Shown: positions 1 to 64,000 of the stretch, piece after piece
How the letters are laid out: every line of letters begins with the position of its first letter
Numbering within the stretch: position 1 is the stretch's first letter
Origin: Mucilaginibacter gotjawali
GTDB taxonomy: Bacteria; Bacteroidota; Bacteroidia; Sphingobacteriales; Sphingobacteriaceae
Length of the DNA: 64,000 nt
NCBI RefSeq assembly: GCF_002355435.1
Contig: NZ_AP017313.1
Location: 868,001 to 932,000 of the forward strand
Direction: 5' to 3'
Program-made: the position numbers and the translations under genes
The notes under the pieces: model-generated
What the model saw: the letters and a program-made list of their open reading frames with translations, nothing else
What the model was told of the DNA's origin: nothing
Database searches by the model: none

Positions 1-392
1 CCTCCGCTCAGGTAAACAGTTTTTGAATCAGGTGCAAAAGCCACGCCCAAAAATGAGCCATCAAGTATGGGCGAGACAATTTTTTTGTCGTAGGAGGGAA
101 CCCTAACGGCATCCATCGTAGCAAGGTCGATCAGTGTAATAACCCCATTGTGCAGCGTTACGGCTTTTTTTCCGTCAGGTGAGATGGACAGCCCGAATGG
201 ATCATGTGTGATACGGACAAAATCGCCGGCCGGCGTAACAAACCTGCCACTTGGCAGTACCGATGTTCCATGTGGGGTAATGATACAATATTTATCTGTA
301 CCGGGTACCTCTAATATCGAGACCTGTTTTTGTGCATAACTTTGACAGATTGCACAGGTAACCAGAAACATGGAAAAAAATAACTTTTTCAT
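1..392 (-). CDS. YVTN beta-propeller/phosphoesterase family protein, N-terminal part (runs off the window)
   Basis: The reading frame opens at an ATG at 392 and stays open to base 1, so only about the first 130 residues are visible. It begins with a Sec signal peptide (KKLFFSMFLVTCAICQSYA, then Q). The mature start has the pattern TSVLPSGRFVTPAGDF followed by GLSISPDGKKAV, which matches the N-terminus of the full-length protein at 7375-9813 (LLPNGWKLSPAGRAL, then MQLSPSGKLLAV). That homology suggests a secreted beta-propeller, probably followed by a PF04185-type phosphoesterase domain outside the window. It lies downstream of the SusC/SusD pair on the same strand, but a strong terminator at 521-544 separates them, so it probably has its own promoter. 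The C-terminal domain is not visible and is inferred. Confidence 0.8.
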   Translation of the reverse strand, partial: MKKLFFSMFLVTCAICQSYAQKQVSILEVPGTDKYCIITPHGTSVLPSGRFVTPAGDFVRITHDPFGLSISPDGKKAVTLHNGVITLIDLATMDAVRVPSYDKKIVSPILDGSFLGVAFAPDSKTVYLSG

Positions 393-520
393 AGCGTTGG
401 TGAATTATGTATTAAAAAAGTATGGGGGCCTTTAAGTAAATAAAAGCGCCGTTTAATTTTTGGATGCACTTAAAGGACCGTTTATCATTGACTTTTATTC
501 AAAATACTAAAAATAAAATA

Positions 521-544
521 AAGGCGGGATGTTATTCCCGCCTT
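521..544 (-). terminator. Rho-independent terminator of the susC-susD operon
   Basis: A perfect 9-bp stem (AAGGCGGGA paired with TCCCGCCTT, 6-base loop) lies 43 bases past the susD stop. On the minus strand it is followed by a T-rich run (TTTATTTTATTTTT). It separates the SusCD pair from the phosphoesterase gene at 1-392. Confidence 0.85.
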
Positions 545-587
545 CGCCAATTAATTAATTAATCCTCAATAATTAAAAAAAAGAACT

Positions 588-2165
588 TTATTTTAACACC
601 CACATTGTGCCGTTTATGTCGTCGTTTCCTCCGTATTGGCTGGCTAAAGCAGCATTGTAGTTTGCGGTATTAGCCGATTGTTCAGACGAAGGGTATTGGA
701 AACGCAAGGCAATCCGCTGTCCGTTACCGGTACCCGGTCCTGTTGTAAACGCTGGTACACCAGTTCTGCGGAACTGAAAATAGGCTTCCAAACCTGAGTG
801 GCGGAATAACGCCAGGTATTTTTGCTGCAGGATTTGGGTTAAGCCGGTTGTGCTGCCAGCATATTTTACCGCCGGTTGCCCATAATAAGTGTTCCAGTTG
901 GTGTTGATTAAATAAGTATCATAATTTGATATACTGGCAACACCTGTTGAACCCGGCTTGTAAAAATAGGCGGTAAATGAGCCTGTTGCCGGGATACTGT
1001 AAGATGCCATAGAGGCCTGTATGCCAGCGATATAATAGGATTCGGCATTCCCGGTGGCCCAGCCGCGGTTGATCCCTTCGGCGATGTTGAACATCAATTC
1101 AGGGTACCCGATCTGTACGCTTGGCTCGCCGGTATAGGTTGAGTAATAGCGGTGGCGGTTAAGGAATGAATAATCCTGTGCGTTTGCGTTGGCATACATG
1201 ATACCAAGGTCAAGGCCCGGATCCGCTCCAACAAAGGACGCAAAATCGGTTGGGCTCTGGTGAAGATCATCTACCAAATGACGCGCAGGTTCAGCAACAG
1301 CATAAACCCTTGGATCCTGGAAGGTGGTCAGCAATTTGATATAGGTTTGCGACGAGTTTTGCCTGGAACCATTTTGCCCGAAATTATCAGGCGTTTGCGG
1401 ATAATAGTTATTCGGCCCAACAAAAATGAATTGCAGGTTATCAGATGAACTTGCCATTAATGGATATTTTGCCGGATTGCTAACGATGCCTGCAAATTGT
1501 GCCGGGACATTTAAGTCGGCATCGGCAGCTTGTTTGCTCAATTCCAGCAATAAACGGATATGGAAAGCATTAACCGCCTTTTGCCATTGAGACAGACTGC
1601 CACTGTAGAAGAAATCGCCGGCTAATGAACTGTTTCCGGAAGCGATCAGGGCGGTCATATCCGAGTTTGCACTTTCCAGCCAGGCTAATGACTGGATCAT
1701 TACTGCTTTTTGTGTGTCATATTTTGGAGAAAGGTTACTCAAACCCTGTAAAGCCTGGGTCATCGGGATATCACCCTCCTCGAGACTCATTTTACTAAAG
1801 AAGTAGGCTCTGAAAAATTTACCGATAGCGCTGTAAGGGTTTACGGCCGGCGAACCTGCTTTTTCTGCTTGCTGCTCCATTAATATCACATTTTTAAGCG
1901 TGGTATAATAATTGTCGCCCGAGCCAAAATTATACTGATTGTTGCCATAATAGTTATAGTTATAGATATAATACTGGTCGTAAATTTCCGGCGAGTTATC
2001 CGGAAAATCCACCATATTATATTCTATACCGTTCAGTAACAACGAGGCTGGTACGCTCGTCGGAACGTTGTTATTTATCGAGTCAGCAAGAAATGTTTTC
2101 TTACAGCTGCTTACCGTAAGTGCTAAAAGCACCGGCATTAAACAAATTTTTATTAATTTTTTCAT
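588..2165 (-). CDS. SusD/RagB family nutrient-binding outer-membrane lipoprotein
   Basis: This 525-residue protein is the surface lid and ligand-binding partner of the SusC-type porin encoded just upstream, 19 bases away. It has a lipoprotein signal peptide with lipobox TVSSC, so Cys21 is the predicted lipidation site. The body has the helical TPR-like character of the SusD family (SusD-like_2 type), for example the segment with FFRAYFFSKMSLEEGDIPMTQ and the C-terminal QQKYLALFRHSGLEAYFQF, where these proteins typically carry a WxExxR-like region. The length is normal for the family. The ligand cannot be read from sequence. The neighbouring PhnZ-like and phosphoesterase genes make a phosphorus-containing organic compound a reasonable guess. 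Translation is probably coupled to susC. Confidence 0.93.
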   Translation of the reverse strand: MKKLIKICLMPVLLALTVSSCKKTFLADSINNNVPTSVPASLLLNGIEYNMVDFPDNSPEIYDQYYIYNYNYYGNNQYNFGSGDNYYTTLKNVILMEQQAEKAGSPAVNPYSAIGKFFRAYFFSKMSLEEGDIPMTQALQGLSNLSPKYDTQKAVMIQSLAWLESANSDMTALIASGNSSLAGDFFYSGSLSQWQKAVNAFHIRLLLELSKQAADADLNVPAQFAGIVSNPAKYPLMASSSDNLQFIFVGPNNYYPQTPDNFGQNGSRQNSSQTYIKLLTTFQDPRVYAVAEPARHLVDDLHQSPTDFASFVGADPGLDLGIMYANANAQDYSFLNRHRYYSTYTGEPSVQIGYPELMFNIAEGINRGWATGNAESYYIAGIQASMASYSIPATGSFTAYFYKPGSTGVASISNYDTYLINTNWNTYYGQPAVKYAGSTTGLTQILQQKYLALFRHSGLEAYFQFRRTGVPAFTTGPGTGNGQRIALRFQYPSSEQSANTANYNAALASQYGGNDDINGTMWVLK

Positions 2166-2184
2166 GATCTTTATCCAATTTAAA

Positions 2185-5100
2185 TTAGAATGAAAGTTTT
2201 ATGTTCAGGCCATAACTGCGAACCGACGGCGACTGTAAGCCTGTGCCTCCTGCCGAAGAGTTTGCGTATTGATCCAGGTCAACGTCTTTAAATTCCGGAT
2301 TTTTGTAGAAGTACAATAAGTTGCGACCGTAAATGGTAAGCGAAGCCTTAGTGATAAAGGTGTTCTGCAACCAACGTTTCGGTAAATCGTAATCCAAAGT
2401 TACTTCCCTTAGTTTAGCATAGGTTTTGCTCATCAGGTTGGCTTCAGTTACACCATAATATTCGCTGGCAAATTCCTGTACAAAAACCGGCGTGGTATTA
2501 GTGCCATATTGCAATGCGCTATAATTTAATACTTTACCGGTATGTGAATCATAGTTTGGCGCTACACCGTTAGATATAACTACCCCCGGGGCAACGTAGC
2601 TGCCGGTATAGTTTGGATTGGGAGTGATATTGTTTAGCGGGAAATTTTTCCAGTCCTGGTAGCGTGCCGCACCTAATGCACCTTCGGCGGTTAAGGCATT
2701 TGCACCACCGCGCATTGTTTTATTGTGCATATAATCTGAAATAACGCCACCCACAGCACCATCAAACTGGAAGCCCAGGCTTACGCTTTTGTAATGAAAT
2801 TTGTTATAGAATGACCAGTTAAAATCAGGTGTGGCATGTCCCAGGTTTTGAGCTACCGGGTTTACCAATGCTTCACCGTTTGAGCCAAAGATAATTTGTC
2901 CTGTTGGCGTTCTAACAAACGCTGAACCGTAAACAGCGTCAGTTCTGTCACCCTGGTGGAAGAAGGTGTTATAGGTTGACTGTCCCGGAGGCAACTGATC
3001 AAATATTTGCTTGTAAGTAGAGAAGTTGGCCAAAACATCCCAGCCAAAACCGCCAAGATCCTTTATTGGAGTACCTGTTACGCTCAATTCATAACCGGTT
3101 GTTTTGGTTTTCAAAGCGTTAATATATTCGATTGTATATCCGGATGCGGTTGAAATTGCGTTGGCCAATATTTGTGGACCGTCAATGTACTGGAAGGCTG
3201 TACCACTTAGTCCTAAACGGTTTTGCAAAAATTTGATGTCGAAACCTTCTTCGTAGTTAACACGCGTTGAAGTTTTGATACCGTTAGCATACAAATTGTC
3301 GGGGCCGTAACCTGCCGTTTGGCTGTTATAAGGCTTAGCCGTTGAATAGGAAGTATTTAAGGCATAAGTTGGGCCATTGTAAGGGGAGTTATAGGTACTG
3401 CCGTAGCCCAATGGGTTGTCAAATAACGATGGGCCTGTACTGCCACCAAATGCGGTGATTGAACTATATGGAGCAGGGCCAATGGTTGGGCTGGTGGCAT
3501 CACTGCGGATATTGGCATAGGAGGCCCTGGCTTTGAGGAAGGTGATGAAATCAGGCATTTTAATATAATCCGAGATCACGGTAGCAAGTGATAAACTTGG
3601 ATATAAATAAGTTGTAGGTTGCTGAAATGCCGATGAGTATTCATTACGGATAGTACCTGATAAAGTAGCATATTTGCCGAAAGAAGCATCTAATGAAGCG
3701 AATTCGCTTAACTGCAGTTGCGCTGAATTAAAACTGGTGGCCTGCAGGGCATTTTCTGAGTTGCTGAATGAGTAAACACCCGGTACATTCAGGTAGTTGG
3801 TAGATACCCAGCTGGAGTTGTATTTAAAGCTGCGCAGATTGCTGCCCACCAAACCTGATAAGTTAAGGAATTTTGCTACGGTATAATTGTAGTTTAATGT
3901 TAACAGGGTATTGTTGTCAAACAGGTCGCGGCGATCCTCACGGTAATCACCCATGTTGCCTTCACGTCCGTAAGGGTGTGCCGAATATGGCATATCTTCC
4001 GTCCGTAACAGGTTATAGGTACTGATCTGTGATTTTAATGCAACATTCAGGTTATCATTCAATTTATAAGTACCACCCAGGTAACCGTAAACATCGTTTT
4101 TGTGATGACCGCGGGTCCAGATCTTTGTCAGGAAATAAGGGTTATGGTAACGGGTATATTCTTCAAATTCCGAAGCTACACCAACTTTACCCGGCTGCCA
4201 GATGGCTTTAATGTCAGGCGAGTTAACGCTCCAGTCAGCGCCTGTCCAAATCGCCATGTTGTAAATGATAGAGTTAGGGCCGTATTGAACATCCGGAAAA
4301 TCATCTGTGCTCTGGCGGTTAAAGTCAAGGCTTGCTTCAAATTTTAAGCGGGAAGACGCATTAAAGGAAGCATAAACGTTTGCGTTGGCAATATCAAGGT
4401 ACTGCGAAGGAATGTAACTTTGCTGATGTTCCTGCGAAGCTGAAAACCTGATGTTGTAATTATCGCCATTGGCAGTTATCGCAACATCATTATTGGTTTG
4501 ATAACCTGTTTGTAAAAAATTGGCCAGGTTATTTGCACCGAGGGCTGTCCACGGCGTACCCTGGCGAACGCCGTTGACAACTGGGCTGTCATATTGCGGG
4601 ATCAACTGACCATTAAAATATGGCCCCCAGATATCGTAATCACTATCTACGCCGCCGGGTGCGCCGCCTTTACCGTCAACAAATTCATAAAAAGTGTTTT
4701 CGCCCGGGCCGAAGGAATGCTGTACCCGCGGAAATGCGATGAACCCTTTATTTAACACGGTGCTGCTGTTGATATCAACAGTAATACCTTTTTTGTTTTT
4801 ATCGCCTTTTTTGGTGGTGATAATGATGGCGCCAAACTGCGCGCGGCTGCCGTAAAGCGCTGCTGCCGCAGGTCCTTTTAATACGGTATACGTTTCGATG
4901 TCATCAGGGCTGATATCATAAGTATCAGAGTTGAACGGTAATCCGTCAATAATGAACAATGAAACGGTATTACCGCGAATAGTTACGTTTGGTACGCCTA
5001 AAATTTCTGAAGTGGCGCCTACCTGCAAACCGGCAACTTTACCGATCAACCCGTTAATTGGGTTGGGGTCGCGGGCCGTGGTCAGATCGTCGCCATTAAC

Positions 5101-5484
5101 TGATTGGGTTGCGTAACCGATGCGCCTGGTTTCTTTTTTAACACCCAGCGCGGTTACTACTACTTCATTCAACCCTTTGGCACTAACCTTAAGGGTAACA
5201 TCAATAGTTGTCTGATCGGCAACTTGTACACTTAGTTCTTCGTAGCCGATAAAACTAAATTTTAATGTTTGCCCTTTATTAACAGCAATTGAATACCGGC
5301 CGTTAACATCGGTAATGCTGCCTGTTTTAGTACCAGCTACCCTTATGTTTACGCCGGGCAATGGCTGATGTGTGTCATCAGTAACTGTTCCTGAAATTTT
5401 GGTTTGCGCCATTAGTGCGTATGGCGCAACACAGAATAACAATACCGTTACTACGGTTTTGATTGTTTGGTAAATCTGTTTCAT
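2185..5484 (-). CDS. SusC/RagA family TonB-linked outer-membrane transporter
   Basis: At 1099 residues this has the usual SusC length. After a signal peptide ending near APYALMAQ come a carboxypeptidase-regulatory-like domain (about residues 28-105; SGTVTDDTHQPLPGVNIRV), a plug domain (about 110-230; LNEVVVTALG, TVLKGPAAAALYGSRAQFGA, IIITTKKG) and a long beta barrel ending in an aromatic residue (NIKLSF). The start and order match SusC/RagA proteins, which import glycans, peptides or other oligomers using TonB energy together with a SusD lid. It is the first gene of the SusCD pair. The PhnZ-like gene lies 278 bases upstream on the same strand and could be co-transcribed. No anti-sigma or hybrid two-component regulator is adjacent, which would be the usual sign of a polysaccharide locus. 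Confidence 0.95.
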   Translation of the reverse strand: MKQIYQTIKTVVTVLLFCVAPYALMAQTKISGTVTDDTHQPLPGVNIRVAGTKTGSITDVNGRYSIAVNKGQTLKFSFIGYEELSVQVADQTTIDVTLKVSAKGLNEVVVTALGVKKETRRIGYATQSVNGDDLTTARDPNPINGLIGKVAGLQVGATSEILGVPNVTIRGNTVSLFIIDGLPFNSDTYDISPDDIETYTVLKGPAAAALYGSRAQFGAIIITTKKGDKNKKGITVDINSSTVLNKGFIAFPRVQHSFGPGENTFYEFVDGKGGAPGGVDSDYDIWGPYFNGQLIPQYDSPVVNGVRQGTPWTALGANNLANFLQTGYQTNNDVAITANGDNYNIRFSASQEHQQSYIPSQYLDIANANVYASFNASSRLKFEASLDFNRQSTDDFPDVQYGPNSIIYNMAIWTGADWSVNSPDIKAIWQPGKVGVASEFEEYTRYHNPYFLTKIWTRGHHKNDVYGYLGGTYKLNDNLNVALKSQISTYNLLRTEDMPYSAHPYGREGNMGDYREDRRDLFDNNTLLTLNYNYTVAKFLNLSGLVGSNLRSFKYNSSWVSTNYLNVPGVYSFSNSENALQATSFNSAQLQLSEFASLDASFGKYATLSGTIRNEYSSAFQQPTTYLYPSLSLATVISDYIKMPDFITFLKARASYANIRSDATSPTIGPAPYSSITAFGGSTGPSLFDNPLGYGSTYNSPYNGPTYALNTSYSTAKPYNSQTAGYGPDNLYANGIKTSTRVNYEEGFDIKFLQNRLGLSGTAFQYIDGPQILANAISTASGYTIEYINALKTKTTGYELSVTGTPIKDLGGFGWDVLANFSTYKQIFDQLPPGQSTYNTFFHQGDRTDAVYGSAFVRTPTGQIIFGSNGEALVNPVAQNLGHATPDFNWSFYNKFHYKSVSLGFQFDGAVGGVISDYMHNKTMRGGANALTAEGALGAARYQDWKNFPLNNITPNPNYTGSYVAPGVVISNGVAPNYDSHTGKVLNYSALQYGTNTTPVFVQEFASEYYGVTEANLMSKTYAKLREVTLDYDLPKRWLQNTFITKASLTIYGRNLLYFYKNPEFKDVDLDQYANSSAGGTGLQSPSVRSYGLNIKLSF

Positions 5485-5762
5485 CTGTTAAAGTTTAATA
5501 GTGAAGGAAGTTGATTTTTCATTCAGCAATACTAAACTTTGTTTATTATTGATAAACAAACTCAGGATTAAGCTATATTTAAGATTAGATTTTGATAAGG
5601 TTAAGCGTTGGCTTTATTTATAACGGGAATATTACATATAACTCACACGGAGTTAATATTATATTAAAATAATATGCTTATAATTTGGGTAGATATCCGC
5701 TTAAAACCTGCTAATGCTTATCAATACCAGCGTAAAGCCCGTTTTTGCGGTAAAAAGTGCTG

Positions 5763-6353
5763 CTATACCTTGTTGGCAGCCCGGTTGGTTAAATGGTCAA
5801 GCGCAAGCATTTTAAGGTGCCCGATATTGTTAACCGCTACATCTGTTTCTTTTGCCATATCATCCCAGTAACGCAAACGGATGATCAGGTCAAGATCTGG
5901 CTTTTGTTCAAATGCTGCTGCTTCTTCCGGGCTCATCATCCCTCCCTGGAATTCCAGTGTTACTTTACTGGCGGGCGAAAGTTTGTTATAATATTCGGCA
6001 TATCTGTAAGTAAGGTAACGCTTGGCAATAACATGTGCCTGCACCAATTCGGCTATCCGTTCTGAAAAGCCATGTGCTAAAAGGTAATCAGCACCCAATT
6101 TTTCATGATCCATATTACCCATTCCGTCCATGCTTTCAGTTTGTCCCGCTCCGGCGCATAAATGGCCAATGTCGTGAAAAAATGCCGCCAGGATCACTTC
6201 ATCGTCGTACCCTTCTTCTTCAGCAAGCCGGGCCGCCTGCGACATATGTTCCAGTTGCGAAACCGGCTCCCCGATGTAATCTTCATCACCATGCTTTTCA
6301 TAAAGAGAAAAAACTTCGTTAACAACAGCTTCAGGGTTGATGGTTGGGCTCAT
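5763..6353 (-). CDS. phnZ: PhnZ-like HD-domain mixed-valent diiron oxygenase (2-amino-1-hydroxyethylphosphonate dioxygenase type)
   Basis: PhnZ cleaves the C-P bond of 2-amino-1-hydroxyethylphosphonate to glycine and phosphate. This 196-residue protein has the family length and signature: Tyr26 and Glu29 in YIGEPVSQLEH, then His36, His60-Asp61 and His64 in FFHDIGHL, His83, His107, Lys111, Ser129, Gln136, Arg161 and Asp164. With a shift of two or three residues these line up with the metal ligands and substrate contacts I recall for characterised PhnZ (Y24, E27, H34, H58, D59, H62, H80, H104, K108, S126, Q133, R158, D161). I chose the ATG at 6353; an in-frame TTG six codons upstream is less likely. 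It is divergent from the XRE-cupin regulator. The usual partner PhnY, a 2-oxoglutarate hydroxylase, is not in the window. Confidence 0.85.
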   Translation of the reverse strand: MSPTINPEAVVNEVFSLYEKHGDEDYIGEPVSQLEHMSQAARLAEEEGYDDEVILAAFFHDIGHLCAGAGQTESMDGMGNMDHEKLGADYLLAHGFSERIAELVQAHVIAKRYLTYRYAEYYNKLSPASKVTLEFQGGMMSPEEAAAFEQKPDLDLIIRLRYWDDMAKETDVAVNNIGHLKMLALDHLTNRAANKV

Positions 6354-6466
6354 AAAATATATTTTGCGCAAATTAAACTATTGAATGTTATTTAATTATT
6401 AAAAAATCATTCACGTTTAAGTCAGTCAAGTCAAACCTTTTTAACTATAATTAACAAAAATATTGC

Positions 6467-6496
6467 ATTGCGACATTTACTAATTTGTTTATTTTG
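6467..6496 (+). promoter_or_regulatory. Putative promoter of the XRE-cupin regulator
   Basis: The intergenic region between the divergent PhnZ-like and regulator genes contains ATTG (6467-6470), an 18-base spacer and TTATTTTG (6489-6496). This approximates the Bacteroidota -33 TTTG / -7 TAnnTTTG pattern and lies 24 bases before the ATG. The regulator may bind here to control both genes; that is inference. Confidence 0.4.
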
Positions 6497-6519
6497 CGGC
6501 CATAACCTATTGTCGATAA

Positions 6520-7098
6520 ATGGAAGAAGATGTTCTGATACAGATCAGCAACCGCATTAAAGAGCGGCGGCGCGAAAAAAACATTACCGTGCAGGAACTG
6601 GCTACCAGGGCCAACGTTAGCAAGGGCCTTATTTCGCAGATTGAAAACAGCCGTACCATCCCTTCCTTACTGGTACTGATTGAAATTATTAAGGCGCTCG
6701 AGATCGATCTGAATGAGTTTTTTAAAGATATCCGCTCGCGCACTGCGGACCTGCCCGTTGTTATTAAACGTAAAAGCGAATACGATCATTTCGAGAAGGA
6801 ACATGCCAGTGGCTTTCATTACCAGCGGATATTTACGCAATCCATCACCCAGTCAACCATAGATATTGTTATCCTGACGCTGGAACCTGATGCCATACGC
6901 CCCCTGGTTGAAACGGATGCATTTGAATATAAATATGTATTATCCGGAAAGATAGAATACCAGTTTAAAGAAGAAAAAATCATTTTAAACCAGGGAGATT
7001 CCATGCTTTTTGACGGGCGCATGCCCCATACGCCCATCAACCTGGGCACTACAGAAGCAAGCATGCTGGTGATTTATTTTTTTGAAGAGAAGAAATGA
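6520..7098 (+). CDS. XRE-family transcriptional regulator with C-terminal cupin sensor domain
   Basis: This 192-residue protein has an HTH_XRE domain at about residues 8-66 (TVQELATRANVSKGLISQIE, with recognition helix NVSKGLISQIENSR) and a cupin beta-barrel at about 108-190 (YKYVLSGKIEYQF, then NQGDSMLFDGRMPHTP). XRE-cupin regulators bind a small ligand in the cupin and usually control a neighbouring catabolic or stress gene. It is divergent from the PhnZ-like gene with 166 bases between the starts, so PhnZ is the likely target and a phosphonate-related metabolite the likely ligand; both are inferences. The ATG at 6520 fits the family, whose HTH begins a few residues in. Confidence 0.9.
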   Translation: MEEDVLIQISNRIKERRREKNITVQELATRANVSKGLISQIENSRTIPSLLVLIEIIKALEIDLNEFFKDIRSRTADLPVVIKRKSEYDHFEKEHASGFHYQRIFTQSITQSTIDIVILTLEPDAIRPLVETDAFEYKYVLSGKIEYQFKEEKIILNQGDSMLFDGRMPHTPINLGTTEASMLVIYFFEEKK

Positions 7099-7104
7099 TT
7101 TTGA

Positions 7105-7306
7105 TTTGAAGATTTGACAATTTGCTAATTTGAAAATGGGAATGAATTCGTTTTTCATGATTTTCAAATGCACAAATCGGCACATTTTCAAATTGCCACA
7201 TCTTCAGATGTCAAATTGGATATCATTTTCAAATTGTCACATCTTCAAATTTTCAAATTAGTGCGATCATTTTCAAATTACCACATCTTCAAATCTTCAA
7301 AATAAC
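7105..7306. repeat. Intergenic array of AT-rich direct and inverted repeats (TTTTCAAATT / CACATCTTCAAAT units)
   Basis: Three direct copies of a roughly 37-base unit start near 7181, 7223 and 7267. Each contains CATTTTCAAATT, two or three bases, then CACATCTTCA. An inverted copy (TTTGAAGATTTGACAATTTG, then TTTGAAAATG) lies at 7105-7138. Spacing is irregular and there are no unique spacers, so this is not CRISPR. Palindromic arrays of this type are frequent between genes in this bacterial group and could fold into an mRNA 3'-end hairpin. Confidence 0.75.
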
Positions 7307-7349
7307 ATTAAGTTTTTGTTAACCGGTAACGTCGTTCAAAAGCAATTGC

Positions 7350-7357
7350 TACTTTTG
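7350..7357 (+). promoter_or_regulatory. Putative Bacteroidota -7 element for the phosphoesterase gene
   Basis: TACTTTTG matches the TAnnTTTG consensus exactly and lies 17 bases before the ATG at 7375. No convincing -33 TTTG is present at the usual distance, so only the -7 box is supported. Confidence 0.4.
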
Positions 7358-7374
7358 ATCATCAATTTATCGCT

Positions 7375-9813
7375 ATGAGACTAAAACTGCAACCGCTGCT
7401 CGTCGCCGCTATTTGTTTAACCGCTTCTTTTGCTTACGCCCAATTGCCGGGGAAGATCCGGAAGACCGGGCAGGTTTTGCTGCCTAACGGCTGGAAACTT
7501 AGCCCGGCCGGGCGTGCTTTGCAACTGGGAGATCTGCCCCTTAATATGCAGTTATCTCCGTCAGGTAAATTACTGGCGGTTACCAACAACGGCGAAAGCA
7601 CACAGTCCATTCAATTGATCGACCCAAAAACCGAAAAACAGCTGGATGAAAGAATTGTTGGCAAAGCCTGGTACGGGCTGGCATTCAGCAATGATGAAAA
7701 AATGCTGTATGCCGGTGGCGGCAATGATAACTGGATCATGGCATTTCATATCCAGAATAATAAAATTGGCAAGGCAGATACCATAAAGCTGGGTAAACCC
7801 TGGCCGGATAATAAAATATGCACCACAGGCATCGCTGTAAATAAGGCCAATACCCGCCTTTACACCGTAACTAAAGAGGATAGTGCATTATACGTAATAG
7901 ACCCCGCGAGCCGTAAAATTGTTAAACGGGTAAAGCTGGCGGCCGAGGCCTATAGCTGTATCCTTTCGCCTGACGAGGCAACTTTGTATATTTCTATCTG
8001 GGGTGGATCGGAAGTTACCTGTTATAATACCCATACCGGAAGTATGACTGGTATTGCTGCCGGCAGTCACCCGAATGAACTGCTGTTAAATAAAACAGGC
8101 AAAATACTATTTGTGGCCAACGCGAATGATAATTCGGTTTCGGTAATTAACACCCTAACAAAAAAGACGATAGAAGTAATATCGACAGCGCTTTACCCCA
8201 CCAGATTAACCGGTTCAACCAGTAATGGGCTGGCGCTGTCTGCCGATCAGAAAACATTGTATATTGCCAACGCCGATAACAATTGCCTGGCCGTTTTTGA
8301 TGTAAGCCAACCCGGCAGCAGCCATAGTTTAGGCTTTATCCCCGTAGGCTGGTACCCAACTTACGTGCGTACTTTGGGCAACAAAATATTGGTGGCTAAC
8401 GGCAAGGGTTTTACCAGTATGGCAAATCCTGAGGGGCCGCAGCCTGTTAAAAAAGCTGACAACAGCGGTTACAAAAAAGCGCCTACCTCAAGGGGCGAAC
8501 AATACATCGGCGGTTTGTTTAAAGGCACGCTGTCATTTATTGATGCGCCGAAGGGCGATCAGCTAAAAAAATACACCCGGGAAGTATACGCCAATACCCC
8601 TTTTAATAATAAGGTATCAGCATTTGCGGCCGGTATCGAGGGCAACCCGATACCCCGGAAAAGCGGACAGGCATCACCCATAAAACATGTATTTTACATT
8701 ATTAAAGAAAACCGCACTTATGACCAGGTTTTGGGCGATGTACCGCAGGGAAACGGTGATACTTCGTTATGCATTTTTGGCGAAAAGGTTACCCCCAACG
8801 AACATGCCCTGGTAAATAATTTTGTTTTGCTGGATAATTTTTATGTAGATGCCGAGGTAAGTGCCGATGGACATAACTGGAGTACTGCTGCATACGCCAC
8901 CGATTTTATTGAAAAAACCTGGCCCACCAGTTACGGTGGCCGGGGCGGTAACTACGATTCAGAAGGCACGCGCAAAATTGGCGACCCGCGCGACGGTTAT
9001 ATCTGGGATTATTGCAAGAGGGCAGGGGTAAGCTACCGTACCTACGGCGAATTTGCCGACGACTATAAGCCCAATATTAAATCACTTATTGGCCATTACT
9101 GTGTTAAAGCGCCAAGCTTTGATCTCGACATTACCGACCGCTACCGTGAGCAGGTATGGGCGCATGATTTTGACTCGCTGGTTAAAATCAATAAAGTACC
9201 GCAATTAAGCACTATCCGTATTTCCAACGATCATACCAGCGGGCAGCAAAAGGGCGCCATCTCGCCGATTGCCGCTGTTGCCGATAACGACCAGGGCGTT
9301 GGATTGTTAATTGAGCATTTATCCCAAAGCCCGATCTGGAAAGAATCGGTAGTGTTTGTGTTGGAAGATGATGCCCAAAACGGCCCTGATCATATTGATG
9401 CGCACCGGTCGCCGGTTTACCTGGCCGGGGCTTATGTTAAGCGCAATGCCGTTATCCATAATATGTATTCAACATCCGGCGTATTGCGCACTATCGAACT
9501 GATATTGAACCTGCCGCCCATGAGCCAGTACGACGCTGCAGCCGTACCGCTTTTTGAGTGTTTCAATGATCAACCCGACTTATCGCCCTACAAAGCCATA
9601 CCGGCCCAGGTTAACCTGGAACAACGTAATGTGGCGGATAACCAAAGCAGTAAACGTTCGCAATTTTTTAATCTCGCGAAAGAAGATGCCGTTCCGGACC
9701 TCGACCTGAATGATGTGATCTGGAAATATGTAAAAGGTGAAAGCGCCGTTTTACCCGCGCCAAAACGCAGCGCCTTTGTGATTTTGGAAAAGAAAAAGAA
9801 GGATGATGATTGA
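7375..9813 (+). CDS. Bifunctional YVTN beta-propeller / phosphoesterase (alkaline phosphatase-like) family protein
   Basis: This 812-residue secreted protein has a signal peptide ending near TASFAYAQ. Residues about 30-370 form YVTN/NHL-type propeller repeats (for example LYTVTKEDSALYVIDPASRK, ILFVANANDNSVSVINTLTK, LYIANADNNCLAVFDV). From about residue 435 a PF04185-type phosphoesterase domain begins with KHVFYIIKENRTYDQVLGD and continues through SADGHNWS and VLEDDAQNGPDHIDAHRSP, which carry the metal-binding Glu, Asn, Asp and His pattern of phosphoesterase/phospholipase C enzymes. It probably hydrolyses phosphate esters in the periplasm or outside the cell, with the propeller for substrate or protein binding. 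A paralogue starts at 392. The substrate is unknown. A terminator follows at 9862-9886. Confidence 0.9.
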   Translation: MRLKLQPLLVAAICLTASFAYAQLPGKIRKTGQVLLPNGWKLSPAGRALQLGDLPLNMQLSPSGKLLAVTNNGESTQSIQLIDPKTEKQLDERIVGKAWYGLAFSNDEKMLYAGGGNDNWIMAFHIQNNKIGKADTIKLGKPWPDNKICTTGIAVNKANTRLYTVTKEDSALYVIDPASRKIVKRVKLAAEAYSCILSPDEATLYISIWGGSEVTCYNTHTGSMTGIAAGSHPNELLLNKTGKILFVANANDNSVSVINTLTKKTIEVISTALYPTRLTGSTSNGLALSADQKTLYIANADNNCLAVFDVSQPGSSHSLGFIPVGWYPTYVRTLGNKILVANGKGFTSMANPEGPQPVKKADNSGYKKAPTSRGEQYIGGLFKGTLSFIDAPKGDQLKKYTREVYANTPFNNKVSAFAAGIEGNPIPRKSGQASPIKHVFYIIKENRTYDQVLGDVPQGNGDTSLCIFGEKVTPNEHALVNNFVLLDNFYVDAEVSADGHNWSTAAYATDFIEKTWPTSYGGRGGNYDSEGTRKIGDPRDGYIWDYCKRAGVSYRTYGEFADDYKPNIKSLIGHYCVKAPSFDLDITDRYREQVWAHDFDSLVKINKVPQLSTIRISNDHTSGQQKGAISPIAAVADNDQGVGLLIEHLSQSPIWKESVVFVLEDDAQNGPDHIDAHRSPVYLAGAYVKRNAVIHNMYSTSGVLRTIELILNLPPMSQYDAAAVPLFECFNDQPDLSPYKAIPAQVNLEQRNVADNQSSKRSQFFNLAKEDAVPDLDLNDVIWKYVKGESAVLPAPKRSAFVILEKKKKDDD

Positions 9814-9861
9814 TTAAAATAAGGCTTGCAGATTGATTTAAAGCTACTTATTCATACATTT

Positions 9862-9886
9862 AAGCCACCTGACAAGTGGCTTTTTT
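9862..9886 (+). terminator. Rho-independent terminator after the phosphoesterase gene
   Basis: The stem AAGCCAC / GTGGCTT (7-base loop) is followed directly by a T run, 48 bases past the stop at 9813. Confidence 0.85.
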
Positions 9887-9939
9887 GTTAAACTTAAAAA
9901 CGCTATCAAAAAACGGTTTGGCTGTAAAAATAACATAAT

Positions 9940-10140
9940 ATGAATTCATGGAAAGTATTTAGGGTTATTGCTGGTGCATTTTTTATAATTATTGGAGTTC
10001 TTTTATTTGTTTTTTTACGAGAATTGAATGACCCGGAAGTAGAAGGAGATTCAGGAAGGATCGGTTTAGGTTCATATTTAATATCCCTTATTCTTATAAT
10101 AATTGGGGTAATTATTCTATTTATTCCAAAAAAACAATAA
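9940..10140 (+). CDS. Small two-helix membrane protein, function unknown
   Basis: This 66-residue frame starts with ATG after an AT-rich leader. It has two predicted membrane helices, about residues 8-26 (VIAGAFFIIIGVLLFVFL) and 44-62 (GSYLISLILIIIGVIILFIP), joined by an acidic loop (LNDPEVEGDSGR) and closed by a basic tail (KKQ), so both ends are likely cytoplasmic. I do not recognise a family. The hydrophobic periodicity and positive C-terminus favour a real gene over chance, but no RBS or promoter stands out. It follows a terminator and is therefore separate from the phosphoesterase gene. Confidence 0.55.
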   Translation: MNSWKVFRVIAGAFFIIIGVLLFVFLRELNDPEVEGDSGRIGLGSYLISLILIIIGVIILFIPKKQ

Positions 10141-10209
10141 AAAGTCAAACCGAGACTTTACCAAAATATCCATAGATCGCTTTTAAATTTTAATTAAATA
10201 AATTTGTTT

Positions 10210-10634
10210 ATGGAAACATTGATCATGCATCCCCCAAATAAAGAGCATACACAGGCTCTAAAGGCCATTGCCAAAGCATGGAAAATAAGGGTTGAAACAA
10301 GCCCCTATGATCCCGCTTTTGTCGCGATGGTAAAAAAAGCTGAGAAAAGAGGAAATTACAAAGAACTTGATCCTAATAATATAGGGCGCAATTCAAATTG
10401 TCGCCTATATCCTGTTTGTTTGCCTCGCTTATCCGACCTGCGGAATTTGGCTAAAGCCATACCTTGACGCTCCTTTGTCCGTCGGTTAAAACCGACGGCA
10501 ATAATGAAAGGTGTAATTAATTGCCGTCCCTTTTAAGGGACGGGTCAGTAACCGCCAGGCTATGGGCTTTAGCCAAAATTAGCTGGTTAGCGACAATTTG
10601 AATTGCACCCGATAATATATGGGGCAGTTTATAA
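10210..10634 (+). pseudogene. DUF2683-like small protein gene interrupted by a MITE-like element
   Basis: The frame from ATG 10210 reads METLIMHPPNKEHTQALKAI and ends its native part at KELDPNNI. This resembles DUF2683-type small proteins with an antitoxin-like N-terminus (METL, KEH, LKAIAKAWKI, SPYDPAF). After 10383 the frame runs 28 codons into a repeat element and stops at 10467, so the tail after NNI is not native. On the far side of the element, in register after removing one copy of the 8-bp target duplication, the sequence reads IWGSL and then a stop at 10632-10634. The ancestral protein was therefore about 63 residues ending in DPNNIWGSL. The chimeric 85-residue product could still be made. 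No toxin partner gene is adjacent. Confidence 0.7.
10384..10611. mobile_element. 228-bp MITE-like element with 20-bp terminal inverted repeats and 8-bp target-site duplication
   Basis: The left end GGGCGCAATTCAAATTGTCG (10384-10403) and the right end (10591-10610) are inverted repeats matching at 19 of 20 positions. ATAATATA flanks the element at 10376-10383 and 10612-10619, an exact 8-bp duplication. Inside are a nested inverted pair around GGCTAAAGCCAT / ATGGGCTTTAGCC (about 10449 and 10563) and two 20-base palindromes at 10479-10498 and 10524-10543. There is no coding capacity. It must have been mobilised in trans by an unseen transposase. It disrupts the DUF2683-like gene. Confidence 0.85.
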
Positions 10635-10656
10635 ATCCTTTATATTCTAAAAAACG

Positions 10657-10759
10657 AGGGGTGTCACCCTGAGCCTGTCGAAGGGCGCGCGTAAAGGCCC
10701 TCGCCCGCATGCTTCCCTTCGTTAAACTCAGGGCAAGCTCACCTCAGCATGACACCCCT
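10657..10759. repeat. REP-like palindromic repeat (AGGGGTGTCA ... TGACACCCCT)
   Basis: A hairpin-forming repeat with ends AGGGGTGTCA (10657-10666) and TGACACCCCT (10750-10759) encloses CCCTGAGCCTGTCGAAGGG and its degenerate inverse CCCTTCG...CTCAGGG. This motif type is widespread as an intergenic repeat in many bacteria. It sits just past the stop of the minus-strand gene at 10774 and may act as its 3'-end hairpin. Confidence 0.75.
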
Positions 10760-10773
10760 GTTTCCTTTATTAT

Positions 10774-12435
10774 CTACACCTCCGCCAGATACTTATGCAC
10801 AAAGCTGATCGCCATCGAACCTTCACCAACGGCAGAGGCAACGCGGTTCATCGCCCCGGAGCGTACATCGCCGGCGGCAAAGATACCTTTGCAGCTGGTT
10901 TCCAGTAAAAACGGGTCACGGTTCATTTTCCATATTTTGGCAAAATTATCATACCGCCTTAGTTCGCGACCGGTTTCTATAAAGCCCTTTTCGTCGCGGA
11001 TAATATCCAGCTTTATCCAGTCGGTATAGGGTTTGGCGCCGATAAATACATACAGCGCAACAGCCTCTTTAGTAACGGTCTCTTTTGTCTTCACATTGAT
11101 GAGCGTTAGTTTTTCAAGGCAATTGATACCATGGGCTTCCGTTATTTCCGTATCGGTAATCACCTGGATGTTCGGGATATTCTCAATCTGTGTGATCAGG
11201 TAAGCCGACATGGTGTAACTTAAACTATCCCGCCGGATAATAATGGAAACCTGTTTTGCAAATTTTGACAGGTATACTGCCGACTGCCCGGCAGAATTCC
11301 CCCCGCCGATGATAAACACATCTTTGTCTTTACAGGCGGAAGCTTCCGTCATCGCGGCACCGTAATAAACGCCGGCGCCGGTAAAATGCTCAATGCCTTT
11401 CACTTCCAGCTTCCGGTAATCTACCCCGGTAGTAATGATTACCGTGCGGCTGATGATCTCGGGCCCGTCTTCCAGGATGATGGTTTTATAACCATCTTTT
11501 TGGGTGATATCGCTTACCGATTGCGGCGATAAAAACTCGGCGCCTAAACGCAATGCCTGGCTGATGGCGCGCCGGGTTAAATCAGCGCCGCTAAGGCCCG
11601 CCGGGAAACCAAGGTAATTCTCGATCCGGGAACTTGAACCTGCCTGTCCGCCGGGTGCTTTTCGCTCTATTAACAACGTTTTTAATCCTTCGGAAGCACC
11701 GTAAACTGCGGCGGCCAGCCCGGCTGGTCCTGCGCCTACAATCACCACATCATAAATTTCGTTGGTAATCTGCGGGTTTTTACCCACCTTTTCGGCAATC
11801 TGCCGGATGGTTGGCTGGCATTCGTAGCTGCCGTCTTCATAAACAATTAAAGGCAGTTTATCCTCACTGATTTTGTTAAGCGCTAATTTTTGCCTTGCTT
11901 CCGGGTTCTTATCCACGTCAAACCACCGGTAGGGAATCAGGTTGCTGGCCAGGTAATCCTTGATCATATGCGATTGCGGCGAAAACTGGTAACCCACTAC
12001 TTTTATGCCTTTAAACTCGGGGATATAGCTACCCTGCCAGTCGTCCAAAAGATCGTTTAAAACCGGGTATAGCTTTTCTTCGGGCGGGTCCCATGGCTTC
12101 ATCAGGTAATAATCAAGGCGCACATCGTTGATCGCTTTTATCGCGGCTTCCGTATCAGAATACGCAGTAAGCAGTACCCTTTTGGCATCAGGGAATATTT
12201 TGATGGCTTTCTCCAAAAAGGCAGTACCTTCCATTTCGGGCATACGCTGGTCGCAAACAAACAGCGCCACCACATCCGAACTATTTTTCAGGTCAGTCAA
12301 AGTGTCCAGCGCTTCATTAGCCGATGTTGTACTCAGAATTTTAAACTCCTTTCCATACATCGTTCGCAGGTCGCGGCTTATCGCCCGCAGCACCTGCGGG
12401 TCATCATCTATTGAAAATATTATAGGTCGTTCCAT
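10774..12435 (-). CDS. Fused response regulator / thioredoxin-reductase-like FAD oxidoreductase
   Basis: This 553-residue fusion has a receiver domain (residues 1-130; Asp10-Asp11, phospho-acceptor Asp62 in CDQRMPEMEG, Thr90, Lys113), a glutaredoxin-like segment (about 143-218) and a thioredoxin-reductase fold (about 228-553) with FAD motif GAGPAG at 234-239 and NAD(P)H motif GGGNSA at 377-382. Fusions of this architecture are known in databases. Here both redox centres are missing: the position of a glutaredoxin CPYC reads SPQS (152-155), and the region of the reductase CxxC holds only Cys368. So it is more likely a flavin-based redox or NAD(P)H sensor than a disulfide reductase. It lies downstream of, and is probably phosphorylated by, the kinase at 12549-13949. 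Confidence 0.9.
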   Translation of the reverse strand: MERPIIFSIDDDPQVLRAISRDLRTMYGKEFKILSTTSANEALDTLTDLKNSSDVVALFVCDQRMPEMEGTAFLEKAIKIFPDAKRVLLTAYSDTEAAIKAINDVRLDYYLMKPWDPPEEKLYPVLNDLLDDWQGSYIPEFKGIKVVGYQFSPQSHMIKDYLASNLIPYRWFDVDKNPEARQKLALNKISEDKLPLIVYEDGSYECQPTIRQIAEKVGKNPQITNEIYDVVIVGAGPAGLAAAVYGASEGLKTLLIERKAPGGQAGSSSRIENYLGFPAGLSGADLTRRAISQALRLGAEFLSPQSVSDITQKDGYKTIILEDGPEIISRTVIITTGVDYRKLEVKGIEHFTGAGVYYGAAMTEASACKDKDVFIIGGGNSAGQSAVYLSKFAKQVSIIIRRDSLSYTMSAYLITQIENIPNIQVITDTEITEAHGINCLEKLTLINVKTKETVTKEAVALYVFIGAKPYTDWIKLDIIRDEKGFIETGRELRRYDNFAKIWKMNRDPFLLETSCKGIFAAGDVRSGAMNRVASAVGEGSMAISFVHKYLAEV

Positions 12436-12461
12436 GTTTTCTTAGTGTACAGGTAAATTTT

Positions 12462-12549
12462 TAAGTCTTGAGTCGAAAGTCCTAAGTCTTGAGTTGAAAA
12501 CAGCAATATCTGACTTACGACTCAGGACTTAAGACTTCGGACTCAGAAC
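12462..12549. repeat. Inverted intergenic repeat (AAGTCTTGAG / CTCAGGACTTAAGACTT family)
   Basis: The left arm carries AAGTCTTGAGTCGAAAGTCC and AAGTCTTGAGTTGAAAA. The right arm carries ACTTACGACTCAGGACTT, AAGACTTCGGACTCAGAACT. The arms are imperfectly complementary and fill the gap between the kinase stop and the response-regulator start, where the structure could attenuate transcription between the two genes. Confidence 0.7.
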
Positions 12550-13949
12550 TATCCGTCAATCGGGAAACAAACGATAAACTCTGTTCGCCCGGGTTCCGAT
12601 TTTACTTTTATGGAGCCATTGTGCTGGTGTACTATCCGGTGCACCACCTCAAGGCCCATACCTGTGCCTTTTCCCATTTCTTTGGTAGTGAAAAACGGGT
12701 CAAATATCCGTGATTTTATTTCATCGGGTATGCCCGGGCCATCGTCAATAATATAAACCCGCACAAATTCCCTGTCTTTTTTTGTTTTTATGGTCAATGT
12801 GCCCTTGCCGTTGGGCTCCATTGCGTCCAGTGCATTGTCAATCAAATTCGTCCAAACCTGGTTCAGCTCGCCTATCATGGCATTTACCGGCGGCAGGGTT
12901 TGGTCAAATTCCTTCACCATGGTGATGTTGCCTTTCTTGATTTTATAGATCAGCATCATCAGCGTGTTTTTTATCCCGATATGGATATCTGCGTACTGCT
13001 TGTCCGATCCGCGGTCCATATGGGTAAATACCTTCACCGAGTTTACCAGGCTGGCGATGCGGTGTGATGACTCCTGGATATTTTGCACCATTCTTTCCGT
13101 AGTGAGCAAATTGCCTATCCAGTTAAAAACCGGCGAACAGGAATCCGTCGGGATATGGCTGCAAAAAGTCTCCAGGTTATCTACACCAAAACCAAAATCT
13201 ACAAAATTCTCGGCAAGGTCGTACCTATTTTCAATATTTCGTTCATCAAGCCAGTCTGCAATCTCCTCTTCGCGTTTGGTCCTTTCCTTAAGGGATAGCT
13301 CGGGGTTGTCCTTAACCGCCAGTAACCTGAATAATTCATTATTCACAGCATCTATCTGTTCGCCGGTCATTTGAATGGAAATCACTTTTTTAAAGCTTAC
13401 CGGTTCCATTTTTAAATGTTCCAAAAGCGACACCGAATCGCGCACAATGGCCGATGCCGGGTTATTCAGTTCATGCGCCAGGCCTGCCGACAGTTTTCCC
13501 AGCGCCATCATCTTTTCATTTTGCTGCTGCATAGCCGTAAACTCGCGCACGCGGTTACTCATTACATGTACCAGTGCCTGGGTTAATTCAAAATGGTCTT
13601 TAACCATTTCCCTGATCTTTTCTGTCGGAAACGACATGATCTGCGCCCCGCCAACTGCATGGCTGCTGGCAGTTGCTGTAACGCCGCGGGAATAGGGCAG
13701 ATAGCCCGAGATATCGCCGGGGCGCATTGTGGCAATTTCGCGCCGGCTGCCATTTTGTATAATGTAAAGCACTATCCGGCCTTTGATCATAAAATGCGGC
13801 CCGGCAAGCGGTTGGCCCTGTTGGGTTAAATATTCTCCATCAGCCAGCAAGCGGTCTTTGCTTTTGTCAATGAGCCATTGCAGCTGATCATCAGGCACAT
13901 TCTTTAACGCCTCAAAAGTTTTTAAAGTTGAAACGGTTACTGTTTCCAT
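12549..13949 (-). CDS. Sensor histidine kinase with N-terminal cyclic-nucleotide-binding-like domain
   Basis: This 466-residue cytosolic protein has no membrane segments. Residues about 8-130 form a CRP/cNMP-binding-like beta-barrel (GEYLTQQGQPLAGPHFMIKG, then GDISGYLPYSRG), but the classical phosphate-binding cassette is not clear, so the ligand may not be cAMP. The HisKA-type box around His159 (GKLSAGLAHELNNPASAIV) and the HATPase_c domain (NLIDNALDA, DDGPGIP, GKGTGMGLEVV) are intact. The gene lies directly upstream of the response regulator/oxidoreductase fusion on the same strand, which is the expected phosphotransfer partner. A redox-linked signalling pair is a plausible reading. Confidence 0.92.
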   Translation of the reverse strand: METVTVSTLKTFEALKNVPDDQLQWLIDKSKDRLLADGEYLTQQGQPLAGPHFMIKGRIVLYIIQNGSRREIATMRPGDISGYLPYSRGVTATASSHAVGGAQIMSFPTEKIREMVKDHFELTQALVHVMSNRVREFTAMQQQNEKMMALGKLSAGLAHELNNPASAIVRDSVSLLEHLKMEPVSFKKVISIQMTGEQIDAVNNELFRLLAVKDNPELSLKERTKREEEIADWLDERNIENRYDLAENFVDFGFGVDNLETFCSHIPTDSCSPVFNWIGNLLTTERMVQNIQESSHRIASLVNSVKVFTHMDRGSDKQYADIHIGIKNTLMMLIYKIKKGNITMVKEFDQTLPPVNAMIGELNQVWTNLIDNALDAMEPNGKGTLTIKTKKDREFVRVYIIDDGPGIPDEIKSRIFDPFFTTKEMGKGTGMGLEVVHRIVHQHNGSIKVKSEPGRTEFIVCFPIDG

Positions 13950-14008
13950 ACATTTAAAAGTAAGGATTATTCTTTATTTTTACGGGAACTGAGTTTTAAT
14001 TTTTAAGA

Positions 14009-14095
14009 AAATCCGAAAGTCCGAGTGTCCGGGAGTCCGAAAGTCGGGAAAGCCCGCATGGCGGGCGGCCAGGTCCGGAAGCTCGGAAGAAGCTG
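14009..14095. repeat. Dispersed AGTCCGAAAGTC repeat with GCCCGC-ATG-GCGGGC hairpin
   Basis: The segment repeats TCCGAAAGTCC/GAGTGTCC/GGGAGTCCGAAAGTC and ends in a perfect 6-bp GC hairpin (14052-14066). A 19-base stretch (14034-14052) recurs in inverted orientation at 15407-15425, so the pair brackets the GNAT and OsmC genes. Confidence 0.65.
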
Positions 14096-14136
14096 CAATT
14101 GGCGTTTCGGCAAATAACTTACGTACATACTATACA

Positions 14137-14424
14137 ATGGAAATACAAAACAAAAACGATGGCAAACGTGGTGCTTTTTATATAGAAGACGGTGGAAAAG
14201 AGATTGCTTTAATGCACTATATTTTCTCCGGGCCGGGTAAAATGATTATCGACCATACCGAAGTTAATGATGCATATGCGGGCAAAGGTCTTGGTTTGCA
14301 GCTGGTAAAAGCCGGCGTTGCCTATGCGCGCGAAAACCATATGAAAATATTGCCGCTTTGCCCTTTTGCGAAAAAAATATTCGATATTACTCCTGCGTTT
14401 GCCGATGTGCTTTTTGGTTCATAG
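14137..14424 (+). CDS. GNAT-family N-acetyltransferase, short YidJ/Acetyltransf_CG type
   Basis: At 95 residues this is the size of the minimal Gcn5-related acetyltransferases (PF14542). The acetyl-CoA-binding segment is visible as HTEVNDAYAGKGLGLQLVKAG, a good match to V..a.RGkGiG..Lv, followed by MKILPLCPFAKKIF, the P-C-PF/Y-AK motif typical of this subfamily. The substrate is unknown. The ATG at 14137 is the only start that keeps the strand order of the fold. It precedes the OsmC gene on the same strand but is separated from it by a hairpin repeat. Confidence 0.88.
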   Translation: MEIQNKNDGKRGAFYIEDGGKEIALMHYIFSGPGKMIIDHTEVNDAYAGKGLGLQLVKAGVAYARENHMKILPLCPFAKKIFDITPAFADVLFGS

Positions 14425-14498
14425 TTCATGGATCATAGTTCAGAACCGAATTCGGCAGATGGTGAAAATTAATGTGAGGAACAATGAAATCTTTTTTA

Positions 14499-14654
14499 AC
14501 CCTCTTTACGCTTGCGGAAGAGAGGGTCGGAGAGCACAGCGAATCCGGGGTGAGTAGACTCGCCACCATGCATTAGCGGTAATGTCCGCAGGGTTTACTC
14601 ACCCGATCATCGCTACGCTCGACCACCCTCTCTTTTGCAGGCAAAAAAGAGGGT
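14499..14654. repeat. Long palindromic intergenic repeat (ACCCTCTTT ... AAAGAGGGT)
   Basis: The outer arms ACCCTCTTTACGCTTGCGGA and GCAGGCAAAAAAGAGGGT pair imperfectly, as do inner arms AGAGAGGGTCG / CGACCACCCTCTCT and GGGTGAGTAGACTC / GTTTACTCACCC. No frame of meaningful length is present. It fills most of the gap between the GNAT and OsmC genes and could act as a terminator-like structure. Confidence 0.7.
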
Positions 14655-14715
14655 AGCTGCAATTCTTTTGATTTCGAACAGATCGTAACCGACGAAAAAT
14701 AGAAATAAAAATACA

Positions 14716-15360
14716 ATGAAATACAAGTTTGAGCACCCCATTATTTCCCGCATCGGGACGGAAAAATATAAATGTACCGTTGAATGGCGCCACGGCAAAT
14801 TTATTACGGATGAACCCGAGACCTCGGGTGGCAAAGACCTGGGACCAGATCCCTATACTTTATTGGTATCGTCCGTGGCTACCTGTACCATCACCACCCT
14901 GCGGATGTATATTGACCGTAAGGGTTGGGATATCCCCCGGATTTCAGCCTCGGTAAATATGTATTTCGAGGAAAAGGATGGCCAAAAGGTTACCGTGATT
15001 GACCGCGACCTAGATTTTTCAACGCCTGTAACGGATGAACAACGTGAGCATCTGATCCAGATAGCAAAAGCCTGCCCTATTTCAAAAATACTTGAAGGCG
15101 GGATCCGGATCCGCACATTTGCATATAGTGAAAACGAAGAAAAGGAAAAACATACCTATACAAACGATGAGATCACGGTAGCATGGAAACCTGAACTTTG
15201 CCGTCATGCCGCGCGCTGCGCAACGCAGTTGCCACAGGTTTTTAATTCCCAGGCTAAACCATGGGTTAATATGGATGGCGCCACCAGCCAGGAAATAAAG
15301 GAACAGGTAGCCAGGTGCCCGACAGGAGCGTTAAGTCTGGAAGTTAAGCCAAAAGCATAA
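14716..15360 (+). CDS. OsmC-family peroxidase-like protein fused to a divergent 4Fe-4S (Fer4_19) domain
   Basis: Residues 1-140 form an OsmC/Ohr-type domain that reduces organic or fatty-acid hydroperoxides through two cysteines. Both are visible, Cys57 in SSVATCTITTLR and Cys120 in IAKACPISKILEGG. Residues about 150-210 match the divergent 4Fe-4S mono-cluster family PF06902: ELCRHAARCATQLPQVF, a WVN spacer and RCPTGAL, giving Cys162, His164, Cys168 and Cys201 as likely cluster ligands. Fusion of the two suggests electron delivery to the peroxidase through the cluster, which is inference. It is a single gene with no obvious operon partner. Confidence 0.88.
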   Translation: MKYKFEHPIISRIGTEKYKCTVEWRHGKFITDEPETSGGKDLGPDPYTLLVSSVATCTITTLRMYIDRKGWDIPRISASVNMYFEEKDGQKVTVIDRDLDFSTPVTDEQREHLIQIAKACPISKILEGGIRIRTFAYSENEEKEKHTYTNDEITVAWKPELCRHAARCATQLPQVFNSQAKPWVNMDGATSQEIKEQVARCPTGALSLEVKPKA

Positions 15361-15376
15361 AGACCAAAGCGAGAAG

Positions 15377-15781
15377 CTAGATGATGTTTTCTTTCGGACT
15401 TTCTGACTTTCCCGACTTTCGGACTTCCAACACCGGCTTGTTCATCACCCGATAAAAAAACAAACCGCCGATACAGTAAAGGAACACATCCACCCAGTCG
15501 GCGGTATAGGTTTTGGAGAGTAGCGGCAATAACCCTTCAAAAAGCGCACTGATATAAATCACCATAAAGACAACCTGCAGGGGTGACAATACATAATAAT
15601 TACTTTTAATGATGAACACCCTTTGCAGCCAGAGGCCTATGCTGGTAATTACGGGCACGGCAAAAAAATCGGTGAGATAGCTGTTTAACCAGGGGACAGG
15701 GATATCAAGCACCCGGGTTGTTTTTACGATCAGCCATACCAGGCAACCGGCAATGAACCATGGGTTGAGCAATGTTTTCAT
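15377..15781 (-). CDS. Multi-pass membrane protein, function unknown
   Basis: This 134-residue protein has about four hydrophobic segments (residues 5-22, 36-55, 65-85 and 95-112) and resembles small integral membrane proteins of unknown function in Bacteroidota (WLIVKTTRVLDIPVPWLNSY, VFLYCIGGLFFYRVMNKP). Its ATG is adjacent to the stop of the zinc-ribbon protein upstream, so the two are surely co-transcribed. The last 16 codons are written by the dispersed AGTCCGAAAGTC repeat, giving a tail EVRKSGKSESPKENII that is probably not ancestral. Confidence 0.75.
   Translation of the reverse strand: MKTLLNPWFIAGCLVWLIVKTTRVLDIPVPWLNSYLTDFFAVPVITSIGLWLQRVFIIKSNYYVLSPLQVVFMVIYISALFEGLLPLLSKTYTADWVDVFLYCIGGLFFYRVMNKPVLEVRKSGKSESPKENII
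15390..15430. repeat. Inverted copy of the AGTCCGAAAGTC repeat, inside the 3' end of a gene
   Basis: The complement of this stretch reads GGAAGTCCGAAAGTCGGGAA and then AGTCAGAAAGTCCGAAAG. It shares an exact 19-base inverted match (15407-15425 with 14034-14052) with the repeat before the GNAT gene, and it encodes the C-terminus of the membrane protein at 15377-15781. Confidence 0.7.
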
Positions 15782-16096
15782 CTATACGGCCATCAGGCTT
15801 AGTAACACCAGCAAACAGGTTGCAAACAGAAAAAACGCGATCTGAACATAATACACCGTCCAGCGCAATGAATTTAAACTGCTTTTATACCAACGGGTAA
15901 AAGCGCCGTCGCCGGGTTTTATAAACAGGTAATCGTTTTCTTTTAACAGCTCGCGGTTTACTTTTATTTCTACCTCGCGCGAAAAGCGCTGGGGCTCCAA
16001 AAAACCATTGCAATACAGGCAGCGGTCGTCAATATCCCCGTTCCATAAAGTCCATTCACCGCAATGCGGGCATTTTATTTCCCTTACCTGGCTCAT
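15782..16096 (-). CDS. Zinc-ribbon membrane protein, function unknown
   Basis: This 104-residue protein has an N-terminal zinc ribbon (CPHCGEW at about residues 9-15, CLYC at 27-30) followed by a basic/aromatic linker with a KPGDGAFTRWY segment and one C-terminal membrane helix (about 80-101; YYVQIAFFLFATCLLVLLSL). The four cysteines are spaced as in rubredoxin-like zinc fingers. It is the first gene of a two-gene operon with the membrane protein at 15377-15781. The pairing suggests a small membrane-bound complex. No known function is recognised. Confidence 0.78.
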   Translation of the reverse strand: MSQVREIKCPHCGEWTLWNGDIDDRCLYCNGFLEPQRFSREVEIKVNRELLKENDYLFIKPGDGAFTRWYKSSLNSLRWTVYYVQIAFFLFATCLLVLLSLMAV

Positions 16097-16113
16097 TTAT
16101 AAAATCTGCAAAC

Positions 16114-16121
16114 CAAATATA
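16114..16121 (-). promoter_or_regulatory. Putative -7 element of the zinc-ribbon/membrane-protein operon
   Basis: On the minus strand this reads TATATTTG, an exact TAnnTTTG match, 18 bases before the ATG at 16096. No clear -33 box is seen. Confidence 0.4.
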
Positions 16122-16201
16122 GGCAAATAAGGGCCAGTTTGGTGACGTTAAACGTTACAAATAGCTACAGGGAGTTTGGGAATTCAACGTATTTTTTGTG
16201 C

Positions 16202-16921
16202 TTATTGCCTGACCAATCGCTTTAACAATGATCGCTTTTTAGGTTCAACTATGGGTTTTTCACTCTCCGTTAAATAAATAGCGCCAGTTCTCGAGGTGAC
16301 AGGCTTTAGCATTTCCCGCTTTTCAATCACCAGCATGCTGTCATAGTAATGCATGGAGCTTGCCGATTTGGTAAAAGAATCGATCTCCTCTGCCTTTTTA
16401 AAATGCCAGGCGTTCAGTTTATCGATCAACTCTTTTGAATATTCGATAAAGGTACCGGGCAGTTTATAGCCACCGCCGAAATTATCCCAGTACGAGGTAT
16501 GCAGGTCCTCGCACAGGTAGGTGCCGTCGGGTTTAATATGATCAAATAATTCTTCGAACGAAACGATCTGTTGCTGCATGGTATGGCCGCCATCGTCAAT
16601 TAAAATATCAATCGGCGGGATATCTTTGAGCACGTTCCTTAAAAAGTTACGGTCGGATTGTGAGCCGATAAATACTTTGATGTTTTCTTCCTCTACCTGT
16701 TTACAATCAGGGTTGATATCAATGCCATAAATTTTGGCCTTGTCACCAAAGTAATGCTTCCACATTTGCAAACTGCCGCCCTGGAAGGTGCCGATCTCTA
16801 ATAAAACGATTTCTTTATTCCGGTATTTGCTGAAATGGCGTTCATAAATTTCGAAGTAATGATGCCATTTATCAATTACCCGTTTGTTATTTTGTTTAAA
16901 ATAGGTTTCCAGATCGTTCAT
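16202..16921 (-). CDS. Class I SAM-dependent methyltransferase
   Basis: This 239-residue protein has motif I (IVLLEIGTFQGGSLQMW) at about residues 38-54, the following acidic strand (KIYGIDINPD) and a motif with IDILIDDGGHTMQQQ at about 104-118. The IDDGGH pattern is typical of the CmcI-like/rhamnosyl O-methyltransferase group, where Asp and His bind metal. It probably O-methylates a sugar or small molecule; the acceptor is not readable. There is no operon partner. It is divergent from the GH3 gene. Confidence 0.85.
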   Translation of the reverse strand: MNDLETYFKQNNKRVIDKWHHYFEIYERHFSKYRNKEIVLLEIGTFQGGSLQMWKHYFGDKAKIYGIDINPDCKQVEEENIKVFIGSQSDRNFLRNVLKDIPPIDILIDDGGHTMQQQIVSFEELFDHIKPDGTYLCEDLHTSYWDNFGGGYKLPGTFIEYSKELIDKLNAWHFKKAEEIDSFTKSASSMHYYDSMLVIEKREMLKPVTSRTGAIYLTESEKPIVEPKKRSLLKRLVRQ

Positions 16922-17273
16922 GTGCTGAGTAGATTAGTCAGGGTGTTTTGCGACAAAGGGGGTACTATAAATGTATTAAAAAAATATCATGGTTTAGCCA
17001 CCCTGCCGTATTTATATTACGTTACTGTTTTAAAATTTGTAACACGAATGATAAAAAATTTCGCAATTGTTTAACTTTCTTTATCGTTTTCGTCGCCCCA
17101 AACCACCTTCTTATCTATAATTCTTCCCTGCTTATCGATTCGGATTTTATGTAAATGTTTATATATTTACCTTTAATTGTGTCGATAAAACACAATGAGC
17201 CGATCGACCTCGTTATCTGTTATAAGCCTGTTTAATAACCACCAATTATTAATGTGTATTCCTGTATTTATTT
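16922..17273. other. Intergenic region between divergent methyltransferase and GH3 genes
   Basis: No gene is supported here. TATATTTA at 17161-17168 is a seven-of-eight match to the Bacteroidota -7 box for the GH3 gene but lacks a good -33. A dyad TTGTGT / ACACAA (17176-17194) between it and the ATG could be an operator. Confidence 0.35.
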
Positions 17274-19865
17274 ATGAAGAAGAACTTTAACTCATCTCCA
17301 ATTCTTTACTTTTCTGCAGCGGCAATTGTTGTGGCATCATTAGCCGGAATGTCGGCAGCCAGTCATTTTGATCCTTCGAAAAAATGGTTTTCCAGGCCTG
17401 CGGACTCCACTGGTATTGTTTTGGTAAAAAATGCCGGCGGGCCAACGCTTGGGTATTCCACCAGGTCGGGCGTAAAAATTTTAACTGTGGATGGCCTGGC
17501 ATTTAAGGACCTGAACAAAAACGGCAAACTGGATAAGTATGAAGACTGGCGCCTGCCGGTTGATGAGCGTGCGAAGGACCTTGCTGCACAGCTTTCTATC
17601 GACCAGATAGCGGGGTTAATGCTGTACAGCGCACACCAGGCTATTCCGGCCATGTCGGGCGGGCCATTCGGTGCCGGCACGTATAACGGGAAAAAATTTA
17701 ATGAGGGTGGTATTGATCCGGCGGACGTATCCGATCAGCAAAAAAGCTTTTTAATCAAAGATAACTTAAGGCATGTGCTGGTCACCTCGGTACAATCGCC
17801 TGCCGTGGCGGCCCGCTGGAACAATAACGTGCAGGCCCTGGTAGAAGGTTCGGGTTTTGGTATCCCGGCAAACAATAGTTCAGACCCGCGGCACAGCGCC
17901 AATACCGGTTTTGAATATACCGCCGGAGCAGGCGGAACTATTTCGCAATGGCCCGATGAACTGGGACTTGCTGCTACATTCGACCCGGCGGTAACCCGGC
18001 AATTTGGCAGCATAGCTGCGCAGGAATACCGGGCACTGGGGATAGCCACGGCTTTATCGCCGCAAATCGATTTGGGATCGGAGCCACGCTGGGCGCGGAT
18101 CAACGGTACATTTGGCGAGGATCCGCAGCTCGACGCAGATATGGCAAGGGCCTATGTTGACGGTTTTCAGACCTCGGCAGGAGATGCCGAAATAAAAGAT
18201 GGCTGGGGCTATAACAGCGTAAATGCCATGATGAAGCACTGGCCCAGCGGCGGCCCTGAAGAAGGGGGCCGTGACGCGCATTTTGCTTATGGCAAATTTG
18301 CCGTTTACCCGGGCAATAACTTTGATGAGCACCTGGTTGCATTTGTGGACGGTGCTTTAAAACTATCAGGCAAAACAAAAATGGTGTCGGCAGTAATGCC
18401 TTATTATACCATTTCGTACAACAGGGATAAGCAGGGCAATGCGGGCAACAGCTATAGCAAATACCTGATCACCGACCTGCTTCGTGGAAAATACGGGTAC
18501 GACGGTGTGATTTGTACCGACTGGATGGTAACCGCCGACGAAGGTAAAACACCTGATACTTTTTTAGGGAAATCGTGGGGGATGGAAACGGCTACCGTTG
18601 CCCAGCGCCATTATAAAATATTAATGGCCGGGGTTGATCAGTTTGGCGGAAATAATGATGCTGGGCCGGTAATTGAAGCCTATAATATGGGGGTTAAGGA
18701 ACATGGCGAAGCGTTTATGAGGGCCAGGTTTGAGCAATCGGCAGTAAGGTTGTTAAAGAATATCTTCAGGGTGGGCCTGTTTGAAAACCCATACCTTGAT
18801 GTGGAACATACAAAACAAACGGTTGGCAAACCTGAATTTATGACCGCCGGCTACAATGCACAGCTGAAATCAATAGTAATGTTAAAGAACCACGATAACG
18901 TGCTGCCGCTGCAAAAGGGTAAAACCATCTACATGCCCAAAAAATACTTCCCTTCAGTAAAGGGATTTTTTGGCCCGCCATCCAAAGAAAGATGGGAAGA
19001 CGCCGTACAGGCCAGCCTGATCGGTAAATATTTTAATGTAACAGATGATCCGGCCAAAGCCGATTATGCCATTGTTTTTGTGAGCAGCCCAAGCGGCGGT
19101 GCTGGTTATGATGCCGATGATCTGAAAAATGGCGGTAACGGTTATGTGCCCATCACGCTGCAATATGGTGCCTATACCGCCACTGATGCCCGCGCTCATA
19201 GTATCGCCGCCGGCGACCCGGTTGAACCCGGCATTACTAACCGCAGCTATAAAGGCAAATCTATTACGGCAGCCAACTATAACGATTTAAAAACTATCGA
19301 AGAAACTAAAAAGGCGATGAACGGCAAGCCGGTGATCGTTGCCATCACATTATCAAAACCTGCGGTATTGGCCGAATTTGAGAAAGATGCTAACGCGATA
19401 GTGGCAGGTTTCGGTGTGCAGAACCAGGCGATGCTGGATGTTTTAACCGGCGCTGCCGAACCATCAGGTTTGCTGCCATTCCAGATGCCGGCCAATATGC
19501 AAACGGTTGAAGTGCAGGATGAGGATATTCCGCATGATATGATTTGCTATACCGATGCGGATGGACATACCTACGACTTTGGCTTCGGGATGAACTGGAA
19601 AGGTGAGATCCATGACGCACGTACTGCTAAATATGTGGGGATTGTGGCGAAACCCGTGTTCCATTTAAAAGGAAATACCGTTACCTTGACATGTTCGACA
19701 CCTGGAACAAAAATCTATTATACAACCAACGGTGTAATACCTGCATTTGTTGATGAATACGAATTTACAAAACCGTTCACCATCAAAAAAGGCACCACTA
19801 TAAAAGCTATTGCTAAAAAATATGGTGTGGATAATAGCAGTATGGTGGTATTGGTTAAAAATTAA
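17274..19865 (+). CDS. Glycoside hydrolase family 3 protein (secreted beta-glucosidase type) with C-terminal CHB_HEX_C-like domain
   Basis: This 863-residue secreted enzyme begins with an uncleaved or long signal segment (PILYFSAAAIVVASLAGMSA). An EF-hand-like loop DLNKNGKLDKYEDW (about residues 78-91) precedes the GH3 TIM barrel, which carries the nucleophile Asp416 in YDGVICTDWM. The alpha/beta sandwich follows (IVMLKNHDNVLPLQKGKTIY, then GFGVQNQAMLDVLTGAAEPSG). Residues about 795-860 look like the chitobiase/beta-hexosaminidase C-terminal fold (TPGTKIYYTTNGVIPAF, then IKKGTTIKAIAKKYG). It cleaves terminal beta-linked sugars from oligosaccharides, probably in the periplasm. The exact linkage is not predictable. 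No SusCD pair is adjacent. Confidence 0.92.
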   Translation: MKKNFNSSPILYFSAAAIVVASLAGMSAASHFDPSKKWFSRPADSTGIVLVKNAGGPTLGYSTRSGVKILTVDGLAFKDLNKNGKLDKYEDWRLPVDERAKDLAAQLSIDQIAGLMLYSAHQAIPAMSGGPFGAGTYNGKKFNEGGIDPADVSDQQKSFLIKDNLRHVLVTSVQSPAVAARWNNNVQALVEGSGFGIPANNSSDPRHSANTGFEYTAGAGGTISQWPDELGLAATFDPAVTRQFGSIAAQEYRALGIATALSPQIDLGSEPRWARINGTFGEDPQLDADMARAYVDGFQTSAGDAEIKDGWGYNSVNAMMKHWPSGGPEEGGRDAHFAYGKFAVYPGNNFDEHLVAFVDGALKLSGKTKMVSAVMPYYTISYNRDKQGNAGNSYSKYLITDLLRGKYGYDGVICTDWMVTADEGKTPDTFLGKSWGMETATVAQRHYKILMAGVDQFGGNNDAGPVIEAYNMGVKEHGEAFMRARFEQSAVRLLKNIFRVGLFENPYLDVEHTKQTVGKPEFMTAGYNAQLKSIVMLKNHDNVLPLQKGKTIYMPKKYFPSVKGFFGPPSKERWEDAVQASLIGKYFNVTDDPAKADYAIVFVSSPSGGAGYDADDLKNGGNGYVPITLQYGAYTATDARAHSIAAGDPVEPGITNRSYKGKSITAANYNDLKTIEETKKAMNGKPVIVAITLSKPAVLAEFEKDANAIVAGFGVQNQAMLDVLTGAAEPSGLLPFQMPANMQTVEVQDEDIPHDMICYTDADGHTYDFGFGMNWKGEIHDARTAKYVGIVAKPVFHLKGNTVTLTCSTPGTKIYYTTNGVIPAFVDEYEFTKPFTIKKGTTIKAIAKKYGVDNSSMVVLVKN

Positions 19866-20044
19866 CACTTTAAACGTTTAATAAAAGGTTTGTGATTAAA
19901 TGTTCGCGCGGTGGCGCTTGATGTCGGGCATAAATAATGTCAGGCCGGGGCTGCAAACCTAAAATAAGATTGCCGGTTGCAGCGAATGCGCCCTGGCCGA
20001 TCTGATGGCGAGATATTGGCCTTGAAACGTTTGTTTTAAACTAA

Positions 20045-21286
20045 TTATTTTGAAATAACAAACCAGCGGTTAACGGAATTATAAGGAGCCCCGATGTAAA
20101 CTTTGTAAAAGTTGGATGGTAAGTTTTTAACGGATACCAGCGCGTGCTGATCCGCCACGGGAACTTCGGCAAGCATTTGGTAATTGTCGGGGTTCCCGTC
20201 TTTAAAATTATTGGTTGAAGCTACCCAAATTTTCACCTTGCCTTTTTTATCAAGCGCCTTCCATGTAACATCCAGGTCACCCTGGATATAGTTAACCTGG
20301 GGCATCGCGATTGATACAGGCCCGATCAGTGAGCTGCCATCAATTTCGCGCAATTGGGCTTCGGGTATTTTTACCTCCAAAAAGTTTGCTATTGTAGGTG
20401 TGATATCAATAATGCCTGGCGTAAAGTACCGGGCATAATCATTCAATGCATTGTAGTTGGTAACCATCCATGTAGTACGTTGCCTGGCAGATTGCCCGCC
20501 GTGATTTTTACCGCTCTGTTCATCCCGCCCGTGGTCGGTAGTGATAAATATGAGCCAGTCCTCATTGTTGTGTTTTTGGCGGTATTGGATAGCCTCCCAA
20601 ATCCGCCCAATTTGTTTGTCGGCCATCTGCACAGCTTCATAGGTTTGGGGGCTGTCGCCGTAACGATGGCCCATATCATCGGTGTATTCCAGGTACACCC
20701 AGCTCAGGTCGGGCGCTTTATCTTTAATGCAGACGGCAGCTGAGTTGGCTACCTGCTCATCAATTAAATGCATATACAGGCCCGCTTTATCGTGCGGAAA
20801 TTTTATCGTATCCAGTTCATAACCATCATAAGCATAGTCAATTTTTAAATTGCCGGTTTGCGGCAGCCCTTCGCCAAGCAGTTTGGTGCGGTTATCTGTC
20901 CAGCTGGAAAATATTGCCGTTGTTTTGTTTGGCCAGGCATTTTTAAACATTCGGAAAATAGTCCAGTAATTATAATCAGGGGCCTTAATTTCGTTACCCC
21001 AAACGTTATGCTTATTTACCCACGTACTTGTTAATAAACTGTTATACCCATTGGCCGAAATGGTAGGCGTTTGCGAATAGCCGCCCTTTTCGCCGCCAAC
21101 ATAGGCCCGCATATAGGCGCCCTGTGTTTCGATAAGCCTGAGGTTTGGTGTGTTTAATTTTTCAATCACATCGGCCGGTATGCCGTCAACGATAATGAAA
21201 ACTGCTTTCCTGGTCCTGGTTTGCGCAAAGGCGGTTACCGCAACAAGCAGTAGTGGTAATAATAAGATTTTTTTCAACTGTAACAT
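20045..21286 (-). CDS. Type I phosphodiesterase/nucleotide pyrophosphatase (alkaline phosphatase superfamily) protein
   Basis: This 413-residue secreted protein has a signal peptide ending near VTAFAQ. Metal-binding motifs of the superfamily are visible: Asp34 in FIIVDGIPADV, DDMGHRYG at about residues 208-215 and FITTDHGRDEQSG at about 251-263. The nucleophile position of nucleotide pyrophosphatases (PTxT) reads PTIS (74-77), so Ser77 may replace the usual Thr. A C-terminal Fn3/Ig-like segment (WKALDKKGKVKIWVAST) follows the catalytic domain. It probably hydrolyses phosphomono- or diesters in the periplasm. It is a single gene convergent with GH3, with no strong terminator visible between them. 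Confidence 0.88.
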   Translation of the reverse strand: MLQLKKILLLPLLLVAVTAFAQTRTRKAVFIIVDGIPADVIEKLNTPNLRLIETQGAYMRAYVGGEKGGYSQTPTISANGYNSLLTSTWVNKHNVWGNEIKAPDYNYWTIFRMFKNAWPNKTTAIFSSWTDNRTKLLGEGLPQTGNLKIDYAYDGYELDTIKFPHDKAGLYMHLIDEQVANSAAVCIKDKAPDLSWVYLEYTDDMGHRYGDSPQTYEAVQMADKQIGRIWEAIQYRQKHNNEDWLIFITTDHGRDEQSGKNHGGQSARQRTTWMVTNYNALNDYARYFTPGIIDITPTIANFLEVKIPEAQLREIDGSSLIGPVSIAMPQVNYIQGDLDVTWKALDKKGKVKIWVASTNNFKDGNPDNYQMLAEVPVADQHALVSVKNLPSNFYKVYIGAPYNSVNRWFVISK

Positions 21287-21302
21287 ATGGGCCTAATAAA
21301 GA

Positions 21303-21310
21303 CAAATTTA
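21303..21310 (-). promoter_or_regulatory. Putative -7 element of the phosphodiesterase gene
   Basis: On the minus strand this reads TAAATTTG, an exact match to TAnnTTTG, 17 bases before the ATG at 21286. A -33 element is not evident. Confidence 0.35.
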
Positions 21311-21586
21311 CCGGCTTGTAAAAGATGGGTGAGTTAATTAATTGTTATTTTTTGCGCTTTGCTCTATGAACAGCCCAATTACATCTATAAGGGCGTTGTT
21401 TTAAGCGATAAAAACTATATTTTGCTTATTATTAAGCAATTACAGTGTTTGAAGATTGATTTTTTGTGTTGGTCTATATAAAAACGCTGGTGGTCTATTT
21501 CATTTTTTAAGGGTTTAAAGTTGCCGTTACTTTGTTCTGTCAAATAAAACGAACAATAATTTAAAAACATTTAAAATAACAAGATC

Positions 21587-21961
21587 ATGAAAAATTCAAT
21601 CAAATTAACCGCATTATTAGTATTGGCAAGTGTAGGCGTTTTTGCAGCAAATCCGGCTAAAGCCACAGTACCTGCAGGCGATAAGATCAGCTTTTCGGCA
21701 CTGCCCTCACATCAGGGTGTTGATATTAAAGTGCAGTCTGCCTCGGCAGCCAAGGCTATTGTAATTATATCCGACCAGGACGGAAATGTGATTTTTAAAG
21801 ACGCTATGCCGGCCTACAAAGAAATGGAGAAAGGTTATATCCTTAACCAGTTGGACAACGGCGACTATACCATCGAGGTTATTGCGGATCATCAAACCGT
21901 AACTAAGGATGTGCATGTTTATGATGAAGACGGCGCAAAGGAGTTTATCATTTCGGAATAA
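21587..21961 (+). CDS. Secreted small protein with Ig-like/Secretion-tail-like fold, function unknown
   Basis: This 124-residue protein has a clear signal peptide (LTALLVLASVGVFAANPA). The mature part alternates beta-strand segments (VDIKVQSASAAKAIVIISDQ, GNVIFKDAM, GDYTIEVIADHQTVTKDVHV), resembling the DUF3244 or type-IX-sorting-tail sandwich fold, but no cargo domain precedes it. It is a single gene between a 300-base leader region and a strong terminator at 21987-22021. TTACTTTG at 21527-21534 may be its -7 box. The function is not known. Confidence 0.75.
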   Translation: MKNSIKLTALLVLASVGVFAANPAKATVPAGDKISFSALPSHQGVDIKVQSASAAKAIVIISDQDGNVIFKDAMPAYKEMEKGYILNQLDNGDYTIEVIADHQTVTKDVHVYDEDGAKEFIISE

Positions 21962-21986
21962 TTGCGATCCAACTATTCGCAAAACA

Positions 21987-22021
21987 AAAAGCATCGCCCC
22001 TTATCCGGGCGATGCTTTTTG
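21987..22021. terminator. Bidirectional Rho-independent terminator
   Basis: The stem AAAAGCATCGCCC / GGGCGATGCTTTTT encloses a short loop, with A- and T-runs on both sides. It ends both the plus-strand small secreted gene and the minus-strand transporter at 22045. Confidence 0.93.
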
Positions 22022-22044
22022 TTTTAGGAGCTTTTTTTAAATCA

Positions 22045-23019
22045 TTATGCCAGGTGCATTACCGCATATAACGCCCCCGCGGATATGGCTATCCATAAAA
22101 TAACCCCCTGCAGGAAGGGTTTAAAGCCAACGGATGAGATCACCTTCCGCGACAGCCCGGCGCCGATCAGGAAAAGCGTAAGGGTTAACCCCGCTTTGGC
22201 TATTATTACCAAATATGGGCTTAACAATTTTACAGCGGGCAAATAGGTATTGGCAATCAAAGCAAGAATAAACAAGCCAATAAAATAGGGGACGCTTGTC
22301 CTGCCCGACCCGGTTTTAAATATATAGGACGAAATAAAAGTGACAGGTACAATCCACAAGGCCCTGGCCAGTTTTACCGTAGTGGCAACTTCTAATGCAT
22401 GTGCGCCGTATTTGCCCGCCGCGCCGACTACCGAACTGGTATCATGTATGGCGATGGCGCACCATAAACCAAACTGGGTTTGGGATAAATTTAAGTGATG
22501 CCCGATTACCGGAAAAATAAAAAGGGCGACAGAATTCAAAATAAATACGCAGCCCAGCGCCACGGATATTTGTTTTTCTTCGGCCTTGATAACGGGTGAA
22601 ATAGCGGCGATGGCGCTGCCACCGCAAATTGCTGTACCGGCTGAAATAAGAAACGACGTTTTTTTGCCTGTTTTTAACCATTTGCCCAAAAAGTAACCGG
22701 CCAACAAGGTTCCGCTGATGGACGCGGCAGTAAACAAAACGCCTTCTTTACCTGCCTGCAATGCTGCCTGCAAATTCATGCCAAAGCCCAGGCCTACTAC
22801 CGAGGCTTGCAATAAAATATGAGTGGCTTTATGGTTTAAATGCAAATAAGGGTGCCCGGTTGATTGGGCAATAATAAGCCCGAGTAAAAGCGCCACAGCT
22901 GGGCTGGCATAGGGCGTAACACAAAATGCAGCGCTCATAATAAATAAAAGCTTCCGTCCATTGTTATTGATATTGATTAAAAATCCGTGCTGTTGTGTTA
23001 GTTGATGCTGGCTATCCAT
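22045..23019 (-). CDS. YeiH-family putative sulfate exporter-like transporter (PF03601)
   Basis: This 324-residue integral membrane protein has about nine or ten helices. Family hallmarks include LLQASVVGLGFGMNLQAAL, SAGTAICGGSAIAAISPVI, the glycine-rich GTAICGGSA motif and AIHDTSSVVGAAGKYG. These place it in the Cons_hypoth698/YeiH family, annotated as putative sulfate exporters on thin experimental ground. The start at 23019 follows a short leader. There is no LysR regulator beside it, unlike E. coli yeiH-yeiE. It stands alone, with a bidirectional terminator after it. Confidence 0.88.
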   Translation of the reverse strand: MDSQHQLTQQHGFLININNNGRKLLFIMSAAFCVTPYASPAVALLLGLIIAQSTGHPYLHLNHKATHILLQASVVGLGFGMNLQAALQAGKEGVLFTAASISGTLLAGYFLGKWLKTGKKTSFLISAGTAICGGSAIAAISPVIKAEEKQISVALGCVFILNSVALFIFPVIGHHLNLSQTQFGLWCAIAIHDTSSVVGAAGKYGAHALEVATTVKLARALWIVPVTFISSYIFKTGSGRTSVPYFIGLFILALIANTYLPAVKLLSPYLVIIAKAGLTLTLFLIGAGLSRKVISSVGFKPFLQGVILWIAISAGALYAVMHLA

Positions 23020-23109
23020 AACCTGTAATTATTTGATAGCGCAAAGATGCAGCGTATTATGCTGGATTTTTTATCATAAAATGAGATAGGGGATAACTGT
23101 TTGTTATGG

Positions 23110-23208
23110 GTTGAATAAGTTGATTAAGTTGGATGAGTTAGAGGAAATAAAATTAAGTTGATTAGTTTTTAGCCCAATCAACCTAATCTAACTTAATCAA
23201 CTAAACAA
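23110..23208. repeat. Inverted intergenic repeat (GTTGATTAAGTTGGAT / TCTAACTTAATCAAC family)
   Basis: The left arm carries GTTGAATAAGTTGATTAAG and the right arm AATCTAACTTAATCAACTAAA; they are complementary over much of their length. A related copy lies at 34651-34740. It borders the stop of the M23-type gene and could be its transcript end. Confidence 0.7.
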
Positions 23209-24381
23209 CTACCTCTCCGATTCAACAATATCGCCGCTATCAATTCGGCTTCTTTTGATGTTTACGGTGACGTTTCCGCGGTAAAGTTTGTAGTTATTGA
23301 AATAGTTTGGCAGCCCTTCCGAAGCCAGCTCCTTTGAGCCGTTGGTTACCGAATAGTGCAGGTGCGGATACATTGACCGGCCCGAAAAACCAACCGAACC
23401 AAGTTCATCACCTTCCTTAACCATTTGCCCGGGCCTTACCTTCAGGCTGCCGGCTTCCAGGTGCAAAAGCATGCTGTACTCGCCGTTGGCGTGTTGAATA
23501 ATTACATAGTTGCCCATGCCCTCGGGATCAATAGCGGATGCTGATTTGGGTGATTTAATGGTTTTGCCATCATATTCATTATCGGGAACGCTGTTTTGTA
23601 TGGCGATGATCTTCCCATCTAAAGGAACATAAACAGGTTTTCCGAAGCTGTACCAGTTTTCTTTTTTATAAGGCGAACCGCCATACATCGACCCGTTACC
23701 ATCCACATTCATCAGGTCGTAGGCATAACGGCTGGAGTTGGAGGTTATTTCTTTTACTTTAGCATCGGCAATATCAGTTGACCTGCGGTTACGGGAATAA
23801 AAATCATGACCGTCCCAAACAATTATTTTGCCCTTTAATGGCAAAAAGTAGTCGTTTTTGGCAATGTATACCTGCGGGGTTATTACTTTTATTACCGCAG
23901 CATCAAAATCAACGGGCAGCCTTTTCTTATTCATGTCAATTTGCTGCTGCGTATCAGCATAATTAAAAAAGAAGCCATATTTAACAGATGCTATCGTCAA
24001 ATCGGGCGGAAAAGTATGAAATGGGTTAAAAACGTTAACCGTTTCGCCAGGTTTAATGGTGGTATAAACCAGCAGGTCTATCCCGGGCGCCTTCCCGTTG
24101 CTGTTCATGAATTTTCTTAGTACCAGTTTGCCTGTTTTATCCATTACAGAGGCCTCTACCGAACTTAACTCAATGGTATGTGTGGTTTGATTTTTTATAG
24201 TGATATCAAAATTCATGTAATAACCATAGATATCTTTTTCTATCAATGGCCTTACCGGAGAAATGGTAATGGCAACCTTTGAGGTGTCTGTGTCGGGCCC
24301 CTTCAACCCTGGTCGGATATTACCGCCTTTAAAGCTATTCAGAATCAATAAAAGGCAAATCAAGGCAGTGTATTTAAGCAT
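23209..24381 (-). CDS. M23-family (LytM-like) metallopeptidase domain protein
   Basis: This 390-residue exported protein has an N-terminal hydrophobic signal, a beta-rich region (about residues 30-190) and a C-terminal M23 domain. The second half of the active site is present: IIQHANGEYSMLLHLEAGSL and the HxH motif in YPHLHYSV (about residues 337-341). The usual first HxxxD motif is replaced by SRYAYDLMNVDG, a variant seen in a large M23 subgroup where the Asp is kept. The typical role is cutting peptidoglycan cross-links or acting as an envelope scaffold. It is a separate transcription unit from the upstream HXXEE gene because of the hairpin at 24531-24584. Confidence 0.85.
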   Translation of the reverse strand: MLKYTALICLLLILNSFKGGNIRPGLKGPDTDTSKVAITISPVRPLIEKDIYGYYMNFDITIKNQTTHTIELSSVEASVMDKTGKLVLRKFMNSNGKAPGIDLLVYTTIKPGETVNVFNPFHTFPPDLTIASVKYGFFFNYADTQQQIDMNKKRLPVDFDAAVIKVITPQVYIAKNDYFLPLKGKIIVWDGHDFYSRNRRSTDIADAKVKEITSNSSRYAYDLMNVDGNGSMYGGSPYKKENWYSFGKPVYVPLDGKIIAIQNSVPDNEYDGKTIKSPKSASAIDPEGMGNYVIIQHANGEYSMLLHLEAGSLKVRPGQMVKEGDELGSVGFSGRSMYPHLHYSVTNGSKELASEGLPNYFNNYKLYRGNVTVNIKRSRIDSGDIVESER

Positions 24382-24530
24382 CTTAAATTGTAATAAAAAC
24401 AGTTTAAATTATTAGCCGCTTTTCGTTTTTTTGAAAATTTGGCAAAGCGGTTTCAGTTATCGTATCCTTGTACGCTATAAATGGGGTATTTGTTGCGCAG
24501 CGGCGTTACAGGGAGATTTTGGGCACAATA

Positions 24531-24584
24531 ATAAACCCTGCATTCCTGGTATTAAGCTGGTTAATACAGGAATGCAGGGTTATA
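24531..24584 (-). terminator. Long hairpin at the 3' end of the HXXEE gene
   Basis: AACCCTGCATTCCTG and GTATTAA pair with TTAATAC and AGGAATGCAGGGTT, giving a stem of about 21 bp with one bulged G and a 5-base loop. It lies 33 bases past the stop at 24617. No long T run follows on the minus strand, so it may be a processing or stabilising hairpin instead of a classical terminator. Confidence 0.6.
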
Positions 24585-24616
24585 TAAAAAAAGCTATTAT
24601 TATTTGTGCAGGGGCC

Positions 24617-25081
24617 TTAAGGCTTAAAAAAATCGAGGTTTTTTGTTTTGAGCAGGAAGTAAGGAAAAGCCATTACCAGCGCTCCGCAAACACCGGAGAT
24701 CACCAGCGCTTTTGTAAGTACACCCATGTCCATAGCTACCTTATAGCTGCCCAACCCGATGGGTAAAAACAGGAATATGGCCGTGAACATACCCGGGGAA
24801 AATTTCCTTTTGGCACGGACATATGGAATAATATGAAAAATGATGGCATTTACCAGCATCGCAGCCGGGAAAATAAGGCTAAAAGTTGGGTGTGCCCAGC
24901 CAACTTCGGCACACGAAAGGCCTAAAAACAAAACTGCTGTATTCATCACGTAAAATGTAGTCCAGTCCACATCAAGTTTCATGATTTTTTGCGACCAGGT
25001 CTTCCAGTCATAGCTATATTCTTCTAATATATGGAATGCGTAAGCCGCCACAGCGACCCAAAAAAGGTAATCAGGTTTCAT
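24617..25081 (-). CDS. HXXEE domain-containing integral membrane protein
   Basis: From the ATG at 25081 the protein is 154 residues with about five hydrophobic helices. The family-defining HxxEE is at residues 17-21 (AAYAFHILEEYSYDW), and the later helices show NTAVLFLGLSCAE and NAIIFHIIPYV, typical of the PF13787 family. The function of this family is unknown. An in-frame ATG at 25246 would add 55 residues including one more hydrophobic segment and would bring the start 15 bases from the upstream stop. I prefer 25081 because HXXEE proteins usually start just before the motif. It follows the secreted unknown on the same strand. Confidence 0.78.
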   Translation of the reverse strand: MKPDYLFWVAVAAYAFHILEEYSYDWKTWSQKIMKLDVDWTTFYVMNTAVLFLGLSCAEVGWAHPTFSLIFPAAMLVNAIIFHIIPYVRAKRKFSPGMFTAIFLFLPIGLGSYKVAMDMGVLTKALVISGVCGALVMAFPYFLLKTKNLDFFKP

Positions 25082-25260
25082 CAATAATCTGTTTAAAAAC
25101 CTGAAGATAGAGAAAATTATCGCGATTGGGGGGGTAAAACTTAAAATAAGTGCTACGCTTGCCAAAATTGGCTTCTGGCTAATAAGTGTTTGCGCGCAGA
25201 CATTAATATCAACTGCAAGGCCGGGTTGCCCCGGCCGTTGCAGCATCAACCCTAACTAAT

Positions 25261-26088
25261 TTATTTTCCGATGAGGTAGTATAGTTTCTTCCAGTCAATC
25301 AATTTTATTACCGCGTTAATATCAGCGGCATCGCCTTTTATCTGTACCACAATATTCTGGGTAACGGGTACACCGATTTTTGATTTATCAAAGGCGATAG
25401 CATATCGTGTTCGTACTTGCCCGTCGTGCCTGTCATCAGCTGTTTGGCCCGCAACAGGTTTGCCCAGGAATATGATGGCATTATCATAATAAGCATCACC
25501 CGGAGACATGTCCGGCCGGCCGTCTGACATAAAAGGGCATCCATCAGAATGTGTACCTATTAATGCAAGGGTAGTGGGCACGGGTAGAGTGATTTTTTCA
25601 GGCGGGTTTTTGGAACAATAGCTCAACAGAAACGCACCTGACTCGCCTGAGGAGATATTGACCATTACCTGGATTGATAGTTTTGACTTCGCTGTGCTTT
25701 TAAGCGCCGCAGCAATTTGGGTGGCATTGTTAAAATCAGTAATTGTTTTATAGGCGGAACCTGCGAGGCCATCGCTCTGCTCAGACGGCATGCTGAATTC
25801 TATTTTATAATTCAGCGAATAGGGATCGCCTTTGCCTAATGAAACCGGGCATTTCCCGCGGCAGCTATTGTCGGCATATTCAACGGGGCAAAAATATTTG
25901 ATCACATCAAAATCTTTACCATCGCCAACAGCTTTCCAATCAAGGTATTCGTGGGGTACAACGTTGTATAATACGGGGTAAAGGTTATTGAACCAGGCAA
26001 TTTCATCCTGCCTCAATGGCCGCTCCTGCCCGCTTGCGGTAAACAGTATGCCGTTAACAATTAAACAAACCAATAAGATTTTTTTCAT
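25261..26088 (-). CDS. Secreted protein of unknown function
   Basis: This 275-residue protein has a signal peptide ending near LFTASGQ. The mature part has a Cys cluster (FCPVEYADNSCRGKCPVSLG) and further single cysteines in LLSYCSKNPP and HSDGCPFMSDGRP, suggesting disulfides in the periplasm. No catalytic motif or family is recognised. It is the fourth gene of an apparent minus-strand run: sensor kinase, LytTR regulator, OmpA-like protein, this gene, then HXXEE. That context suggests a product controlled by the two-component system. Confidence 0.75.
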   Translation of the reverse strand: MKKILLVCLIVNGILFTASGQERPLRQDEIAWFNNLYPVLYNVVPHEYLDWKAVGDGKDFDVIKYFCPVEYADNSCRGKCPVSLGKGDPYSLNYKIEFSMPSEQSDGLAGSAYKTITDFNNATQIAAALKSTAKSKLSIQVMVNISSGESGAFLLSYCSKNPPEKITLPVPTTLALIGTHSDGCPFMSDGRPDMSPGDAYYDNAIIFLGKPVAGQTADDRHDGQVRTRYAIAFDKSKIGVPVTQNIVVQIKGDAADINAVIKLIDWKKLYYLIGK

Positions 26089-26188
26089 TTTTTGCTGATA
26101 TGCGTTTTTACTGAGCCGGTGTTTAGTTTTCGTTCACCATACCCAAAAAAGGAAGTCGTTGCAATGGAACTTACCATCGTTTTTAAAA

Positions 26189-27442
26189 TTATTGTTTTAC
26201 AAATTCCACCCTGCGGTTATTGGCTTTACCTTCAATAGTCATGTTATCGCCGATAGGTTTGCTGTCGCCAAAACCTTTTGACGAAAGGCGCGATGCATCA
26301 ACACCCATCGTGATCAGCCGGTTCATTACGGCGTCTGCCCGTTGTTTGGATAACATAAGGTTATGCTGTGGGGTACCGGTATTGTCTGTATGCCCGTCAA
26401 TTTCAAATTTTACGTCCGGGTTATCCCGCAATACGCCGGCGATCATATTAAGCGTACCCATGCTTTCGGGTTTAATGGTAGCTTTATCCACATCAAAGTT
26501 GATCCCATGGGTGATGATCCTGGCATCGGTAAATTTTTTACCCAACATATTCATCCCGCCGCCATTAGCAATGCGAAAGTTTGCAATAACAATAGGGGCT
26601 TTAGCATCGCCTATGCCTTCAATGTCAATGGCATGTGGTGCTATCCCTACATTAGGTACTACCAATACACGATACTGATCAACATAAACCTTTATCTGGT
26701 TCTTTTTATAGGCAATGGCAATGTGGTGCCATTTATTCAGATATTTTTCTCCGGTTATGTCAGCCGGAAAATTACCCTGCAGGTCAATGGTTTCGCCTTT
26801 ATATTCAATGCCGCCCCAGCCATTGTGGTCGCCTATGGCCAATTCGCCCAATACCCCGCTGGCAGCAGTTGCGCTGGCATTTGAACCATAAAAGTATAGA
26901 TGAGGCTGATACCCGCCGGTTGAGTAACTATCAAACTCGATAGTAAAAGCATCGCTTAAATAGGAGGGCGACTTGATCAGCGGGCTTACATGTGCATAAT
27001 TTCCGTCGGTTAATAAAATGGCTTTTACGGTGCCAATGGTATTCATTACTGCCTGCCCGCTTCCCAGGTTCCAATGTGCCGGGAACTCGCCGTTCTGGTC
27101 GTCGGCAAAATCGTCATAAAAAACAATTTGATCACCCGGTACAAAATCGTAGTTATTATAGGCCGCAAATGAAGCGCCTGTTGCAGCAGGGGCGCTGTTG
27201 TTAATGCCGGGTTCACTTCTTTTAACAGTGGAACTGGAGTCAGCTGGTTTTTTCTTTTTTTTGAAAAGTCCTTTTATGGCGCCTTCAGCTTTACCCAATC
27301 CATTATCAATTGTACTGTTTTCATTGCTGTTTACCCGGCTTGCTGCGTCATCTGCCGCAACATCTTTGGGTTTGTCAATTACCTGTGCATAACCTATGCC
27401 GGTAACAGCGCTTAAGGCAATAAGGATCATCAGCTTTTTCAT
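26189..27442 (-). CDS. OmpA-family outer-membrane/peptidoglycan-binding protein
   Basis: This 417-residue exported protein has a signal peptide MILIALSAVTGIGYAQ when read from the ATG at 27442; an ATG seven codons upstream would place extra residues before it. A basic linker (KGLFKKKKKPADSSS) is followed by a concanavalin/laminin-G-like beta domain (about residues 95-290; VFYDDFADDQNGEFPAHWNL, KWHHIAIAYKKNQIKVYVDQ). The C-terminal OmpA domain (about 305-417; FDVDKATIKPESMGTL, IDGHTDNTGTPQHNLMLSKQ, NNRRVEFVK) binds peptidoglycan. It lies 92 bases downstream of the LytTR regulator on the same strand and is probably co-transcribed. Confidence 0.9.
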   Translation of the reverse strand: MKKLMILIALSAVTGIGYAQVIDKPKDVAADDAASRVNSNENSTIDNGLGKAEGAIKGLFKKKKKPADSSSTVKRSEPGINNSAPAATGASFAAYNNYDFVPGDQIVFYDDFADDQNGEFPAHWNLGSGQAVMNTIGTVKAILLTDGNYAHVSPLIKSPSYLSDAFTIEFDSYSTGGYQPHLYFYGSNASATAASGVLGELAIGDHNGWGGIEYKGETIDLQGNFPADITGEKYLNKWHHIAIAYKKNQIKVYVDQYRVLVVPNVGIAPHAIDIEGIGDAKAPIVIANFRIANGGGMNMLGKKFTDARIITHGINFDVDKATIKPESMGTLNMIAGVLRDNPDVKFEIDGHTDNTGTPQHNLMLSKQRADAVMNRLITMGVDASRLSSKGFGDSKPIGDNMTIEGKANNRRVEFVKQ

Positions 27443-27534
27443 TTTTATGATTTTTTGTAGCATAAAAGTGAAAAATACCCCGTGTGATTTGCAGCTCCTT
27501 TAGTAACTGGCGTTTATGGCTTAATAAGTGGTGG

Positions 27535-28272
27535 TTATATTGACGAAAGCAGTTCGAGGAATGCACTTTTGCGCCTGCGGCTCACTTCTATTTCAACATC
27601 ATTGCGCATAATCACGCTGCCGCCTTCGCCCTTTATGTATTTTTTGATATGGTTCATATTGATAAGGTATGAATGATGCACCCTGAAAAAGAAATGGGGT
27701 GATAAAAGATCATCGAAATCCTTAAGGTTTTTGGTGGAAGTAATAACGGTATTATTTAAATAAACCTCGGTATAGGCATTGTCGGCCTTGCAGTAGACAA
27801 TGTCATTGATGTTCACAAATTCGATAGCAGTAGCTGATGCTATGGCTATTTTATCAAACCTGTTTTTAGATTGTTGTAACTGTTGCAGTAAGTGTGGTAC
27901 TTGCTGAACAGAATGTACAGGCAGGCTATTTAAACGCTGTATGGCTTTACCAAGGTCATCCAGGTCTATGGGTTTTAATAAAAAATCAATGGCGGATAGC
28001 TTAATTGCATTGAGCGCGTAATGATTATGGGCCGAAACAAAAATGATCTTAAAATCAATGTTACCAAGTTCCTTTAACATATCGAAGCCGTTTTTGCCGG
28101 GCATTTCAACATCTAAAAACACTACGTCAGGCTTCCATGCATCAATACGCCTGATGCCTTCGTCGGCATCGGCGGCCGTTGCCACTACTTTTATTTGCGG
28201 AAAATGCTGCGTTAATAATTGCAGCAGGATGTTTCTGCCCTTTGGCTCGTCATCAACAATAATGGCTTTCAT
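27535..28272 (-). CDS. LytTR-family response regulator
   Basis: This 245-residue regulator has a receiver domain (residues 1-120; Asp7-Asp8, phospho-acceptor Asp54 in VVFLDVEMPG, Lys102) and a C-terminal LytTR DNA-binding domain (about 145-240; IEFVNINDIVYCKADNAYTE, FFFRVHHSYLINMNHIKKYI, VSRRRKSAFLELL). LytTR proteins bind paired direct repeats upstream of targets. It is encoded 5 bases after the cognate sensor kinase. Likely targets are the OmpA-like gene, the downstream secreted genes and possibly the divergent cluster at 31530. Confidence 0.95.
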   Translation of the reverse strand: MKAIIVDDEPKGRNILLQLLTQHFPQIKVVATAADADEGIRRIDAWKPDVVFLDVEMPGKNGFDMLKELGNIDFKIIFVSAHNHYALNAIKLSAIDFLLKPIDLDDLGKAIQRLNSLPVHSVQQVPHLLQQLQQSKNRFDKIAIASATAIEFVNINDIVYCKADNAYTEVYLNNTVITSTKNLKDFDDLLSPHFFFRVHHSYLINMNHIKKYIKGEGGSVIMRNDVEIEVSRRRKSAFLELLSSI

Positions 28273-28277
28273 CAGTA

Positions 28278-31200
28278 TTAAAATTCTAATGGAATAATTA
28301 TAATTACCTCAGTTCCGCAGGCGTCTCCATTCGCGTCTTTTAAATCATTAATGGTAATGCTTGCTTCTTTTTCCAATAACTGCAGCCTTTCCTCTGTAAT
28401 TTTTACCCCCATGGAATGTTTTTTTATTTGTGTGTTTGTATTGACTTCGGCCGCCAGGTTTCGGCCAACCCCATTGTCTGTTATGATGCATTCCAAATTA
28501 CCATTTTTCTGATCGAAACATAAGGTAAGTTTTTTTTCGCCTTTTTTACGGATCAGGCCGTGCCAAAGGGCATTTTCAACAAATGGCTGGATGATCATTG
28601 CCGGAATATTAACAAATGAAGTGTCCAGTTTAGGGCCGATATCTATCCTGTATTCAAACGAGCTGTCGAAACGTAATTTTTCGATCGAAAGATATAACCT
28701 GAGGGTCTCGATCTCATCAGCCAGTGTTATAAATTGTTTTTCTGAATTTTCAAGTATCATCCTCACCAGTTTTGAAAAATTTGAAAGATAGGCGTACGCC
28801 GTATCGGTATTTTTGGTGATGATGCACTCCTGGATGGAATTAAGCGCGTTAAAGATAAAATGCGGGTTCATTTGTGCGCGGAGGGCTTTCATTTCCAGTG
28901 CGGAAAGCTGTAATTGCAAGGCTGATTTTTTTTGCTCCCGCAGCCGCACACTACGGATGATTAATAATAGCGACAGGACTAACAGGAAGATCAGTAAACA
29001 GATAAACCAAACCGTTTGGTAAAACTTTGGCGCTATGGTAAAGGCTACTGATTTTTCATCGCCGGCCAGGCCATCTGCTGTAACAGCTTTATACCTGAAA
29101 ATATAATGGCCCGGCGGCAGGTGATTATATTCAATATGGCCTTTATTGCCGGTGTAGTTCCACTCTTTGTCAATTTTTTCAAGTTTATTGTAATACCTGT
29201 TTTGCAGGGGGTTGGTATAATTAAGCAATGCCCATTTAAAGGTGACTTTTTCGATGCCTGCCGGTACTATTATATTTTTCAGGCTGCTCACATTTAAACT
29301 TGTATCATCAGCAATTATTCCGGTAAGCAATAACTTCTTTTTAGCAGGGGTTCTTAGCAGTTCAGTAGGCTTAAAGCTGGTAATATAGTTTTCGCCGGCA
29401 TAAACCATTAACCCGCCTGATGCTTTTTTTATCGTGCCGTCCATATCATTATTGATCAGGCCGTCTTCTTCGGTGTATTGGTTGAAACTATGATTGGCCG
29501 TATTAAATACTACTAAGCCGGTACGGCTGGCTATCCAGATATTGCCATTCCGGTCATCCGTATAATAATATACATGTTTATTCATCCCGGCCGGCAGGGG
29601 CCAGCTGTTGGTTTTGCCGGTTAGCGCATTAATGGCTACCACGGCGTCGTTGTCAATCAACCAAAGGTTGTTTTTTATATAGATGATATTAACTGCGCGG
29701 GAGTAAGGCGTGATATCTTTGTTTACAATGCGTTGGAATTTTTTAGTTGATGCATCATATTTTACGACGCCATAATCCAGATCGGTCAGCCATATATTTC
29801 CCCTGCTATCGCTTACAGCATCCTCCACATTTACCCCCTTTGGCTTTCCGTAAGCATCGGGCAATGTTTCAATCAAAGGTTTGAATTTATTAGCGGTGCT
29901 ATCAAAACGCCAAATCCCCCGGCGCCATGGAAAACACCACAAACCATACCTGGTGCTGAGCACATTGTTAATAAACCCGGATATTTTTTTAGTGCTATCT
30001 CCAACTGTTTTGCATAGTGCCGTTATTCTATCAGTTTTGGTATCCAGTTTTAAGATGCCCGAGGTTGTTGCAAGCAGCAGAATGTTTTGCCGGTATGGTG
30101 TAATATTCATTATAGCAATACCCGGTTCGTTAAAACCGGTAGTATTTTGTATGGCCCGGGTGTAATTTTTTAGCAGGTGAAACTTATCGTCGAATACTTC
30201 CAGTTGTAATTTAGTATCTCCGCCCATCCAAAGGCGCCCGTTTTGCTCCAAAAGTGCCGGGTTTTGGTTGGTAATACTATTTTGCCCCGCAATAAAATAA
30301 TGTTTAAAGATCTGCCGTTTAGGATCAAGTATAAAAACGCCCTTTACCGTTGAGATCCATAATAGGTTATCCCGCGACACATAAACGCATCGCGGTTCTA
30401 GGGAGGCCGCTTCAGGAATCGGTTTCAGATCATGCTGCTCAGTTTTTAAATCTTTTTGGTTAAACTCGGTCAGGTATTCGCTTAGCCATAAATGGTATTG
30501 TTTGTTTTCATCACGCTGTTCAACAATACTCATAATATGTGCAGGTATTCCAGCCAAACCACTAAAGTTGATGACGGTGCGGTTTTCAGGAATTACCTGT
30601 TTTAAACCGCCGCTCCAGCAGCCTGTCCATATTTTACCATCATGGTCTTCAAATATGGTATTCACCATCCCATCATATTGAGGGTCGTTTTTAGGGCCAT
30701 CGTATTGCCCGTAGGTGAGTTTTGTGGTGTCAAACAGCCAGAGGCCATTCACGGTGGCCAGCCAAAGCCTTTTTTTCGAATCTAAAAGTAATGCATTGCA
30801 TTCATTGTTCAAGCGGCTGGTGTTAGTGGATTTGCCTGCGGTTTCATTTAAAAAATGCCTGAATGTTTTTTGCCGGGTATCAAACAGGAGCAATCCGTCG
30901 CCGGTGGCTATCCATAGTTTAACACCGTCAACAGCAAGGCTACGCATCCTGTTGTCCCCATCATATTGCCACGAATGTATTTTTTCAGTACCCGGGTCTA
31001 TAACGGAAAGGCCGTTTGAGGTAGCCATCCATATCCTGTGCATCGCATCCTCGGTAATAGCATTTACCTGGCCGCTTAAAAGCTGGTCGTTTGAGGGCTG
31101 GTCGCCCGGGCGCCAGGTTTTTAGTTCGGAGCCATCAAACCGGTTAAGGCCATTTTGTGTCCCCATCCACATGATCCCCTGGCTATCCTGAAAAAAACAG

Positions 31201-31334
31201 TTGACCATATTATCAGCCAGGCCATCTTTTTCGCTGACGTGGTAGTAAAGCTGTTTTGCCTTGTTAACCTGCGCCCAAAGCCTGCCGCAAAAGAGTGGCA
31301 GTATAATTAACAGGATATAGTATTTTAAGCGCAA
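28278..31334 (-). CDS. Periplasmic-sensing histidine kinase (reg_prop beta-propellers + Y_Y_Y + LytS-type HisKA)
   Basis: This 1018-residue kinase has a signal peptide (YYILLIILPLFCGRLWAQ), two reg_prop seven-bladed propellers across about residues 25-690 (repeat pattern like DSQGIMWMGTQNGLNRFDG, DAMHRIWMATSNGLSVIDPG), a Y_Y_Y Ig-like domain (about 700-765), one membrane helix (about 772-793; IAPKFYQTVWFICLLIFLLV) and a cytosolic His_kinase domain with the LytS-type box LKAQMNPHFIFNALNSIQEC, here ALRAQMNPHFIFNALNSI, plus HATPase motifs (DNGVGRN, GVKITEERL). This is the standard partner of LytTR regulators in Bacteroidota and senses an envelope or glycan signal. Confidence 0.94.
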   Translation of the reverse strand: MRLKYYILLIILPLFCGRLWAQVNKAKQLYYHVSEKDGLADNMVNCFFQDSQGIMWMGTQNGLNRFDGSELKTWRPGDQPSNDQLLSGQVNAITEDAMHRIWMATSNGLSVIDPGTEKIHSWQYDGDNRMRSLAVDGVKLWIATGDGLLLFDTRQKTFRHFLNETAGKSTNTSRLNNECNALLLDSKKRLWLATVNGLWLFDTTKLTYGQYDGPKNDPQYDGMVNTIFEDHDGKIWTGCWSGGLKQVIPENRTVINFSGLAGIPAHIMSIVEQRDENKQYHLWLSEYLTEFNQKDLKTEQHDLKPIPEAASLEPRCVYVSRDNLLWISTVKGVFILDPKRQIFKHYFIAGQNSITNQNPALLEQNGRLWMGGDTKLQLEVFDDKFHLLKNYTRAIQNTTGFNEPGIAIMNITPYRQNILLLATTSGILKLDTKTDRITALCKTVGDSTKKISGFINNVLSTRYGLWCFPWRRGIWRFDSTANKFKPLIETLPDAYGKPKGVNVEDAVSDSRGNIWLTDLDYGVVKYDASTKKFQRIVNKDITPYSRAVNIIYIKNNLWLIDNDAVVAINALTGKTNSWPLPAGMNKHVYYYTDDRNGNIWIASRTGLVVFNTANHSFNQYTEEDGLINNDMDGTIKKASGGLMVYAGENYITSFKPTELLRTPAKKKLLLTGIIADDTSLNVSSLKNIIVPAGIEKVTFKWALLNYTNPLQNRYYNKLEKIDKEWNYTGNKGHIEYNHLPPGHYIFRYKAVTADGLAGDEKSVAFTIAPKFYQTVWFICLLIFLLVLSLLLIIRSVRLREQKKSALQLQLSALEMKALRAQMNPHFIFNALNSIQECIITKNTDTAYAYLSNFSKLVRMILENSEKQFITLADEIETLRLYLSIEKLRFDSSFEYRIDIGPKLDTSFVNIPAMIIQPFVENALWHGLIRKKGEKKLTLCFDQKNGNLECIITDNGVGRNLAAEVNTNTQIKKHSMGVKITEERLQLLEKEASITINDLKDANGDACGTEVIIIIPLEF

Positions 31335-31471
31335 ATGGGTTGATTGTGAAAATATTAATAAATATTAAAAGTACATTTTATTTACTAAGTTGAAAATGCA
31401 ATAAGCCGGATTAATAAAAATAGCTTAAAGAAAAACAATACCGGAAATTTACTTCACAGGAAAAAATAATT

Positions 31472-31503
31472 TTTGAAAGTTGTTTTATAATGCACTATAT
31501 TTA
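31472..31503 (+). promoter_or_regulatory. Putative promoter of the 31530 gene and the AhpD-like cluster
   Basis: TTTG (31472-31475), a 20-base spacer and TATATTTA (31496-31503) match the Bacteroidota -33/-7 pattern with one mismatch, and the -7 box ends 26 bases before the TTG start. It lies in the 195-base region divergent from the sensor kinase. Confidence 0.55.
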
Positions 31504-31529
31504 GTGGATCAATCTTGTACACAAAGACA

Positions 31530-32078
31530 TTGAAAAAATTAATCGCTGCTTTCCTGCTTTTTATCTACCTGTTCAACGTAGGTGGTCAGCTGGCTTTGCA
31601 CCATTATTTTTCAATTTTATCCGACCGGTTCTTTACCGAACAAACAGCAAAAGGGCTTTACAATGTGAGTGACCTCACCGAAGTTAAACTGCCCGTAAAC
31701 ATGCCCGGTATAACTGATTGGAAGGGATATGAAAATATAAGCGGACAGATAAAGTTTGAAAACAATAGCTATAACTATGTAAAAATGAAGATAACCAGGA
31801 CTGCTCTATACCTGATGTGCATCCCTGATTATCAAACTACCCGCCTGGCCAATCAGAATGTTATTGATGCCAAACAGGCAAAAAGCGTTCCGGTACCCAA
31901 AAAGGAACATGTGCCGTATACCAAAACAACACTGTCAGATAAATTTAGCTTTGCCTTTACGCAATTTGCTTTTGTTGCTTTTTCAAAAACAAGGCAAACA
32001 CTACGTGTTCAGCATGTACAAAGGGTAATATTCCATCATTTATCCATTCCGGATCAGCCGCCACGGCTATCCTGTTAA
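31530..32078 (+). CDS. Exported protein of unknown function, paralogue of the gene at 36041
   Basis: This 182-residue protein starts at TTG 31530, chosen because its paralogue starts with GTG at exactly the homologous codon. The N-terminus is a signal peptide or anchor (KKLIAAFLLFIYLFNVGGQL). A conserved core shared with the gene at 36041 includes YNVSDLTEVKLPVNMPGITD, YNYVKMKITRTALYLMCIPD, TTRL and VPVPKKEHVPY. No known family is recognised. It opens the AhpD-like gene cluster and its paralogue closes it, which suggests a common envelope role. The tail after about residue 145 is unrelated to the paralogue's. Confidence 0.75.
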   Translation: MKKLIAAFLLFIYLFNVGGQLALHHYFSILSDRFFTEQTAKGLYNVSDLTEVKLPVNMPGITDWKGYENISGQIKFENNSYNYVKMKITRTALYLMCIPDYQTTRLANQNVIDAKQAKSVPVPKKEHVPYTKTTLSDKFSFAFTQFAFVAFSKTRQTLRVQHVQRVIFHHLSIPDQPPRLSC

Positions 32079-32259
32079 TTTTTCTCTATTCTAATTCATC
32101 CCGAAGGGCGTATCAAAATTGCTGCTTTTAAAAGCTTTAATTTGTTGGTTTTCTGTCGACTGGTCATTTGGCCTTAATTCCGGCAAATCAACACAACCAG
32201 CCAATTGAGCAACTGATGTTTATCACTTTCGGTTACTATCAAATTTTCACATATTCATT

Positions 32260-32823
32260 ATGCCTTATATACCATTGGAATCCCATCTGCCGGGGATAAC
32301 CGGTTTGCTGGAATATCGCCGCGACACGGCGCAACCTATCAGGGAACTTACCGAGATCTTACTTCGCGGGCCATCAAGCCTTACGCGTGGCGAACGGGAA
32401 TTGATCGCCACCGTAGTATCCAACGGTAACCAATGCAAATTTTGTTCGGCGGCCCATGCCGCTACGGTGGACATGCTTTTAGGAGAGCACGAAACATCAA
32501 AGCAAGTGAAAGCTGATATTTTAACAGCGCCGGTGAGCGAAAAAATGAAAGCACTTTTAACTATTGCCGATAAAGTGAGAGAAGACGGTAAACTGGTAAC
32601 AACCGCGCATATTGAGAAAGCAAAAGCCGAAGGCGCAACAGACATTGAAATACATGATACGGTATTGATAGCCGGTTTGTTTTGCCTGTACAACCGTTAT
32701 GTTGACGGTATGGCAACTGCTATGCCAGAAGATAACGGCTATTTCACTGTGTTGGCCGACAGGCTGGTTAATCATGGTTACTACCGTTTGCCGCAGGGCT
32801 ATGATCATTTAAAAAAACATTAA
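32260..32823 (+). CDS. Carboxymuconolactone decarboxylase/AhpD-like family protein (1 of 4)
   Basis: This 187-residue protein belongs to the peroxidase-related AhpD-fold family. The active-site signature is intact: RGERELIATVVSNGNQCKFC followed by SAAHAA, giving Glu47, Cys59, Cys62 and His66. In AhpD the CxxC reduces peroxides or accepts electrons; in carboxymuconolactone decarboxylases related folds are non-redox. The CxxC-xxx-H layout favours redox chemistry. Conserved downstream segments are MKALLTIADKVREDGK, TDIEIHDTVLIAG and YNRYVDGMA. It ends 4 bases before the MFS transporter, so the two are an operon. Confidence 0.92.
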   Translation: MPYIPLESHLPGITGLLEYRRDTAQPIRELTEILLRGPSSLTRGERELIATVVSNGNQCKFCSAAHAATVDMLLGEHETSKQVKADILTAPVSEKMKALLTIADKVREDGKLVTTAHIEKAKAEGATDIEIHDTVLIAGLFCLYNRYVDGMATAMPEDNGYFTVLADRLVNHGYYRLPQGYDHLKKH

Positions 32824-32827
32824 AACA

Positions 32828-34084
32828 ATGCAGACAGAACTAATAGCTACTCCTGTGGCGCAACAATCGGTAAAATCAGTTCGGTTGATTTTATTATTTA
32901 TCGTTTGCTTCGCCGGCAACATGTTTGCCGGGTCGGTTTCCACCCTAATGGCGGTTTACCTGCACGTAGTGGTAAGGGAATTCCAGGGCAACCAAAGCAG
33001 TGCCCAACTGAATAGTATCAGCGCCTATATCAATTCACTGTTCATTTTTGGCTGGGCGACCGGCGGATTTTTATGGGGATTGATCAGCGACAAAACAGGC
33101 AGAAAAGCCGCCTTGTTGTTATCAATAGGCAGTTACGGCATATTTACGATGCTGACCGCCTTTTCACAAAGTTGGGGCGAAGTGATGATATGCCGGTTTT
33201 TTAGCGGTTTTGGCGCCGGAGGCCTGCTCGTCATATCTTTTACATTAATAAGCGAGGTTTGGCCTGAAAAAAGCAAGGCGGTTTTTACCGGTATATTATC
33301 AATTGCAATACCTATAGGTATTTTTTCGACGGGCTTACTCAATTATATTGTTGCGTCGTGGCGGCAAGGCTTCCTGGTAGGAGTTTTGCCGGTATTGTTT
33401 GCTATAGCAGGTTACTGGATGATAGATGAATCGGGACTATGGTTAAAGGATAAATCGGAAGAGCAGATGGATAAAAAGCACGCTCCTCATTTGTTCGGAG
33501 CTTCCAACCTCAGGATATTGATAGTGGGTTCCGTCATATTCGGGACGATGCTCATTGGCTTATGGGCTATATTTTCGTGGCTTCCAACCTGGATACAGAG
33601 CCTTATGAGCACAGATGCCCATAAGGAAGGTGATTTAAGCATTATGTTTTTGGGTATGGGCGGGCTTATCGGGGGCTTCCTTTCGGGTTGGGTAGTAAAA
33701 CTGGTGGGTTTGAGAACGTCGTTGATTGCCAGTTTTGTGGTATGCTTCGCTTTGTCCTTTATTTTGTTTAAGACTAACAGCTCTTTCTCACCGGTAATTT
33801 ACGCTGAGATAGCCGTTTTAGCATTGTTTTTCGGGGCTAGCCAGGGCATTTTGTCGCTTTATATTCCGGCGCTGTTTCCGGCAGTAATAAGGGCGTCTGC
33901 AACAGGTTTTTGTTTTAACACAGGCCGCCTGCTTACTGCTTTAGCCGTTTTATTTGCGGGGGTATTGGTAGATGTTTTAGGCGGCTACGGCAATTCCCTG
34001 TTTATTTTTTCATTTGTTTTTTTAATGGGCCTGCTGGTTGTTGTATTTGTTAAAAACATACAGCCGGTTCAACCTGCAGAATAA
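32828..34084 (+). CDS. MFS transporter (aromatic acid/sugar-acid-like)
   Basis: This 418-residue transporter has 12 predicted helices. MFS hallmarks include WGLISDKTGRKAALLLSIGS after helix 2 (the GxxxDxxGRR loop), the helix 4 motif ICRFFSGFGAGGLLVISFTL and a mid-loop WLKDKSEEQMDKKHAPH. Overall it resembles the AAHS/NiaP-like group that moves small aromatic or carboxylic acids. It is encoded between AhpD-like genes 1 and 2 with almost no gaps, so it probably imports or exports the substrate of that cluster. The substrate is unknown. Confidence 0.9.
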   Translation: MQTELIATPVAQQSVKSVRLILLFIVCFAGNMFAGSVSTLMAVYLHVVVREFQGNQSSAQLNSISAYINSLFIFGWATGGFLWGLISDKTGRKAALLLSIGSYGIFTMLTAFSQSWGEVMICRFFSGFGAGGLLVISFTLISEVWPEKSKAVFTGILSIAIPIGIFSTGLLNYIVASWRQGFLVGVLPVLFAIAGYWMIDESGLWLKDKSEEQMDKKHAPHLFGASNLRILIVGSVIFGTMLIGLWAIFSWLPTWIQSLMSTDAHKEGDLSIMFLGMGGLIGGFLSGWVVKLVGLRTSLIASFVVCFALSFILFKTNSSFSPVIYAEIAVLALFFGASQGILSLYIPALFPAVIRASATGFCFNTGRLLTALAVLFAGVLVDVLGGYGNSLFIFSFVFLMGLLVVVFVKNIQPVQPAE

Positions 34085-34097
34085 ACTAAAACTAACA

Positions 34098-34649
34098 ATG
34101 ATGGCGCATATCGAACTAAATAATGACTTACCCGACATACGGGGCCTGATGGCCTACAGCCCCCAAATAGCTGAAGTTTTAAACGCTTTAGCGGAAACGC
34201 TGTTGCGGAACGACGATAATACCTTAAGCCGCGGCGAACGTGAATTGATAGGTACCTATGTGTCCTATCTGAACGATTGTTTCTTTTGTCAAAACGTACA
34301 TGGTGCAATGGCGGGGCATTACCTTAACTGCGACATCCAGCAGATTGATGGCATTAAGCATGATTTTAACTCAGCAGACCTGTCCGGCAAAATGAAAGCA
34401 TTGCTCAGCATTGCAGGCAGTGTTCAAAAGGGCGGAAAATATGTAACGGAAGCGCAGATTGAAGAAGCAAAAATGAATGGCGCAACAGATAAGGAGATCC
34501 ATGATACGGTTTTGATAGCCGCCTCGTTTTGTATGTTTAACAGGTACGTTGACGGTTTGGGTACATGGGCGCCGCAAGACAGGGAGTTTTATGTAAACAG
34601 GGCGCCTCAACGTGCTTTGGAGGGTTACCAGTCGAGTGTATATAAATGA
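34098..34649 (+). CDS. Carboxymuconolactone decarboxylase/AhpD-like family protein (2 of 4)
   Basis: This 183-residue paralogue of the 32260 gene starts at one of two adjacent ATGs (34098 or 34101); the second gives MAHIELNNDL, matching the other copies. Upstream in-frame codons overlap the MFS gene and are not conserved. The AhpD site reads SRGERELIGTYVSYLNDCFF with CQNVHGA, so both cysteines and the histidine are kept. It also has MKALLSIAGSVQKGGKYVTE and YVDGLGTWAP. It starts 14 bases after the MFS stop in the same operon. Divergence from copy 1 is substantial, so the copies probably have different partners or substrates. Confidence 0.91.
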   Translation: MMAHIELNNDLPDIRGLMAYSPQIAEVLNALAETLLRNDDNTLSRGERELIGTYVSYLNDCFFCQNVHGAMAGHYLNCDIQQIDGIKHDFNSADLSGKMKALLSIAGSVQKGGKYVTEAQIEEAKMNGATDKEIHDTVLIAASFCMFNRYVDGLGTWAPQDREFYVNRAPQRALEGYQSSVYK

Positions 34650-34650
34650 T

Positions 34651-34740
34651 GGTTGATTGAGTTTATCAGGTTGATTAAGTGAATAGTTAATTCAACCCGG
34701 TAAACTAATCAACCCAATAAACTTAATCTAACTCAATAAC
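34651..34740. repeat. Inverted intergenic repeat related to that at 23110-23208
   Basis: The left part carries GGTTGATTGAGTTTATCAGG and TTGATTAAGT; the right part carries TAAACTAATCAACCCAATAA and ACTTAATCTAACTCAATAAC. The arms are partly complementary. It separates AhpD-like genes 2 and 3 and may reduce read-through within the cluster. Confidence 0.65.
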
Positions 34741-34748
34741 TAACAAAT

Positions 34749-35312
34749 ATGCCACATATTAACTTACCACAGGAATTTCCGGGCATCAGGAGCCTGTTTA
34801 TGTTCAGGCCGGAAACTGCTGCCCCATTGAATGCGTTGGTGCAGGCGATGCTGCATAACCCGCACCCAACATTAAGCGCAGGCGAGCGGGAGCTGATAGC
34901 CACCTATGTATCGCGTTTAAATACCTGCAAATATTGCTGCAACATACATGGCGCCATCGCGCAGCACCAGTTGGGTAATAATGCCGGAATTGTACAACAA
35001 GTATTGGCAGACCCGGAAACAGCGCCCATCAGCAATAAAATGAAAGCATTGTTAAAAATTGCCGCCAAAGTACAGTCCGGCGGGAAAAACGTGCTTCCGC
35101 AGGATATTGAACTGGCCCGGAGCGAGGGGGCTACCGATATAGAGATCCATGACGCAGTTTTAATAGCCGCAGCCTTTTGCATGTATAACCGCTATGTTGA
35201 CGGCCTTGCAACCTGGCAGCCCGATGACCCGGCACTGTATGATAAAATGGGAGAACAGCGCGCCCGCGAGGGCTATTTAACGCTTCCGTTTAAGGTGGTA
35301 ATTAATCATTAG
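34749..35312 (+). CDS. Carboxymuconolactone decarboxylase/AhpD-like family protein (3 of 4)
   Basis: At 187 residues this has the same fold and start pattern as its neighbours (MPHINLPQEFPGIRSLFMFR). The active site reads SAGERELIATYVSRLNTCKY with CCNIHGA, so the CxxC has an extra adjacent cysteine (CKYCC), unlike the other copies. MKALLKIAAKVQSGGKNVLP and TDIEIHDAVLIAAAFC are conserved. The preceding gap is a repeat, so it may be transcribed separately or as a weaker distal gene. The biochemical role is unknown. Tandem duplication of this family is the notable feature of the locus. Confidence 0.91.
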   Translation: MPHINLPQEFPGIRSLFMFRPETAAPLNALVQAMLHNPHPTLSAGERELIATYVSRLNTCKYCCNIHGAIAQHQLGNNAGIVQQVLADPETAPISNKMKALLKIAAKVQSGGKNVLPQDIELARSEGATDIEIHDAVLIAAAFCMYNRYVDGLATWQPDDPALYDKMGEQRAREGYLTLPFKVVINH

Positions 35313-35407
35313 TCATTAGTCATTGCTTAACTGAATTTTAACATTGCAACTTTACAACGTATCAACATTACAACAAATAATCAAACCAATAAACTAAATC
35401 AACCAAT

Positions 35408-35947
35408 ATGGCACATATCAAATTATTGAACGAAGAATTACCAGGCATAGTAGGCCTGTTAAACTACCGGCCCGAAACCGCGCGGCCATTGCTTGACCTT
35501 GCGGAGACCTTATTAAGAGGAGAATCGAGTTTGACCAGTGGCGAAAGGGAAATTATAGCAGCCTCAGTTTCATACTGGAATGGCTGCCATTTTTGCCATA
35601 CCTCGCATGCCGCAGCTGCTGCCGCGCACTTAAAAAGCGGTATAGGCCTGATAGACGATATTAAAGCCGGCTTGCCCACTACTCCGGTTTCCGATAAACT
35701 GAGGGCTTTGCTGCACATTGCACACCAGGTGCAGCGCAATGGTAAAAATGTTACTGAGGATGATATTGCAGCAGCCCGCGCTTTGGGTGCAACAGATATT
35801 GAATTGCATGATACCGTTTTAATAGCTGCTGCCTTTTGCATGTATAACCGCTATGTTGACGGACTGGGCACCTGGGCGCCCGGGCCTAACGAAGCCTATG
35901 CCGAAATGGGTGAAAGAATGGCACATGTTGGTTACGGCAAATATTAG
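35408..35947 (+). CDS. Carboxymuconolactone decarboxylase/AhpD-like family protein (4 of 4)
   Basis: This 179-residue protein starts MAHIKLLNEELPGIVGLLNY. The active site reads SGEREIIAASVSYWNGCHFC and HTSHAA, so Cys-x-x-Cys and His are kept. LRALLHIAHQVQRNGKNVTE and TDIELHDTVLIAAAFC follow, then YVDGLGTWAPG as in copy 2. It is the last of the four copies, 95 bases after the third, in an AT-rich gap with short repeats. The retained residues argue that all four are functional rather than decaying duplicates. Confidence 0.91.
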   Translation: MAHIKLLNEELPGIVGLLNYRPETARPLLDLAETLLRGESSLTSGEREIIAASVSYWNGCHFCHTSHAAAAAAHLKSGIGLIDDIKAGLPTTPVSDKLRALLHIAHQVQRNGKNVTEDDIAAARALGATDIELHDTVLIAAAFCMYNRYVDGLGTWAPGPNEAYAEMGERMAHVGYGKY

Positions 35948-36040
35948 TAAAACAAATTATAAATATTAAGGGGCGGACCGTTTCACCGTGTTCGCCCTGT
36001 TTCGAAATATAACGTTGTGCTTTAAGCCAACAATTATAAA

Positions 36041-36595
36041 GTGAAAAAATTAATTGCCATAGCACTGCTTTTAATCCACTTCTATAATATAGGGGGGCAA
36101 TTACTATTTCATGAATATTTGGTGTACCAGTCTGACAAGTTATTTAATGAACAGATCAGTCAAAATCGCTACAATATTGATGACCTCACCGAAATCAGGA
36201 TCCCGGCAAATATGCCCGGCATCAGCGACTGGAAAACCTATCAGAATTTAAACGGCCGCATCCAGTTTGGCAATACAGCCTATAATTATATAAAAATTAG
36301 AATGACAAGGACGGCCATTTACCTGGTTTGTATCCCCAACTACGCAACTACCCGTTTATGTGATAAAAACGTTATCAATGCTACACAAATTCCCGACATA
36401 CCGGTGCCAAAAAAAGGTCATGTGCCTTTTGGTAAAATAAATTTGGCAACTTATAGTCATCAATGTGTACATTACAAGTTTTCAATCCCCATTTTCATGA
36501 TCCAGGCGGGTATTTTCTATAAGCAAGCCGATATACTCTATTTAACTATGATCGGCCCTGGTAGGCCTCCTGACGTAAAGACAATATTTTCCTGA
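36041..36595 (+). CDS. Exported protein of unknown function, paralogue of the gene at 31530
   Basis: This 184-residue protein starts with GTG and KKLIAIALLLIHFYNIGGQL, an N-terminal signal or anchor. The core matches the 31530 product closely: YNIDDLTEIRIPANMPGISD, YNYIKIRMTRTAIYLVCIPN, TTRL and VPVPKKGHVPF. The C-termini differ. Both lack recognisable domains. Their placement on either side of the AhpD-like genes suggests duplication together with the cluster or a role in the same pathway. A repeated NMPGI(S/T)DW motif may be a functional site. Confidence 0.75.
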   Translation: MKKLIAIALLLIHFYNIGGQLLFHEYLVYQSDKLFNEQISQNRYNIDDLTEIRIPANMPGISDWKTYQNLNGRIQFGNTAYNYIKIRMTRTAIYLVCIPNYATTRLCDKNVINATQIPDIPVPKKGHVPFGKINLATYSHQCVHYKFSIPIFMIQAGIFYKQADILYLTMIGPGRPPDVKTIFS

Positions 36596-36835
36596 ACAAA
36601 TTTTATGATGGTTTATCCGGAATGAACCAGGCTTGCCTTACAGGCTCATCACTTTATTCAAATATCGTGACGGATTTGAAAGCAGTGGGTTCCTAGTGGC
36701 ACCGCAGTTGGCGCTTCATATACTTTCCGGCAAATACACCATGCAGATAGAAATTATTTAATAATAAAATATAGCGCCGCAGTAATAAGCCGGAAACAGG
36801 TTTGCTGCGCGCCGGTAAATTAATATGAAAATAAA

Positions 36836-39100
36836 ATGTTTAAAAATAGAAAAATTCAGATAGGTCTTTTTTTACTGTCGGGCTTTGCAGTCTTGTTGTT
36901 GGGGTTTTCGGTTATCAATTATTACCACGAATCTTCCCATCAACAAATGGTCGACTTGCTAAAAGCACTTACAAAAAAAAATCTGAGTGTCCAAAATCCC
37001 TTCAATCCCGAAGTGAAAAAGGCACGTATTGATTCCCTGCTTCAAATACCGGGTAATAATAACAATAGCTACCTGCTGGCTTTAAAAGCATCGCTCGCGC
37101 TAAAAACCGGGCAGGAGGAAGAATCGGTAAAAACATATGAAGAGGTTGTTAAAAATATTGATGTCATGTCTGTTGACCATATGATGCCCGATATTGCCAT
37201 AGCGTATATGCGATTAGGGGAAAGAAACAATTGCATGCTTAACCATAACGGATCTTCATGCATCTTCCCGATAAAAGACGGCGGCATCCATGTACAAAAG
37301 ACCGGATCAACCAGGGCGATTGAGGTATATGAAGAGATCTTAAAAAATCACCCGGATGACTATGAATCAAAATGGTTGCTTAATATCGCCTTTATGACGC
37401 TGGGCGGATACCCTAAAAAAGTACCCCGGGCGTTTTTGCTTCCCGGGTTAGACGCGGATACTGCTTATAACGTAAAACCTTTTACAGATATAGCTGCCGA
37501 CCTTGGCCTGAATGTAAATGGAAGAGCAGGGGGTGTTATTGTTGATGATTTTAATAATGACGGCTACCTGGACATTGTAACATCAGGCTGGGACCTTACC
37601 GACCCTTTGCATTATTTCCAGAACAATAAAGATGGTACTTTTAGCGACCTTACTGAACACAGCGGTTTAAAAGGGATAACCGGCGGCTTAAATATCCAGC
37701 AGACGGATTATAACAATGATGGCAACCTTGATATTTTTGTTTTACGGGGCGCATGGAATACACAGGGTTTTGGCAATCAGCCCAGTTCGTTACTGCGAAA
37801 CAATGGCGACGGCACGTTTACTGACGTTACCATCCCAAGTGGCCTGCTTTTTTATAAACCCACCCAGGCCGCTGTTTGGGCAGATTTTAACAATGACGGC
37901 TGGCTGGACGTATTTGTTGGCGCAGAAGATTCAGGAACGATAGACGCCGGTGGTATACATACCTGCTCGCTGTATATTAATAACCAGGACGGGACATTTA
38001 CTGATGTTGCTGAGCAGGCACATTGCAATTTTACAGCATTTGTTAAAGGTGCAACCTCTGCTGATTTTAATAATGACGGCTGGCCGGATTTATTTTTATC
38101 AACCATGAACGGAAAAAAATATCTTTTGAAAAATAAAGGAAAGCCCGGAATAATACCTGACTTTGAAGATGTGAGCGACCAGTCGGAAATTGCAAATAAC
38201 ACCATGAGTACTTTTACCACCTGGTTTTACGATTATAATAATGATGGCTGGCCGGATGTTTTAGTAAGCGGTTATGGGTTTAACAAGAGTTTGGCCTACT
38301 ATGCCGGAGCGGCTGCAGCAGGGAAGCCTGTGCCCCAGGCGGGCAATGTGTTTTTATATAAAAATAACCAAGATGGTACTTTTACCGACGTTACCAAAAA
38401 CGTTGGGCTCGACAAAGTAGTTTACAGCATGGGCGGCAATTTTGGCGATATTGACAATGACGGCTGGCCGGATATGTATTTTGGTACTGGTAATCCCGAT
38501 TTTAAATCGTTGGTACCCAATAAAATGTTTAAAAATTTGGGTGGAGAGAAATTTGCGGACGTTACCACATCTTCACGGACGGGAAACCTTCAAAAAGGAC
38601 ATGGTGTGGCTTTTGCCGATATCAGGAACAGCGGGATCCAGGATATTTTTATAGAAATGGGTGGGGCCTATAAAGGGGATTCGTACACCAGTTCGCTATA
38701 CATGAACCCGGGGCAGAGTAACAATAACTGGATAAGTTTAAAACTGCAGGGGGTGAAGGCAAACAGGGCTGCGATAGGAAGTCGTATAAAGGTTACTTTC
38801 ACCGAGAACGGTCATAAACGGAGTGTTTACAAAGATGTTAACTCAGGCGGAAGTTTCGGATCTTCGCCATTGCGGCAGGAGATCGGGATAGGACAGGCCG
38901 GCTTGATTGACGAGATTGAAATCAGGTGGGCCGGATGTAACGCAGTTCAGCATTTTAAAAATATCGCCCCAAACCAGTTTTTGCACATCACGGAAGGAAT
39001 TGGCAAACCTGAAGTGATTAACCTGGCCAAAATGGCTTACAAAAGAAAACTGAACGGCCCTTTGTGTATGCCGGTGGCTTCAGCATTAACTGTAAAATAA
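36836..39100 (+). CDS. CRTAC1-family protein (FG-GAP/VCBS repeats + ASPIC/UnbV domain)
   Basis: This 754-residue protein has an N-terminal membrane anchor (about residues 9-26; LFLLSGFAVLLLGFSVI), a helical TPR-like stretch (about 35-200) and then seven or more FG-GAP/VCBS repeats with calcium-binding DxNxDG motifs (FNNDGYLDIV, YNNDGNLDIF, FNNDGWLDVF, FNNDGWPDLF, YNNDGWPDVL, IDNDGWPDMY). The C-terminal ASPIC/UnbV domain spans about 630-730 (NNWISLKLQGVKANRAAIGS, IRWAGCNAVQHFKNI). It is a surface or periplasmic adhesin-like protein of unknown role. It follows the AhpD-like cluster on the same strand after a 240-base gap in which I see no gene. Confidence 0.9.
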   Translation: MFKNRKIQIGLFLLSGFAVLLLGFSVINYYHESSHQQMVDLLKALTKKNLSVQNPFNPEVKKARIDSLLQIPGNNNNSYLLALKASLALKTGQEEESVKTYEEVVKNIDVMSVDHMMPDIAIAYMRLGERNNCMLNHNGSSCIFPIKDGGIHVQKTGSTRAIEVYEEILKNHPDDYESKWLLNIAFMTLGGYPKKVPRAFLLPGLDADTAYNVKPFTDIAADLGLNVNGRAGGVIVDDFNNDGYLDIVTSGWDLTDPLHYFQNNKDGTFSDLTEHSGLKGITGGLNIQQTDYNNDGNLDIFVLRGAWNTQGFGNQPSSLLRNNGDGTFTDVTIPSGLLFYKPTQAAVWADFNNDGWLDVFVGAEDSGTIDAGGIHTCSLYINNQDGTFTDVAEQAHCNFTAFVKGATSADFNNDGWPDLFLSTMNGKKYLLKNKGKPGIIPDFEDVSDQSEIANNTMSTFTTWFYDYNNDGWPDVLVSGYGFNKSLAYYAGAAAAGKPVPQAGNVFLYKNNQDGTFTDVTKNVGLDKVVYSMGGNFGDIDNDGWPDMYFGTGNPDFKSLVPNKMFKNLGGEKFADVTTSSRTGNLQKGHGVAFADIRNSGIQDIFIEMGGAYKGDSYTSSLYMNPGQSNNNWISLKLQGVKANRAAIGSRIKVTFTENGHKRSVYKDVNSGGSFGSSPLRQEIGIGQAGLIDEIEIRWAGCNAVQHFKNIAPNQFLHITEGIGKPEVINLAKMAYKRKLNGPLCMPVASALTVK

Positions 39101-39146
39101 AACAACAGGGTTTGTTTAAAAATCAACCACAAACCAACTATCGCTC

Positions 39147-39177
39147 TTTTAATTATATAAACAATTTATTACCTTTA
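39147..39177 (+). promoter_or_regulatory. Putative promoter of the Spy-like gene
   Basis: TTTT (39147-39150), 19 bases, then TACCTTTA (39170-39177) approximates the Bacteroidota -33/-7 pattern, 31 bases before the ATG at 39209. Confidence 0.4.
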
Positions 39178-39208
39178 AACTATAAACACCAATTAATTCA
39201 TTAAAACG

Positions 39209-39583
39209 ATGAAAAAACTATTTTTAATTTGCTGCCTGTTTGTTGGATTAACCACAGCAGGTTTTTCTCAACCCAGGAGCGGGCCACCGTCTGACCCGGT
39301 TCAGAAAGCCAAAGGATTGCAAAAGGAATTAAAATTGACAGATGATCAAACGTCAAAAATTGCAGGCATCTATAAAGAGTCGGCCCAGCAATTTGATAAA
39401 ATAAAAGCAGCTGACAACGGTAATACCAATAAAATGCTGGTTGACGTAGGCCCGTTGCGTAAGGCAACCATCAAAAAAATAAAATCTGTTTTAACAGCAA
39501 GCCAGTCGGCAAAATACGATGCTTTGTTGAAGGAAAATAAAAACGCCTCATTAAATGGCGGTTGGAGTGATGGCTGGGGTTGA
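39209..39583 (+). CDS. Spy/CpxP-like small periplasmic protein
   Basis: This 124-residue protein has a signal peptide ending TTAGFSQ. The mature part is helical and rich in charged residues, with two LTxxQ-like motifs, LKLTDDQTSKI (about residues 41-51) and VLTASQSAKYDAL (about 93-105), the hallmark of Spy/CpxP chaperone-like or heavy-metal-response proteins (compare DUF4890). The tail is Gly/Trp-rich (NGGWSDGWG). It probably binds unfolded or stress-damaged periplasmic proteins. It is a single gene with its own promoter and a terminator. Confidence 0.82.
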   Translation: MKKLFLICCLFVGLTTAGFSQPRSGPPSDPVQKAKGLQKELKLTDDQTSKIAGIYKESAQQFDKIKAADNGNTNKMLVDVGPLRKATIKKIKSVLTASQSAKYDALLKENKNASLNGGWSDGWG

Positions 39584-39613
39584 TCAATTTAGCCCGGTAA
39601 CCCTAACAAAAGA

Positions 39614-39642
39614 AGAGCGGCCGTTTAGCCGCTTTTCTTTTT
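39614..39642. terminator. Rho-independent terminator between convergent Spy-like and pirin genes
   Basis: The stem AGCGGC / GCCGCT (6-base loop) is followed by TTTTCTTTTT on the plus strand and by a T-rich stretch on the minus strand, so it can serve both genes. Confidence 0.85.
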
Positions 39643-39657
39643 ACTGAATTTTAAATT

Positions 39658-40527
39658 TTATTCAAGCACCCCGAATTTACCTGATTGAAATTCCTCAAAC
39701 GCTTCCTGCAATTCGCGATGGGTATTCATTACAAAGGGGCCGTACTGTGCAATGGGCTCATTAATGGGCTCGCCACTTAGTAACAGCAATACGCCTTCTT
39801 CATCAGCGCTGATGGCAATTTCTTCGCCCGTATTTTTAAACAATACAAGATCATGTAACCCTGCTTTTTCGCCATTGACGGAAATAGCGCCGCTTACCAC
39901 CAATAATACCGTATTATGATCGGCTGGTATGTTAACAGCAAGCGATTTACCTTTGTTAATTCGGATATCAAACATATTAACAGGTGTAAAAGTGGTGGCC
40001 GGGCCTTGGTGCTGGTTAAATGAACCGGCGATCACGTTAACTACGCCACCATCGTCGTCAAGTATAACTTTTCCCATCTGGTCGGCAGTAATGGCCTGGT
40101 ATTTTGGGCCGGTTAATTTATGTTTAGCCGGAAGGTTTACCCAAAGCTGTACCATTTCAAAAGGCCCGCCAGTTTTGGAGAATTCTTTTTCATGGTATTC
40201 CTTGTGCAGGATCCCTGAACCTGCAGTCATCCACTGCACATCGCCCGGATTGATCACTCCGCTGTTTCCCGTACTGTCGTGATGCGCAACACTGCCTTTG
40301 TAGGCGATGGTTACTGTTTCGAACCCTTTATGCGGGTGCACATCCACGCCACGTAAATGGTCTGATGGGCCGAAATCAAATTCAGCGTTAAAATCCATCA
40401 TCAAAAACGGGCTTACCCTTTGCTGGCTCAAACCATTGTTAGGGAAATAATTAAAGACCCTGAAACCATCGCCAACCATACCTGGCCGAAGCGGCCGGCT
40501 ATATATTTTTTCAATTTGCTTTTGCAT
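39658..40527 (-). CDS. Pirin-family bicupin protein
   Basis: This 289-residue protein has the pirin N-terminal cupin with metal-binding histidines in GVDVHPHKGFETVTIAYKGS (HPHKGFE) and HHDSTG, then GVINPGDVQWMTAGSGILHK and the Glu in the next strand. The C-terminal cupin (about residues 180-270) is more degenerate. Bacterial pirins bind Fe and may have quercetinase or redox-sensing roles. It stands alone, convergent with the Spy-like gene. Confidence 0.93.
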   Translation of the reverse strand: MQKQIEKIYSRPLRPGMVGDGFRVFNYFPNNGLSQQRVSPFLMMDFNAEFDFGPSDHLRGVDVHPHKGFETVTIAYKGSVAHHDSTGNSGVINPGDVQWMTAGSGILHKEYHEKEFSKTGGPFEMVQLWVNLPAKHKLTGPKYQAITADQMGKVILDDDGGVVNVIAGSFNQHQGPATTFTPVNMFDIRINKGKSLAVNIPADHNTVLLVVSGAISVNGEKAGLHDLVLFKNTGEEIAISADEEGVLLLLSGEPINEPIAQYGPFVMNTHRELQEAFEEFQSGKFGVLE

Positions 40528-40548
40528 TGTTATTTTTCCTTTTCAATG

Positions 40549-40556
40549 CAAAGATA
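40549..40556 (-). promoter_or_regulatory. Putative -7 element of the pirin gene
   Basis: On the minus strand this reads TATCTTTG, an exact TAnnTTTG match, 22 bases before the ATG at 40527. The -33 position shows no TTG. Confidence 0.4.
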
Positions 40557-40611
40557 ACATCTATACCCCGTTAGGCTGCTTGATGTAGATTAAGAAAAGG
40601 GTGGAGGTGTT

Positions 40612-41685
40612 TTATCGTGTTGAGGCCTCATCCACCAAACTTTTTAATTCCGTATACCTTTCGTGCCGCCCGGCACTTTTTATATAATACGTCATCATAA
40701 AGGCGGCGTACTTTTTATCGTTATTTACCCAGGGAAAGCTGCCAAATAAACCGGGGCTGGTAACGGTTTTTTCGTCCATCACCCATTCGCCATAACCATA
40801 GCCAAATGTACCGGCCTCTGCGGGCGCATAGGCGATCTTTACATTGGGCGTACAGCGGTTCAACTGCATTTGTGCAACGCTGGTTTCGCTTAAAATTCTT
40901 TTGTTATTAAAGACGCCTTTATTGAGGATCATCACCAAAAAATCCAGGTAATCTTCGGGAGTACTGTAAGCGCCACCGGCAGGCAACGCCACCTTTCCGT
41001 TGCCGAAATCGGTATTTTTCATTTGCAGCGGTTGGGCAATTCGCTCAGCAAATAAGGTTTCAAAACTTTTTCCGCTTATTTTTTCCAAAACAGCCCCGGC
41101 TATTTGCAGCCCAACATTGCTGTAGCGGAATACTTTGCCCGGCTTGCCCTCCATAGGCATCGCGGCTATTTGTTCAATGGCTTCGTCCATGCTGCTCACC
41201 TGTTTCATATCTTTAAGGCTTTCCTTTAAATCAGGCGCTTTTATAGCGGTTAGGTGCGAAAGGCATTCGCTTACAGTAATATTTCCTTTGCCATGCCGGC
41301 TAAGCACCGGGAGATACTTGCCCACCGTGTCGCTAAGTTTTAGCTTGCCCTCATCAATAAAGGTCATTACCAGGGCTGCACTAAACCATTTACTGCAGCT
41401 GGCAACCGGAATTCTGGAAGTTGGCGTGAAGTCATCCAGATCGGCAGTTTTGCCCTGACGCCGGGCTATCATTTTATCTATAAATTTTTGTCGCCGGTTC
41501 ATGTCGTTTACCGCATGTGAGTAAACAATATGACCGTTTTGCCAAACCAGGAGGATTGATCTTCCGCCCATTTCAGCGGTATTTTCCGAAAGCCATGAAT
41601 CGATTTTGGCGCCTTCAAACTGTGCATTTGCGCGCCCCCACAAAAGGAAAAAGGCGATAATCAAAAATATATTTCTAGTATTCAT
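40612..41685 (-). CDS. Class C beta-lactamase-like serine hydrolase
   Basis: This 357-residue exported protein ends its signal peptide near WGRANAQ. The serine beta-lactamase/DD-peptidase motifs are SxxK at Ser96-Lys99 (IPVASCSKWFSAALV) and YxN in FRYSNVGLQIAGAVLEKISG. The third motif near the end (FGYGYGEWV, FGSFPWVN) resembles the HxG/KTG region weakly. It probably acts on peptidoglycan fragments, esters or D-peptides; resistance to antibiotics cannot be inferred. It is a single gene between pirin and the DUF4397 lipoprotein. Confidence 0.9.
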   Translation of the reverse strand: MNTRNIFLIIAFFLLWGRANAQFEGAKIDSWLSENTAEMGGRSILLVWQNGHIVYSHAVNDMNRRQKFIDKMIARRQGKTADLDDFTPTSRIPVASCSKWFSAALVMTFIDEGKLKLSDTVGKYLPVLSRHGKGNITVSECLSHLTAIKAPDLKESLKDMKQVSSMDEAIEQIAAMPMEGKPGKVFRYSNVGLQIAGAVLEKISGKSFETLFAERIAQPLQMKNTDFGNGKVALPAGGAYSTPEDYLDFLVMILNKGVFNNKRILSETSVAQMQLNRCTPNVKIAYAPAEAGTFGYGYGEWVMDEKTVTSPGLFGSFPWVNNDKKYAAFMMTYYIKSAGRHERYTELKSLVDEASTR

Positions 41686-41832
41686 TATAATTCAATCGAA
41701 ATTAGTCGTGTAAAGCCAATGGGAACTAAATTAGCAAAATTGAAGTTTATATAACGTGAAATTTGCCGCGAAGCTGATAAAATCGGGTGCGAAAGGTTTA
41801 TAATTTACTTATTTAAAAAATATTTGTCAAAA

Positions 41833-41870
41833 AGAAAATGGAGGATGATTTCAATCATCCTCCATTTTCT
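41833..41870 (-). terminator. Perfect palindromic terminator after the DUF4397 gene
   Basis: AGAAAATGGAGGATGATT pairs perfectly with AATCATCCTCCATTTTCT around a 2-base centre, giving an 18-bp stem with A and T runs at its base. It ends the minus-strand DUF4397 transcript. Confidence 0.9.
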
Positions 41871-41909
41871 TAAATATACAAAATGTAAAAATATTCCTGA
41901 AAACCGTAT

Positions 41910-42629
41910 TTACATAAAATAAGTATTCGTAATAATGTCAACGGCCAGCTTATCAGTACTGGTAGTGCCGGCGTTTAGGCCGTGGAACCAGACAGTGTAA
42001 AGGAAGCCGCTTTGGAATTTAAGATTGTTGAGTGTAGCCAGAACGGTTGAAGTGCCTGCTGCATGTACCTCCAGTGTATAAAAATCGGCCTGTACAGGTA
42101 TAAAAGTTGAATGCTCTTTAAATGTCATGTTGGAGGCCAGTGTGGAACCACTTTTTATAACAAGATCTACCGCCGGCGCATCGGGGCTTAAATCAATAAA
42201 ACGTATGGCGGCATCAGAGCCTGCCGGTTTTGATAGCGTATCAGGTAATAAAAACAATTGCGGGTGACTTACTGTATTTGTCAGAAATAAGGAATATGCC
42301 ACATTTTGGAGCAGCGTCAGGGTGTCAGTTACTATGGCTTTTACTGTGGCATCATTATACAGTGCAACAGGGACTTTTCCTGCATTTACCGTAGCATAGC
42401 TGAAAGTATTTCCGTAGGAAATAGGGGTAGTATTGTATTTTGTATTGTTGAAAAAAATATCCAATACGGGTTGATCAGGAGAGGCCTGTACAAATGCAAC
42501 ACCGGCAATAGGTGTGCTTACATTGCCGTTTACTACTGGTTTTGAACACGATGCGAGAAATAAAACCGGTAAACCCAACGCCAGGACCGTAGTTAAAATA
42601 CTTTTGAGATTTTTAGTAGAATTTTTCAT
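41910..42629 (-). CDS. DUF4397 domain-containing lipoprotein
   Basis: This 239-residue protein has a lipoprotein signal (LALGLPVLFLASCSKP), with the Cys in LASC as the lipidation site. The mature part has two beta-sandwich repeats of the DUF4397 type (about residues 40-140 and 140-235): VAFVQASPDQPVLDIFFN and RFIDLSPDAPAVDLVIK are the repeated starts. Function is unknown; the family is surface-exposed in Bacteroidota. Its start is preceded by an exact -7 promoter match at 42648-42655. There are no operon partners. Confidence 0.9.
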   Translation of the reverse strand: MKNSTKNLKSILTTVLALGLPVLFLASCSKPVVNGNVSTPIAGVAFVQASPDQPVLDIFFNNTKYNTTPISYGNTFSYATVNAGKVPVALYNDATVKAIVTDTLTLLQNVAYSLFLTNTVSHPQLFLLPDTLSKPAGSDAAIRFIDLSPDAPAVDLVIKSGSTLASNMTFKEHSTFIPVQADFYTLEVHAAGTSTVLATLNNLKFQSGFLYTVWFHGLNAGTTSTDKLAVDIITNTYFM

Positions 42630-42647
42630 GTTTGAAAATTAGTGAAA

Positions 42648-42655
42648 CAAACTTA
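42648..42655 (-). promoter_or_regulatory. Putative -7 element of the DUF4397 gene
   Basis: On the minus strand this reads TAAGTTTG, an exact TAnnTTTG match, 19 bases before the ATG at 42629. No -33 TTG at the expected distance. Confidence 0.4.
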
Positions 42656-42760
42656 TAATTTATATAACGTAGTCTGTTTAAAAAACGTAACAACCTTATA
42701 TAAATTTTAAATGCGTTTAAAATTTGCATGGCTTAAAAATAATCCCTGCTTTTTATAAAA

Positions 42761-42969
42761 TAAAGAGGCTTTCTCAAAAGTCTCTCCATGTAAAAGGTAA
42801 CCAAATTATATTTTGAACAGTTAGGTCTTTGTAGCCATAGTGTTCTTTCTTCGTGTCCGTTGTGGTAAAAAAACAAACCACAAGGGGCACAAAGTATTCA
42901 CTAAGAACACTAAGTCCAAATTTTATTTCGTTTGCTTTTAGTTCATAGACTTTTGATACAGCCTCTTTA
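42761..42969. mobile_element. MITE-like inverted-repeat element of about 209 bp
   Basis: TAAAGAGGCT + TCAAAAGTCT at the left end (42761-42783) is the inverse of AGACTTTTGA + AGCCTCTTTA at the right end (42947-42969), with three mismatches in between. The GAGGCT(G)T-TCAAAA type of end is common in insertion sequences of this group. Inside, TAGTGTTCTT and AAGAACACTA form a second inverted pair. No transposase frame and no clear target duplication are seen. It sits directly past the stop of the PAS kinase gene. Confidence 0.6.
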
Positions 42970-43012
42970 CTATCAACGCCGGTTAAAGAGTTTTTGTGCG
43001 TTTGGGTTTTTA

Positions 43013-44791
43013 TTATAAAGCAAAGCGGATGGTTGATACAGCGCCGCAGCCGGGCCCGTTACTGCTGATTGCGAACGAGCCTGCGTGGCTTTCAATAATA
43101 GTTCGGATATTGTATAGCCCAAGGCCGGTGCCATTTTTTTTGGTTGTAAATCCGCGTACGAAAAATAAATTTGCTGTCTGCGCGTCAAACCCCTGGCCAT
43201 TATCTGTAATAATTAACTCCAGCAGGTTGTCAACAGTATGCATGTTTATGGTGATGATTTTCTCGGGCGCGTCTATGTTTATCGCCTCAATACTGTTTTT
43301 CAGGATATTTAATATCACCTGCATCAGTTTGGTGTGATCGCCTTTAATAGTGTATGTGCCTGGTTGTATATTTATACTGAACCGGATACCCTTTTTATCA
43401 ATACTGGCGAAAAGCATTGATTTGCAATCATATAATATATTTTCCAGGTTCACGGGTTTTCGTTCGTGCAACCCCTTATGACCGCGTACAAGTTGCCTTT
43501 GAATATTCAGAATTTCCTGTATATGGGTAATGATATTTAATAATTCGGTTATCGAGGTATGTATTTCGAGGCCGTTATTTGTTTGCGTTGCTTCAAAACC
43601 TTCGGTTACCGAAACCAACGCTGCCGCTTTGTGCGCACCTATTGCACCTGCGATGGCCGTTTGGTTGGTTTTTAGGAATACGGTTAAGCTTTTAAGGTTA
43701 TTGAGGTTATTTTGGTCAACAACCCGGTTGATGCGGTTCAGGTGCGAGCCGAGCCCAACCATGGCATTGCCGATGTCATGCAAAAACTCTGAAGCGATCT
43801 CAAATTTCCCCTGGGCTATTGCCTTTTCAAGTTCCTGTTCTTTTTGTTTTTCCAACTGCAGGTTAAGCGCTTTTAAATCGGCAGCTTGTTTACTCAATTC
43901 TTCCGACTGCAGGCGAAGATCCTCGTTGAGTTTTTTTAATACTTCGTCGGATTGTTTACGCATGGTAATATCGTGCCCGATGCCTAAAAGGCGAATAATT
44001 TTCCCACGCCCATCCTTAACCGGTAATTTTGAAGTAAGTAACCAACGCTTTTTACCCCTGCTATCTAAAAAATATTCTTCTTTATTGATAATAGCTTCGC
44101 CTGTTTTTATGATGCGCATATCATCTTCGTAACCGCGAATGCCTATATCATTATTGCCAAACAGATCGAGGTCGGTTTTGCCCAAAACCTCCTCTTCTGC
44201 CGAAACGCCGATACATTCAACATCGGCGCGGTTTGCAATAATTTTCCTTCCCTGGATGTCCTTCACATAGATGGTATCCGGCAGATTGTCAATCAACGTT
44301 CTTAATAAGATCCGTTCGCGCTGTATTGCTTCTTCGGCTTTTTTATGCCTCGTGATATCCACATGGGTGCCTATGGCGCCAAAACCCGACTTTTCGTTTT
44401 GAAAAACTCTGCCTCTCGACCAAATCCATACCCAGCTCCCGTTACTGTGTTTCATCCGGTAATAGCTTTCGTGTGTGCCTTTAGGGTTTTTTAAATATTC
44501 GGCAAAATGGTTGGTGGCAACATCCTTATCTTCCGGGTGCAGCAGGTCAATCCAAACTTCTTTTAAATTATTGGGGCTTGCAAAGTCATAGTCATTGATA
44601 TCCCTCCCCAGCATCGAAAAATAAATATCATTGCACCACAGCGATTCCGTATCCGGAAAATACTCCCAGGCGCCAATGTCTGATGCATGCACCAACGCTT
44701 TATAACGTTCAAGGTTGCCGGATTCTGTCCGGGCAGCTGAAAATGATTTATTATTTGCGATTGCGGCAGGCCGGGTATTGCTAAATTTCAT
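43013..44791 (-). CDS. PAS-domain sensor histidine kinase
   Basis: This 592-residue soluble kinase has two PAS/PAC modules (about residues 30-155, PAS_3 type with WIDLLHPEDKDVATNHF; and 160-285, LIDNLPDTIYVKDIQGRKII). A coiled-coil (about 285-330) leads to an unusual H-box, FEIASEFLHDIGNAMVGLGS, the HD-I-GN type found in some atypical kinases. HATPase_c motifs are intact (NILKNSIEAI, DNGQGFD, GTGLGLYNI). There are no membrane helices, so it senses a cytosolic signal. It lies 33 bases downstream of the regulator/kinase gene on the same strand and probably forms a phosphorelay with it. Confidence 0.92.
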   Translation of the reverse strand: MKFSNTRPAAIANNKSFSAARTESGNLERYKALVHASDIGAWEYFPDTESLWCNDIYFSMLGRDINDYDFASPNNLKEVWIDLLHPEDKDVATNHFAEYLKNPKGTHESYYRMKHSNGSWVWIWSRGRVFQNEKSGFGAIGTHVDITRHKKAEEAIQRERILLRTLIDNLPDTIYVKDIQGRKIIANRADVECIGVSAEEEVLGKTDLDLFGNNDIGIRGYEDDMRIIKTGEAIINKEEYFLDSRGKKRWLLTSKLPVKDGRGKIIRLLGIGHDITMRKQSDEVLKKLNEDLRLQSEELSKQAADLKALNLQLEKQKEQELEKAIAQGKFEIASEFLHDIGNAMVGLGSHLNRINRVVDQNNLNNLKSLTVFLKTNQTAIAGAIGAHKAAALVSVTEGFEATQTNNGLEIHTSITELLNIITHIQEILNIQRQLVRGHKGLHERKPVNLENILYDCKSMLFASIDKKGIRFSINIQPGTYTIKGDHTKLMQVILNILKNSIEAINIDAPEKIITINMHTVDNLLELIITDNGQGFDAQTANLFFVRGFTTKKNGTGLGLYNIRTIIESHAGSFAISSNGPGCGAVSTIRFAL

Positions 44792-44824
44792 ATTTGAAAA
44801 TAAGAAGGTAAGACTGATTGGTTT

Positions 44825-46387
44825 TTACAGGGGCAATGTTATCGTAAATGTAGCGCCATTGTTGTTATATACAGCTATTTTGCCACCATGGCCAATGATG
44901 AATTGTTTTACAATAGACAGCCCTAAGCCTGTTCCGTTCTTTTTATGGCAGGTAACGAAAGGTTCAAACAGTGTATCCTTTATTTCGGGCGGGATCCCCG
45001 GGCCATTATCCGTAATTTTCAATGTCACTTCTTTCCCTTCTGCATGCGCTGATATCGTGATCGCACCGTTATGTACATTTTTTTCGTGGAGTACATCAAT
45101 CGCATTATTTACCAGGTTGATGATGGTGCCCCGCAGCTTGCTTTCGTCGCCCGGAACCACTAATGAGTCGGGAATATTTTTGCTGATCGTTACCTGCTCA
45201 ATACCAGCCCTGCTTTCAGCCTGTTGTATCGCTTCACTTACAATTTTATTGACGTTTACTGATACCTTGGTTATTTTAGTTTCTTTAATAAAGTCGAGGA
45301 AATCATCAAATATTTTTGCCGCCTGTTCGGCCGATTGATCTATCAGATCTACCATTTCACTGGTATCGCCCTCATCCCGCATTAAACCGGTAATTACTTT
45401 AATGTTTTTTATAGGCGAGCGGAGATCGTGCATCACCATTGCCAAAACCTGGCCTACGGCGGAAAGCTTTTCCTTTTGTACCAGCTTCTCGTTTAATTCC
45501 GCATTTCTTATCGCCTGGGCCGCGTTTTGTACAAACAGTTTCAGCATGTACATTTTTTCGGTTTTAAGCTTTCCATGGTTTTTTAGCAGCGCGAAAACCG
45601 AATAGTTATCCATCCGCGCTAAAACAAGGTCCTCCAGTTGAATCACCTCATCCCTTTCAATTGATATATTTTTTATGCGTGAAACAAGTTCTTCAAGGTT
45701 TACCTTATCCTCAAATGCCCCGATTGAAAATAGTTTTTCATAAACAAAACCATCATGCAGTTTGCCCAGCAGCGCCATGTCGGTTTCCAATGATCCCGCA
45801 AGCTGTTCCAATATGTTTTTTAATAATGACGTTAGCTGGTGGTTATTTAAGCCGATCTTTGAGATAGACTCGATCAGTTTTTCAAGGTTGCGCAATTTGT
45901 TATAATCCGTTACCGCTTTGGTCGCCAGTTGAATGATCTCTTCAGATGCATAAGGCTTGCAATGGTAACCCACGTTTTGCCCGGCCTGTTCAACAATTTC
46001 TTCGATGGAACAATCGCTGTAAGCTGTAACAAAAATGATCTCCGCTTTAATATCATATTTTCTTATCTCGATGGCAGTCTCCAGTCCGTTAATCCCCGGC
46101 ATGCGCATATCTAAAAAAATAACCGCATAAGGACGGCCCTGCTCAGCAGCTTTGCGTACCTTTTCTATGCCTTCCATCCCATTGGATGCTTTATCGACTG
46201 TGAAAACCGGGATATTGCGGGTGCGGGGCGCAAGCAGCGTAGCAGGTGTATCAAACAAAATGTTTACTGCGTTATCAATTCCGTATTGTTCCTGCGAAAT
46301 GCTGCGCGGCACGAGGATATCCTCAATATTGTCGCGAACCATTTCTTCGTCATCGATTACTAAAACTGATGTGTTAAGTTCATTCAT
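44825..46387 (-). CDS. Hybrid response regulator - histidine kinase
   Basis: I place the start at ATG 46387 (MNELNTSVLVIDDEE), ten codons inside the longest frame, because the receiver begins at once. The receiver (about residues 6-165) carries an insertion of roughly 35 residues after the first helix and the phospho-Asp in VIFLDMRMPGINGLE. A GAF-like linker (about 190-310) is followed by HisKA (VGQVLAMVMHDLRSPIKNIK) and HATPase_c (NLVNNAIDVL, DNGPGIP, GTGLGLSIV). Kinases with an N-terminal receiver take input from another kinase. The PAS kinase gene follows directly, so the two probably act together. Confidence 0.9.
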   Translation of the reverse strand: MNELNTSVLVIDDEEMVRDNIEDILVPRSISQEQYGIDNAVNILFDTPATLLAPRTRNIPVFTVDKASNGMEGIEKVRKAAEQGRPYAVIFLDMRMPGINGLETAIEIRKYDIKAEIIFVTAYSDCSIEEIVEQAGQNVGYHCKPYASEEIIQLATKAVTDYNKLRNLEKLIESISKIGLNNHQLTSLLKNILEQLAGSLETDMALLGKLHDGFVYEKLFSIGAFEDKVNLEELVSRIKNISIERDEVIQLEDLVLARMDNYSVFALLKNHGKLKTEKMYMLKLFVQNAAQAIRNAELNEKLVQKEKLSAVGQVLAMVMHDLRSPIKNIKVITGLMRDEGDTSEMVDLIDQSAEQAAKIFDDFLDFIKETKITKVSVNVNKIVSEAIQQAESRAGIEQVTISKNIPDSLVVPGDESKLRGTIINLVNNAIDVLHEKNVHNGAITISAHAEGKEVTLKITDNGPGIPPEIKDTLFEPFVTCHKKNGTGLGLSIVKQFIIGHGGKIAVYNNNGATFTITLPL

Positions 46388-46827
46388 ATGGTGTGTAATA
46401 TTAGGTATTGCTATCACTAAACCTTAGTGACAAATTTCAACCTTATACGCGCTTGATTTTATTTTGTTATGGTTAAATGATATATTAAAATATTCAGCGC
46501 CGCTTTTTATTAATGTCTATATTACAAGTGTTTATACTGGTGGCGTTAAATTTGATAAGATTGCAATGGCAGGTTACAAGAAATAATAGATCAAAACAGG
46601 AGGGGTTTAATATTGGCTGCCTGGGGTTAAATTGCCGTCGTCAATTTCGCAGATAGTTGCACTGGTTGCAGTTACCTGCAAGCTGATGGAATGTAGCATC
46701 ATTGTTATACACAAGATTAAAAAAGCAGTAGCGTTTTCGAGCAATTTGGTTGATATTTGATTTATTCAGCCGGTGTGCTGATCTTACAACCAATTGTCAA
46801 TTCTTCAGGAAGGTAAGCACCTATATT
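46388..46827. other. Intergenic region between divergent kinase and oxidoreductase genes
   Basis: About 440 bases with no supported gene. A perfect dyad TCACTAA-acc-TTAGTGA (46414-46430), 27 bases before the kinase start, could be an operator. GATATTTG at 46752-46759 is a seven-of-eight -7 match for the oxidoreductase gene, without a good -33. Confidence 0.35.
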
Positions 46828-48183
46828 ATGGAAAAATCGCGTCGAATTTTTATCAAACAGGCTGCATTGGCCGGTACCGGTGTATTGCTGGCAAAAACCG
46901 GCTGGAGCGCCGCAAGCTACAAACGCATTATCGGCGCTAATGACCGGGTGCGGGTGGGTGTAATAGGGTTTAGCGACAGGCACAAAAGTTCGCATATCCC
47001 CAGCTTTATGAATCATTACAAGGAGCTTAACTTTGAAGTGGTTGCGGTATCCGACATCTGGAGCAAACGCCGTGAAGAAGGCGCTGCTACCTGGAAAGCA
47101 AAAATGCAGAACGAGGTAAGGGCGTACCGCAACAACGAAGAATTGTATGACAGTAAAACCATAGATGCCGTATTTATCAGCACCGCCGATTTTCAGCATG
47201 CGCGGCATGCCATTGAGGCGGTAAAGGCCGGCTGCGATGCCTATGTAGAAAAACCTTTCGCCGAAACCATGGAGGATAACCGCGCCGCGTTGAAAGCGAT
47301 AAAAGAATCGGGTAAGATCGTCCAGATCGGCTCACAGCGCAGGAGCGGGGCCAATTATCATGCGGCGAATGATTTTATCCGTTCAGGGAAGTTTGGGCCG
47401 ATCACTATGGTTGAACTCACCTGGAACGTTAACCAGCCGGGCCGCTGGCGCAGGCCTGACCTTTTAGGCACCCTAAAACAAGAAGATACCGATTGGAAGC
47501 GCTGGATCATGAACCGCCCCTATGAGGAATTTGACCCGCGTAAATATTTAGAGTTCCGGCTTTTCTGGCCGTATTCATCCGGGTTGCCGGGGCAGTGGAT
47601 GAGCCACCAGATTGATACGGTACATTGGTTTAGCGGGCTCAAACACCCGCGCAGTGTGGCCGCCAACGGCGGTATTTACATGTGGAAGGATGGCCGCCGT
47701 AACTGGGATACCCTAACGGCGGTATTTGACTATGGTCCTTTGGATGATCTATCAAGCGGTTTCCAGGTTACTTTTGCTTCGCGGATGCACAATGGGGACG
47801 AGAATCCCTCCGAGATTTACTATTCAAACGGGGGTGAGTTGAACCTGATCACCAATAAAGTATCACCAACCGGGGGCCTTACCGAAAAAATGGCCGCAGC
47901 CATGGGCATGAAGGCCAATCTGCTGCCGGAGATCGACCTGGCCAATACCGAAAAAGTGGTGGCTTCAGCCAATACAGGCGGAGACGTGCTTACCTCCAAC
48001 CATGTACGCAACTGGATGGAATGTGTGCGCAGCCGCAAGGAACCCCATGCACCGGTGGAAGCTGGTTACAGCCATTCCATCGCTAATATCATGACCAACG
48101 CTGCCGTGCATACCGGCTATAAGGCCACCTTTAATGAAGCGACGCAGGAAGTAATGGCGAATGGCAAAGTGTTTAAATATTAG
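46828..48183 (+). CDS. Gfo/Idh/MocA-family oxidoreductase with Tat signal
   Basis: This 451-residue protein starts at ATG 46828, just before a twin-arginine motif (KSRRIFIKQAALAGTGVLLA), so it folds in the cytosol and is exported. The N-terminal Rossmann fold follows (RVRVGVIGFSDRH, VVAVSDIW) with the family motif CDAYVEKPFAETMEDN, where EKP is the catalytic Lys region. The C-terminal beta-sheet domain (GRWRRPDLLGTLKQEDTDWK, HQIDTVHWFSG) matches secreted sugar dehydrogenases of Bacteroidota. It probably oxidises or epimerises a sugar or inositol derivative with NAD(P). The next gene starts 41 bases later in the same operon. Confidence 0.93.
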   Translation: MEKSRRIFIKQAALAGTGVLLAKTGWSAASYKRIIGANDRVRVGVIGFSDRHKSSHIPSFMNHYKELNFEVVAVSDIWSKRREEGAATWKAKMQNEVRAYRNNEELYDSKTIDAVFISTADFQHARHAIEAVKAGCDAYVEKPFAETMEDNRAALKAIKESGKIVQIGSQRRSGANYHAANDFIRSGKFGPITMVELTWNVNQPGRWRRPDLLGTLKQEDTDWKRWIMNRPYEEFDPRKYLEFRLFWPYSSGLPGQWMSHQIDTVHWFSGLKHPRSVAANGGIYMWKDGRRNWDTLTAVFDYGPLDDLSSGFQVTFASRMHNGDENPSEIYYSNGGELNLITNKVSPTGGLTEKMAAAMGMKANLLPEIDLANTEKVVASANTGGDVLTSNHVRNWMECVRSRKEPHAPVEAGYSHSIANIMTNAAVHTGYKATFNEATQEVMANGKVFKY

Positions 48184-48224
48184 TTAGCGCCAGGAATCAG
48201 GGGTTGGGAACCAAAAATGTTTAT

Positions 48225-49268
48225 ATGACAAGGTATAGAAGTTTGGGTTTTGCTATCGCGATGGCTTTTGCAACTTCCCTGTGTTTTGCTCAGAAAAGCG
48301 AAAACGTGCAGGTGGTCAAGTCGGCCACTGAAAACAGGGATGATATCCTTATCGGAGGCCAGCCTTTTACGAGTTTCCTTTATCCGGATAGCCTGGAAAA
48401 GCCGGTTTTATATCCTATCCGCGCGGCTAACCGTACTGTTGTTACCCGCGGTTTTCCCCTGGCGCCCAATGCCGGCGAGCCCACGGATCACCCGCACCAT
48501 GTGGGCCTTTGGTTTAACTTTGAAAATGTAAATGGGCTCGATTTCTGGAACAACTCCTATGCTATACCTGCTAACAAAAAAAGCCTGTATGGCTGGATCC
48601 GGACTGATCGCATCACCGAAACTAAAAGCGGCAGTACCGGTATATTAGCCTACCATGCCAATTGGGTTAACCAAAAAAAGCAGGTATTGCTGGAAGAAGC
48701 CACCCGCTTCGAATTCAGCGCGAGTGCGAGCCAGCGCATTATTGATCGTTTTACCACTTTAAAAGCCGATACAGACGTTACTTTTAATGATGCCAAAGAT
48801 GGTATGCTGGGCCTGCGCCTGGCACATGAACTGCAAATCCCTGCTAATGAAGACCAGCAGTTGACGGATAATAAAGGTAACGTAACGACAGTAAAAGGGG
48901 GCACGGACCATATTGCCAATGGTAACTACCTCACCAGCGCGGGCAAAACGGGCAATGATACCTGGAGCACCCGCGGCGTTTGGTGTAAAGTATTCGGTAA
49001 AATGGGGGCCGACTCGGTGAGTATTGCAATCATCGATCACCCTAAAAACCCCAATTACCCTACCTTCTGGCATGCGCGTGGCTATGGTTTGTTTGCTGCC
49101 AACCCGCTTGGCGAAAAGGTTTTTACCAATGGTAAATCTTCACTCAACCTGAAACTAAAAAAGGGAGAATCGGTAACCTTCAGGTACCGGATTGTGATCA
49201 ACAGCGGCGATAAAACCATCAGCATTGCCGTATTAAATAAGTTGGCCTCGGAGTTTGCGGGAAAATAA
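48225..49268 (+). CDS. DUF6807/PmoA-like secreted protein
   Basis: This 347-residue protein begins at ATG 48225 with a signal peptide (LGFAIAMAFATSLCFAQ); an upstream TTG adds residues with no conservation. The body shows the DUF6807 (PF14100) hallmarks PTDHPHHVGLWFNFENVNGL, a His-rich motif, and GLRLAHELQIPANED, FWHARGYGLFAANPLG. Family members often sit beside Gfo/Idh/MocA dehydrogenases in carbohydrate loci, as here. The PmoA name is historical and methane oxidation is not implied. Its role is probably sugar-derivative catabolism. Confidence 0.88.
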   Translation: MTRYRSLGFAIAMAFATSLCFAQKSENVQVVKSATENRDDILIGGQPFTSFLYPDSLEKPVLYPIRAANRTVVTRGFPLAPNAGEPTDHPHHVGLWFNFENVNGLDFWNNSYAIPANKKSLYGWIRTDRITETKSGSTGILAYHANWVNQKKQVLLEEATRFEFSASASQRIIDRFTTLKADTDVTFNDAKDGMLGLRLAHELQIPANEDQQLTDNKGNVTTVKGGTDHIANGNYLTSAGKTGNDTWSTRGVWCKVFGKMGADSVSIAIIDHPKNPNYPTFWHARGYGLFAANPLGEKVFTNGKSSLNLKLKKGESVTFRYRIVINSGDKTISIAVLNKLASEFAGK

Positions 49269-49354
49269 GCGTGGCTGCACACGTTCCGCATGCAGCGTGT
49301 TGAAAGTGATTTTGGTTTGTTTTAAAAGAATCATCGCGACATCCTCTCCCAAAC

Positions 49355-49388
49355 AAAAAAACAGGACCTTTTTACGGTAGCCCTGTTT
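49355..49388. terminator. Weak hairpin between convergent DUF6807 and PepSY genes
   Basis: AAACAGG pairs with CCTGTTT across a 16-base loop, with an A-run before it and a short T-run after. It is a plausible but weak bidirectional terminator. Confidence 0.35.
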
Positions 49389-49420
49389 ACACAAAACAAT
49401 ACAGAAAAAGAACTTTTTAT

Positions 49421-50071
49421 TTACGGGACAAAAATCCAGTAGATGAGGCAACAAATTGCGCCGCCAATGATGAGCAGGATGATACCGTTCACTCTTTTTT
49501 TCTTCAGGAAGCAAAGCATTATGAGGCCTGTTAGCGATACCAGCGTTAAAAACACCGCCGATACATCGATCAGCCAGCTCCAGCCGGCGCCGCTGTCGCG
49601 GCCCTTGTGCAGGTCGTTCAGTACGGCCACTACGCCAAGCCGCAGCTCGCTTAACTGAAATTTGCCGTCTTTGCGGCTGATAAAGGCGTCGGCGCTGTAG
49701 CCGGGCCCTTTAAAGGATACAGAACACTGGTCGTCCTGGATGATAAAATCGCTCACATAACCTTTGATGCCATAGTTTTTACGCAGCAGCTCCACAATTT
49801 CCAGCTTTTTGATCTGTGCAGTATCCCGCACCTTTACCCATGCTGCAGGTACCGCGCCCTTATACTTTTTTTCAACCTGTTTGCCATCAAACCATTCGGC
49901 GTGGTTTAAGGTAAGACCGGTTACAGCGAAGAAAAGCACCACTACAAAGCTGAGCATCGACAAATAAATATGCACCCAGCGCGAAAAAGTGATGGTTCCT
50001 TTCTTCCATGCGGATTTTGGCTTCTTCGCGTCTTTTACAGGTTTGTGCTGCACCGGGTTAATTGTTTCCAT
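49421..50071 (-). CDS. PepSY-associated transmembrane protein
   Basis: The start at ATG 50071 gives 216 residues and overlaps the stop of the upstream ApbE gene by 14 bases, implying translational coupling. Helices are seen at about residues 35-60 (WVHIYLSMLSFVVVLFFAVTG, then LTLNHAEW), 158-177 (WSWLIDVSAVFLTLVSLTGL) and 187-208. A PepSY-like periplasmic region lies between (residues 75-150; VRDTAQIKKLEIVELLRKNY). Such proteins take part in periplasmic electron transfer, iron reduction or flavin-linked redox modules. It is the last gene of the cytochrome b - ApbE/DUF2271 - PepSY operon. Confidence 0.85.
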   Translation of the reverse strand: METINPVQHKPVKDAKKPKSAWKKGTITFSRWVHIYLSMLSFVVVLFFAVTGLTLNHAEWFDGKQVEKKYKGAVPAAWVKVRDTAQIKKLEIVELLRKNYGIKGYVSDFIIQDDQCSVSFKGPGYSADAFISRKDGKFQLSELRLGVVAVLNDLHKGRDSGAGWSWLIDVSAVFLTLVSLTGLIMLCFLKKKRVNGIILLIIGGAICCLIYWIFVP

Positions 50072-51584
50072 CAGTCTTTTTGCGGTAATCAAATGATGCG
50101 GAGGCCACTTCAGCATTGCCGGTAAGGTCAATGTGCTGCGGTTTTTTCGGGTTAAAATCCTGGCTCAGCAGGTGGTAGCCGGCATGTTCGCGCGCCGATT
50201 CAATATTGATGGTATAGGTGCCTTGTTTTACCAGGTTGCCTTTATCATCCCTGCCATCCCATTTGAGCGTATATTTCCCCGGCGAACGGGTAGCGCTGGT
50301 GGTTGAGCTGATGCTGGCACTGCCCGCTGAATAGCTGTCGTAATAGGCCTCATACCAGGCAGGTAATTCGTTCAGCCATCTTGGTTTATTGTACCAAAGC
50401 GCAATCTGCCTTACGGGTTTTTTATCAGCATCCACTACCCAAACTGCTACAAAGGGGCGGTGTACCCGCATGCCTTCCATGGTAGCCAGTTCCAGGTTGA
50501 TGGCCAGCTCATAATTAGGATCCCATGTTTTATCACCGGCAACAGCGGTAGTTGTTGTAAGCACAGGTTTTTCTTCGGGCAATAATGCTTTTTTCCAGCC
50601 GGCGCTTTCAAATTGTTTACCATCAGCAGTGATCAGCATATATTCAGCGCCGGGCACTTTGGCTACCAGCAGTTTACCTTCGCCCGGGCTAAGTACGCTT
50701 AACGCGGTCGCTAATGCCCCGGCATCGGTAGCTTTATCGGCGATTACGGTTGAGCTGATCACCTCACCAGCCGGTATACCGGTCCGGGGGTCAACAATAT
50801 GCGAATACCATTTACCATTTATCAATTCGCCGCGGCGGTAATTGCCGCTGGTAGCAATAGTTTTATTGCTTACCTGTACCCTGGCAACCGGCGCATCATT
50901 TTCGGCATCCGCTTTAGGGTTGCTCACCTGCACCTGTTCGGTATGCTGCCCGCGTACCAAAATATCACCACCTATATTAATCACCAGGCCGTTTACGCCT
51001 GCTGTTGTCATAGCCACATTAGCAGCCTTGTTCATGATATAACTTTTCGCAAAGGAGTTCAGGATCAGCGGCGCATCATCCAGGCGTTGCGCGGTGTGGT
51101 TTTGTGCATTTAATATATAATGCTGCTGTTGTACCATTTTTACCGCATTTGCAATTTCATCGGATGATGGCAGGCGGTTTTGTTTGGCCGCATTGCGCCA
51201 TACCTTCGTAATAGTTTCGGCCGAGGCATCCAGCGCGCCGTTGCTTTTAATGCGCCATTGTTCAAAAAGCGATAGTACTTCATAAAGCGCTGCCGAAACA
51301 ACTACAGGCTTTTTATCCGCTTTCATCCACCGGCTGAATTCGCTGGATGGGTTATAGCCGCTCAGGATCATATTCAGCCTGTCCACTTCGGCCAGCGCGG
51401 CGTCTTCCGCTTTTGATGCGTTGGGCTCCGTGTTCGCTGCGATTTTTATTTCCATGGAAGTGCCCAGCACGTTCTCATAGTCAGAGACATATAGCTTATT
51501 TGTTTTGAGCGGGGGTGTGGCACTGGCCATTACCAGGAGCAGCAATAAAGCCCCGGATAATAATGTGATTGGTTTTTTTAACAT
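50058..51584 (-). CDS. apbE: ApbE-family FAD:protein FMN transferase fused to DUF2271
   Basis: From ATG 51584 (LKKPITLLSGALLLLLVMAS, a signal/anchor) the protein is 508 residues. Residues about 35-320 are ApbE (LGTSMEIKIAAN, VDRLNMILSGYNPSSEFSR, ALDASAETITKVW, NGLVINIGGDILVRG, SHIVDPRTGIPA), which moves FMN from FAD onto Thr of extracytoplasmic proteins. Residues about 345-500 are DUF2271 (WDPNYELAINLELATMEGMR, FVAVWVVDADKKPVR, KYTLKWDGRDDKGNLVKQGT). No FMN_bind target is seen in the window, so the PepSY or cytochrome protein may be the partner. It lies 84 bases after the cytochrome b gene in the same operon. Confidence 0.92.
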   Translation of the reverse strand: MLKKPITLLSGALLLLLVMASATPPLKTNKLYVSDYENVLGTSMEIKIAANTEPNASKAEDAALAEVDRLNMILSGYNPSSEFSRWMKADKKPVVVSAALYEVLSLFEQWRIKSNGALDASAETITKVWRNAAKQNRLPSSDEIANAVKMVQQQHYILNAQNHTAQRLDDAPLILNSFAKSYIMNKAANVAMTTAGVNGLVINIGGDILVRGQHTEQVQVSNPKADAENDAPVARVQVSNKTIATSGNYRRGELINGKWYSHIVDPRTGIPAGEVISSTVIADKATDAGALATALSVLSPGEGKLLVAKVPGAEYMLITADGKQFESAGWKKALLPEEKPVLTTTTAVAGDKTWDPNYELAINLELATMEGMRVHRPFVAVWVVDADKKPVRQIALWYNKPRWLNELPAWYEAYYDSYSAGSASISSTTSATRSPGKYTLKWDGRDDKGNLVKQGTYTINIESAREHAGYHLLSQDFNPKKPQHIDLTGNAEVASASFDYRKKTDGNN

Positions 51585-51668
51585 GTCGGGATTTAATTTA
51601 AAAATAGTTATACCATCAACCTTTAACGTCGTTTTGTGTTTTAAATGCAGTAACATTTGCGATACAGA

Positions 51669-52331
51669 TTATCCACCGTTGATCATGTCAGACACCACCC
51701 CTTTGTGGCCCTTTCGTTCGCCCAAAACCACCCCGGCCAGGTGAATAAAAATAAAGCCCAGGATCAGGTACATAGTAAACTCATGGATATCCCTTAAAAA
51801 ATGCATATTTTTAAGTGCGGCAATATCATCCCTGAAAGCCAGTGCCAGCCCGGTAACAACCATCACCAGCAACAAAACATAAAACAATGCATATGACGTT
51901 TTAACCAGCATTTCGTTACGGGATGCAACCCGGTTTTCCTGCCTCAGTTGAAAAGCTGCTTTTGCAGCCCTGATCTTCCGGATCAGTTTTTTATCAGCTA
52001 CTTCAAAAAATTCGAGCAGGATGCGCAATACAAACAATGCTGCCAGTGCATAGCCCAAATACGTGTGTAATGCCCATACTTTATCGCTCAGGGCAAAAGC
52101 CACAGGTTTCGCCTGTTCTTCCGATATTTTTACCCCGTTTTCACCCAGCTTATCTGCAATCAAACCGGCGTTTGTCCATGGTTTTAACACCGTGGAGTTA
52201 ACCAGCACTGTTAATAATGAGCCAGCGATTACCAGTGCGTTTAGCCAGTGCCATATGCGCATTCCTGAGGAGTATTTTTTGGTGCGGTTTGCATTAACGG
52301 ACGCTAAAACCGCGGTTGCCTGTAGTTCCAT
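51669..52331 (-). CDS. Cytochrome b561/b6-type membrane protein
   Basis: From ATG 52331 the protein is 220 residues (MELQATAVLASV). It has four main helices with haem-ligating histidines in GMRIWHWLNALVIAGSLLTV, KVWALHTYLGYALAALFVLR and MYLILGFIFIHLAGVVLGER, as in Ni/Fe-hydrogenase b-type cytochromes and prokaryotic cytochrome b561. It probably takes electrons from quinol or a periplasmic partner. It is the first gene of the operon with ApbE/DUF2271 and PepSY proteins. The longest frame begins earlier, at a less likely start. Confidence 0.88.
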   Translation of the reverse strand: MELQATAVLASVNANRTKKYSSGMRIWHWLNALVIAGSLLTVLVNSTVLKPWTNAGLIADKLGENGVKISEEQAKPVAFALSDKVWALHTYLGYALAALFVLRILLEFFEVADKKLIRKIRAAKAAFQLRQENRVASRNEMLVKTSYALFYVLLLVMVVTGLALAFRDDIAALKNMHFLRDIHEFTMYLILGFIFIHLAGVVLGERKGHKGVVSDMINGG

Positions 52332-52644
52332 GTTTATTGTTGTTATTCCGGCACGAATAAACAGCATCAAATGAAAAGATTAAAATGGAATAGACTATGA
52401 GGGGTTAAAAGTCGACTACGGGCTTTTTTTAATGGATTAGCGCTGGATTTAAGCATAATCGCGCTTTCATCGTTAAAAAAAGGGTTTATGTCGATAGGAT
52501 ACGGGTTTTAGGCGATGACAACCCTGAGGCAGAAAAACTAATCGCCTAAAATCTTCCCCCTGTCGATAAATTCCCGGCCGGGGTCGATTTTAAAAAAAAT
52601 TGATATATGAGGTGATTAACTTCGGACACTGAAAGAAAAGTTTT
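52332..52644. other. Intergenic region between divergent cytochrome b and YceI genes
   Basis: About 313 bases with no supported gene. A dyad TTTAGGCGAT / ATCGCCTAAA (52507-52550) and a recurring GTCGAT (52489, 52562 and 52583 regions) could be regulatory. No canonical promoter is clear. Confidence 0.3.
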
Positions 52645-53238
52645 ATGCATTTTAAAAATCGACTTACCATAAATATCAGCATGCTTATTGTAATCGCTTT
52701 AAGCGTTGCCGCCAAATTGCCGGGTAATCAAAGTTCACAAGCGGGCTCAAACGCACAAACTCCTGTTACCCGCTCGTCCATCACGTTCGAAATTAAAAAC
52801 CTGGGTATTAATACCGGGGGATCCATTGGCGGGCTGGCAGCCAAAGTCAATTTTATCCCTGCCAATCTCAGCACCAGCAGTATAGAAGCATCGGTTGATG
52901 TAAATACGATCAATACTGACAATTCCAGTCGCGACGAGCACTTGCGGAGTGCGGATTTTTTTGATGTGGCCCGCTTTGCAAAAATCTCGCTCAAATCCGT
53001 AGCGTTTAAACATAAAAGCGGCAACAATTATACCGGCACTTTTATCCTTACCATTAAAGATAAAACAAAGCAAATTGAAATGCCCTTTACGTTTTTGGAT
53101 AAGGACAATACCAGTGGGTTTAAGGGTACCTTTAAAATAAACAGGCTTGATTTTGGGGTGGGCAGCGAAAGCATGATCCTGTCCAACGATATAACCGTTA
53201 CTATCGATTGCGAAGGAAAAAAACAGGATGCAGCTTAA
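52645..53238 (+). CDS. YceI-family periplasmic lipocalin-like protein
   Basis: This 197-residue protein has a signal peptide (ISMLIVIALSVAAKLPGN). The YceI barrel shows ITFEIKNLGINTGGSIGG, SIEASVDVNTINTDNSSRDE and HLRSADFFDVARFAKISLKS, the classic motif order, then GTFILTIKDKTKQIEMPFTF. YceI proteins bind isoprenoid or quinone-like lipids in the periplasm. It is divergent from the cytochrome b/ApbE/PepSY operon and upstream of the propeller gene, so a shared periplasmic redox role is plausible. Confidence 0.93.
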   Translation: MHFKNRLTINISMLIVIALSVAAKLPGNQSSQAGSNAQTPVTRSSITFEIKNLGINTGGSIGGLAAKVNFIPANLSTSSIEASVDVNTINTDNSSRDEHLRSADFFDVARFAKISLKSVAFKHKSGNNYTGTFILTIKDKTKQIEMPFTFLDKDNTSGFKGTFKINRLDFGVGSESMILSNDITVTIDCEGKKQDAA

Positions 53239-53251
53239 CGGGGTATTATAG

Positions 53252-53283
53252 CTTGGTCCTTATTAAAACCATTATTAACTTTA
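53252..53283 (+). promoter_or_regulatory. Putative promoter of the beta-propeller gene
   Basis: CTTG (53252-53255), a 20-base spacer and TAACTTTA (53276-53283) give a fair match to the Bacteroidota -33/-7 pattern, 28 bases before the ATG at 53312. Confidence 0.4.
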
Positions 53284-53311
53284 AAGTATCGATCTATAAA
53301 TTATTCCTACC

Positions 53312-54361
53312 ATGAAAAATATAAAACCCCGTCTCATCAGGGTACTCGCTGCTGGTTTACTAATGTGCACCCTGGTTTATACCGCCAATAATTGCGCTGC
53401 GCAGGCAACACCTGCCCGCACATTGCTTGCCCTTTCGAAAGGCGATCATGTTTTGGCGATCATCGACCCGGTTAGCCTGAAAGTAATCGCCACAGTTCCG
53501 GTAGGTTCTGATCCGCATGAGGTGGTGGCTTCTGCTGATGGAAAAACTGCTTATGTTACCATCTACGGGGGCGGCAGCATGCATGAACTGAATGTGATTG
53601 ACCTGGTAGGGCAGAAAGCTTTACCAACCATTGATACCCGCCCGATGATGGGTCCGCATGGTATTACCTTTGTTGACGGCAAAGTGTGGTTCACCGCCGA
53701 AGGCACCAAAACCGTTGGCAGGTATGATCCTGCAAGCGGTAAATTCGATTGGGTGATGGGCACGGGCCAAAGCCGCACGCACATGATCTATGTTGTGCCG
53801 GGTGGCAAACGCGTGTACACCACCAACGTTGCTTCGGGCACCGTAAGTATTTTGCAGGATAGCCTCATCGTTTCAAGGCCGTTCCCTAATGGTTTTACGC
53901 CGCCACCGCACCACGACTGGGTACAAACGCTCATCCCCGTATCTACCGGTTCCGAAGGGTTTGACGTTTCGCCGGACGGTAAGGAATTATGGACTGCTGC
54001 GTCTGATGACGGCACCATAGCGGTGATCAACCTTGCCGCTAATAAATTAGCCACTACAATTGATGCAAAGGCCATTGGCGCCAACCGCCTTAAGTTTACG
54101 CCTGATGGCAAGCGTGTGCTGGTAAGCAGCCTGCGCACAGGCGATCTGTTTGTATTTGACGCAGCAAGCCACCAACTCATCAAAAAGTTGAACACCGGCA
54201 AAGGCGCAGCAGGGATCCTGATGGATGACGATGGCTCGCGTGCATTTATCGGCTGTACCGGGGATAACTACGTAGCGGTTATCGACCTGAAAACCCTGGA
54301 AGTTAGCGGGCATATTGACGTAAAAGGGGCGGATGGATTGGCCTGGGCGGTGAGGCGGTAG
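53312..54361 (+). CDS. YncE-like YVTN beta-propeller protein
   Basis: This 349-residue secreted propeller has a signal peptide (VLAAGLLMCTLVYTANNCAA). YVTN/cytochrome-D1-like blades are visible as VISLKVIATVPVGSDPHEVV-type repeats: GSDPHEVVASADGKTAYVTI, GSEGFDVSPDGKELWTAAS, GANRLKFTPDGKRVLVSSLR, LMDDDGSRAFIGCTGDNYVA. There is no CxxCH haem site or enzymatic domain, so it is probably a binding scaffold or ligand-binding propeller. It is encoded 73 bases downstream of yceI on the same strand. It is unrelated in length to the phosphoesterase-fused propellers at the left end of the window. Confidence 0.9.
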   Translation: MKNIKPRLIRVLAAGLLMCTLVYTANNCAAQATPARTLLALSKGDHVLAIIDPVSLKVIATVPVGSDPHEVVASADGKTAYVTIYGGGSMHELNVIDLVGQKALPTIDTRPMMGPHGITFVDGKVWFTAEGTKTVGRYDPASGKFDWVMGTGQSRTHMIYVVPGGKRVYTTNVASGTVSILQDSLIVSRPFPNGFTPPPHHDWVQTLIPVSTGSEGFDVSPDGKELWTAASDDGTIAVINLAANKLATTIDAKAIGANRLKFTPDGKRVLVSSLRTGDLFVFDAASHQLIKKLNTGKGAAGILMDDDGSRAFIGCTGDNYVAVIDLKTLEVSGHIDVKGADGLAWAVRR

Positions 54362-54397
54362 GGAAAATCTCTGTATTTATATTAGACTTTTCTTTTT

Positions 54398-54461
54398 TCT
54401 TTACTAGGGCCAAACGTTTTTCTTTACTAGGGCCAAACGTTATTTATCCAAATTTATCCAA
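54398..54461. repeat. Tandem duplication at the left border of the defence-like cassette
   Basis: TCTTTACTAGGGCCAAACGTT occurs at 54398 and again at 54421 (period 23). It is followed by a doubled ATTTATCCAA at about 54442-54461. No gene is supported between 54362 and 54652. The following DNA is clearly more AT-rich, so this may be a recombination scar at an insertion border. Confidence 0.6.
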
Positions 54462-54652
54462 AGCTATTGAATTTTCTTATCCATATGCGAATCTTTCATT
54501 GAATCGACCAAAGCCCTCGAAGTTGATAGTAAAATCAAATTAGCCTATTCAATACTGAAATATTAGAATAAGTTTGTATATAAATATTTAAGGGCAACGC
54601 TCTGATCGAATAATTATAGTATAATTGTTTTAATTGTATTGATCTGAAATCC

Positions 54653-55774
54653 ATGAGTGAAGAGAATTTCATAGCTGAAGACGAAATCGAAAAGGAAGAT
54701 ATTGGCGCCAACCTATTAATGGAAAAACCATTTGATCCGAAGAAAATCGATATTAAACAGAAAACATTGTCAATTGACTTAATTGTGAAGAGACTGGCCG
54801 CTAAGCCGCCAGAAATTGATCTTTATCCAGATTTTCAGCGAAAGGATGATTTATGGGATCCCGCCAAGCAAAGCCGACTGATCGAATCCATTTTAATAAG
54901 TTTTCCGCTGCCAGCATTTTATTTCGACGGGACTAACGACAATAAATGGCTAGTTGTCGACGGCCTACAAAGATTGAGTTCTTTTCGAAATTTCATGGTC
55001 ACTAAGTCTTTAAGATTGGTAGGGCTAGAGTTTTTACACAATTTAAAAAATAAATCATTTGATGAGTTACCTAGAACGTTGCAAAGACAAATTGAAGAAA
55101 CTCAAATTGTAGCATATATCATAAATCCGGGAACTCCTGAAGAGGTGAAATTTAATATTTTTCAAAGAGTAAACACAGGTGGGTTGTTAATGGAACCTCA
55201 AGAAATTCGTCACGCACTTAATCAAGGCATCCCGGCAAAGTTTGTTGCAGAACTTGCATCAAGTCCGGAATTTATAAGTGCAACTTCCGGAAAAATCAAA
55301 TCTGATAGAATGCTTGACAGAGAATTTGTCACTAGATTTGTGAGTTTTTACATAAAACCTATTTCCGAATATAAACCCGATTTGGATACATATATGAGCC
55401 AAAAAATGGGAGAATTAAAGACGCTCAGCTCTGATCAAAGGACTGATGTGAAATCCAACTTCGTCAAAAGCATGAAATTAGCCAAGGAAATATTTTCTCA
55501 TTGGGCTTTTCGAAAAGTGTTTAATAAAAATGAAAGGCTTAAACCAATAAATAAAGCACTTTTCGAAGTATGGAGTGTTGAACTAGCTAAGCTTTCGGAT
55601 GAGCAACGCAAAATAATAAAGATACGAAGAGATACAATATTTGACAATTTTGTGAAGCTAATGAACAGTGATGAAACGTTCGTTGCAGCGGTTACTGCAA
55701 GCACAGGAGATAAAACCAAGGTTTTATACCGTTATACTACAATTGAAAATTTGATAAAAGAAACTTTAAAATAA
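54653..55774 (+). CDS. DUF262 (GmrS/ParB-Srx-like) domain protein
   Basis: This 373-residue protein has the DUF262 core at about residues 38-190: PDFQRKDDLWDPAKQSRLIE and ISFPLPAFYF, then the nucleotide-binding DGxQR motif at 103-107 (VVDGLQRLSSF), and FNIFQRVNTGGLLMEPQEIR. In GmrSD, SspE and BREX-linked proteins this domain hydrolyses NTPs and controls a nuclease. The HNH/DUF1524 nuclease usual after it is absent here. The C-terminal half (about 200-373) is helical and not recognised. It is the first gene of a three-gene cassette; the ATPase starts at its stop (TAATG overlap). The region has visibly lower GC than its neighbours. Confidence 0.9.
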   Translation: MSEENFIAEDEIEKEDIGANLLMEKPFDPKKIDIKQKTLSIDLIVKRLAAKPPEIDLYPDFQRKDDLWDPAKQSRLIESILISFPLPAFYFDGTNDNKWLVVDGLQRLSSFRNFMVTKSLRLVGLEFLHNLKNKSFDELPRTLQRQIEETQIVAYIINPGTPEEVKFNIFQRVNTGGLLMEPQEIRHALNQGIPAKFVAELASSPEFISATSGKIKSDRMLDREFVTRFVSFYIKPISEYKPDLDTYMSQKMGELKTLSSDQRTDVKSNFVKSMKLAKEIFSHWAFRKVFNKNERLKPINKALFEVWSVELAKLSDEQRKIIKIRRDTIFDNFVKLMNSDETFVAAVTASTGDKTKVLYRYTTIENLIKETLK

Positions 55775-56871
55775 TGATTTCAAAAATTGAAATAAGAAAT
55801 TTCAAATCTTTAAAAAAGATAAGGTTCGATGCTAGGCAGTTATGTATATTGATGGGGTTGAATGGAATGGGCAAATCTTCGCTTATTCAAACTATATTGC
55901 TGCTTAGGCAAAGCAGGGACATATATAGAGGAAATCTTAGTTTAAACGATTATTTAACTGAAATCGGTAAAGGCAAAGATGCGATGTACCAATATAGTGT
56001 CAATGAAACAATTGAATTCGACTTCGAATTTACAGAACAAGAACCATTAAAATGGGCTTTTAAATATAATCCTGAAAGCAATTATCTGCAAAGTGATCAA
56101 AATTATGATTTTAATATTCTAAATACCTATTCGTTATTCAATGCCAACTTTCAATATCTACGGGCAGAGCGCATAGGGCCTCAGACTGACTATCAAACAT
56201 CATATTCGGAAGTGATAAATGATAGACAGATTGGATCAGACGGAAGACTTGCAGTACATTATTTAAATACTTTCGGGAACGAAAAAGTTAGCGACAAGTC
56301 CTTACATCATCCGAAAGCAAAATCGAGTGTATTAATTCATCAAGTTGATGCGTGGTTAGGTGAGATAACACCTGGCGTGAAACTTAATACAACTGAAATT
56401 CCCGGTACAGATAAGGTCTTGTTAGATTTTCAATTCGAAGCGGGATCTTTATATACAAGCCGTTTTAGACCAAAGAATGTCGGTTTTGGATTGTCATATG
56501 TTCTTCCTGTGATTGTGGCTTTACTATCCACGAAACAAGATAAACTTCTTATAATCGAGAACCCAGAATCTCACATTCATCCAAGAGGGCAGTCTGAATT
56601 AGGAAAACTAATTGCGTTGTCCGCGCAATCAGGTACCCAGTGCATAATTGAAACACATAGCGACCATATTTTAAATGGAATCCGTGTTGCAATAAAAGAG
56701 AAACTAGTCGAGAAGAGTAACGTAGGTATCTCCTATTTCGAAAGAATTACAGAAAATGAAGAACAATTTACAAAAATGATTTCTATTAAGGTAGACGAAA
56801 ATGGAGAGTTAAGTGACTATCCTAAAAACTTCTTAGACGAATGGAGTAATCAATTATTGAAACTTATTTAA
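55774..56871 (+). CDS. AAA ATPase with C-terminal DUF3696 (ABC/SMC-like)
   Basis: This 365-residue ATPase of the AAA_15/21 class begins ISKIEIRNFKSLKKIRF, with Walker A G28-LNGMGKSS at 28-36. The central region (about 45-230) has no classical coiled coil. PKNVGFGLSYVLPVIVALLS is the ABC signature-like segment, LLIIENPESHIHPRGQSEL is Walker B with catalytic Glu, and CIIETHSDHILNG is the switch His. The C-terminal ELSDYPKNFLDEWSNQLLKL is the DUF3696 tail. Such ATPases serve as sensor or motor subunits in defence systems such as Septu, PARIS and related loci. It overlaps the DUF262 stop by one base and lies 7 bases before the third gene. Confidence 0.92.
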   Translation: MISKIEIRNFKSLKKIRFDARQLCILMGLNGMGKSSLIQTILLLRQSRDIYRGNLSLNDYLTEIGKGKDAMYQYSVNETIEFDFEFTEQEPLKWAFKYNPESNYLQSDQNYDFNILNTYSLFNANFQYLRAERIGPQTDYQTSYSEVINDRQIGSDGRLAVHYLNTFGNEKVSDKSLHHPKAKSSVLIHQVDAWLGEITPGVKLNTTEIPGTDKVLLDFQFEAGSLYTSRFRPKNVGFGLSYVLPVIVALLSTKQDKLLIIENPESHIHPRGQSELGKLIALSAQSGTQCIIETHSDHILNGIRVAIKEKLVEKSNVGISYFERITENEEQFTKMISIKVDENGELSDYPKNFLDEWSNQLLKLI

Positions 56872-56878
56872 TTACTCT

Positions 56879-57736
56879 ATGCAACTAATTTGTAATGAAT
56901 TATCATTTCTCCCGTTGGCGGAAAACGAAAGTATTGCCGAGGAAAGATTTTATCAATTGATTAAGACATTCAAAAAAGCAAAAGAGAGATATGGATTCAA
57001 TCATATTCGCTTTCCGCTAAATCACCATGACCAACAAGTTACTTTAAAGCGAAACTTTTATGAAGTGGTTTCAAATTTCAGTAATCAAACATATAAGAAC
57101 CTCATCGTCGATCTTTGTAAGTCCCCATTCATAGACGACTTAGAAGACGATGAATTAAACATGTTCTATTCAAGTAAATACGAAATTATCGATGAGGATG
57201 TTCCGACGAAAGCATCCCCATTGGGCTTGCCGGTAGCGTTTATTAAATCGTCACCGGCTGTAAGCTTAAACTCCCATCCATTTTGGAGAAAAAAGAAGAT
57301 ATCAATATTAAAGTCCAGTGAAAATGAAATCGAAAATGCTATTTTGATTGTTTATAACATCTGTTTAGAAACGGACGTTGATGCCAAAGAGCTTTCCGAA
57401 TGGGCGGATAACTTTTTACCGAGTGAGTTAACTACGGAAGAAGAAATAAAAAAATATTTAAACTACACAAAGTATTCCATTGTATTTTCCCCGGAATTTT
57501 TGGTGCAATTTTTCGAATGGAAAACTAACGACACCGATAAATACAAGTACTTATTGCAGTTATTAAAGGATGTTGAGGTACATCCTTTTACAGGGGGCAT
57601 GGGACAAACAGAAAACTTAAAGTATAGGGGCAAAGAAGCCTCAAAAAGGGTGACTCAGGCAGATCGACTCAGTTATACATTGGATAATAATTTAGTAACA
57701 TTTTTGGCGTGCAAAGGACATTATAAATTTCATTAA
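56879..57736 (+). CDS. Unrecognised protein with C-terminal YoeB/RelE-like mRNA-interferase domain
   Basis: This 285-residue protein belongs to no full-length family I know. Residues 1-198 are unassigned (ERFYQLIKTFKKAKERYGFN, NLIVDLCKSPFIDDLEDDEL). Residues 199-285 align with E. coli YoeB from its residue 3 to its last, with offset 198 and only compensating one-residue gaps: Trp214/W16, Lys230-Asp231/K32-D33, Pro236-Phe237/P38-F39, Glu245/E46, Lys248/K49, Arg263/R65, Cys278/C80, His281/H83, Tyr282/Y84. E46, R65, H83 and Y84 are the catalytic residues. No YefM-like antitoxin gene is beside it; the N-terminus or the ATPase may restrain the toxin. The fold match is from recalled sequence, not a search. 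Confidence 0.8.
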   Translation: MQLICNELSFLPLAENESIAEERFYQLIKTFKKAKERYGFNHIRFPLNHHDQQVTLKRNFYEVVSNFSNQTYKNLIVDLCKSPFIDDLEDDELNMFYSSKYEIIDEDVPTKASPLGLPVAFIKSSPAVSLNSHPFWRKKKISILKSSENEIENAILIVYNICLETDVDAKELSEWADNFLPSELTTEEEIKKYLNYTKYSIVFSPEFLVQFFEWKTNDTDKYKYLLQLLKDVEVHPFTGGMGQTENLKYRGKEASKRVTQADRLSYTLDNNLVTFLACKGHYKFH

Positions 57737-57823
57737 TGCTCCGTTGGCACACACGGCACATATGCAGCTGCACTGCTTCGATAGCGACGACACATTTTCA
57801 TCGCAACTTCAAAGCCCCTCACC

Positions 57824-60800
57824 TCAATATTTAATCATCTCAATCTTCACCGGCCCTAAAAGCCCTGACGATTCCAACCCCGACTTCGGATCAGGCCCGA
57901 AAGTGGCCGAAACCTTTCTTTGATCCGCAGGCAGCTTGCTGTCGCCAATCAGCCGGTTCATCCAGGTATTCACTACTTTTATCTCGATTTTATTGATGCC
58001 TGGCTTAAGTGCTTTGGTAATATCCAGTTGGTAAGGTGGCGTCCATGCGCCGCCTACTGCCATGCCGTTAACGGTTACTTTGGCAATCGCCCTGGCAAGG
58101 CCAAGGTCGATGATATAATGAGCACCAGGGGTAAGTTTGCCTATTTTAAAAGTATTATGATAAAACGCCGGGCCCGAGTAGTATTTGATGCTGTCATTCG
58201 CATTAAGCGACCAGTCGGTTAGCGTATTGAACACTACGGGCTTTGCCGGGCCGCGCATAGCCTTATCAAAATTAACTATCCATGGTGTCGTAATGCCAAT
58301 GGTTTTGGTGGGCGACGGATAATTTGATCTGCTGGTATCTCCCTTTGTTCCATTTTTCCTGAAGATCACAAACGCGCTTTCAAAGGGCTCCAACTGCAAC
58401 GGTACAGAGGTAGTGGTTCCGCTTTGGCTGTATGCGGGCAGCATACGCCCGGTGCCGGTAACGGCATTCCATAATTCAGGGCTTTTGCCGGTGATGCGGA
58501 AGGCCGTTGAAATATTTACAGGCGTATATTTTTGGTTCGACACAAAATAGATCGAACCGTCCTTCAGTTGCCTGTGGATAAAAAGGATGGAGTCACTCTT
58601 GGTTATTTTAAGGTCGGGTTGAACTTTTACCAGGTCCAGTGCCTGCTGCATATCCATGCCGCTAATTACCATGCCTTTGCCATAATGATTAACTTTTGTG
58701 GTTACCCCATCAACATTACCCCAAAGTTCGGCCGTAAGGCTTTGCACCTGCTGATCAGCTGCCGGGTAATTGGCCAGGCTGGGCGACCTGTCGGGTTTTG
58801 GTCCTAAAACTACTGCCCCCTGCTTTACCAGCTCTTTAATTTTTGCCAGCAGTTCGGGACGGATGGTGCGGAGTTTTGGCAGCACGAGGATGCTGTAGCT
58901 GATGCCGTTTGGCAGCACCAGTTTTCCATCCTTTACGGTTAGCTTTTGTTTGATCACATCGCCGTTGATATAGTCGTATGAGTATCCCTGCGGCAGCGCC
59001 GGATCGGTAACCCCGATCATTTTTGGCGCATCTTCGCCAATAAAGTAGGCCACGTCGGCTACATATTGGCCCTGCTGCAGCATCATGTTGCATCTTTTCA
59101 TGTATTTTAAAAATACATCCATATCAAAAAACCAGGTATTCAGGCGGTTAAATTCAACGCCAAACCAGGCGGTTACCCCCGGCCCTATATCATCTTTTGG
59201 CTGCGAGACATAAACATGCAGCAGGGTGTTGTTGATACCTTCGGTAAAAAAGCGGTCGCCGCGTTTTTTAAACATAGCCGGGTACCGGTAAAACGGGGCG
59301 CCTGCCGCTGTGAACGATTCGGCAGATACCTTGATTTTTCCATAAATATGGGCGGATGAAGAAGCCGCGCGGTTTTCTATATCTCCCAAATCTCCCTCAC
59401 TCCAAAACTCCCCGCCTACCTCGTCCGACTGCCCGCCATATTGCAAAAACTCGCCGGGGTAGCCCCAGTGGCCATAATTTTCCAGCCAGGTGGTTAACCC
59501 GTTTTTGTGGCTGATCTCGCGCAAACCACCCACATATTTAAAGGAAACATCATCGGCTACCAGCCGCCTTAAGTCCCATAAAAAACGATCGGACTGGTCT
59601 TCGCTGCCCACCACCTTTCCCTGTAAAACGGGTATATACGGCGTTGGATCGTAATTGTATTTTTGTTTGAATTCGGCGATCAAATTATCGGTCCAGTTCT
59701 GGCTCCCGGTTTCGTAGCTATCTTCAACGGCTACCTTAAATGATTTGCGGTCCTCCGCCGGGATGCGTTTAAGGATTTGGCCTAAAAAAGCGTTAAAATG
59801 TTCCGCCACGTGTGCCTTGCTCATTTTGTCAATTTCCAAACCCTGGCCCTCGGGCGGCGCAGGGCTGTTGGTAACATTGGTGGGCGTCATCCCGGTGCGT
59901 TCAATGATCCAGTTACCGGTGGGCACCTGCCAGTTAAGCGTACCATCCGCCGCCATGTAGCTTGAAATATCAATTACTTTATCAGGGTCGATGATATATT
60001 TCGAGGCTTCGTCCGGTTGCGGCGCCCACTGGTAGTTTTGCCAGAAAGGGTGTGGGGTGGGCCACATTTTTGCCAGCGTTTTTTCGATATAATCCTCTAC
60101 CATCGGGGTTGATGAGAGCTTTAACTCCGTAATGCCACAATCATTGGAGATACTGGTAAACACCAGCCTGATGCTGGTTGCCGTGCTTGCGGGGATGGAT
60201 ATAGCCGCCTGCCCCCATGGCGTAAAACCTGTATTTAACGCAGGGTTTGTACGGTCAATGGCGAAGTGTTTTATGGTGACGTATGCGCCGTTTATTTTGG
60301 CCTGTACGTCGCCTTCCAGGTACACGGCCTGCTGCGTTGTGTTAATGATGATGCTCCGCAAGGTATCGGGTGTTGTTTTGCTGATTTCCAGCGAAAACTG
60401 CTGCCCGTTATGCAGATGTATGGCCGTGGCCGTATTATTATCCGTTAAATTGCTCAGCGAATCAATTGCCGGTATAGAAGACAGCTGCGTACCTATGGCA
60501 GCGTCATAACCAGCAGGCACAGGGTAGGCCAGCACTTTAACATCCTGGAATTCTTTTTGCGGCTGAGTGAGTTTTTGATGATATGCCATTGGCCCCTGAA
60601 CAGTAACCTGTGAGGAGGTTAAATAACGCATAGACTGGCCCGGTTTTACCCACGGCCCGCCGGATTGGCTCCAGCCCGGCCCGTTAAAGATACCGATCTG
60701 AATATTGAGGCGTGTTGCCGCTTTTAGCGTCGCGTGCAAAATGTCCCACCATTCGTCGGTAAACATTTTTACTTTACCACCGGGCACGTTATCCAGGCCA

Positions 60801-61111
60801 ATATTGCCGATAAAGGCCCGGTTGATCCCCACTTTTTTCATGGCTTCCAGGTCTTTAACAACACCCTCTTTGGAGATATTACCTGAGATCCAATACCAAT
60901 AGATACTTGTTTGAACGGAATCCGGGATGTTTTTAAAGGTGGTTTCAATAGCGCTAAATTTCCCCGCTTGCAGTTTTGTTTTCGCCTTTAACTTTGCCTG
61001 CCCATAGGCACAGGTAACTAATAAAAAGAGAGCCAAAACTAAGCATCGTATTTTAAATAAAAGCGGTTTTACAGTACGTAATAAAAACGATTTAGCTAGT
61101 TTTTTTTTCAT
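57824..61111 (-). CDS. GH106-like alpha-L-rhamnosidase family glycoside hydrolase
   Basis: This 1095-residue secreted enzyme has an N-terminal signal (LVLALFLLVTCAYGQ). The GH106 start is recognisable: IYWYWISGNISKEGVVKDLE, AMKKVGINRAFIGNIG and IQIGIFNGPGWSQSGGPWVK, typical of plant-polysaccharide (pectin or rhamnogalacturonan) rhamnosidases. VAVEDSYETGSQNWTDNLIA carries acidic candidates. The C-terminal jelly roll (about residues 975-1095; YHNTFKIGKLTPGAHYIIDL, GINKIEIKVVNTWMNRLIGD) binds carbohydrate. Assignment to GH106 is by pattern, so a GH2-like relative is possible. It is transcribed alone toward the defence cassette. Confidence 0.82.
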   Translation of the reverse strand: MKKKLAKSFLLRTVKPLLFKIRCLVLALFLLVTCAYGQAKLKAKTKLQAGKFSAIETTFKNIPDSVQTSIYWYWISGNISKEGVVKDLEAMKKVGINRAFIGNIGLDNVPGGKVKMFTDEWWDILHATLKAATRLNIQIGIFNGPGWSQSGGPWVKPGQSMRYLTSSQVTVQGPMAYHQKLTQPQKEFQDVKVLAYPVPAGYDAAIGTQLSSIPAIDSLSNLTDNNTATAIHLHNGQQFSLEISKTTPDTLRSIIINTTQQAVYLEGDVQAKINGAYVTIKHFAIDRTNPALNTGFTPWGQAAISIPASTATSIRLVFTSISNDCGITELKLSSTPMVEDYIEKTLAKMWPTPHPFWQNYQWAPQPDEASKYIIDPDKVIDISSYMAADGTLNWQVPTGNWIIERTGMTPTNVTNSPAPPEGQGLEIDKMSKAHVAEHFNAFLGQILKRIPAEDRKSFKVAVEDSYETGSQNWTDNLIAEFKQKYNYDPTPYIPVLQGKVVGSEDQSDRFLWDLRRLVADDVSFKYVGGLREISHKNGLTTWLENYGHWGYPGEFLQYGGQSDEVGGEFWSEGDLGDIENRAASSSAHIYGKIKVSAESFTAAGAPFYRYPAMFKKRGDRFFTEGINNTLLHVYVSQPKDDIGPGVTAWFGVEFNRLNTWFFDMDVFLKYMKRCNMMLQQGQYVADVAYFIGEDAPKMIGVTDPALPQGYSYDYINGDVIKQKLTVKDGKLVLPNGISYSILVLPKLRTIRPELLAKIKELVKQGAVVLGPKPDRSPSLANYPAADQQVQSLTAELWGNVDGVTTKVNHYGKGMVISGMDMQQALDLVKVQPDLKITKSDSILFIHRQLKDGSIYFVSNQKYTPVNISTAFRITGKSPELWNAVTGTGRMLPAYSQSGTTTSVPLQLEPFESAFVIFRKNGTKGDTSRSNYPSPTKTIGITTPWIVNFDKAMRGPAKPVVFNTLTDWSLNANDSIKYYSGPAFYHNTFKIGKLTPGAHYIIDLGLARAIAKVTVNGMAVGGAWTPPYQLDITKALKPGINKIEIKVVNTWMNRLIGDSKLPADQRKVSATFGPDPKSGLESSGLLGPVKIEMIKY

Positions 61112-61474
61112 TACAGAACAGGGTAAGGTATATGAATACAGTAAAAATTCTAACAGATTAAAACCCGGATATTTTAGTTTTAAATATCAAAGATATAAGA
61201 CGCCAAAGTAACAAAAACAATAGACTGGCAATTGTAAAATTTGTAATGTATTTTAATTTGCTTTTTGGTAAACATTTTTAATAATCCCGGTTAGCAAAGG
61301 GTGTGTTTTTTTGCCTGTTGATAGTCATTTAATTAATAGATCTATCGGGGCATGTTTATTGTGCTATATTGCGCAGTTCCGGTTTTTTTGCGCTTAGCAT
61401 CTCAAAATCAGCTTTACACTTTGGCTATCGGCCTGTTCGGACAGGGGGGATAGCCTTTATTTAAAAAGAGGATT
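61112..61474. other. Intergenic region between divergent rhamnosidase and kinase genes
   Basis: About 363 bases with no supported gene. It holds the rhamnosidase promoter (61188-61220) and, near the kinase start, a nested hairpin at 61423-61455: outer arms GGCTATC / GATAGCC and inner CCTGT-tcgg-ACAGG. The kinase mRNA may carry this hairpin in its leader. Confidence 0.45.
61188..61220 (-). promoter_or_regulatory. Putative promoter of the rhamnosidase gene
   Basis: On the minus strand a TTG at 61220-61218, a 22-base spacer and TATCTTTG at 61195-61188 match the Bacteroidota -33/-7 pattern; the -7 box is exact. The predicted leader is about 70 bases. Confidence 0.45.
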
Positions 61475-62848
61475 ATGATGGGCAGGAATGAGCTTTCAGA
61501 ACGATTGGTGATAGCCAACGAAGAAAAAGCAAGACTGGAAGCAGAGCTTATCCTTGCGAATATTGAACTGGATTTTCAGAACGAAGAAAAGAAAAAGCGC
61601 GCTGCTGAACTTAACCTGGCGAATATTGAGCTGGAATTTCAAAACAGGGAGAAACTTAACCGCGCCAGGGAACTCATCATTGCTAACAGGGAACTTGATT
61701 TTCAGAACGAAGAAAAAGGCAAACGTGCCGCTGAATTGATCATCGCCGGCAAGGAACTGCTTTTTCAAAATGAGGAAAAGGAAAAACGTGCAGCGGAGTT
61801 ACTGTTAGCTAATACCGAACTGGTTTTCCAGAATGCAGAAAAAGAAAAACGGGCGGCCGAACTGATCATCGCCAACAAGGAGCTGCTTTATCAAAATGGT
61901 GAAAAGGAAAAGCGCGCGGCGGAACTGATCATCGCCAACCTGGAGTTGATTTTTCAAAATGAAGAAAAAGAAAAACGGGCAAATGAGCTGATCATTGCCA
62001 ATAAAGAATTGACTTACCAAAACGGCGAAAAAGAGAAACGGGCGGCCGAATTGATTATTGCGCTGAAAGAGTTGGGTTACCAGGATGAAGAAAAAGCAAA
62101 ACGCGCTGCTGAACTGATTATTGCTAACCGTGAGCTGTTGATCCAACAGCAGGAAAAAACAAGACGGGCGGCTGCAGAGGCAAAGAAAGATGAATTCTTT
62201 AATATGGTTAGTCATGAATTCAAGACACCATTGACCAATATAAAAGCCATAAACCAGCTGCTTGAAAAAACAACTGACCGGGCCAATAAACATTATCCAT
62301 TTATTTTAAATGCCGGCCATAGCATTAAACGGCTTGAAAAACTAATTGCGGACCTGCTGGATGTAACCAAGATCAACTCAGGCCAGATAGACCTGAATAT
62401 CGCGGCGTTTTATTTCCCGGATGCACTCACCAACAGTATAGCCAATATCCAGCTTACGGCAAACAACCATGAGATTATGCTGGAAAATTCGGCAGATATC
62501 CTGTACGCCGGCGACCAGTTCAGAATTGAACAGGTACTGATTAACCTGTTAACTAATGCCATCAAATATTCTCCTGAGGCCGGCAAGGTATTGGTAAAAG
62601 CTAAAATTGAATCGGGCGACCTGGTGGTGACCGTGCAGGATTTTGGTATTGGGATTGCAAAACACGAGATCGATCAATTATTTCAGCGTTTTTACAGGGT
62701 AAGTGAAACGGCTATGCTTTTCCAGGGCGTCGGCTTGGGTCTGTTTATTGCGTCCGAAATTGTCAAAAAACATAATGGCAGGTTTACTATTACCAGTGAG
62801 CCGGGCGAAGGCAGCAGTTTTAGTTTTACACTGCCATTGCCCGCCTGA
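61475..62848 (+). CDS. Sensor histidine kinase with ten 21-residue coiled-coil repeats
   Basis: This 457-residue kinase has no membrane helix. Residues 21-230 are ten tandem 21-residue units of the form RAAELIIANKEL-x-x-QNEEKEK; three heptads per unit imply a long parallel coiled coil. HisKA follows with His247 (FFNMVSHEFKTPLTNIKAIN), then HATPase_c (VLINLLTNAIKYS, DFGIGIAKHEIDQLF, GVGLGLFIASEIV). The repeat type is known in Bacteroidota kinases and phosphatases. The input is unknown; the coil may transmit or measure a partner's signal. Two adjacent ATGs (61475, 61478) follow AAGAGG, an unusually good ribosome-binding site for this group. No response regulator is adjacent. Confidence 0.92.
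   Translation: MMGRNELSERLVIANEEKARLEAELILANIELDFQNEEKKKRAAELNLANIELEFQNREKLNRARELIIANRELDFQNEEKGKRAAELIIAGKELLFQNEEKEKRAAELLLANTELVFQNAEKEKRAAELIIANKELLYQNGEKEKRAAELIIANLELIFQNEEKEKRANELIIANKELTYQNGEKEKRAAELIIALKELGYQDEEKAKRAAELIIANRELLIQQQEKTRRAAAEAKKDEFFNMVSHEFKTPLTNIKAINQLLEKTTDRANKHYPFILNAGHSIKRLEKLIADLLDVTKINSGQIDLNIAAFYFPDALTNSIANIQLTANNHEIMLENSADILYAGDQFRIEQVLINLLTNAIKYSPEAGKVLVKAKIESGDLVVTVQDFGIGIAKHEIDQLFQRFYRVSETAMLFQGVGLGLFIASEIVKKHNGRFTITSEPGEGSSFSFTLPLPA
61535..62164 (+). repeat. Ten in-frame 63-bp tandem repeats encoding the coiled coil
   Basis: The units encode RAAELIIANKELxxQNEEKEK with small variations (last residues NGEKEK, NREKLN, DEEKAK). At the DNA level neighbouring units differ at synonymous sites, so the protein pattern has been kept by selection instead of by recent slippage. 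Confidence 0.88.
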
Positions 62849-62865
62849 GATGGATCGGCAAATCA

Positions 62866-62902
62866 TAAAAAAATCCCTCAACCAATTGGTCAAGGGATTT
62901 TT
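62866..62902. terminator. Bidirectional Rho-independent terminator
   Basis: AAAAAATCCCT and AACCA pair with TGGT and AAGGGATTTTT, with A and T runs at the base, between the convergent kinase and efflux genes. Confidence 0.88.
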
Positions 62903-62928
62903 AAACATAATTGAATCATAGGCCGGGG

Positions 62929-64000
62929 TTACTTCCACCCGCCGCCTAGAGACCTGTAAAGTTCAGCCACTGCGCTTAATTCTTCACTTTTTATCGATGC
63001 CAGTTCAAGCTCACCTTGTAATACGTTACTTTGGGCGGTAATCACTTCCAGGTAATTGGCGATGCCGTTTTTAAATAACAGGTTGGCATTGGCAGTAGCA
63101 TGCTGTAATGTATTTACCCGGCTGGCAGCGATGTTTTGCTGCTGCTTTAGCTTTTCAATTTTCACCATTGCGTCCGATACTTCGCCCACCGCATTTAAAA
63201 CTGACTGACGGAATTGCAGTACGGTTTTTTCGCGTTCAACCTGCGCTACATCGTATTGGGTTTTTAATTTTTTGTGTTCAAGCAGGGGCTGTGCGATGCC
63301 GCCTGCCACAATGCCAAACAAGGATGCCGGCATATTAAACCAGTTACTTGCTTTAAACGAATTGACGCCGCCGGTTGCTGTAATATTTAAAACAGGATAC
63401 ATGGCGGCTTTGTTGATGCCGACATTGGCATTGGCCGTAACCAGGGCAAGTTCGGCGCTTTTGACGTCTGGGCGGCGACTTACGAGGTTGGCAGGTAACC
63501 CGGCCGAAACATTAGCCGGGGTAACCATTTGATCAAGGATGGCGGTACGCTCAACCCTGCCGGGCAATTCGCCGGTGAGAATACGAAGGGCATTTTCCTG
63601 GATGCTGATGTTTTGTTCAAACTGGGGCACCAATTGTGCAGCGGTCTGTTCCTGTGCTTCGGCTTGTTGTACAGCCAGCGAAGTTACCTGCCCTGCATCA
63701 TATTGCAGCCGGATAATGCGCAGCGTGCTGTCGTTTAGCAGTACATTTTTATGGGCGATATCCAGTTGAGCGTCCAGCATCAGCAGGTTATAATAACCCT
63801 GCGAAATATTGGACACGAGGGTAGTTTGGATAGCCTTTTTAGCCTCAACAGTTTGCAGGTAAGCAGCTAAAGCTGCTTTGCTTTGGTTATGGATTTTCCC
63901 CCAGATATCTGCCTCCCACGAAACAGCCACATTGGCCGAGTAGTCTTCGATATGGTTGGTGCCGATATTGTACTGGCTTAAACTGAGCCCGGTAAGGCTG
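62929..64000 (-). CDS. RND efflux outer-membrane factor (OprM/NodT-TolC family), C-terminal part
   Basis: The frame is open from the right end of the window to the stop at 62929, about 357 residues visible, starting near SLTGLSLSQYNIGTNHIEDY. It contains the OEP repeats: VAVSWEADIWGKIHNQSKAA, TLVSNISQGYYNLLMLDAQL, LPANLVSRRPDVKSAELALV, FKNGIANYLEVITAQSNVLQ and AVAELYRSLGGGWK at the end. The second repeat has the RPDV motif typical of NodT/OprM. It forms the outer-membrane exit duct of an RND pump whose membrane-fusion and inner-membrane genes are probably upstream, outside the window. The start is missing. Confidence 0.93.
   Translation of the reverse strand, partial: SLTGLSLSQYNIGTNHIEDYSANVAVSWEADIWGKIHNQSKAALAAYLQTVEAKKAIQTTLVSNISQGYYNLLMLDAQLDIAHKNVLLNDSTLRIIRLQYDAGQVTSLAVQQAEAQEQTAAQLVPQFEQNISIQENALRILTGELPGRVERTAILDQMVTPANVSAGLPANLVSRRPDVKSAELALVTANANVGINKAAMYPVLNITATGGVNSFKASNWFNMPASLFGIVAGGIAQPLLEHKKLKTQYDVAQVEREKTVLQFRQSVLNAVGEVSDAMVKIEKLKQQQNIAASRVNTLQHATANANLLFKNGIANYLEVITAQSNVLQGELELASIKSEELSAVAELYRSLGGGWK

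Follow-up and report, generated by a model that had tools for sequence, protein, structure and literature searches.

A recurrent Bacteroidota gene cluster of AhpD-like paralogues and an MFS transporter, and its header gene with an inferred non-ATG start

Why would four AhpD-like genes be kept together with an MFS transporter gene, and with genes for related exported proteins on both sides? We examined this question at positions 31,530-36,595 of the window, that is, of the whole 64,000-nucleotide stretch of DNA analysed (bases 868001-932000), which belongs to a single-contig genome of 6.34 Mb. The closest named relatives of the genes at this locus are from Mucilaginibacter.

Layout and recurrence of the cluster

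All seven ORFs of the region were confirmed, each on the + strand. The first, S1 (31530..32078), has its conserved start, a TTG, at 31530, and its ORF can be extended to another TTG at 31515. It is followed by AhpD-like copy 1 (32260..32823), an MFS transporter gene (32828..34084; MFS_1 in Pfam), AhpD-like copies 2 (34098..34649), 3 (34749..35312) and 4 (35408..35947), and S2 (36041..36595), which has a GTG start. The ORF list and Pfam thus bear out the preliminary description, in which four AhpD-like genes were reported with an MFS gene between copies 1 and 2; its two flanking exported proteins are indeed related, S1 and S2 being 44% identical. Beyond S2, on the same strand, lie a gene for an FG-GAP repeat and UnbV/ASPIC protein (36836..39100), assigned to a second operon, and one for a small exported protein with a weak LTXXQ/Spy-like match (39209..39583), which is found 3' of the FG-GAP gene in several relatives as well.

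For comparison, we took the best 80 of 565 confirmed loci from species genomes, representing at least 26 named genera; 78 were usable, two having no AhpD ORF under the ORF selection used. Because these loci were chosen solely by similarity to the window AhpD proteins, their neighbour genes were not selected for; because they are best matches and not a random sample, presence rates among them are not rates for the phylum. When all neighbouring ORFs were clustered blind to function, MFS genes recurred at 71 of these 78 best-match loci, TonB-dependent receptor genes at 64 and S at 63, followed by DUF3179 (35), PAP2/haloperoxidase-like (14), FG-GAP/ASPIC (12) and MetE-like genes (11). The usual order in the best 80 of 565 is S–AhpD–receptor–MFS–AhpD–AhpD–DUF3179, with AhpD–AhpD (68), MFS–AhpD (62), AhpD–receptor (56), S–AhpD (48) and receptor–MFS (44) as the commonest successions. 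The earlier suggestion that the AhpD copies and the MFS protein form one transport-linked module is strengthened by this recurrence of the same set across Bacteroidota loci. A full-text literature search, outside whose coverage most subscription journals lay, turned up no paper that describes the cluster or S, and this recurring Bacteroidota operon has apparently gone undescribed so far.

Copy number varies: the best 80 of 565 loci have 1 to 6 AhpD copies each, with four in 11/80 and three in 41/80. Since the MFS gene divides the window's AhpD set into 1 + 3, its longest uninterrupted run is three. The remark that four in a row is rare holds for unbroken runs, which occur at 2/78 of the best-match loci; it does not describe the window, and four copies in one cluster are not unique. 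Of 151 genomes sampled evenly from the family, 13 carry the AhpD type, as do 21/296 in a sample of the phylum; the cluster is an accessory, patchy module. Outside the best-match counts, a Kapaibacterium MAG (L118, 8229-11708) has an MFS gene and then four unbroken AhpD genes, without S, and runs of three or four AhpD genes are also seen in phylum genomes G248, G252, G260 and G422.

S1 and S2 had been taken to bracket the AhpD set. We reject this reading because S precedes operons and the nearest relative of S2 likewise precedes an FG-GAP gene. S lies directly 5' of the first AhpD gene at 47/78 of the best 80 of 565 loci; S2 groups with an S protein from a different AhpD–S–FG-GAP locus (SH-aLRT 99), and S–FG-GAP pairs stand apart from AhpD at loci L140 and L148. 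Judged from sequence, S is best read as the header, or first gene, of operons, and the window as two consecutive S-headed operons, with S1 leading the AhpD operon and S2 grouped with the downstream FG-GAP/ASPIC gene and not with the AhpD set. In the family sample, S was found at 55 places in 33/151 genomes, 12 of the 55 (a hand count) having an AhpD gene no more than 10 kb away; of the remaining places, most of those examined have S at the head of an outer-membrane operon. In the phylum sample, S is present in 46/296 genomes and absent from 14 of the 21 genomes with AhpD, and AhpD runs lacking S occur in several more distant genomes. In the family sample, S is mostly found away from AhpD, an outcome that the preliminary description, together with unrelated AhpD clades, had counted against a single module. 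Among 30 short S loci, an S ORF was seen in 28, nearly all of which head OM310–PAP2, PAP2, receptor, FG-GAP or AhpD–receptor genes.

Active site and ancestry of the AhpD-like copies

Pfam and NCBIfam identify the four window copies as AhpD-like. Each lies above the PF02627 (CMD) cut-off, and against TIGR01926, "peroxidase-related enzyme," copies 1 to 4 score 84.9, 83.2, 89.5 and 84.7 bits (cut-off 81.8). They share with the AhpD/carboxymuconolactone decarboxylase superfamily (TIGR01926) a sequence-based fold family and the E–C–x–x–C–x–x–x–H site; what distinguishes the window cluster is that it keeps several ancient paralogues in one operon with a transporter. Identity to copy 1 is 46% for copy 2, 48% for copy 3 and 51% for copy 4; E47, C59, C62 and H66 are invariant across all four, as the earlier observation of a retained CxxC-xxx-H and upstream Glu had it. 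Among 255 AhpD proteins from related loci, E47 and H66 are kept in 255/255, C62 in 254/255 and C59 in 238/255, the other 17 having Thr or Ser at position 59. Every clade retains the active site, which rules out inactive paralogues. According to excerpts of PMC13188914, the motif in TIGR01926 relatives with Sec is CxxU, an observation in keeping with C62 as the reactive residue and probable nucleophile. DUF3179 has UxxC/T relatives (excerpts of PMC13188914 and PMC9312934). The present operon resembles the selenoprotein redox operons with AhpD-like genes, in that AhpD-like and DUF3179 proteins have CxxU/UxxC relatives and redox genes are clustered; it differs from them, as far as the excerpts of PMC13188914 describe them, in having Cys forms only, with no TGA inside genes, and transport genes as core members.

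One reading of these sites is peroxide defence, in which the AhpD copies would reduce organic hydroperoxides and the transporter would export or import peroxidised compounds. The retained CxxC–H and the closest models, which are peroxidase-related (TIGR01926; PDB 2prr, 2pfx, 3c1l, 2oyo), would fit it, as would the PAP2/haloperoxidase-like proteins, of a family that uses peroxide, at 14/78 of the best 80 of 565 loci. Classical AhpD, however, works with AhpC, usually encoded next to it, and no AhpC gene adjoins the cluster. Nothing in the genome passes the AhpC cut-off of TIGR03137 (best 142 vs 272 bits), which rules out a classical AhpC/AhpD pair, and the AhpC family is absent from the recurrent neighbours of related loci. 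The window copies also depart from classical AhpD at position 61, where all four have Phe or Tyr instead of the His between the two cysteines, which we take to be His132 of M. tuberculosis AhpD. A receptor and an MFS protein would be unusual partners for general peroxide defence, for which the cluster is also too patchy (13/151 family genomes), and we consider this reading unlikely.

Aromatic or lactone catabolism would make the copies carboxymuconolactone-decarboxylase-like enzymes and the MFS protein an aromatic-acid importer. The copies do belong to PF02627, and the best NCBIfam model for the MFS protein is aromatic acid/H+ symport (TIGR00895), but at 132.3 bits this match stays far under the cut-off of 418.55. 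No window protein matches the 4-carboxymuconolactone decarboxylase equivalog model (NCBIfam, up to E 0.1), the NCBIfam matches include no decarboxylase model, and ring-cleavage genes are missing from the recurrent neighbours of related loci. The retained CxxC would indicate redox chemistry instead. Catabolism of this kind seems to us improbable.

How did one cluster come to hold four such genes? Our tree comprised 104 AhpD proteins from 32 chosen loci, of 259 AhpD in all, with SH-aLRT supports from a quick search and no bootstrap; AhpD proteins outside 150-260 aa and S proteins below 150 aa were left out of trees and alignments, and AhpD proteins beyond the tree took the clade name of their nearest BLAST match. 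Copy 1 falls in an alpha clade (31 rows, SH-aLRT 99), whose members are the first AhpD in most clusters, copy 2 in a gamma clade (37 rows, a weaker 80), copy 3 in a delta clade (6 rows, 100) and copy 4 in an epsilon clade (7 rows, 99). The window has no member of a beta clade (20 rows, 97), whose genes usually come first after MFS. Because the closest relatives of the window copies are copies in other genomes, and not their neighbours, tandem duplication within this genome is rejected, and on the tree the four copies are ancient paralogues rather than products of recent local duplication. For the preliminary description, copies from unrelated clades gained separately would have spoken against one module: they do lie in four different clades, but these are not unrelated, all of them residing in such clusters in other genera across Bacteroidota, and separate gain is a misfit.

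The set might still be a loose collection of paralogues without joint function, kept by co-transfer and a shared promoter only. Such a collection would be expected to show what the best 80 of 565 loci do show, a copy number of 1 to 6 and a variable gene order, and the alpha clade does not strictly follow families. Against this, the alpha, beta and gamma clades track operon position across many genera and families, and beta and delta are mutually exclusive, with beta in 0/9 delta clusters and 46/86 others; we regard a loose collection as rather improbable.

A proposed import route

In the window cluster there is no TonB-dependent receptor, and no full-length profile match occurs anywhere in the genome. 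Relocation of the receptor within the genome is ruled out, since the 20 profile matches found all fall within its first third (plug region). The nearest complete relative in the same genus, L128, reads S–alpha–receptor–MFS–gamma–delta–epsilon–DUF3179. Elsewhere, the window genome has a fifth AhpD gene, of the alpha clade, at 1139595-1141360 (L133, 9535-11360), a span that includes the genome's only DUF3179 gene, at 1140509, directly after that AhpD; in three genomes of the same genus, too, this AhpD-DUF3179 pair occurs on its own.

In joining an outer-membrane receptor, inner-membrane transport and enzymes in a modular way, the related operons recall PULs (SusC/SusD loci) and TonB-dependent receptor operons, and some related loci carry SusC/SusD and an esterase. 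They differ from PULs in that no glycoside hydrolases are found among the recurrent neighbours of related loci, the receptor family falls below the SusC cut-off, and an S gene stands at the head.

Based on these findings, we propose that a small organic compound would enter through the TonB-dependent receptor where one is present, while the window strain, without a receptor, may use another outer-membrane route. The MFS protein would then move the compound inward, and several AhpD-like enzymes would transform it in the cytoplasm, with Cys62 as the nucleophile and Cys59 as its partner; the paralogues may handle different intermediates, or may assemble together. In this proposal, whose chances we place just short of even, the first of the window's two header-led operons is a version of a Bacteroidota-wide import operon, its organic compound being transformed by the CxxC AhpD paralogues. 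This conserved operon, in which several thiol-redox paralogues are combined with an MFS transporter and with uptake across the outer membrane, is a ready target for genetics in soil Bacteroidota.

The S family and its start codon

Neither S1 nor S2 has a Pfam or NCBIfam match, and among 43 S members scanned against the two collections no family was matched by more than one. S, which is present in 46/296 sampled genomes of the phylum, marks a gap among named families. A C-terminal Pro-Pro is invariant across 61 aligned members, and dN/dS values of 0.03-0.11 in 9/9 pairs indicate purifying selection. In the predicted structure, a model of moderate quality (mean pLDDT 75.5, pTM 0.51), the N-terminus forms a long helix, four strands make up a further region, and the tail is disordered; a fold search with it gave nothing significant (best E 0.13), and no fold relative was accepted.

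Start codons were read by alignment on the family N-terminus in 102 distinct S genes, after removal of 11 duplicates. Of these, 67 start with TTG, 23 with GTG, 4 with CTG, 3 with ATG and 5 with other codons; as four of the last five have an ATG one codon earlier, about 7/102 may be counted as ATG and 94/102 as TTG, GTG or CTG. Read by one method at the same loci, ATG starts were found in 244/246 AhpD, 69/76 receptor and 62/73 placed MFS genes, compared with 3/81 S genes. No in-frame ATG exists upstream inside the ORF in 92/102 S genes. Leucine usage does not account for the bias, because TTG makes up only 17% (307/1827) of the internal Leu codons of S. We infer from the alignment that S almost never begins with ATG. 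The S tree requires 9 changes between TTG and GTG and 3 between ATG and non-ATG. Among 25 more distant S genes (10 TTG, 6 GTG, 6 ATG, 3 other or unread), ATG is commoner; the trait, though strong, is therefore not shared by all.

The region upstream of S was scored against the Bacteroidota promoter consensus, TTTG / TAnnTTTG. A match (spacing 20, score 9/10) at 31472..31503 on the + strand ends 26 bases 5' of S1, and none is present upstream of S2. Scores of at least 9 were obtained upstream of 29/87 S genes (shuffled mean 7.6, maximum 12), compared with 10/235 AhpD, 2/58 MFS and 1/74 receptor genes. Divergently and just upstream of S1 lie genes for a Reg_prop/Y_Y_Y histidine kinase and a LytTR-type response regulator (window 27535-31334, - strand). 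This pair could regulate the AhpD operon; the pairing is not generally conserved at related loci.

S may be a periplasmic protein anchored in the inner membrane, whose weak start codon would keep its dose low, and it would serve the outer-membrane part of each operon that it heads, as a sensor or coupling factor. Taking these ideas together, S would be a new, dose-limited header family marking outer-membrane uptake and redox operons throughout Bacteroidota, in which selection keeps the weak non-ATG start (its first base switching repeatedly among T, G and C, seldom to A) as a translational throttle; where the operon carries AhpD genes, alpha, gamma and either beta or delta, three paralogues of ancient origin, would together form one mixed-subunit enzyme. 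We offer this joint reading as a possibility about which we are ourselves rather doubtful. Bacteroidota lack Shine-Dalgarno signals, as stated in excerpts of PMC6847099, and in that setting the near-fixed TTG/GTG start of S is an unusually clear natural example with which to study the retention of a weak start codon.

A weak AATTATTCTAAA element was noticed upstream of S in L054, L058, L135, L138 and L141, which include AhpD-type and PAP2-type operons; with five related-genome upstreams, whose redundancy was partly removed, the independent cases are too few, and we do not claim a shared operator. The window genome has a third S gene, with a TTG start, from 2751017 on (L138, 9017-15613), in an operon of S–OM310–PAP2/haloperoxidase-like–OM373–MetE-like–DoxX-like genes. 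In the same genus, L135 has an AhpD–SusC–SusD–DUF3179–esterase block inside an operon that matches L138.

What the first reader, a model, noticed from the sequence alone, without database searches (positions are those of the whole stretch)
54653..57736. Candidate new defence system: DUF262 - DUF3696 ATPase - YoeB-fused effector
Three tightly packed genes (stop/start overlap TAATG, then a 7-base gap) form an island that is visibly more AT-rich than both flanks and sits between a beta-propeller and a rhamnosidase gene. DUF262 and DUF3696/AAA proteins are established parts of restriction, Septu-like and PARIS-like systems. The HNH/DUF1524 nuclease that normally partners DUF262 is missing; instead the last gene ends in an intact RelE-fold mRNA interferase. 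Inference: infection sensed by the DUF262/ATPase pair unleashes ribosome-dependent mRNA cleavage. I know of no described system with this set of parts.
Basis: partly seen in the sequence, partly recalled or inferred. Interest (0 to 1): 0.92.

Follow-up and report, generated by a model that had tools for sequence, protein, structure and literature searches.

The report
Menshen anti-phage operon with YoeB effector
These three bacterial genes are an anti-virus system of an already described kind (Menshen, also reported as ptuXYZ), whose last protein carries an RNA-cutting toxin domain that probably shuts down protein production in infected cells; it is a good specimen, not a new system.

Summary
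Three tightly packed genes lie at 54653-57736: a DUF262 protein, an AAA_15/DUF3696 ATPase, and a two-domain protein ending in an intact YoeB-type RNase. GC is 35% against 44% for the window.

The claim of novelty fails. PADLOC models call the genes NsnA (E 1e-133), NsnB (5e-115) and NsnC (6e-33, N-terminal part only), that is, Menshen (Millman 2022). The same three-gene set, including the C-terminal YoeB domain, was published by Gerdes (mBio 2025) as "ptuXYZ", without a link to Menshen in its text. A 2025 paper on Menshen domain polymorphism could not be read here.

The trio recurs as a unit in 8 further Bacteroidota loci; YoeB catalytic positions are invariant in the 8 proteins aligned. Other Menshen loci carry related N-domains with unrelated C-terminal domains, so YoeB is one of several exchangeable effectors.

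Possibly new: in 6 of 9 trios it adjoins restriction-modification genes. In three it sits between hsdS and hsdR, in a fourth before an hsdR relic, and in two after a C5 methyltransferase. prrC, a translation-blocking nuclease, is also inserted in an hsd region. The window's copy has no R-M neighbour.

Likely mechanism: NsnA/NsnB sense infection and release NsnC to cut ribosome-bound mRNA (inferred).

The parts
54653..55774 (+). nsnA (= ptuX): DUF262/GmrSD_N protein, 373 aa, probable sensor or nucleotide switch
   Evidence: Pfam GmrSD_N 2.7e-21; PADLOC NsnA 1.2e-133
54821..55216 (+). DUF262 match (residues 57-188), including the DGLQR motif at residue 103
   Evidence: D103 G104 L105 Q106 R107 invariant in the 8 aligned sequences
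55774..56871 (+). nsnB (= ptuY): AAA_15/AAA_21 ATPase with C-terminal DUF3696, 365 aa
   Evidence: Pfam; PADLOC NsnB 4.9e-115, AriA 2e-26
55855..55881 (+). Walker A, GLNGMGKSS (residues 28-36)
   Evidence: G28 N30 G31 G33 K34 S35 invariant
56554..56568 (+). Walker B region, IENPE (residues 261-265)
   Evidence: invariant
56879..57736 (+). nsnC (= ptuZ): two-domain effector, 285 aa
56879..57466 (+). NsnC N-terminal domain (residues 1 to about 196), shared with NsnC proteins that carry other C-termini
   Evidence: PADLOC NsnC PDLC03895, residues 1-185, 6.3e-33; same pattern in relatives
57485..57724 (+). YoeB-type RNase domain (residues 203-282); E245, R263, H281, Y282 at catalytic positions
   Evidence: Pfam 1.5e-11; PDB matches; invariant in 8 sequences

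Best explanation
A Menshen anti-phage operon (nsnABC) of the YoeB-effector type that Gerdes named ptuXYZ. NsnA (DUF262, a ParB/Srx-like nucleotide-dependent module) and NsnB (an ABC/OLD-type ATPase related to AriA of PARIS) detect infection or the state of DNA and hold NsnC in check. On activation, the C-terminal YoeB domain of NsnC cleaves mRNA in the ribosomal A site and stops translation, so the phage, and probably the cell, cannot proceed. Shown here: gene identity, conserved motifs, recurrence as a unit, and exchange of the NsnC C-terminus between loci. Inferred: sensing, the holding complex, ribosome dependence, abortive outcome.
For: PADLOC matches over full-length NsnA and NsnB and the N-terminus of NsnC, in Menshen gene order. 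Nine distinct loci hold the complete NsnA-NsnB-NsnC(YoeB) trio: the window, L027-L033 and L066; all 7 loci found by the NsnC scan have A and B directly upstream. YoeB catalytic positions E245, R263, H281, Y282 are invariant, and the YoeB domain is the better conserved half of NsnC (mean pairwise 64% against 43%). Walker A/B of NsnB and DG(L)QR of NsnA are invariant. Other NsnAB loci carry a third gene that PADLOC also calls NsnC but with a different C-terminus. R-M genes adjoin 6 of 9 trios. Literature: deletion or mutation of the DUF262 gene abolished Menshen protection (Millman 2022, as reported in PMC10952713); same trio as ptuXYZ in PMC11980606; CARF-RelE Cami1 is a described case of a switched RelE domain cutting A-site mRNA in defence (PMC11229360).
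Against: No defence assay of any YoeB-type NsnC is known to me. The window's copy has no R-M or other defence neighbour in the genes examined. The predicted model of NsnC is of moderate confidence (mean pLDDT 67) and that of NsnA is poor (60), so no complex or inhibition mode could be examined. No member was found in the viral contigs scanned with NsnC or NsnA.
Confidence: 0.78

Rival explanations
1. PrrC-like guard of restriction enzymes: the trio monitors a resident restriction-modification system and unleashes NsnC when a phage disables it or changes DNA modification, rather than sensing the phage directly.
For: In L028, L032 and L033 the trio lies between hsdS and hsdR; L030 has an hsdR relic directly after it; in L029 and L031 it directly follows a C5 cytosine methylase. 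prrC is likewise inserted in an hsd region, silenced by the type I enzyme and activated by a phage anti-restriction peptide (PMC2610378). The window's genome has one HsdR elsewhere.
Against: Window, L027 and L066 have no R-M neighbour. HsdR of L028 and L033 are 89% alike while their trios are only 44-47% alike, so trio and R-M do not co-evolve tightly. Clustering with R-M may only reflect defence islands.
Confidence: 0.3
2. A type II toxin-antitoxin-like module for stress or maintenance, with NsnB (or the NsnC N-domain) as antitoxin and no phage role.
For: YoeB is a classical TA toxin; no separate antitoxin gene is present; AriA, a relative of NsnB, is named an antitoxin in PDB entries.
Against: Three-gene NsnA/B/C order, R-M co-location in relatives, and tested Menshen defence. 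The N-domain belongs to NsnC families with other C-termini.
Confidence: 0.12
3. NsnA or NsnB is itself a DNA nuclease and does the restriction; the YoeB domain is secondary.
For: Gerdes suggests a nuclease role for PtuX by fold resemblance; OLD-type nucleases share the NsnB ATPase family (own knowledge).
Against: No HNH/DUF1524 and no nuclease domain was found in NsnA or NsnB by Pfam; DUF262 is an NTPase in GmrSD, BrxU and SspE.
Confidence: 0.1

Closest known systems
ptuXYZ (Gerdes, mBio 2025, PMC11980606)
   Same: Same gene order and domains: DUF262 without DUF1524, PtuA-like ATPase, N-terminal domain plus C-terminal YoeB-related domain; includes a Flavobacterium example
   Different: No structural difference seen. 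That text does not mention Menshen and predicts a nuclease role for the DUF262 protein
Menshen, NsnABC (Millman 2022; PADLOC models of 2023)
   Same: NsnA, NsnB and the NsnC N-terminus match by profile, in the same order
   Different: The NsnC C-terminus: no PADLOC NsnC model covers the YoeB half
Cami1 (CARF-RelE)
   Same: A RelE-superfamily RNase domain put under control of a defence sensor; ribosomal A-site cleavage
   Different: CARF/cA4 control within type III CRISPR; no DUF262 or ATPase
PARIS (AriA-AriB)
   Same: AriA ATPase is a relative of NsnB (2e-26) and controls a separate nuclease partner (own knowledge)
   Different: No DUF262 protein; effector is TOPRIM, not RelE-fold (own knowledge)
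PrrC with EcoprrI
   Same: Translation-disabling nuclease inserted in an hsd region, like the trio in L028, L032, L033
   Different: Single protein, tRNA anticodon nuclease; the window's copy is not in an hsd locus

Membership tests
Menshen (NsnABC) | NsnA: DUF262 protein of the NsnA family | tested here: met
   PDLC03877 E 1.2e-133, residues 10-372
Menshen (NsnABC) | NsnB ATPase | tested here: met
   PDLC03878 E 4.9e-115, residues 1-365
Menshen (NsnABC) | NsnC effector | tested here: met
   PDLC03895 E 6.3e-33 for residues 1-185; the C-terminal YoeB part is outside all NsnC models
Menshen (NsnABC) | Order A-B-C in one operon, recurring | tested here: met
Menshen (NsnABC) | Phage protection | not testable with these tools
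   needs plaque assays
ptuXYZ | Third protein with C-terminal YoeB-related domain | tested here: met
ptuXYZ | PIN-like N-terminal domain without catalytic residues | tested here: inconclusive
   N-domain of the model has low confidence and is barely covered by PDB matches
YoeB RNases | Full YoeB domain with catalytic Glu, Arg, His, Tyr | tested here: met
   E245, R263, H281, Y282; assignment to E. coli YoeB E46/R65/H83/Y84 from own knowledge
YoeB RNases | Ribosome-dependent mRNA cleavage | not testable with these tools
   biochemistry needed
Type IV restriction (GmrSD, BrxU, SspE) | DUF1524 HNH nuclease | tested here: not met
   no such match in the three proteins
PrrC-type R-M guard | Location within or next to an R-M operon | tested here: inconclusive
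   met in 6 of 9 trios, not in the window

The most novel reading that the evidence does not exclude
YoeB-type Menshen is a guard of restriction-modification: nested between hsdS and hsdR or behind a C5 methylase, it senses loss or override of the R-M enzyme and answers with ribosome-dependent mRNA cleavage, a multi-gene functional analogue of PrrC with exchangeable effectors.
Probability: 0.25. Interest if true: 0.65.

Novelty: new member of a known kind. Interest (0 to 1): 0.35.

Why it matters
It shows that two literature names, ptuXYZ and Menshen, describe one system, and that NsnC is a carrier with exchangeable C-terminal effector domains. The hsd-nested relatives offer a direct way to ask whether Menshen watches restriction enzymes. 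The window's copy itself adds one more Bacteroidota member.

Tried and rejected
A new system: rejected by PADLOC matches and Gerdes 2025. Phage- or plasmid-borne copies: none found in viral contigs or plasmids. An empty insertion site: the beta-propeller flank is conserved in part of the genus (22 of 61 genomes, own included), but in the ten relatives fetched neither the trio nor GH106 follows it, so the exact insertion boundary could not be read. The 23-base tandem repeat upstream as a transposition or CRISPR trace: its 16-base core (ACTAGGGCCAAACGTT) occurs nowhere else in the genome, so no support. Fold of the NsnC N-domain and of NsnA: models too weak to judge; PIN-like resemblance is quoted from Gerdes, not confirmed. 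N-terminal extension of NsnA in L029 and L031 (about 190 aa): no Pfam match. Li et al. 2025 (gkaf357) is not held, so whether it already joins YoeB or hsd nesting to Menshen is unknown.

Full report
Observation. The stretch is 35.1% GC against 43.8% for the window, about 4 SD below other stretches of that length. Pfam gives GmrSD_N (DUF262) for gene 1, AAA_15/AAA_21 and DUF3696 for gene 2, and a full-length YoeB_toxin match at residues 203-282 of gene 3. No HNH/DUF1524 is present.

Identity. PADLOC models name them NsnA (1.2e-133), NsnB (4.9e-115) and NsnC (6.3e-33), the three proteins of Menshen (that Nsn denotes Menshen is own knowledge). The best NsnC match stops at residue 185: no PADLOC NsnC model covers the YoeB half, here or in four relatives. 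The YoeB half is nevertheless real: phmmer against the PDB gives an S. pneumoniae YoeB at 6e-9, and the predicted model's residues 199-282 align to YoeB structures at Z about 10 (model mean pLDDT 67).

Prior description. Gerdes (mBio 2025, PMC11980606) describes 'ptuXYZ': a DUF262 protein lacking DUF1524, a PtuA-like ATPase, and a two-domain protein with a C-terminal YoeB-related domain, in 17 operons, proposed as defence. This is the same set of parts. The word Menshen does not occur in that main text. Menshen itself was tested: mutation or deletion of the DUF262 gene abolished resistance (Millman 2022, as reviewed in PMC10952713).

Recurrence. An NsnC scan of genome contigs returned 7 relatives at 48-52% identity, each with NsnB and NsnA directly upstream: a Porphyromonadaceae MAG, Aequorivita, Mucilaginibacter galii, a Flavobacterium MAG, Sinomicrobium and two MAGs labelled only Bacteroidetes and Bacteroidia. 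An NsnA search of 395 phylum genomes added L066. With the window that makes nine distinct trios. In the genus, 2 of the 60 relatives searched hold a full-length NsnC. E245, R263, H281 and Y282 are invariant in the eight sequences aligned, as are NsnB Walker motifs and NsnA DGLQR. The YoeB half is more conserved (64% mean pairwise) than the N-domain (43%).

Exchangeable effector. Among 17 phylum-sample loci with adjacent NsnA and NsnB (L064-L068, L070-L081), only L066 has the YoeB type. Of six non-YoeB third proteins scanned, five match NsnC models over nearly their full length, with different C-termini, and the L073 protein matches none; in the L068 protein the C-terminal part also matches a CARF-DUF2103 model. 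Components also recombine: L032 and L030 are 82% alike in NsnC and 74% in NsnB but only 46% in NsnA.

Restriction-modification context. In L028, L032 and L033 the trio lies between hsdS and hsdR (in L033 with two extra genes between hsdS and nsnA); L030 has an hsdR relic right after nsnC, its upstream side being the contig end; in L029 and L031 the trio directly follows a C5 cytosine methylase, and L031 also has a Vsr-type gene convergent to nsnC. That is 6 of 9, a small and non-random sample. The anticodon nuclease prrC is also inserted in an hsd region and is silenced by the linked type I enzyme until a phage anti-restriction peptide appears. This makes a guard role worth testing but does not show it: window, L027 and L066 have no R-M neighbour, and trio and HsdR diverge independently (89% HsdR identity between L028 and L033, 44-47% for the trio).

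Mechanism. Best supported: NsnA/NsnB form the sensor and brake, NsnC the effector; activated NsnC cuts ribosome-bound mRNA. The precedent for a defence-switched RelE-family domain is Cami1. Sensing, brake and outcome are inferred; no experiment on a YoeB-type NsnC is known to me.

Verdict. Real, correctly read in anatomy, and ordinary in kind: a new member of Menshen/ptuXYZ. The joining of the two names and the hsd nesting are the useful additions, with the caveat that Li et al. 2025 may contain either.

Noticed in passing
L028 795-9832; L032 594-9780; L033 2-9823; L030 2464-3783: Menshen-YoeB trio nested in type I R-M operons between hsdS and hsdR (relic of hsdR in L030).
   Followed up: partly
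L029 1922-4863; L031 1880-4873: C5 cytosine methylase directly upstream of an NsnA with a roughly 190-residue N-terminal extension that has no Pfam match; possibly a DNA-modification reader.
   Followed up: partly
L031 6821-7647: A Vsr-type endonuclease and a separate YoeB-like TA toxin lie beside the trio.
   Followed up: partly
L068 and L072, third gene: In L068 the C-terminal part of NsnC matches a CARF-DUF2103 model of PADLOC, suggesting an effector domain shared between Menshen and CARF proteins; L072 has a similar-looking C-terminus by eye.
   Followed up: partly
window 54394-54439: Perfect 23-base tandem duplication TTTTTCTTTACTAGGGCCAAACG upstream of nsnA; its 16-base core is found nowhere else in the genome.
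   Followed up: partly
G000:C1:4152408-4153397 (L106) and G000:C1:4744933-4745544 (L135): The genome holds a second DUF262 gene of NsnA-like type and one HsdR, both far from the window.
   Followed up: no
window 61475-62848: Histidine kinase with an N-terminal array of near-identical roughly 20-residue coiled-coil-like repeats (EKEKRAAELIIANKEL...).
   Followed up: no

What the first reader, a model, noticed from the sequence alone, without database searches (positions are those of the whole stretch)
57470..57736. YoeB-like catalytic domain fused to the end of an unrelated 198-residue N-terminus
Residues 199-285 match E. coli YoeB over its full length with near-constant offset: W16, K32-D33, P38-F39, E46, K49, R65, C80, H83 and Y84 all have identical partners. 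Spacing R-to-H (18 residues) is the same in both. YoeB toxins are normally stand-alone 84-residue proteins paired with YefM. A C-terminal fusion with no YefM-like neighbour is unusual, and the N-terminus may be a built-in inhibitor or target-recognition domain.
Basis: partly seen in the sequence, partly recalled or inferred. Interest (0 to 1): 0.85.

Follow-up and report, generated by a model that had tools for sequence, protein, structure and literature searches.

The report
Menshen defence effector carrying YoeB toxin
The gene is the third gene of a known bacterial anti-phage defence operon (Menshen, also published as ptuXYZ), and its last 85 residues are a YoeB-type mRNA-cutting toxin that probably stops protein synthesis in infected cells; the reading is sound, but this kind of fusion has already been published.

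Summary
Residues 203-282 of the ORF at 56879-57736 are a YoeB domain: Pfam YoeB_toxin E=1.5e-11, above the curated cut-off. The predicted fold matches E. coli YoeB at Z 13.2 and 1.6 Å, and the residues at Glu46, Arg59, Arg65, His83 and Tyr84 are all kept. The 'unrelated' N-terminus is the conserved NsnC domain. The ORF is nsnC, last gene of an nsnA-nsnB-nsnC (Menshen) operon at 54653-57736 (PADLOC E=1.2e-133, 4.9e-115, 6.3e-33). I found 15 more NsnC-YoeB fusions in Bacteroidota and Chlorobiota. Other NsnC proteins carry unrelated C-termini on the same N-domain, so the N-domain is a system-wide adaptor, not a YoeB-specific inhibitor. Gerdes (2025, PMC11980606) published this gene trio as 'ptuXYZ', with a C-terminal YoeB-related domain. 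Likely mechanism: NsnA and NsnB sense infection or tampering with DNA modification and unleash NsnC, which cleaves mRNA in the ribosomal A site and arrests the cell. Six relatives lie in type I restriction-modification operons and two beside a cytosine methyltransferase, which hints at a guard role. No function was tested. New member of a known kind; low to moderate interest.

The parts
54653..55774 (+). nsnA (published also as ptuX): DUF262/GmrSD_N (ParB/Srx-type NTPase) protein, 373 aa
   Evidence: PADLOC NsnA E=1.2e-133; Pfam GmrSD_N E=2.7e-21
55774..56871 (+). nsnB (ptuY): AAA_15/AAA_21 P-loop ATPase with C-terminal DUF3696, 365 aa; its start overlaps the nsnA stop
   Evidence: PADLOC NsnB E=4.9e-115; Pfam AAA_15 3.8e-23, DUF3696 3.4e-12; Walker A GLNGMGKSS seen directly in the sequence
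56879..57736 (+). nsnC (ptuZ): two-domain effector, 285 aa, starting 7 bases after nsnB
   Evidence: PADLOC NsnC E=6.3e-33; 15 homologues with the same architecture
56879..57460 (+). NsnC N-terminal domain (residues 1-194), shared by NsnC proteins with unrelated C-termini; no Pfam family and no confident known fold
57473..57733 (+). C-terminal YoeB domain (residues 199-285): E245, R257, R263, H281, Y282 correspond to Glu46, Arg59, Arg65, His83, Tyr84
   Evidence: Pfam E=1.5e-11; fold match Z 13.2 to E. coli YoeB; residue table; catalytic roles from PMC3814384

Best explanation
The locus is a Menshen (nsnABC, also called ptuXYZ) anti-phage operon whose effector gene nsnC ends in a YoeB-type ribonuclease. 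Shown by sequence and prediction: the operon, the YoeB fold, the conserved catalytic residues, and the swapping of C-terminal domains on one conserved NsnC N-domain. Inferred: NsnA (DUF262, ParB/Srx-type NTPase) and NsnB (P-loop ATPase) sense infection or tampering with DNA modification. They control NsnC through its N-domain, keeping the YoeB domain inactive in a healthy cell. On triggering, the YoeB domain enters the ribosomal A site and cleaves mRNA, with Glu245 as general base and His281 as general acid. Translation stops and the phage cannot spread.
For: PADLOC assigns all three genes in order. The YoeB domain passes the Pfam cut-off, has the fold and the catalytic residues described for the YoeB-ribosome complex (PMC3814384). 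NsnA and NsnB precede NsnC in all 17 neighbourhoods first examined (NsnA lost with the contig end in L040, shortened in L048), with no antitoxin gene paired to nsnC. The N-domain is conserved while the C-termini fall into six unrelated clusters, the pattern of a fixed adaptor with interchangeable effectors. Six YoeB-type relatives sit in type I restriction operons (one with only an hsdR remnant), two beside a C5-cytosine methyltransferase and one beside DUF499/DUF1156 genes. Phage resistance of Menshen is lost when the DUF262 gene is mutated (review PMC10952713 citing Millman 2022).
Against: No function was measured for this locus. The NCBI Txe/YoeB equivalog cut-off is not reached (39.5 against 51.8 bits), so the domain has diverged. 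The residue equivalent to Glu63, which stacks on the third A-site base, is Ala261, and seven relatives carry a four-residue insert in that loop, so codon preference or even ribosome dependence could differ. One relative, L048, has Lys at the Glu46 position and a shortened NsnA. A YoeB from Agrobacterium also cuts DNA (PMC7878887), so the substrate is not certain. How the toxin is silenced is unknown.
Confidence: 0.62

Rival explanations
1. A guard of DNA modification: nsnABC is mainly a back-up device for restriction-modification systems, comparable in logic to PrrC inside the EcoprrI operon. It fires when the modification or restriction enzyme is blocked or lost, and the window copy is an orphan that left its partner.
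For: hsdS-nsnABC-hsdR order in L036, L037, L041, L046 and L047, an hsdR remnant after nsnC in L043, methyltransferase-nsnABC in L042 and L045, DUF499/DUF1156 around L048. NsnA carries a domain known from modification-dependent enzymes. The comparison with PrrC is from my own knowledge.
Against: The window, L038, L039, L044, L049, L050 and L051 show no such neighbour in the DNA held. Defence genes cluster anyway, and type I operons are common landing sites for cargo.
Confidence: 0.22
2. The YoeB domain is a stand-alone addiction toxin that happens to be fused, with the N-domain acting as a built-in antitoxin.
For: No YefM gene nearby; YefM-YoeB and RHH-YoeB single-gene fusions exist (PMC11980606).
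Against: The N-domain is shared with NsnC proteins that end in unrelated domains, matches no Pfam family, antitoxin families included, and is found next to NsnA and NsnB.
Confidence: 0.08
3. The C-terminal domain is catalytically altered and serves another purpose, such as DNA nicking or ribosome sensing.
For: Glu63 position lost and the loop enlarged in some relatives; Lys49 position variable; one YoeB cleaves DNA too (PMC7878887).
Against: The catalytic Arg65, His83 and Tyr84 equivalents are invariant and Glu46 and Arg59 nearly so across diverged relatives.
Confidence: 0.08

Closest known systems
ptuXYZ (Gerdes 2025, mBio, PMC11980606), third protein PtuZ
   Same: Same three genes in the same order: DUF262 protein, PtuA-like P-loop ATPase, and a two-domain protein whose C-terminus is a YoeB-related BECR-fold domain; 17 operons are shown there, and the PtuZ modelled is from Flavobacterium.
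   Different: Gerdes calls the N-domain PIN-like, from a superposition over 25 atom pairs; my search with the N-domain model showed no PIN protein among the 50 best matches. The paper never uses the name Menshen. I could not compare sequences with its table.
Menshen (NsnA, NsnB, NsnC; Millman 2022; domain polymorphism study Li 2025, gkaf357)
   Same: NsnA and NsnB match over nearly their whole length and NsnC over its N-domain.
   Different: The YoeB part of this protein lies outside the matching PADLOC NsnC models (their matches end at residue 217 or before), and the C-terminal 89 residues alone match no PADLOC model. Li 2025 was not in the library, so whether YoeB is listed there could not be checked.
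YefM-YoeB toxin-antitoxin module
   Same: Fold and catalytic residues of the toxin domain.
   Different: No YefM antitoxin; fused behind an NsnC domain; part of a three-gene defence operon. The same genome carries ordinary YoeB toxins with antitoxin genes elsewhere.
Cami1, the CRISPR-activated RelE effector (PDB 8phj, 8phb)
   Same: A RelE-superfamily toxin domain attached to a sensory or regulatory domain in an immune system and acting on the ribosome (PDB titles; function from my own knowledge).
   Different: Activated by cyclic tetra-adenylate through a CARF domain (own knowledge); weak Foldseek match; no NsnA or NsnB.

Membership tests
Menshen (NsnABC) | NsnA: DUF262 protein matching the NsnA model | tested here: met
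   E=1.2e-133, residues 10-372
Menshen (NsnABC) | NsnB: P-loop ATPase matching the NsnB model | tested here: met
   E=4.9e-115 over the full length
Menshen (NsnABC) | NsnC model match | tested here: met
   E=6.3e-33, but only residues 1-185; the C-terminus differs from the models
Menshen (NsnABC) | Three adjacent genes, same strand, order A-B-C | tested here: met
   54653-57736, overlapping or 7 bases apart
Menshen (NsnABC) | Protection against phages | not testable with these tools
   needs plaque assays
YoeB toxin domain (PF06769) | Pfam profile above gathering score | tested here: met
   44.6 bits against 27
YoeB toxin domain (PF06769) | YoeB fold | tested here: met
   Z 13.2, rmsd 1.6 A over 83 residues to 2a6q, on a predicted model
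YoeB toxin domain (PF06769) | Catalytic Glu46, Arg59, Arg65, His83, Tyr84 | tested here: met
   E245, R257, R263, H281, Y282; roles from PMC3814384
Txe/YoeB addiction module toxin (TIGR02116 equivalog) | Score above equivalog cut-off | tested here: not met
   39.5 (whole protein) or 41.0 (domain) against 51.8 bits
Txe/YoeB addiction module toxin (TIGR02116 equivalog) | Cognate YefM/Phd-type antitoxin gene adjacent | tested here: not met
   tblastn with three antitoxins of YoeB pairs of the genus and inspection of small ORFs
YoeB activity | Ribosome-dependent mRNA cleavage | not testable with these tools
   needs biochemistry
ptuXYZ (Gerdes 2025) | DUF262 protein, PtuA-like ATPase, two-domain protein with C-terminal YoeB-like domain | tested here: met
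   description in PMC11980606; sequences of that paper not compared
ptuXYZ (Gerdes 2025) | N-domain resembles a VapC PIN fold | tested here: inconclusive
   AlphaFold2 N-domain model (pLDDT 86.9): no Foldseek match with E<=0.001, best VIA Z 4.4 to a non-PIN protein

The most novel reading that the evidence does not exclude
Menshen with a YoeB effector acts as a translational kill switch that guards DNA modification: nsnABC, often embedded between hsdS and hsdR or behind a cytosine methyltransferase, detects that the host's restriction-modification system has been disabled and then cleaves ribosome-bound mRNA.
Probability: 0.2. Interest if true: 0.6.

Novelty: new member of a known kind. Interest (0 to 1): 0.3.

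Why it matters
It shows that an mRNA-cutting toxin best known from toxin-antitoxin pairs has been recruited as one of several exchangeable killing domains in an anti-phage system. It also indicates that two published names, ptuXYZ and Menshen, describe the same gene trio. The placement of relatives inside restriction-modification operons gives a testable idea about what triggers Menshen; I found no established trigger in the papers I could read.

Tried and rejected
Chance resemblance: rejected by Pfam, PDB sequence and fold matches. Stand-alone toxin with a nearby antitoxin: rejected. Relatives in viral contigs: two scans found none; phage records gave no match to the N-domain; the plasmid matches shown were ordinary YoeB toxins. 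Two independent gains of YoeB by NsnC: the L048 domain groups with stand-alone toxins in the tree, but a single origin is not rejected (p-AU 0.36), so I do not claim it. Known fold for the N-domain: nothing convincing in PDB or viral models, no Pfam family, no PDB sequence relative; the published PIN-like assignment is neither confirmed nor excluded. Promoter and terminator scan: no more hits than shuffled sequence. Li 2025 on Menshen domain polymorphism is not in the library.

Full report
What was checked. The ORF 56879-57736 (+) encodes 285 residues. Its residues 203-282 match the whole Pfam YoeB_toxin profile (E=1.5e-11, 44.6 bits, cut-off 27) and solved YoeB proteins. They miss the stricter NCBI Txe/YoeB equivalog cut-off (39.5 against 51.8 bits), so the domain is a diverged YoeB. 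An AlphaFold2 model built on 15 homologues (mean pLDDT 85.5) matches E. coli YoeB 2a6q with Z 13.2, 1.6 A over 83 residues.

Catalytic residues. In the YoeB-ribosome structure Glu46 is the general base, His83 the general acid, Arg65 stabilises the transition state and Tyr84 orients the mRNA; Arg59 is also required (PMC3814384). The equivalents here are E245, H281, R263, Y282 and R257. Across 15 fusions R263, C278, H281 and Y282 never vary; E245 and R257 vary in one sequence each (L048 and L040); K248 is kept in 11 of 15. Two differences from plain YoeB stand out. The Glu63 position, which stacks on the third A-site base, is Ala261, and seven relatives have a four-residue insert in this loop. 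Codon preference may therefore differ (inference).

What the protein is. The gene is the third of an operon: nsnA 54653-55774 (DUF262; PADLOC NsnA E=1.2e-133), nsnB 55774-56871 (P-loop ATPase; NsnB E=4.9e-115) and nsnC (NsnC E=6.3e-33 over residues 1-185). This is the Menshen anti-phage system. The matches to NsnC models end before or in the first part of the YoeB domain, and the C-terminal 89 residues alone match no PADLOC model.

Relatives. A scan of 84,980 species' genomes gave 14 more NsnC-YoeB proteins, in Bacteroidota and one Chlorobiota record; a phylum survey added L055. In the neighbourhoods examined, NsnA and NsnB lie directly upstream; exceptions are L040, where the contig ends within nsnB, and L048, whose NsnA is shortened. 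No antitoxin gene is paired with nsnC; L045 has an ordinary YoeB-antitoxin pair 0.5 kb away on the other strand. The system is rare: 9 of 301 genomes of the family and 4 of 395 of the phylum carry an NsnC detected by the models used. The genus is most likely Mucilaginibacter, because the same-genus genome G019 has the same contig as the Mucilaginibacter galii record (L042).

Modularity. Among 27 NsnC proteins the N-terminal 175 residues form one sequence cluster plus one outlier, L035, which a profile still finds at E=9e-8. The C-termini form six clusters: YoeB (16), a second family ending in a 'QTTG...ET..IA.IL' motif (6), and four others. A profile of YoeB-type C-termini finds none of the other C-termini (all E above 1). 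The fixed N-domain is therefore best read as the part that NsnA and NsnB recognise, and the C-terminus as the exchangeable killing domain (inference). This argues against a YoeB-specific inhibitor. The N-domain has no Pfam family and no convincing fold relative.

Genomic context. Five YoeB-type operons are inserted between hsdS and hsdR of a type I restriction system (L036, L037, L041, L046, L047; two extra small genes lie between hsdS and nsnA in L047). L043 has a remnant of hsdR directly behind nsnC. L042 and L045 follow a C5-cytosine methyltransferase, and L045 has a vsr gene after it. L048 lies between DUF499 and DUF1156 genes. The window copy has no such neighbour. This suggests a link between the trigger and DNA modification, but defence genes cluster in any case.

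Mechanism. Shown: operon, fold (predicted), catalytic residues, domain swapping. From the literature: Menshen protects against phages and needs its DUF262 gene (PMC10952713, citing Millman 2022); YoeB cleaves mRNA in the ribosomal A site (PMC3814384). Inferred: NsnA and NsnB hold NsnC inactive and release or activate it during infection; the YoeB domain then stops translation. Confidence about 0.6 for the whole chain, and higher (about 0.8) for the single claim that the C-domain is an active ribonuclease.

Comparison with what is known. Gerdes (2025, PMC11980606) described 17 operons named ptuXYZ: a DUF262 protein, a PtuA-like ATPase, and PtuZ, with an N-terminal domain called PIN-like and a C-terminal YoeB-related domain. 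That is the same architecture as this locus. The paper does not mention Menshen; the identity of the two is inferred here from the PADLOC matches and the description, not from a direct sequence comparison. A dedicated paper on Menshen domain polymorphism (Li 2025, gkaf357) is cited by others but was not available, so I cannot say whether it already lists YoeB.

Verdict. The surprise is smaller than thought: the fusion is a member of a published defence family.

Noticed in passing
L036, L037, L041, L043, L046, L047; L042, L045: nsnABC inserted in type I restriction-modification operons (between hsdS and hsdR; only a remnant of hsdR in L043) or directly behind a C5-cytosine methyltransferase, once with vsr.
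   Followed up: partly
L010, L027, L050, L051, L056, L057 (C-termini): A second recurrent NsnC C-terminal family with a 'QTTG...ET..IA.IL..Y' ending and no convincing Pfam match in the one scanned (L050); possibly another toxin domain.
   Followed up: no
L030-L033, L034, L035, L053 (C-termini): Further unrelated NsnC C-termini, one group ending in 'IGYIGKHL.T'; function unknown.
   Followed up: no
L048:3309-3848 and 5001-5858: In this Saprospiraceae locus NsnA is only 179 residues long and the NsnC YoeB domain has Lys at the Glu46 position; the locus may be decayed or a variant.
   Followed up: no
L042:2190-3863 and L045:2197-3873: NsnA carries an N-terminal extension of about 185 residues in the two operons that start with a cytosine methyltransferase.
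   Followed up: no
G000:C1:212974-213243 and five further places in the window's genome (L002-L007): The genome also has other YoeB-like toxin genes, with adjacent small antitoxin-like genes, which could in principle cross-react with the fused domain.
   Followed up: partly
window 61475-62848: Sensor histidine kinase-like ORF with a long N-terminal run of near-identical coiled-coil repeats ('EKEKRAAELIIANKELLFQN').
   Followed up: no
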